A program made the position numbers and the translations under genes. From Deltaproteobacteria bacterium (GTDB lineage Bacteria; JAUYMQ01): a DNA stretch of 16,776 nt. Below are positions 1 to 16,776 of the stretch, piece by piece. Where the stretch lies: positions 1 to 16,776 of the forward strand of contig JAUYMQ010000438.1 in NCBI GenBank assembly GCA_030698575.1, in the 5' to 3' direction. How positions within the stretch are numbered: position 1 is the stretch's first letter; each line of letters opens with the position of its first letter. The notes below the pieces were generated by a model. The model saw only the letters and a program-made list of their open reading frames with translations, was not told the DNA's origin and ran no database searches.

Positions 1-625
1 CGGCGCGCCCGATCCTGCCGCGGGACAGCCAGGCCCGGAGCATGTTCTTGAGTACCGGGATCTGATCGGGAGAGTGGTGCCCACGGCCATGAACGATGAG
101 CACACACCGGAGGCCCGCCCCGAGCGATTCGGTCACGAAGCTCTCGACGGAGGACCGGGCTTCTGCGCGGGACATGTTGTGCAGGTCCAGGTGGGCCTGC
201 ACGGAGAACTCTCCCCGGCGCAGCTTGCCAAGCACGCGCCGGTCAAAGCCTTCAACGTATCCCTCGACGTACTCGTCGGTATCGGCGATATCGAAGGGGA
301 TTTCACCGGCGACGAACTTCGAAAGAGTGTCGTAGGCCTCGGCGTCGGGATCGGGCGAAGGCAAATCGCCGGCGAGGGCGCGCGGCGGGGCTGGCGCCGG
401 ACGCCGTTCATCGCGCCCCTCGAGAGGGGTTACGCCGCTCATCGCCCGGGCGAAGAGATCGCTCTCGTCCTCGGGCCGGCCGCCCGGGGGCGAATCGCTG
501 GTCGGTGAAAGCTCGCGCTCTGCCGGCCGCTCGGGCTCTTTCTTCCGGCGCGCAAGCCGGCCGGCAAGCTTCCGGAAGGGGGTGTTGAAGCCGTCACCCC
601 CCTCCCCCTTATCGCTCCGCCCCAT
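1..625 (-). CDS. Smr-domain protein, SmrB-like (3' end outside window)
   Basis: Smr domains are nucleic-acid endonuclease modules; E. coli SmrB cleaves mRNA between collided ribosomes. The frame opens at an ATG whose first base is 625 and is still open at the left edge after 208 codons. Residues 1-90 are polar and low-complexity but contain the segment LFARAMSGVTPLEG (about 57-70), which resembles the conserved stretch ahead of the Smr domain in SmrB-type proteins. Residues 117-140 (DTDEYVEGYVEGFDRRVLGKLRRG) match the linker seen there. The Smr domain starts near 145 with LDLHNMSRAEA, holding the D-L-H motif (147-149), and continues to IVHGRGHH (177-184), the HGxG motif. An upstream GGAG and a sigma70-like promoter at 699-728 support this start. 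The domain's last strands lie beyond the edge. Smr membership is clear; a ribosome-rescue role is inferred from similarity only. Confidence 0.88.
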   Translation of the reverse strand, partial: MGRSDKGEGGDGFNTPFRKLAGRLARRKKEPERPAERELSPTSDSPPGGRPEDESDLFARAMSGVTPLEGRDERRPAPAPPRALAGDLPSPDPDAEAYDTLSKFVAGEIPFDIADTDEYVEGYVEGFDRRVLGKLRRGEFSVQAHLDLHNMSRAEARSSVESFVTESLGAGLRCVLIVHGRGHHSPDQIPVLKNMLRAWLSRGRIGRA

Positions 626-698
626 GGTGCGTGCGCTCCGATCCCCCTCACGAACCTCCCGGTCGCGCCGCGAAGCTTCGCCACCGCCGGGAAAAACC

Positions 699-728
699 AA
701 TGTAGGGAGTCGGACGGAGGGCTGTCAA
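699..728 (-). promoter_or_regulatory. sigma70-like promoter for the Smr gene
   Basis: Read on the minus strand, a perfect -35 TTGACA (728-723) is separated by 18 bp from TACATT (704-699), a 4/6 match to the -10 consensus. A transcript would start near 690 and leave a leader of about 65 nt before the ATG at 625. This suggests the Smr gene can be transcribed separately from the glycosyltransferase gene upstream. Confidence 0.55.
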
Positions 729-761
729 GGAAAGCACCGAGGTTCGGCGCGCCCGCGCGAT

Positions 762-2558
762 CTACCTCTGCGCGCCGGGGCCCGCGAGAATTGCGCGCGC
801 CTTCGGCGTGAGCGGAGCGCCAAATCCCTGCGCCATCGCAATGTGGGCCCGCCCGGCGTCCGCGTTTCCCTGATCATAGAGGAAGAGGCCGTAAGCCAGA
901 TGGGTCATGCCGTTCTCTGATGCGAGGCCGAGGGATGTCTCGTAGGCTCGCCGGGCCTCGTCAGGAAGACCGGTCGCGGCGGCCGCCGTGCCGAGATTGC
1001 TCCAGGCTTCCGCCAGTTCCGGATAGAGGCGCACCGCGTCGCGGAACAGCGGCAGGCTTTCCGGAACGCGGCCGGTCTTGAGCATGATCACTCCGAGGTT
1101 GTTCGGGATGCGGCCGTCCACGGGGCGATCGATCCGGGCTTTCCGGAGCGCCGCCTCCGCCTCGTCGGTTCGCCCGAGGGCCATCAGGATGGTTCCGAGA
1201 TTGTAACGCTCGTCGCCGTATTCGCGGATGACGACGTCCGCCGGCACAAACCGGAAGGCGGTGACGAGCAGGAGGACTCCTGCGATCCCCGCCGCCGCGA
1301 GCCCTCGCCGTCCCCCGCGCGCGGCCTCGACGAGCCAGGCCACCCCGACTCCGGCCAGGGGGATCGCGGCGGCGGCGATCGGGATTCGATAGCGGCCGCC
1401 CGCCATGAAGGCGGCGGTCGCGAGGGTGTAAGTGAAGGCATAGACAACGAGCAGCGTCGTCTCGCGGCGCCGCCGCAAGGCTGAGGCGAGCACGCCAAGA
1501 AGCGCCAGCGGCGTGAGCAGCCCGAAGCCGGGCCAGGGCAGCGATAGCACGCGGGAGAGATCGCGAAAGTAGTAGGTGTTCAGGCTCGTGCGCGTCTCGT
1601 AGGCGCACCAGACAAGGTAGATCTTCTTTCCCAGCAGACGCAGCGCATCGGCGGGCCGGTCGCGCCACCAGTCAAGCGCCCGACCGCGGTAGTAGCGATC
1701 CTTGCCCTCGACGGTCGTGATCCCTTCCCGCTCCGCGAGCGTGGCGAACCGCTGCCAGGGCCGGCCGCCCCGCATGTTTGCCGTGCCGTCGGCCTCCGGA
1801 TTGTTCCCTTCGTAGAAGGCGAGCCAGGTGTTCGCCTGGGCCACCCATGCGCCCGAGACCGCATGGTTGCGCGCAACGATGGGAACGATGACGAGCGCGG
1901 CGCCGAGCCCGACGAGCGCGAACCGGAGGATCCTCCGGCGCGCAGGGCCACCGTCCTTCCCCCACGCGGCCCAGAGCGCGGCGAGCGGGACGAAGGCAGC
2001 CGCGTTGGGGCGCGCCGCCGCGGAAAGCCCCAGAAGCAAGCCGGCCGCCAGCAGCCAGCCGGATCTTCCGCGGGCGTGAATCAGGGAAAGAAGCGCGCCG
2101 CCGTTCAACAGCAGCACAAGCGATTCAACCAGGATCTCCGAATCCTGGTAGACAAGCGGCCAGAGCGTGGCGCCGATCGCGACGGCCACGGCGCCGGCCA
2201 CAGGCCCGGCACAGCGCCGGGCGATGGCCCAGTACACCACGCAGCTGCCAAGGCCAACGCCGAGCGCCTGCACGACCCGGACGAATGCAAGGCTGTCCCC
2301 GGAAACCGACAGCAGCGCTGAAAGAACGTAGGGGTAAAGCGGAGAGTGAATGTGCACATGATCCCAGAGAAGCTGCCCTCCCTGGATCTCCCGCGCCCAC
2401 ATCAGATACTCGAGCGAATCGAGCACCGGAAAGTCGAAGAACGGCGAGGCGCGGAACTCCCACAGAAACGCGAGCCGGAGCGCGGCGCCCAGCGAGAGTG
2501 CCGCCAGCAGAAACCAACGCTCCCAGCGCGCGAGGGGCGCGTCCACGAGTCCGGTCAA
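762..2558 (-). CDS. GT-C glycosyltransferase-like membrane protein with C-terminal TPR repeats
   Basis: Predicted polytopic inner-membrane protein of the GT-C (PMT/ArnT, family 39) type, about 598 aa, which would move a sugar from a polyprenyl-linked donor. After the first membrane helix comes a loop with acidic residues (FDFPVLDSLEY, about 41-51) where the GT-C catalytic acid normally sits, then HIHSPLYPYVLSALL and a series of hydrophobic helices to about residue 440. The tail from about 451 holds three to four TPR units (NLGTILMALGRTDEAEAALR, NNLGVIMLKTGR, NLGTAAAATGLPDEARRAYE). I chose the TTG at 2558 because GGGAGG lies 7 nt upstream and TTGA overlaps the stop of the DUF2079 gene, indicating translational coupling; a GTG at 2546 is the alternative. 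Substrate unknown. The helices-plus-TPR architecture recalls eukaryotic TMTC O-mannosyltransferases, but that is analogy. Confidence 0.82.
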   Translation of the reverse strand: MTGLVDAPLARWERWFLLAALSLGAALRLAFLWEFRASPFFDFPVLDSLEYLMWAREIQGGQLLWDHVHIHSPLYPYVLSALLSVSGDSLAFVRVVQALGVGLGSCVVYWAIARRCAGPVAGAVAVAIGATLWPLVYQDSEILVESLVLLLNGGALLSLIHARGRSGWLLAAGLLLGLSAAARPNAAAFVPLAALWAAWGKDGGPARRRILRFALVGLGAALVIVPIVARNHAVSGAWVAQANTWLAFYEGNNPEADGTANMRGGRPWQRFATLAEREGITTVEGKDRYYRGRALDWWRDRPADALRLLGKKIYLVWCAYETRTSLNTYYFRDLSRVLSLPWPGFGLLTPLALLGVLASALRRRRETTLLVVYAFTYTLATAAFMAGGRYRIPIAAAAIPLAGVGVAWLVEAARGGRRGLAAAGIAGVLLLVTAFRFVPADVVIREYGDERYNLGTILMALGRTDEAEAALRKARIDRPVDGRIPNNLGVIMLKTGRVPESLPLFRDAVRLYPELAEAWSNLGTAAAATGLPDEARRAYETSLGLASENGMTHLAYGLFLYDQGNADAGRAHIAMAQGFGAPLTPKARAILAGPGAQR

Positions 2559-4144
2559 GGCCCCGCCTCCCGCTTCCTGAGCAGCACGATCCCCGCCTCC
2601 TCGAAGGCCACCTCGTAGCCTGGGTCGTCCCGGATCGCCCCTATCAGCGCGTCGTAACGATCGCGAGGCAGGCCGTCGCAGCCGGGCTTCCGGCAATCCG
2701 AAAGGAAAACATACGCCGCGTTTGCCAGCTTGGGCGAGTAGAGAGTGAAGAGATCACGCCGCGCCGCCACCTGCGCACCGAGATCATAGGAGGCAGCGAC
2801 GGACGCGCCGGGGGGAATCAGCGCGCGCGCCTTCGCGGCCGCGGCTTCGCGAGCCGGATTCCCGGGGGGCAGCGTGAAAGCGTCGGAACGCCATGTCAGC
2901 CCCGTTCCAATGGCGAGAACGAACATCGCCAGCGCGGCAGCCAGGGCGAAGGGCTTGCGCCGCGCCGGGTCCTGCCGCCCTGCGACGGCCGCCAGGCCGC
3001 CCATCGCGCCGAGCACGAGCCCCACGAGGATGAGCGCGTGATAGTGGTAGTGGCCGAGGAGAAGCGGTCCCTCACCGTGCGTGGAGAAAATGACCCCGAT
3101 GAACGTCGGCGCGCCGAGAGCGAGTAGCTGGGGCGCCGCGATCGGCAGGCCCGCGAAAGGGAGCAGGAGGTAGGCGTAGTAAGCAAGCCGTTCGGGCCGC
3201 GTGAGGAACCCGCCGAGCAGTCCGGGCTGCTCGAAGGCCAGACGCACCAGCGCGCCCGGGCTTTCCGCCAGCGCAAGCCGCTTCGTGTAGATGTACCCGT
3301 CGGGATTGAAGCCGGGCAGGATCACCTTGAAGACTACCGCACCCCAGATCAGCGCGACGGCGAGCGTGGCGAGGCCGAGGCGCCGCTGCCCCCCGAACAG
3401 CCAGATGAGGCCGAGCATCGCTACGGGGCCCACAATGTCCTCACGGCAAGCGAGGGCGAGAAGCACGCAGACCATCGCCCAGGCGCCGCGGTCCCTGCGG
3501 GCCAGCGCAAAGGCGCCGAGGAGAAAAGGGACGGCCAGGACGAAGGCATGAAACTCGAAGAGGTTCGCGCGCTGGAGCATGGGGCTCAGGAGGTAGACCC
3601 AGGCGAAGGCCACCCCGAGTGAGCGGCGTCCGAGGACGTCGGCCGCGGCTATGTACACGGGAATCGCGCCCAGGGCGAGTAGCAGCGTCTGGAGCAGCAG
3701 CAACGTCTCGGCTCTGGGAAAGAGACCGTAGACCGGCAGGGCGGCGAGCAAGATCGGCTCCACGTGGAAGGCCCAGCGGGAGTCCGGTAGATCAGGGTAG
3801 GTAGTTCCGAGCTGGATGTTCGACTCGAGTTCCGGATCGGTGGTCATTCGGAAGAAGTCGCCGTGAAGGGTATTCCACATTGACTGCTCGACGTTCCCGA
3901 GATCATAGGTCTGCGTTTCGAGCCGCCCATGACGAACCAGGCTCCCGCCGCCGATCCAGATGAGGTAGATCACGATGCCGGCGGCGAGCGCCGCCCGGGC
4001 CGCAGAGCGGACGTCGAGGCGCGCGGCGAGCAGCGCCAGCGGACGGCGAAGCGCCGTCATGCCGAGCGCAAACGCCAGGAGTCCGAGCCCGGCGAGTATC
4101 GGGACCTTTGCCGCAAGCAGCACCGCGGGCGCGGGATCGGCCAT
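2555..4144 (-). CDS. DUF2079-family polytopic membrane protein
   Basis: About 529 aa, hydrophobic nearly throughout and almost certainly an integral membrane protein. The signature TYDLGNVEQSMWNTLHGDFF (about 79-98), followed by FHVEPILLAALPVYGLFP and ETLLLLQTLLLALGAIPVY, is characteristic of DUF2079, a family with GT-C-like topology and no established reaction. A soluble tail of roughly 100 residues follows the last helix (GASVAASYDLGAQVAARRDLFTLY onward), as in many GT-C proteins. I start at the ATG at 4144, with GGGAGGG about 11 nt upstream; the frame stays open farther upstream, but that stretch is low-complexity and runs into the divergent promoter region. It overlaps the next gene by 4 nt, so the two membrane proteins are probably made together and act in surface glycan or lipid-linked sugar assembly. 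Family assignment is firm; function is not. Confidence 0.87.
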   Translation of the reverse strand: MADPAPAVLLAAKVPILAGLGLLAFALGMTALRRPLALLAARLDVRSAARAALAAGIVIYLIWIGGGSLVRHGRLETQTYDLGNVEQSMWNTLHGDFFRMTTDPELESNIQLGTTYPDLPDSRWAFHVEPILLAALPVYGLFPRAETLLLLQTLLLALGAIPVYIAAADVLGRRSLGVAFAWVYLLSPMLQRANLFEFHAFVLAVPFLLGAFALARRDRGAWAMVCVLLALACREDIVGPVAMLGLIWLFGGQRRLGLATLAVALIWGAVVFKVILPGFNPDGYIYTKRLALAESPGALVRLAFEQPGLLGGFLTRPERLAYYAYLLLPFAGLPIAAPQLLALGAPTFIGVIFSTHGEGPLLLGHYHYHALILVGLVLGAMGGLAAVAGRQDPARRKPFALAAALAMFVLAIGTGLTWRSDAFTLPPGNPAREAAAAKARALIPPGASVAASYDLGAQVAARRDLFTLYSPKLANAAYVFLSDCRKPGCDGLPRDRYDALIGAIRDDPGYEVAFEEAGIVLLRKREAGP

Positions 4145-4382
4145 GCCTTGAACGTCCCTCCCCTCCAGCCGGCTCGCCGGCTCAGCCAGGCGCCCCGGGC
4201 TGACGCAGGCCCCGGGGCCGGCAGGGCCCCGCGACGCAGGTCCAATTGACCCGGGTTCCCGGCAGGGCGGCCCCTGTTCCCGAGCGCCCCAATCCTCTAT
4301 CATGTGCCGCTCGGACCCGGGGAACCACCCCGAAGGAACCCCCGCCCCGGGCCCTTCACATTTATCGAGGAGGATGCATTCC

Positions 4383-5462
4383 ATGATCAGCAAGGTTTTT
4401 TGGTTTCGCGCGATGACCTGGCTCGCGCTCGCCGGGCTCGCCGGTTTCTCTGTGTCGGCCTGCGGTGCGCAGGAAAAAGGCGGAGAGTCGCCCGGCGGCA
4501 CGCCCGCCGCCCAGATGGAGTCCGGTGGGGACGACACGGTCGTCGCGAAGATCGGCGACCTGCCCATCACCGCAGCGGAGCTGGAGCAGGCGGCGGCGAA
4601 CGATCTCAAGCGCATAGAGACGCAGATCTACGAGGCCAAGCGCGCTGCTCTGGATAACCTCATCGATGAGAAGCTCCTGGAGAAAGCCGCGGCGAAAGCG
4701 AACAAGACCGTGGACGAGTTGATGGCAGCCGAGGTGGACGGAAAGATCGCGCCGGCCACCGAAGAGGCGACGAAGAAGTTCTTCGATGAGAAAAAGGAAC
4801 GCCTTCGCGGCGAGTACGACGTTATGAAAGACCGGATCAAGCAGTTTCTCGCCCAGCGTGGCCGCCAGGAGCGGCTCGCGACGTACATGCGGGAACTGAA
4901 GGAGCAGAACCAGGTCGTGGTCTACATGGAAGCCCCGAAGATCGTGGTCGAGCTGGGAGATGCGCCCGTGCGTGGCAACCCCGATGCGACGGTCACCATC
5001 GTCGAGTTCAGCGATTTCGAATGCCCGTTCTGCCGACGCTCTCAGGACACCCTCAAGCAGGTCGAGGATAAATACAAAGGCAAGCTGAAGATGGCTTTCA
5101 AGGACTTCCCGCTCTCGTTCCATCAGCGCGCGATGCCGGCCGCCCAGGCCGCGCGATGCGCCGGCGAACTGGGGAAGTACTGGGAGTACCATGACAAGCT
5201 GTTCAGCGGCGAGGGGCTGAGTGACGTGGACTTCAAGCGCTACGCGAAGGAAGTCTCCCTCGACGAGGCCGCCTTCGACGCGTGCCTGGCTTCGAACAAG
5301 TATCAGAAGGCGATCGCGGCGGACATGAGCCAGGGCCAGTCGCTTGGCGTGACCGGCACGCCCGCCTTCTTCATCAACGGCCGCTTCATGTCGGGCGCGC
5401 AGCCCCTCGAGGCCTTCTCCACGATCATCGACGAGGAGCTGAGCGCAGCACCCTCCTCCTGA
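4383..5462 (+). CDS. DsbA-like thioredoxin lipoprotein with SurA-N-like N-terminal region
   Basis: A 359-aa protein with a lipoprotein signal: basic N-terminus, hydrophobic core and lipobox VSAC with Cys27 as the lipidation site. After a Gly/Pro-rich linker, residues 52-180 resemble the SurA/PPIase N-terminal chaperone region (VVAKIGDLPITAAELEQA, DNLIDEKLLEKAA). From about 186 a DsbA-like thioredoxin domain begins: VTIVEFSDFECPFCRRSQ carries the CPFC active site (214-217), and GVTGTPAFFINGR has the cis-Pro (Pro327). It probably acts in the periplasm, anchored to a membrane, as a thiol oxidase, reductase or isomerase; the sequence does not say which. The start at 4383 sits 9 nt after GAGGAGG; an ATG at 4374 touches that SD and is too close. 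It is divergent from the DUF2079 gene and convergent with lpxD. Domain calls are firm, partners unknown. Confidence 0.9.
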   Translation: MISKVFWFRAMTWLALAGLAGFSVSACGAQEKGGESPGGTPAAQMESGGDDTVVAKIGDLPITAAELEQAAANDLKRIETQIYEAKRAALDNLIDEKLLEKAAAKANKTVDELMAAEVDGKIAPATEEATKKFFDEKKERLRGEYDVMKDRIKQFLAQRGRQERLATYMRELKEQNQVVVYMEAPKIVVELGDAPVRGNPDATVTIVEFSDFECPFCRRSQDTLKQVEDKYKGKLKMAFKDFPLSFHQRAMPAAQAARCAGELGKYWEYHDKLFSGEGLSDVDFKRYAKEVSLDEAAFDACLASNKYQKAIAADMSQGQSLGVTGTPAFFINGRFMSGAQPLEAFSTIIDEELSAAPSS

Positions 5463-5481
5463 TCGCCGGGAACGAAGCAGC

Positions 5482-5528
5482 GGAATCCGCCGGGTTCAAC
5501 GACGCTCGTCGCCCTCCCGGCGGATTCC
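5482..5528. terminator. 13-bp perfect inverted repeat between convergent genes
   Basis: GGAATCCGCCGGG (5482-5494) is repeated as its exact reverse complement at 5516-5528, with a 21-nt loop. It begins 19 nt after the stop of the DsbA-like gene, and its loop and right arm cover the last 11 codons of lpxD. Neither side has a T tract, so it is not a classical intrinsic terminator. It may still stop convergent transcription or protect 3' ends from exonucleases. Confidence 0.45.
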
Positions 5529-6530
5529 CAGCTTCTTCTCGATTCGCCTGAGCCGTCGGAGAACGTCCGGCAGGTAGTTGAGGGCGGCGTACAGCCGCCG
5601 CCATCGCGCGATCGGGACCTGCGGAAAGCCCGCGACCTGGGCGCCGCTCGGCACCGATCCCACCACCCCCGTTTTTGCCGCGCAGACGACGTCATCGCCA
5701 ATGGTCGCGTGGCCCGTAATTCCCGTCTGCCCGCCGGTCATGACCCGCGATCCCACCTTGGTGCTCCCCGCTATCCCCGTCTGCGCCGCGAGGACCGTGT
5801 CCTCGCCCACCTCGCAGCCGTGGCCGATCTGAACGAGGTTGTCGAGCTTTGTTCCGCGCCCGATGACTGTCGCGCCCACCGTCGCACGGTCGACAGTCGT
5901 GTTGGCGCCTATCTCGACGTCGTCCTCGAGCACGACGGTGCCCGCCTGGACCATCTTGAAGTAACGATTGTCACCGGTGGGCGCGAAGCCGAACCCATCC
6001 GCCCCGATCACGGCGCCATTCTGGAGAATGACGCGGTTCCCAAGCCGGACCCGCTCCCGCACCACCGCGTTCGAATGAATCTTGCAGTCCGATCCGATAT
6101 TCGCGCCGCGGTAAACGGTCGCATTCGCTCCGATAGTGGTTCGATCGCCCACCACGACCTCGGCATCGATGACTGCGTTCGGGCCGATGGAAACGTCCGC
6201 ACCGAGGCGGGCGGAGGGATCCACAACGGCGCTTGCGTGCACCCCCGGCGCGGGGCGCGGCTCATCGCAGAAGTGAGGAATGATCTGGGCGAAGGCGAGA
6301 TAGGGCGACGGCGTTCGGAGGACCCCGCACCCCTCCGGCGCGTGCACCCCCGGCTCGAGAAAAATGGCTCCGGCGCGGGTCGTCTTCAAATGGCTGCGGT
6401 AGCGTGGATTCGAGAGAAAAGTCAGCTCGCCGGGCCCGGCCTGTTCGATGCCGGCGAGCCCGCTGATCTCTCGGTTCCCGTCGCCCTCGAGCACGGCCGA
6501 CGTGATCTCGGCGATCTCGCTTAGCTTCAT
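5496..6530 (-). CDS. lpxD: UDP-3-O-acylglucosamine N-acyltransferase
   Basis: LpxD adds the second acyl chain, from 3-hydroxyacyl-ACP, to UDP-3-O-acyl-glucosamine in lipid A synthesis in the cytoplasm. The product is 344 aa, against about 341 in E. coli. Residues 1-100 are the uridine-binding domain (GDGNREISGLAGIEQAGPGE, LTFLSNPRYRSHL), followed by a long left-handed beta helix of hexapeptide repeats (VSIGPNAVIDAEVVVGD onward). The conserved GADGFGFAP lies at 176-184 and the catalytic His at 237 in NLVQIGHGCEVG, aligned with E. coli His239. A basic helical tail ends the protein. The ATG at 6530 has GGAGG 11 nt upstream; an in-frame GTG at 6557 is less likely. Unusually, its upstream neighbour is a DNA methyltransferase 64 nt away, not bamA/skp/fabZ/lpxA, so it is outside the classic lpx cluster. 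Confidence 0.97.
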   Translation of the reverse strand: MKLSEIAEITSAVLEGDGNREISGLAGIEQAGPGELTFLSNPRYRSHLKTTRAGAIFLEPGVHAPEGCGVLRTPSPYLAFAQIIPHFCDEPRPAPGVHASAVVDPSARLGADVSIGPNAVIDAEVVVGDRTTIGANATVYRGANIGSDCKIHSNAVVRERVRLGNRVILQNGAVIGADGFGFAPTGDNRYFKMVQAGTVVLEDDVEIGANTTVDRATVGATVIGRGTKLDNLVQIGHGCEVGEDTVLAAQTGIAGSTKVGSRVMTGGQTGITGHATIGDDVVCAAKTGVVGSVPSGAQVAGFPQVPIARWRRLYAALNYLPDVLRRLRRIEKKLGIRREGDERR

Positions 6531-6594
6531 CGCCCCGGGCTCCTCCCTTGTCCTCACCCTCGTGTGGGCCGCGCGTTGCCGGCCGGCGGGCCGC

Positions 6595-8745
6595 TTATCT
6601 TATAGCAAGGTCTCCGGCCCCGCGAGAGCCGGCTCTCCCGCGCTGGCGCGCAGGTTGTCCGCGATAGACAGGCCATCCGTCAGATGCCTGTTCCCGGCGA
6701 AGCCGCGAAGCCACCCGCTCTTCCAGCGCTTCCGCGAGAAGCGGGGCGTATCGGGCGCCTATCCCGCTTGCATCAAGGACCGCGACATCGAGCGCCCGGC
6801 GGTCAGGCCGTGCGGCCTCGGCCGAGATCGGACCGATGGGACGGCTGCTGAGCGGCTCGAAGGCCGAGCGGATGGCGTGAAGCGCCGGCGCGCTCATGGT
6901 GCGCGGATCGGCGATGCGCAGCGCGCGAATCTCGGGGCCGTAGACGTTTATTCGCCCTCCGATGTTGATGCGCCCCAGACTCTCGATCGCCATCATGGAG
7001 AGCGCACTGTTCAGTATGGCCGTGCCGGGCAGCGACAGGGCGCGATCGGGGAACCGCCCCTGGTAGAACATGTTCGTCGCCGTGATTCCCTCCCGTGCAT
7101 GGACAATCATGTGCCGCTCCCGGATCAGCAGCGGGATCGCGAAGTCGCCCGGGGGGCGTGGACGCAGGCGGTACCAGGGCGCGTTGTGCCTGACGGAAGG
7201 CACCTCCGGGTACGGGCGGCCCGCGCGGGTGTGCCGGGCCTTTAGCCGTGTGCGCGAGCGTTCGCCCAGGAGCACATGCGCGAGAGCGCCCGGATACCGC
7301 CCTCGCAAAAGCTCCTCCCGGCCGATCGGGCAGACGAAAATGCGCCGCGGAAGATCGCGGGAGCGCACGGAGAGCGTGCCGATCTCGAGGGTGGAGGTGA
7401 GCACGGGAAGCAGGAATCGCGCTTCCACGTCTGTCTTCGAAGAATCGAGGATGAAGAAATCCACCAGCCCGGGCTTCGTCCCGTAGTGAAGCGCCGCGAT
7501 GTCATCGAGGGGGGCGAAGGACGCCGGAGCGCTTGCGATGATCTCCTCGAGCAGATCCGCGCCGCGCAGGAGGGTGGCGCCCCACCGATCGAGCGAGGAC
7601 AACCGCCGCGCGCCCACCCGGCGACGCCTCGTGCGCCACGCACGGGGCGCCTTCCCTCTGGCTTGCTGAACCGGGGGCGCGTAGCTGGTGAACACCGCAG
7701 CGCGCCGCGCCCCTCCCTGCCTCCGGCTGATCACCGCGACCACCGGGTTCGCTGCAGCCGTGGCGAACACCTTCCCCTCCCATTCGGACACGAAACGCAC
7801 CTCGGCCTGCTCGGAGAGAAAGCGCCGGAGCGGGCGCCCGTAGAGGGCGTCGAGCCAGGCATTGGTCGTGACATAGGCAAGCGCGCCGCCCTCGCGAAGG
7901 CTCGCCAGTCCAAGCAGAAAGAAGGCGACGGAAAGATCGGCTCTGGCCGTGAGCGCGGCCCCCGCTCCGGGGAGCGCGCGCTCGAGGTGCGCCGCCAGCG
8001 CGCGCTTCACCGCCATCCCCCCCATCGTTTCCTGGCGCACGTAGGGGGGGTTGCCGATTACGAGATCGAAGCCGGCATCGGGCGCGCTTCGGAGCGCATC
8101 GCCCGCGCGCAGCGTGCAGCGCGCTCCCGGAGCCGCGTCGGAGAGAAAAGCCATTCTCGCGCGCGCGGCGGCGATTGCCTCTCGATCGCAATCGATTCCC
8201 ACCAGGTTCGTCTGCCGGGCGCCAAGCAGGATCGCCGCTTCCGCCAGAAATGCGCCCGCCCCGCAGGCCGGATCGAGCACGCGGCGCGGCGCGCCGCCAA
8301 GCGCACGCAAACCCTGGGCGATGGTGAACCGGGCCAGGGCTGCGTCGGTGTACACAGCGCCCATCGCGCCTCGCGCGCTGGAAGGGAGCGTGGCCTCCGA
8401 CACCGACGCGATCAGGAAGCCGCGCAGATCCGGATCCTCCCCAGGGAGCCGTGCGAACAGCCCGCAAAGATCGCGGCGCAGGCCACGAAGCATCTCCGCG
8501 GTTTCCGGATCCCCGGGTGAGACGGACCGATGGGGGCGGTTCCGGGCGGCCGCGATCACCGCCCCGAGGAGCGCCTGCCGCGCGAGCTTCCAGCCGTGAC
8601 GCGACACGAGAAAACGGCTGGGCGCGACGAGAAGGCGGTGCAGCGCATCGGCGGCGATGCGCCGCCCGCCCTCGAGGGCGGACGAACCCGGATACGTCAC
8701 CGGAAGATGCGTCATTCCAGGATGCGTCATCGCAAGAAGTGCCAT
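6595..8745 (-). CDS. Eco57I-like adenine-N6 DNA methyltransferase, no nuclease partner
   Basis: A SAM-dependent enzyme predicted to methylate adenine N6 at a specific DNA site. With the ATG at 8745 it is 716 aa. Residues 30-130 are helical; GAVYTDAALARF (129-140) matches the segment ahead of the catalytic core in gamma-class methyltransferases. Motif I is VLDPACGAGAF (156-166); an acidic SAM-ribose motif follows (LVGIDCDREA), then FDLVIGNPPYVRQE with catalytic NPPY at 232-235. The C-terminal half looks like a target-recognition region (VRHNAPWYRLRPRP, TATNMFYQGRF, GRINIGGRINVYGPEIRAL). No PD-(D/E)XK or other nuclease motif was seen and no restriction gene lies nearby. The start is uncertain: 8745, 8730, 8715 and GTG 8700 are in frame 15 nt apart, GTG 8820 is farther out, and none has a good SD. 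lpxD follows in the same direction. Confidence 0.86.
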   Translation of the reverse strand: MALLAMTHPGMTHLPVTYPGSSALEGGRRIAADALHRLLVAPSRFLVSRHGWKLARQALLGAVIAAARNRPHRSVSPGDPETAEMLRGLRRDLCGLFARLPGEDPDLRGFLIASVSEATLPSSARGAMGAVYTDAALARFTIAQGLRALGGAPRRVLDPACGAGAFLAEAAILLGARQTNLVGIDCDREAIAAARARMAFLSDAAPGARCTLRAGDALRSAPDAGFDLVIGNPPYVRQETMGGMAVKRALAAHLERALPGAGAALTARADLSVAFFLLGLASLREGGALAYVTTNAWLDALYGRPLRRFLSEQAEVRFVSEWEGKVFATAAANPVVAVISRRQGGARRAAVFTSYAPPVQQARGKAPRAWRTRRRRVGARRLSSLDRWGATLLRGADLLEEIIASAPASFAPLDDIAALHYGTKPGLVDFFILDSSKTDVEARFLLPVLTSTLEIGTLSVRSRDLPRRIFVCPIGREELLRGRYPGALAHVLLGERSRTRLKARHTRAGRPYPEVPSVRHNAPWYRLRPRPPGDFAIPLLIRERHMIVHAREGITATNMFYQGRFPDRALSLPGTAILNSALSMMAIESLGRINIGGRINVYGPEIRALRIADPRTMSAPALHAIRSAFEPLSSRPIGPISAEAARPDRRALDVAVLDASGIGARYAPLLAEALEERVASRLRREQASDGWPVYRGQPARQRGRAGSRGAGDLAIR

Positions 8746-8750
8746 CGCAA
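8691..8750. repeat. 15-bp tandem repeat, four degenerate units, at the methyltransferase 5' end
   Basis: Plus-strand units are GATACGTCACCGGAA (8691-8705), GATGCGTCATTCCAG (8706-8720), GATGCGTCATCGCAA (8721-8735) and GAAGTGCCATCGCAA (8736-8750). On the minus strand each carries an in-frame ATG or GTG at the same place, giving the peptide repeat MALLA-MTHPG-MTHLP-VTYPG. Copy-number change would keep the reading frame but add or remove a start codon. Confidence 0.8.
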
Positions 8751-8899
8751 AATGTAACCAGGGGGGGTTACGTGTGGTGTGAGCGGGGGGAAGCCACCCT
8801 AGCACGGCTTGTGCTCGCACGAATACTCGGAAGCCACGGGCTCCGCTCGGGATTCCATCGGGGTGCGGGCGCCGCCTCTGTCACAATTTGGCGTCGATG

Positions 8900-8931
8900 A
8901 CGCGCCGTCCCGGGCAACGGCGCGTTTTTTT
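8900..8931 (+). terminator. strong intrinsic terminator with no clear upstream gene
   Basis: Arms ACGCGCCGT (8900-8908) and ACGGCGCGT (8917-8925) pair perfectly around an 8-nt loop and are followed by seven T (8925-8931). Only the plus-strand orientation has the T tract. The nearest plus-strand gene upstream ends at 5462, so it must end an unannotated transcript: a small RNA starting in the gap or an antisense RNA from the methyltransferase gene. Confidence 0.85.
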
Positions 8932-9031
8932 GATCCACCGCGGGCTTAAGGAGAAGTCCTTCAACCTATTGAAATTACAATGCTTTTTTTGAATTTCAGC
9001 CAAGGCATAATAATGCCGATAAAATCTGTTG

Positions 9032-9060
9032 TTGAACTTTTGCCGCGGAATGGCTAAAAA
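9032..9060 (+). promoter_or_regulatory. possible promoter of the OmpA-like gene
   Basis: TTGAAC (9032-9037), 17 bp, then TAAAAA (9055-9060), each 4/6 to sigma70 consensus, inside an AT-rich island. The leader would be about 55 nt, with AGGAGG 10 nt before the ATG. It is the best-spaced pair I found there, but AT-rich sequence yields such pairs by chance. Confidence 0.35.
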
Positions 9061-9122
9061 ACATCACACTTAGGTAGGTTCACTGTCTGAAAGCCGCCCC
9101 TTGGGGAGGAGGATCTCTAAAT

Positions 9123-9782
9123 ATGGCCCCGTTTGAGACCACCCGGCGTGGGATGCATCGAAATCCGATCACCGCGTTGATTCTTTTTGTAACAATTGCG
9201 TTGCTTCCGGCCTGGAGCTGGAAGTGCGCCCTCCTTGGCGCGGCAGTCGGCGCCGGGGTCGGCGTCGGCGTCGGCGCCATCGCTCACTCCGATGGCGCCA
9301 GCCCCACCGGCGAAGGCATGGCCTACGGCACCATCGGCGCAGCGCCGGGGTTCATCATCGGCGGACTGATGTGCGGTGAGGAAGAAGAGGCTGTTGCCGC
9401 CGTCTCCGACGACATGGGCGCAGCGCAGGTCAGCCCGATTGGCATCGTGTACTTCGACTTCGACAAGTTCAACATCCGACCGGATCAGGTGCCGGTTGTT
9501 GACGACGTCGCGGCGAAGATGCAGGCCGATCCCGCCATGAACGTCGAGCTCCAGGGCAACACCGACTCGATAGGCAGTGAGGAGTACAACCTCGCACTGG
9601 GCAACCGGCGTTCGGTTTCGGTGCAGCGCGCGCTCGAAGAGCGCGGCGTCGGCAGCGAGCGCATGGCGACGGCGAGCTTTGGCGAGGAGCGCCCTGCGGC
9701 CCCGAACACCAATTCGGATGGCAGCGACAATCCGGAAGGCCGGGCCCTCAACCGGCGCACCGAGGTGCTTCCGGTCCAGTAG
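9123..9782 (+). CDS. OmpA/Pal-like peptidoglycan-binding protein with glycine-zipper N-terminal region
   Basis: A 219-aa envelope protein. A hydrophobic export segment (ITALILFVTIALLPAWSW, about 16-33) is followed by a glycine zipper (ALLGAAVGAGVGVGVGAIAH, about 36-55, and a second glycine-rich hydrophobic stretch at 69-84). An OmpA C-terminal domain spans about 107-217: IVYFDFDKFNIRP, LQGNTDSIGSEEYNLALGNRR and the closing NRRTEV. Asp148 and Arg163 have the 15-residue spacing of the pair that grips diaminopimelate in OmpA domains. The usual GHTD reads GNTD. No standard lipobox is visible (WSWKC), so it may be cleaved by signal peptidase I or stay anchored by the N-terminal helix. SD AGGAGG lies 10 nt from the ATG; ATG 9153 is an alternative. 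A palindromic terminator follows directly, so it is probably a single-gene unit. Confidence 0.9.
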   Translation: MAPFETTRRGMHRNPITALILFVTIALLPAWSWKCALLGAAVGAGVGVGVGAIAHSDGASPTGEGMAYGTIGAAPGFIIGGLMCGEEEEAVAAVSDDMGAAQVSPIGIVYFDFDKFNIRPDQVPVVDDVAAKMQADPAMNVELQGNTDSIGSEEYNLALGNRRSVSVQRALEERGVGSERMATASFGEERPAAPNTNSDGSDNPEGRALNRRTEVLPVQ

Positions 9783-9810
9783 CCGCACATTCGCAAGTCG
9801 TAAGGTAATA

Positions 9811-9842
9811 AAGAAGGGGAGCCCGCGGGCTCCCCTTCTTTT
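9811..9842. terminator. perfect 30-bp palindromic terminator after the OmpA-like gene
   Basis: AAGAAGGGGAGCCCG (9811-9825) is followed at once by its exact reverse complement (9826-9840), extended to TTCTTTT on the plus strand; the minus-strand side also ends in TTCTT. A GC-rich stem with T-rich flanks 28 nt past the stop codon is a standard intrinsic terminator, possibly working in both directions. Confidence 0.88.
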
Positions 9843-9870
9843 CGTTGGACGCGTCGCTCGCCGGAAACGC

Positions 9871-9899
9871 TTGACGGTTGAGGTTTCAGAGGCCATTTT
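9871..9899 (+). promoter_or_regulatory. possible promoter of the flippase-like gene
   Basis: TTGACG (9871-9876, 5/6 to -35), 17 bp, then CATTTT (9894-9899, 3/6 to -10). It lies between the ompA-like terminator and the ATG at 9923, where a promoter is needed. The -10 is weak and the leader would be short. Confidence 0.35.
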
Positions 9900-9922
9900 T
9901 GCGCCCCCATGGTGATCAACCG

Positions 9923-11026
9923 ATGACCGACAGGCCGCAGAACCTGGAGCCGCCCCCCGCCCCCAAAGCTCAGCCGAGCCGGCTGCGAAGCATGGCCTCG
10001 CTCGCGTTGAAGGCGGCGCTGACCATCGGCGCCTTCTATCTGCTGCTCACCCATGAAGTGAAGCAGGCCGACGGAACGCATGCCTCCGCCATCCGGATCA
10101 TCATCGAGTACCTTCCCCAGATCGATGGACGGACCTTCTGGACCTTTGTGCTGATCGCGACAAGCGTGAAGGCGGTTGGAATCCTTTCGAGCATGACGCG
10201 CTGGCACGTGCTCCTGCGCGCCCAGGGGATCCGCTTCCCTTTCCGGCACATCGTGGGATCCTTCCTCATCGGGAGGTTCCTCGGCACCTTCCTCCCCAGC
10301 ACGATCGGTCTCGACGGATACAAGCTCTACGACGCGGCGCGTTTCTCGAAGCGGACGGTCGAGGCGACGGCCGCGACGGTCATCGAGAAGGTTCTCGGAT
10401 TCATGGGGATCTTCCTCTCTTTCCTGGTTGCCTTCCCTCTCGGCGCGACGCTGTTCGCCCCCCACGCGGGCAAGGTGGCCGCGGCCACCATTCCCGTCTC
10501 GCTCGCCATCATCGGGACTTTCTTCCTCCTCATGATCAACCCCCGGCCCATCCAGCGCATCATCGAGACCGTGCCGCTCCCCGGCGCCGGCCGCGGCCGA
10601 CTGCAGAGCTTCGTCCAGCGCACCTCGACCGCGGCCTCCGCCTTCCGCCGCCACACGGGGGTCCTCTTCCTGGCCACCTTCCTCTCCTTCATTGTGCACT
10701 TCACGACGGCCGCCATGTACTTCTTCACCGCCCTCGCGATCGGGGCCGCGCAGGCCGAGTTCTGGCAGGTGACTCTCGCCTCGACCGTTCAGATCCTGGC
10801 GACCGTCCTTTCCCCGTTCACGATCGCGGGAGAGGGTGTCCGGGAGATCGCGCAGATGTATCTGCTGAAAAATCACATCGGCGTCGGCGAATCGATCCTC
10901 TCCGCGGCCCTGGGCTTCTGGGCCGCCGAGGCACTCACTCTTCTCGGTGGGATCATCTGGTGGGCGCGCGGCAGCGACTACCGGCCGCGCTACTGCATCG
11001 TGGAGAACGCCGGAGAGGCCGGCTGA
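9923..11026 (+). CDS. lysylphosphatidylglycerol synthase TM / flippase-like membrane protein
   Basis: About 367 aa with a proline-rich cytoplasmic N-terminus (1-22) and multiple membrane helices. The family signature is clear: MTRWHVLLRAQGIRFPFRH (91-109), SFLIGRFLGTFLPSTIGLDG (113-132) and ATVIEKVLGF (151-160), as in the LPG_synthase_TM (UPF0104/AglD-like) family. Members include the flippase half of MprF and many stand-alone proteins next to glycosyltransferases. There is no MprF C-terminal aminoacyl-transferase domain, so lysyl-PG synthesis is not predicted; lipid or lipid-linked glycan translocation is the usual guess. The ATG at 9923 was chosen because the extra frame back to 9878 is unlike the family, and GGTGAT sits 8 nt upstream. 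The terminator at 9811-9842 separates it from the OmpA-like gene; the antiporter gene follows after 91 bp. Confidence 0.87.
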   Translation: MTDRPQNLEPPPAPKAQPSRLRSMASLALKAALTIGAFYLLLTHEVKQADGTHASAIRIIIEYLPQIDGRTFWTFVLIATSVKAVGILSSMTRWHVLLRAQGIRFPFRHIVGSFLIGRFLGTFLPSTIGLDGYKLYDAARFSKRTVEATAATVIEKVLGFMGIFLSFLVAFPLGATLFAPHAGKVAAATIPVSLAIIGTFFLLMINPRPIQRIIETVPLPGAGRGRLQSFVQRTSTAASAFRRHTGVLFLATFLSFIVHFTTAAMYFFTALAIGAAQAEFWQVTLASTVQILATVLSPFTIAGEGVREIAQMYLLKNHIGVGESILSAALGFWAAEALTLLGGIIWWARGSDYRPRYCIVENAGEAG

Positions 11027-11117
11027 GGATTGATCGGTCCCGCCGCGCAGGGGTCGGCTGCATCGCCCAGCAGCATCAGTTCCGGTAAAGTGCGGGGACT
11101 TTCAGACAGGGGAAGCC

Positions 11118-12404
11118 ATGGAGGCATTGCATTCCGATCCGCTGCCGCAGGTGCTCTTCCTGCTCGTGGCGATTCTCGTGACCGCCAAGATCGGCGGCTA
11201 CGTGGCCACGCGCCTGCGGATACCCGCTGTGCTCGGCGAGCTCGGCGCCGGGATCGTCATGGGGAACGCCGGGCTCTTCATGTTCGGCTCGACGCTGCTC
11301 CCCGAGATCCGGGACAACCAGTACCTCGCCCTCATGGCCGAGCTGGGCGTCATCCTTCTGATGTTCGAGGTGGGCGTCGAGGGGACGGTGAAGCAGATCG
11401 CGTCCGTTGGAAGCTCAGCGGCGCTGTCTGCGGTCCTCGGCGTGGCGGCGCCCTTCCTGCTCGGCTGGGGAGTCGGCGCGCTCCTGCTCCCCGAGTCCGG
11501 GGGGATGGTTCACGTTTTCATAGGCGCCACGCTCTGCGCCACGAGCGTCGGAATCTCGGCGCGGGTTCTCCAGGAAAGCGGCGCCACGCAGACGCCCTCG
11601 GGACGGACCATCCTGGGCGCCGCAGTGATCGATGACACGCTCGGGCTGATCATACTGGCAATCGTGGTGGGGCTTATCACCTCGGAGACGGCGAATGTCT
11701 GGGTGGAAGCCGGCCGGGTCACCTTCCAGGCTGCGGCGTTTCTGGGCGGGGGACTTGCGCTCGGATTGCTCTTCTCGAAGCCGCTCTACCGGCTTACTTC
11801 CAAGATCCAGGTCAGCGGCATGCTGCTGACGGTCTCTCTCGTCCTCTGTTTCGCTTTCGCCTACGGCGCCCATTTAGCGGGGCTGGCGCCCATCGTCGGG
11901 GCCTTCGCCGCGGGGCTTATCCTCGAACCGGAGCACCAGACCTTCTATGCCGCCTCGGAGGGGGAGCACCACCGATCGCTCGAGGATCTCCTTCATCCCC
12001 TCTCGGCGCTCTTCGTCCCGCTCTTCTTCGTACAAACAGGCGCGAAGGTCGATCTCAGGGCGCTGCTCTCGCCGGAGGCGATGATGCTCGGGCTCGTTCT
12101 CACCGTAGCGGCCGTTTTCGGAAAGCTCGCATGTGCGGCAGGCGTCGTCGATCGCACCATCGATCGCTGGACCGTGGCGCTGGGCATGATCCCGCGCGGC
12201 GAGGTGGGGCTCATCTTCGCCGGCATCGGCGCAACCCTGACAGTCGGAGGAGAGCCCGTCATCACGCCCACGCTCTACTCCGCCATCATCGTGATGGTGA
12301 TCCTGACCACACTGATTCCTCCCCTCCTCCTTCCCGCCCGCCTGCGGCGCCTCAAGCTCGACACCGAACCTCCGCCCGAATCAGGGGCCGCGCCCGGACA
12401 TTGA
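11118..12404 (+). CDS. CPA2-type cation/proton antiporter
   Basis: An inner-membrane exchanger of about 428 aa, the size of a bare Na+/H+ exchanger domain with no C-terminal RCK/TrkA-N domain, so not a full KefB/KefC. Motifs: TRLRIPAVLGELGAGIVMGN (31-50), ELGVILLMFEVGVE (75-88), ATSVGISARVLQE (141-153), AAVIDDTLGLIIL (168-180) with an Asp172-Asp173 pair, and GMIPRGEVGLIFAGIG near the end. In NapA/NhaA-type carriers paired acidic residues go with electrogenic Na+/H+ exchange, which I infer here; K+ specificity cannot be excluded. AGGGGA lies 4 nt before the ATG. It ends 7 bp from the stop of the convergent VOC gene, with no visible terminator between. Confidence 0.92.
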   Translation: MEALHSDPLPQVLFLLVAILVTAKIGGYVATRLRIPAVLGELGAGIVMGNAGLFMFGSTLLPEIRDNQYLALMAELGVILLMFEVGVEGTVKQIASVGSSAALSAVLGVAAPFLLGWGVGALLLPESGGMVHVFIGATLCATSVGISARVLQESGATQTPSGRTILGAAVIDDTLGLIILAIVVGLITSETANVWVEAGRVTFQAAAFLGGGLALGLLFSKPLYRLTSKIQVSGMLLTVSLVLCFAFAYGAHLAGLAPIVGAFAAGLILEPEHQTFYAASEGEHHRSLEDLLHPLSALFVPLFFVQTGAKVDLRALLSPEAMMLGLVLTVAAVFGKLACAAGVVDRTIDRWTVALGMIPRGEVGLIFAGIGATLTVGGEPVITPTLYSAIIVMVILTTLIPPLLLPARLRRLKLDTEPPPESGAAPGH

Positions 12405-12411
12405 TCGTGCA

Positions 12412-12804
12412 TCAAGCAGACGGCCGCGTTCCCGCGCCGCCTCTCTGGGGCTTGATCAGCTCCACGATGTTGCCGTCGGCGTCCTTCACCCAGGCCTGCG
12501 AAGCCCCCTCCCCGCCCCCGAGCACCTCGAAGCCCTTTGCAGCCAGCTCACCGGAGGCGCCCGCGACGTCCTCGACGGCGAAGGCGACGTGCCGGTGAAG
12601 GGCGTTCAGCGGCGTATCGGGCGCCGGGCCCTCGGGCAGCACGATCAGATGCACCTCGTTCCCGCCCGCCCGGTACCAGGCCCCTTCGAAGGGAAAGTCC
12701 GGCCGCGCAATCTCCTCGAGGCCGAGCACCTCGCCGTAGAAGGCCTTCGCCCGCGCCAGGTCCCGGACGCAGAGTGATGCGTGATGAATTCGCTCGAGCT
12801 TCAC
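12412..12804 (-). CDS. VOC-fold (glyoxalase/dioxygenase superfamily) metalloenzyme
   Basis: A single-unit vicinal oxygen chelate protein of about 130 aa with the two beta-alpha-beta3 modules: IHHASLCVRDLARAKAFYGE (6-25), WYRAGGNEVHLIVLP (43-57), RHVAFAVEDV (71-80) and VKDADGNIVEL (106-116). The expected metal ligands are all present (His8, His52, His72, Glu115), so it is probably active with a divalent metal; the reaction could be lyase, isomerase, epimerase or dioxygenase. I chose the GTG at 12804, which has GGAAGGAG 5 nt upstream and leaves the conserved VOC start at the N-terminus; an ATG at 12837 would add 11 residues with a poor SD. It lies 56 nt downstream of the LLM oxidoreductase on the same strand and is probably cotranscribed. 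Substrate unknown. Confidence 0.88.
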   Translation of the reverse strand: MKLERIHHASLCVRDLARAKAFYGEVLGLEEIARPDFPFEGAWYRAGGNEVHLIVLPEGPAPDTPLNALHRHVAFAVEDVAGASGELAAKGFEVLGGGEGASQAWVKDADGNIVELIKPQRGGAGTRPSA

Positions 12805-12860
12805 CTGTGCTCCTTCCTCGTTGGTTACGTCGGCCATCCCGGCCGAGCCGGGCCCGGCGC

Positions 12861-13787
12861 TCAGCCGAGTTTTCCGCCAAAAGAGGCCACGCAGGCGTAG
12901 GTTCGCGCCACCGAGGCCTGTGGGTCGTCGCCCGCGGGAAAAATGGCCGGGCCGAACTCGGTCGCGCCGGCATCCGCGAAGCGCCGCAGCGCTTCCTCGA
13001 CCTGCTTCTCGTTCCCGACGATGGCGACGTCGGCCGGGCTCGCCGCCCCCTCCCTGTCCAGCATCGCGCGGTACGAGGGGAGTCCGCCGTAGATAGCGAA
13101 GAATTTGGCTGCATTCTCGCGGGCCGCGGCCGCATCGTCGGTCACGCAGACCGGCAGAGAGCAAACGACGCGGGGGGCCGGGCGGCCCGCCGCCTTCGCG
13201 CTTGCGGTGATCCCCGGGACGATGTGCGATGCGAGCGTCTTGGGGCCCACCATCCAGGTGATCGTACCGTCCGCCAGCTCGCCCGCGATCTTCAGCATAC
13301 GTGAGCCCAGCGCCGCGACGATGATCGGAAAAGGCGTGCATCCTTCTACTTTCGCCTTGCCGTTGACCTGGTAGGTTTCACCCTGAAAGCTCACGCCACC
13401 TGTATCGCGAATGGCGCCCAGAACCGACAGATACTCCCGCATGTGACGGGCGGGCTTCTCGTAGCTGAGCCCCCACATCCCCTCGATTACAACCTGGTGG
13501 CTGAGGCCCAGCCCCAGCGCGAGTCGGCCGCCGGTGGCCGCCTGCACGGTCATCGCCTGCTGAGCGAGCGTGAAGGGGTGCCGAGGAAAGGTCGGGACGA
13601 CCGACGTGCCCAGCTCGATGCGGCTGGTCGCGCGGCCCGCGAGAGCGAGGACAGTAAGGGCATCGGGCCCGAAGACCTGTGGCGTCCAGGCCGACGCGAA
13701 GCCGTCCTTCTCCGCCTTCACGAACTTCGCGATCGTCTCGTCGAGCGGCTTGCTGTCCTCTGCGGGAATCCACAATCCGATTCGCAT
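12861..13787 (-). CDS. LLM-class (luciferase-like) F420-type oxidoreductase
   Basis: A 308-aa TIM-barrel enzyme of the bacterial luciferase-like superfamily. Recognisable parts are MRIGLWIPAE (1-10), SRIELGTSVVPTFPRHP (55-71), LAQQAMTVQAATGGR (74-88), LALGLGLSHQ (89-98) and PIIVAALGSRMLKIAGELADG. This pattern matches subfamilies annotated as F420-dependent (TIGR03564-like) better than FMN monooxygenases such as SsuD, so reduced F420 is the likely cofactor; that is inferred from the family and no F420 synthesis gene is in the window. The ATG at 13787 has GGAGG 4 nt upstream. It is divergent from the acyl-CoA dehydrogenase across a 201-bp region with a palindrome and precedes the VOC gene, suggesting joint regulation and a role in catabolism of an unusual acid or lipid. 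Confidence 0.88.
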   Translation of the reverse strand: MRIGLWIPAEDSKPLDETIAKFVKAEKDGFASAWTPQVFGPDALTVLALAGRATSRIELGTSVVPTFPRHPFTLAQQAMTVQAATGGRLALGLGLSHQVVIEGMWGLSYEKPARHMREYLSVLGAIRDTGGVSFQGETYQVNGKAKVEGCTPFPIIVAALGSRMLKIAGELADGTITWMVGPKTLASHIVPGITASAKAAGRPAPRVVCSLPVCVTDDAAAARENAAKFFAIYGGLPSYRAMLDREGAASPADVAIVGNEKQVEEALRRFADAGATEFGPAIFPAGDDPQASVARTYACVASFGGKLG

Positions 13788-13868
13788 GTCGCCTCCGTTG
13801 CTTGCCCTCGTTTGCTTTCGATGATGAGCCTCTGTGGCATCCGGCCTTCTGGCGACCGCTCCGGGACC

Positions 13869-13898
13869 TTGAATCGAGCGGCCGCTATCATTCATGAT
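13869..13898 (+). promoter_or_regulatory. possible promoter of the acyl-CoA dehydrogenase operon
   Basis: TTGAAT (13869-13874) and CATGAT (13893-13898) are separated by 18 bp, each 4/6 to sigma70 consensus. The -10 lies inside the palindrome at 13885-13900, the usual position for a repressor site. Confidence 0.35.
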
Positions 13899-13900
13899 AG
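13885..13900. promoter_or_regulatory. 16-bp palindrome, putative operator between divergent operons
   Basis: CTATCAT (13885-13891) and ATGATAG (13894-13900) form a perfect inverted repeat with a 2-bp centre. A further CATGAT copy follows at 13902-13907, a direct repeat of the right half. Its place between divergently transcribed catabolic genes suggests a TetR- or GntR-type repressor site; no regulator gene is in the window. Confidence 0.5.
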
Positions 13901-13988
13901 ACATGATGGCCTGGCCTGGTGCCCATGCATCATAACAGGAGCCCGGCCGCCCTTCCAAAGGGCGCCAAACCGAGCAAAGGAGCAGGCG

Positions 13989-15185
13989 ATGACACCTCTC
14001 TCGACCGCGCCGGATGCGGTCGCCGAGCTTTGCGGCCGCGTGCGCAAGTTCGTCGACGGCCGCGTCATCCCCGACGAGAAGATCCTCGACCGCGCCGACC
14101 CGGAGGCGAATGCGCTAATGAAGACGCTTCAGGGGGAGGCGAAGGCCGAGGGGCTTTGGGCCCTCAACCTACCCGTAGAGATCGGCGGCGGCGGCGTTCC
14201 CTTCATGCCCTACGTCTATGTGAACGAGATCATCGGGCGCTCGGAGCACGCGATGGCGGCCCTCGGCACGCACATCACGCAGGACAGCTGGATGCTGCAC
14301 CTCTTCGGAACGCCGGAGCAGAAGGAGCGCTGGCTTCTCCCCATGGCCCGCGGCGAGATCACCCCCAGCGTCGGCATGACCGAGCCCGAGGTGGCCGGAA
14401 GCGACCCGACCGGGATCCGCGCGACCGCGACGCTTGATGGCGACGAGTGGGTGGTGAACGCGCACAAGTGGTTCACCACCGGCGCGAACGTCGCGGCTTT
14501 CACGACGGTGATGTGCGTCACCGAGTCCGGCGCCGCGCCCCACCAGGCCGCCAGCATGATCCTGGTGCCGACGGATGCGCCGGGTTACGAGTTGGTCCGG
14601 ATCGTCCCGACCATGGGCGACACCAAGGGGCTTCACTGCGAAATCCGGCTCACCGACGTCCGGGTGCCGGTCTCGTACCTGCTCGGGAAACGCGGTCAGG
14701 GCTTTCACATCGCCCAGAAACGCCTCGGGCCGGGGCGGATCTTCCACTGCATGCGCTGGCTCGGGCAGGCCCAGCGCGCCTTCGAGCTCATGTGCAGCTA
14801 CGCGCTCGAACGAAAGGCCTTCGGCTCGCCACTGGCGCAAAAGCAGAGCGTCCAGAACTGGATCGCCGACAGCGCCGCCGAGATCCAGGCAGCGCGGCTT
14901 CTGACGCTCGATGCTGCCCGGCGCATAGACGAGGGCGACGAGGCCCGCGTGGAGATCAGCCTGATCAAGTTCTTCGGCGCCCGCGTCCTGCACGACGTGA
15001 TCGATCGCGCGATCCAGGTCCACGGCGCCCGGGGTGTATCGGGCGACACGCCCCTCGATAAGATGTATCGCCACGCGCGCTACGCGCGCATTTACGACGG
15101 CCCCGACGAGGTTCATCGCATGGTCGTCTCGCGCCGGATCCTCAAGGCCTTCGCCGTTGGTGAGGGGTGGCGGTTCAGTGGATGA
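13989..15185 (+). CDS. acyl-CoA dehydrogenase, ACAD11/LvaC-like
   Basis: A 398-aa FAD enzyme with the full fold: N-terminal helices, flavin motif SVGMTEPEVAGSD (127-139), HKWFTTGA (159-166), and a C-terminal helical domain with QVHGARGVSGDTPL (343-356). GPGRIFHCMRWLGQAQRAFE (247-266) and RIYDGPDEVHR (367-377) are close to human ACAD11. The residue aligned with the MCAD catalytic Glu is Asp370, as in ACAD11. In this subfamily the enzyme works with an APH-type kinase on hydroxyacyl-CoAs: the hydroxyl is phosphorylated and lost while the acyl chain becomes an enoyl-CoA. AAGGAG lies 6 nt before the ATG at 13989; the open frame extends upstream through the palindrome and the divergent gene and is not used. 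The kinase gene follows without a gap. Family certain, subfamily likely, substrate inferred. Confidence 0.95.
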   Translation: MTPLSTAPDAVAELCGRVRKFVDGRVIPDEKILDRADPEANALMKTLQGEAKAEGLWALNLPVEIGGGGVPFMPYVYVNEIIGRSEHAMAALGTHITQDSWMLHLFGTPEQKERWLLPMARGEITPSVGMTEPEVAGSDPTGIRATATLDGDEWVVNAHKWFTTGANVAAFTTVMCVTESGAAPHQAASMILVPTDAPGYELVRIVPTMGDTKGLHCEIRLTDVRVPVSYLLGKRGQGFHIAQKRLGPGRIFHCMRWLGQAQRAFELMCSYALERKAFGSPLAQKQSVQNWIADSAAEIQAARLLTLDAARRIDEGDEARVEISLIKFFGARVLHDVIDRAIQVHGARGVSGDTPLDKMYRHARYARIYDGPDEVHRMVVSRRILKAFAVGEGWRFSG

Positions 15186-15192
15186 AGCGGTG

Positions 15193-16221
15193 ATGAACGC
15201 CTCGCAGGAAGAGCTAATCGTCGAAAGCGCCCGCGCCGGCCTGCGCGAGAAGGCCCCCGGCGCACGGGTCGACGTTCAGGGGCTGCGCCGCCTGACGGGC
15301 GGTTCGGTTCGCGAGATCTGGGGCTTCGACGCGGTTCTGGCGCGGGATGGCGAACCGCCGGAACGGCGGCCGCTGGTCTTTCTTCTCTTCCGCGCGCGGG
15401 GGCCCGAGGGGAAACTTTCGCCGGAACAGGAGTTCAGGCTTCTCGAGATCGCCAGCGCGGCAGGGGTTCCTGTCCCCCAGCCGGTGTGGCAGGGAAAGAC
15501 CGCGGCAGGGGAACCCTTCTACGTGATGGCGCGCGTCGAGGGCGAGACGATCGGGAGCCGGATCCTGCGCGACGACCGGCTGGCCCGCGCGCGCGCCGCC
15601 CTCCCCGCCCAGGTGGCTGCCGCGGCTGCGGCGATCCATCGCGTTCCCCTCGGCCCCGAGCTCGATTTTCTCGAAGGACCCCCGGCCGACCGCGCCCCCG
15701 CCGACTGGGAGATCGCCCGCATCGAGGATCTCTACCGGCTGGTCACGCCGGATCCCCACCCCGTTTTCGAGCTGGCCCTTCGCTGGCTGCGCCAGCATCT
15801 ACCGCCGGGCACGTCCCGGGCGCTCGTGCACGGCGACTTCCGGATTGGAAACGTGATCGTGGATGAGACGGGACTGCGCGCGGTGCTCGACTGGGAACTG
15901 GCCCACATCGGCGATCCGATGGAGGATCTCGGCTGGTTCTGCGTGCGATCCTGGCGCTTTCGCGCGGATCACCTGCCGGCGGGAGGCGTGGGCAGTCGCG
16001 AGTCGCTGCTCGACGCATACGCCAAAGCCGGGGGAGGAGCCGCCGATCCCGCGCGCCTCCGCTTCTGGGAGATCTTCGGCAACCTCCGCTGGGGCGTTCT
16101 CACTCTCGTCCAGGCGCGATTCTTCCTGGGCGGGGCGAGCACGAGCGTGGAGCTGGCGAGCATCGGCCGGCGCACAGCGGAAACCGAGTGGGAACTCCTC
16201 AACCTGCTGGAGAGTGCGTGA
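15193..16221 (+). CDS. APH-fold phosphotransferase, putative hydroxyacyl-CoA kinase (LvaA / ACAD11 kinase-domain-like)
   Basis: About 342 aa with the aminoglycoside/choline kinase fold. The nucleotide loop is near LRRLTGGSVREIWGFD (31-46), the beta3 segment is LVFLLFRARG (61-70), and the catalytic loop is ALVHGDFRIGNVIVD (210-224) with Asp215 and Asn220. The metal-binding motif is AVLDWELAHIGDPMEDLGW (230-248) with Asp233. All key C-lobe residues are present, so an active kinase is expected. Antibiotic resistance is unlikely: this is the type fused to ACAD in mammalian ACAD10/11 and paired with it in LvaA/LvaC. The ATG at 15193 is 7 nt past the dehydrogenase stop; GTG 15178, overlapping that stop with GGTGG 7 nt upstream, is a good alternative. 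Its stop overlaps the next ATG by one base. Confidence 0.9.
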   Translation: MNASQEELIVESARAGLREKAPGARVDVQGLRRLTGGSVREIWGFDAVLARDGEPPERRPLVFLLFRARGPEGKLSPEQEFRLLEIASAAGVPVPQPVWQGKTAAGEPFYVMARVEGETIGSRILRDDRLARARAALPAQVAAAAAAIHRVPLGPELDFLEGPPADRAPADWEIARIEDLYRLVTPDPHPVFELALRWLRQHLPPGTSRALVHGDFRIGNVIVDETGLRAVLDWELAHIGDPMEDLGWFCVRSWRFRADHLPAGGVGSRESLLDAYAKAGGGAADPARLRFWEIFGNLRWGVLTLVQARFFLGGASTSVELASIGRRTAETEWELLNLLESA

Positions 16222-16676
16222 TGCAGGACCGGCCGACCCGTCACGAGCTGCTTGACGCCGTGCTGCGTTTCATCGAGGAGGAGCTGGTGCCCGATCTCGA
16301 GGGAAGGCTGAAGTTCCTCGCCCGCGTATCGGCGAACGTTCTGCGCATCGTCGATCGCGAGATCGAGAACGAGTCGGCGCATCTTGCCCGGGAGTGGGCG
16401 GGGCTCGACGGCCTCCTGGGTCCGGAGGCAATGCCGGCCGATCCCGCCGCGGCCCGGGAAGCCGTCACGCGGCGATCCGGGGCGCTCTGCGATCGAATCC
16501 GGACCGGCGAGGCCGACGCGGGACCGTTCAGGGAAGCAGTCATGGGACATCTGCGCGAAACGATTCGCGAAAAAGTATCGGTCTCGGACCCGGGGATCCT
16601 CGAGCGGGACGAGGGAGGCATGCAGAGCCCGTCGCCACCCTCCCGGCCGGGGCGGGCAGGCAATCGGGACGAATGA
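16221..16676 (+). CDS. small DUF6285-like protein, putative kinase partner (LvaB-like)
   Basis: A 151-aa soluble protein whose ATG overlaps the stop of the kinase gene (TGATG), so translation is coupled. The N-terminal half QDRPTRHELLDAVLRFIEEE (2-21), LVPDLEGRLKFLARVSANVL (22-41) and RIVDREIENE matches the pattern I recall for DUF6285, a family found beside APH kinases and acyl-CoA dehydrogenases. It is helical, with no signal peptide, membrane segment or catalytic motif. In the Pseudomonas levulinate pathway a small protein, LvaB, is needed with LvaA for 4-hydroxyacyl-CoA phosphorylation; I infer the same supporting role here from position and size. The last 25 or so residues (after ILERDE) are Pro/Ser/Gly-rich and look like a non-conserved tail. 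Confidence 0.82.
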   Translation: MQDRPTRHELLDAVLRFIEEELVPDLEGRLKFLARVSANVLRIVDREIENESAHLAREWAGLDGLLGPEAMPADPAAAREAVTRRSGALCDRIRTGEADAGPFREAVMGHLRETIREKVSVSDPGILERDEGGMQSPSPPSRPGRAGNRDE

Positions 16677-16754
16677 GCCCCGTGCAGGCCGGGTGAAATG
16701 TTCGCTGATTACACGACCAATCCACAAGCGCTGAAGACGACGGCACATATTTGT

Positions 16755-16760
16755 TTGACA
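16755..16760 (+). promoter_or_regulatory. possible -35 box at the window edge
   Basis: A perfect TTGACA lies 78 nt past the last stop codon, in a locally AT-richer stretch. With normal spacing its -10 would start at or just beyond the right edge, so it cannot be confirmed. It may drive a separate downstream gene. Confidence 0.3.
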
Positions 16761-16776
16761 GGGGTGCGTACAGCCC

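Follow-up and report, generated by a model that had tools for sequence, protein, structure and literature searches.

Which reaction might be catalyzed by an acyl-CoA dehydrogenase (ACAD), an APH-fold kinase and a DUF6285 protein that are encoded side by side at the end of a deltaproteobacterial contig? In the window (the whole 16,776-nt stretch of DNA that was analyzed), the three genes are tightly packed on the plus strand, and the contig ends 100 bases past the stop codon of the last of them, the DUF6285 gene (Table 1). In agreement with the initial annotation, which described a triad of genes 7 nt apart or overlapping, the ACAD and kinase are separate ORFs with a 7-nt gap after the ACAD stop codon, and the kinase and DUF6285 ORFs overlap by 1 nt (TGATG). 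No terminator-like sites were found between the three genes. All three proteins score above the curated Pfam cut-offs (Acyl-CoA_dh, 2.4e-47; APH, 8.9e-35; DUF6285, 7.1e-22). The order ACAD–kinase–DUF6285 is seen again in Thermus, Candidatus Binatia and Alphaproteobacteria, a recurrence which argues that the arrangement is not due to chance.

Table 1 Locations of the cassette, its motifs and the related features (L numbers denote other loci)
Feature	Locus	Coordinates	Strand	Basis
Three-gene cassette	Window	13989..16676	+	
ACAD10/11/LvaC-type acyl-CoA dehydrogenase, 398 aa, predicted phosphoacyl-CoA phosphate-eliminating	Window	13989..15185	+	Pfam, PDB match, tree
Phosphate-binding motif RLGPGRIFHCMR in ACAD (R245, R250, H253, R256)	Window	14721..14756	+	Alignment to mouse ACAD11
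Catalytic Asp370 in ACAD motif DGPDEVHR	Window	15096..15098	+	Alignment to mouse ACAD11
LvaA-type APH-fold kinase, 342 aa, predicted hydroxyacyl-CoA kinase	Window	15193..16221	+	Pfam APH, tree
Kinase catalytic loop HGDFRIGN (D215, N220) and metal-binding DWE (D233)	Window	15829..15897	+	ACAD11 alignment
DUF6285/LvaB-family protein, 151 aa, predicted kinase partner subunit, all-helical	Window	16221..16676	+	PF19802, AlphaFold2 model
Second host cassette, order kinase–DUF6285–ACAD	L017 (contig C278)	8101-10784	−	ACAD of ACAD10/11 group, kinase LvaA-type
Third LvaA-like host kinase and downstream 165-aa ORF	L018 (contig C102)	297-1882	−	
Histidine phosphatase next to DUF6285	L022	6345-6986		
Histidine phosphatase next to DUF6285	L027	6345-6998		
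Histidine phosphatase next to DUF6285	L032	8352-9113		
Histidine phosphatase next to DUF6285	L034	8385-9062		
Histidine phosphatase next to DUF6285	L036	8373-8696		

The ACAD carries the motifs RLGPGRIFHCMRWLG and RIYDGPDEVHR, and its closest sequence match in the PDB is mouse ACAD11 (8v3u, 5.9e-75). In the alignment of the two proteins, residues R245, R250, H253 and R256 correspond to R626, R631, H634 and R637 of ACAD11, and the equivalent of ACAD11 H597 is also kept. Asp370 aligns with D753 of ACAD11 and takes the position of MCAD Glu376, which is Glu in ordinary ACADs; this bears out the earlier observation of an Asp in place of the MCAD Glu in RIYDGPDEVHR. By comparison, the ordinary ACADs of the host genome have Glu at the catalytic position and 0/3 of the R/H/R residues. 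Mutation of the catalytic Asp of ACAD11 abolishes its ACAD activity. In the same enzyme, R626, H634 and R637 grip the 4-phosphate, D753 is the base, and phosphate elimination is abolished most strongly in the R626, H634 or R637 mutants (PMC12440821).

In a maximum-likelihood tree, the HCMR-type ACADs, including the window protein, form a single clade (100/100) with three main groups: LvaC, ACAD10/11 and a 27-row group that contains the window protein (100/100). The window ACAD thus belongs to a third clade beside the LvaC and ACAD10/11 groups, one that is sister to, or near, ACAD10/11; a quick tree agrees on this placement. Grouping with ordinary short/medium-chain ACADs, which the initial annotation named as evidence against its reading, was not observed in the tree, where the protein instead groups with ACAD10/11 and LvaC. 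Members of its group are 58–71% identical and come from at least six phyla, and all 80 of the 80 loci with a window-type ACAD keep both the HCMR motif and the DGP motif at the catalytic Asp. A literature search found no enzyme of this clade with a reported assay.

The catalytic residues of the kinase are also intact. Alignment to ACAD11 confirms the previously noted HGDFRIGN and DWE motifs, with D215, N220 and DWE matching D220, N225 and the DWE motif of ACAD11. In two kinase trees, the protein falls into the LvaA-type clade (SH-aLRT 97 and 99), from which the mouse and Burkholderia ACAD11-type kinases are separate. The closest named relative of the window kinase is from Candidatus Binatia. 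The cassette is therefore more than the "unfused ACAD10/11" system of the initial annotation: its kinase is of LvaA type, and its ACAD belongs to the third clade. Another kinase that groups with Candidatus Binatia stems from a record titled as a Klebsiella pneumoniae MAG (L040), and this title is probably a misnomer.

The third protein belongs to DUF6285 (PF19802, 7.1e-22; 78.3 bits versus a cut-off of 28.1). A complete lva-type operon on the Pseudomonas aeruginosa plasmid p12939-PER includes a gene annotated lvaB, the product of which matches the same family at 4.8e-24, and in the corresponding Stutzerimonas operon the lvaB position is annotated as DUF6285 and is followed by a histidine phosphatase. 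On this profile evidence, LvaB is a member of the DUF6285 family, and the suggested profile comparison of the third protein with DUF6285 and LvaB gives a positive result. LvaB binds LvaA and is required for growth on levulinate (PMC6692424). The AlphaFold2 model of the window protein is all-helical (pLDDT 91.7). A fold search with this model gave no PDB match at E ≤ 0.001, and its VIA-align matches span about 50 residues with Z up to 6.3, which is typical of helical hairpins and hence uninformative. A literature search found no paper that uses the name DUF6285; NCBI names one member LvaB. In Thermus, Stutzerimonas, Azoarcus and Azospirillum, DUF6285 is followed by a gene for a histidine phosphatase. 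Such a gene is also part of the lva cluster of P. citronellolis, which reportedly lacks lvaB (PMC6692424); the numbering of the locus tags there would accommodate a DUF6285 gene that was missed.

Genome comparisons tie DUF6285 to the kinase as its predicted partner subunit. Among the 43 kinases of the LvaA-type clade in the tree, 42 have DUF6285 at the same locus, and the remaining one (L084) is a kinase–DUF6285 fusion whose DUF6285 part is cut off by the end of the contig. Because many of the 80 window-type ACAD loci have no kinase within 7 kb, whole genomes were searched for DUF6285. The family is present in 39/47 genomes with a window-type ACAD (33/41 after omitting six genomes picked for DUF6285 adjoining the ACAD) versus 2/98 bacteria unrelated to the host, and the association thus extends to ACADs that stand alone. 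The Fisher p value is 6e-25 for 39/47 versus 2/98, uncorrected for relatedness, and even a value of about 1e-22 overstates the evidence; the genomes are not independent, many being Acidobacteriota or Acidimicrobiia, but the signal spans phyla. The kinase and DUF6285 are fused as a single ORF in 20 loci, with the kinase first; starred branches of the kinase tree force at least two fused/split changes, and the predicted structure of one natural fusion protein reaches a pTM of 0.88. Cupriavidus, Variovorax and Sulfitobacter loci, in which an LvaA-type kinase and DUF6285 lie beside ordinary ACADs, were considered as exceptions and rejected, as HCMR-encoding sites occur elsewhere in the same records.

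A possible role for this partner emerges from the kinase alignment. For the ACAD11 kinase, simulation led to the proposal that R176 and an Arg adjoining the alpha-C glutamate touch CoA (PMC12440821); this second Arg is residue 84 in the alignment and is printed as R86 in that paper, so the match is probable rather than certain. Both arginines are present in 9/9 aligned kinases outside the LvaA-type clade, as well as in a distant tenth row (L079). Of the 73 LvaA-type kinases compared, counting the fusions, none (0/73) has the two together. Alignment between the kinase clades is poor around R176, which makes this the weaker of the two columns; the window kinase lacks at least one, and probably both, of these residues. 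Substrate recognition could accordingly differ from that of ACAD11. In DUF6285, R46 is invariant in 13/13 diverse members, LvaB included. Since the two arginines never co-occur in DUF6285-linked kinases, these patterns suggest a possible role of DUF6285 in completing the CoA site of LvaA-type kinases. An extended form of this model is put forward tentatively: DUF6285/LvaB would be an obligate substrate-recognition subunit, repeatedly fused to the kinase, that supplies the CoA site lost by LvaA-type kinases, with its own R46 replacing the two ACAD10/11-type arginines, and the window-type ACADs would constitute a third branch of 4-hydroxyacyl-CoA catabolism, spread over several phyla and acting on substrates of its own.

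Taken together, the cassette is assigned, with a probability of roughly 0.8, to a two-step pathway of hydroxyacyl-CoA dehydroxylation via phosphorylation. Gene content, gene order, conserved residues, phylogeny, genome-wide co-occurrence and natural kinase–DUF6285 fusions are observed directly here, and the chemistry is carried over by analogy from the literature on LvaABC and ACAD10/11, from which we infer that the cassette would act likewise on some hydroxyacyl-CoA. The kinase and DUF6285 protein would phosphorylate the substrate hydroxyl, most likely at C4, in an ATP-dependent reaction. Asp370 of the ACAD would then take the C2 proton as the C3 hydride goes to FAD, and R245, H253 and R256 would hold the phosphate as it departs from C4. 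Return of the hydride from FAD would leave the overall reaction redox-neutral and deliver a 2-enoyl-CoA to beta-oxidation. The core of the initial annotation, an unfused kinase, atypical ACAD and LvaB-type protein for phosphate-dependent hydroxyacyl-CoA dehydroxylation, is thus supported by residues and trees. As judged from sequence, the cassette is real and appears functional, with a strong case for the type of chemistry rather than for a particular substrate. Near related ACADs, a CoA ligase lies within three genes in five loci and enoyl-CoA hydratase genes are found; sodium:solute symporter genes adjoin DUF6285 in Streptosporangiales. These neighbors are what would be expected if a carboxylic acid were taken up and degraded by beta-oxidation.

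The same two-step chemistry could act on a hydroxyl located elsewhere than on C4 of a linear chain, as in a branched, cyclic or steroid-derived hydroxyacyl-CoA. The separate clade of the window ACAD, the differing neighbor genes between lineages and the top fold match of the kinase domain, to the 25-hydroxysteroid kinase (9fsg), are consistent with such a substrate, which is nevertheless considered unlikely: the kinase sequence is nearer to 3dxp (3.2e-18) and ACAD11 (1.9e-13) than to the 25-hydroxysteroid kinase (3.8e-9), and the active site of the ACAD has the same residues as the 4-phosphoacyl-CoA enzymes. Far less probable is a reverse or regulatory role, for example one in which the kinase and DUF6285 buffer a phosphoacyl-CoA pool and the ACAD scavenges; the title of one report (PMC8449060) calls the related 25-hydroxysteroid kinase fully reversible and histidine phosphatase genes adjoin DUF6285 in several lineages, but the catabolic direction is the one published for LvaABC and ACAD10/11. 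Chance proximity of an ordinary beta-oxidation ACAD and an antibiotic-type phosphotransferase, to which the generic Pfam domains (ACAD, APH) might point, is the least credible explanation and is largely refuted by the Asp-for-Glu replacement, the R/H/R motif, the tree placement and the recurrent linkage.

The dehydroxylation cassette can be compared with several known systems. It shares with the lva operon, which breaks down levulinate and 4-hydroxyvalerate, an LvaA-type kinase, a DUF6285 protein (LvaB), an ACAD with the HCMR motif and catalytic Asp, and a compact layout; identity to LvaC, LvaA and LvaB of p12939-PER is only 38, 37 and 29%, respectively. In contrast to that operon, the order is ACAD–kinase–DUF6285 and the ACAD lies outside the LvaC clade. 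No LvaR, LvaD, LvaE, LvaF or LvaG was recognized upstream in the window. The argument that the lack of a nearby LvaE or LvaD points to lipid peroxidation or beta-oxidation as the source of the substrate does not hold, as the contig stops 100 bases after DUF6285, precluding the inference of an endogenous substrate, and related loci carry a CoA ligase. Mammalian ACAD10 and ACAD11 have the same ACAD and kinase catalytic residues and a sister or nearby ACAD clade. Unlike in those enzymes, the window kinase and ACAD are separate polypeptides, and the kinase is LvaA-type, without the R176 and alpha-C-adjacent Arg of ACAD11; mouse ACAD11, in turn, has no DUF6285 partner. The Thermus and Azospirillum cassettes agree with that of the window in gene content and order, but their ACADs lie toward LvaC in the tree and a histidine phosphatase is added. 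The 25-hydroxysteroid kinase of Sterolibacterium denitrificans is a related APH-fold enzyme that forms a phosphate ester before elimination; its substrate, however, is a steroid alcohol rather than an acyl-CoA, and its resemblance to the window kinase is one of fold only.

Upstream of the cassette and divergent from it, the minus strand encodes a VOC-family protein and a TIGR03564 F420-dependent luciferase-like oxidoreductase (12412-13787). A VOC and luciferase-like pair of different subfamilies is found at the same place in two related loci (L040 and L042), and Acidimicrobiia have a luciferase-like gene at the corresponding position; the recurrence of the pair near related cassettes may be a coincidence.

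The host encodes four HCMR-type ACADs, and so these paralogues may have diverged to other substrates. In a second host cassette, an ACAD10/11-type ACAD is paired with an LvaA-type kinase, a combination that demonstrates module exchange. Beside a third LvaA-like kinase, the N-terminus of the downstream ORF resembles DUF6285 (RPDVSDILSGIQRTLMEEILPDLA), but the ORF has no family hit and no relationship to DUF6285 was detectable by hhalign (probability 3%). A lone HCMR-type ACAD on the short contig C605 (L002, 1309-2532) is 49% identical to the window ACAD, and no kinase is present on that contig.

Phosphorylation-dependent removal of fatty-acid hydroxyls has been shown for Pseudomonas LvaABC and mammalian ACAD10/11. 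The cassette described here, a little-known relative of the human ACAD10 and ACAD11 enzymes, very probably encodes such a pathway, and it marks a third ACAD branch across Acidobacteriota, Myxococcota, Actinomycetota, Chloroflexota, Binatota and Pseudomonadota. DUF6285, a domain of unknown function, becomes a testable kinase subunit, for which natural kinase–DUF6285 fusions, such as the Streptomyces NBC_01016 protein, are ready for crystallography and mutagenesis. For the host itself, the use of more than one hydroxyacyl-CoA is probable.
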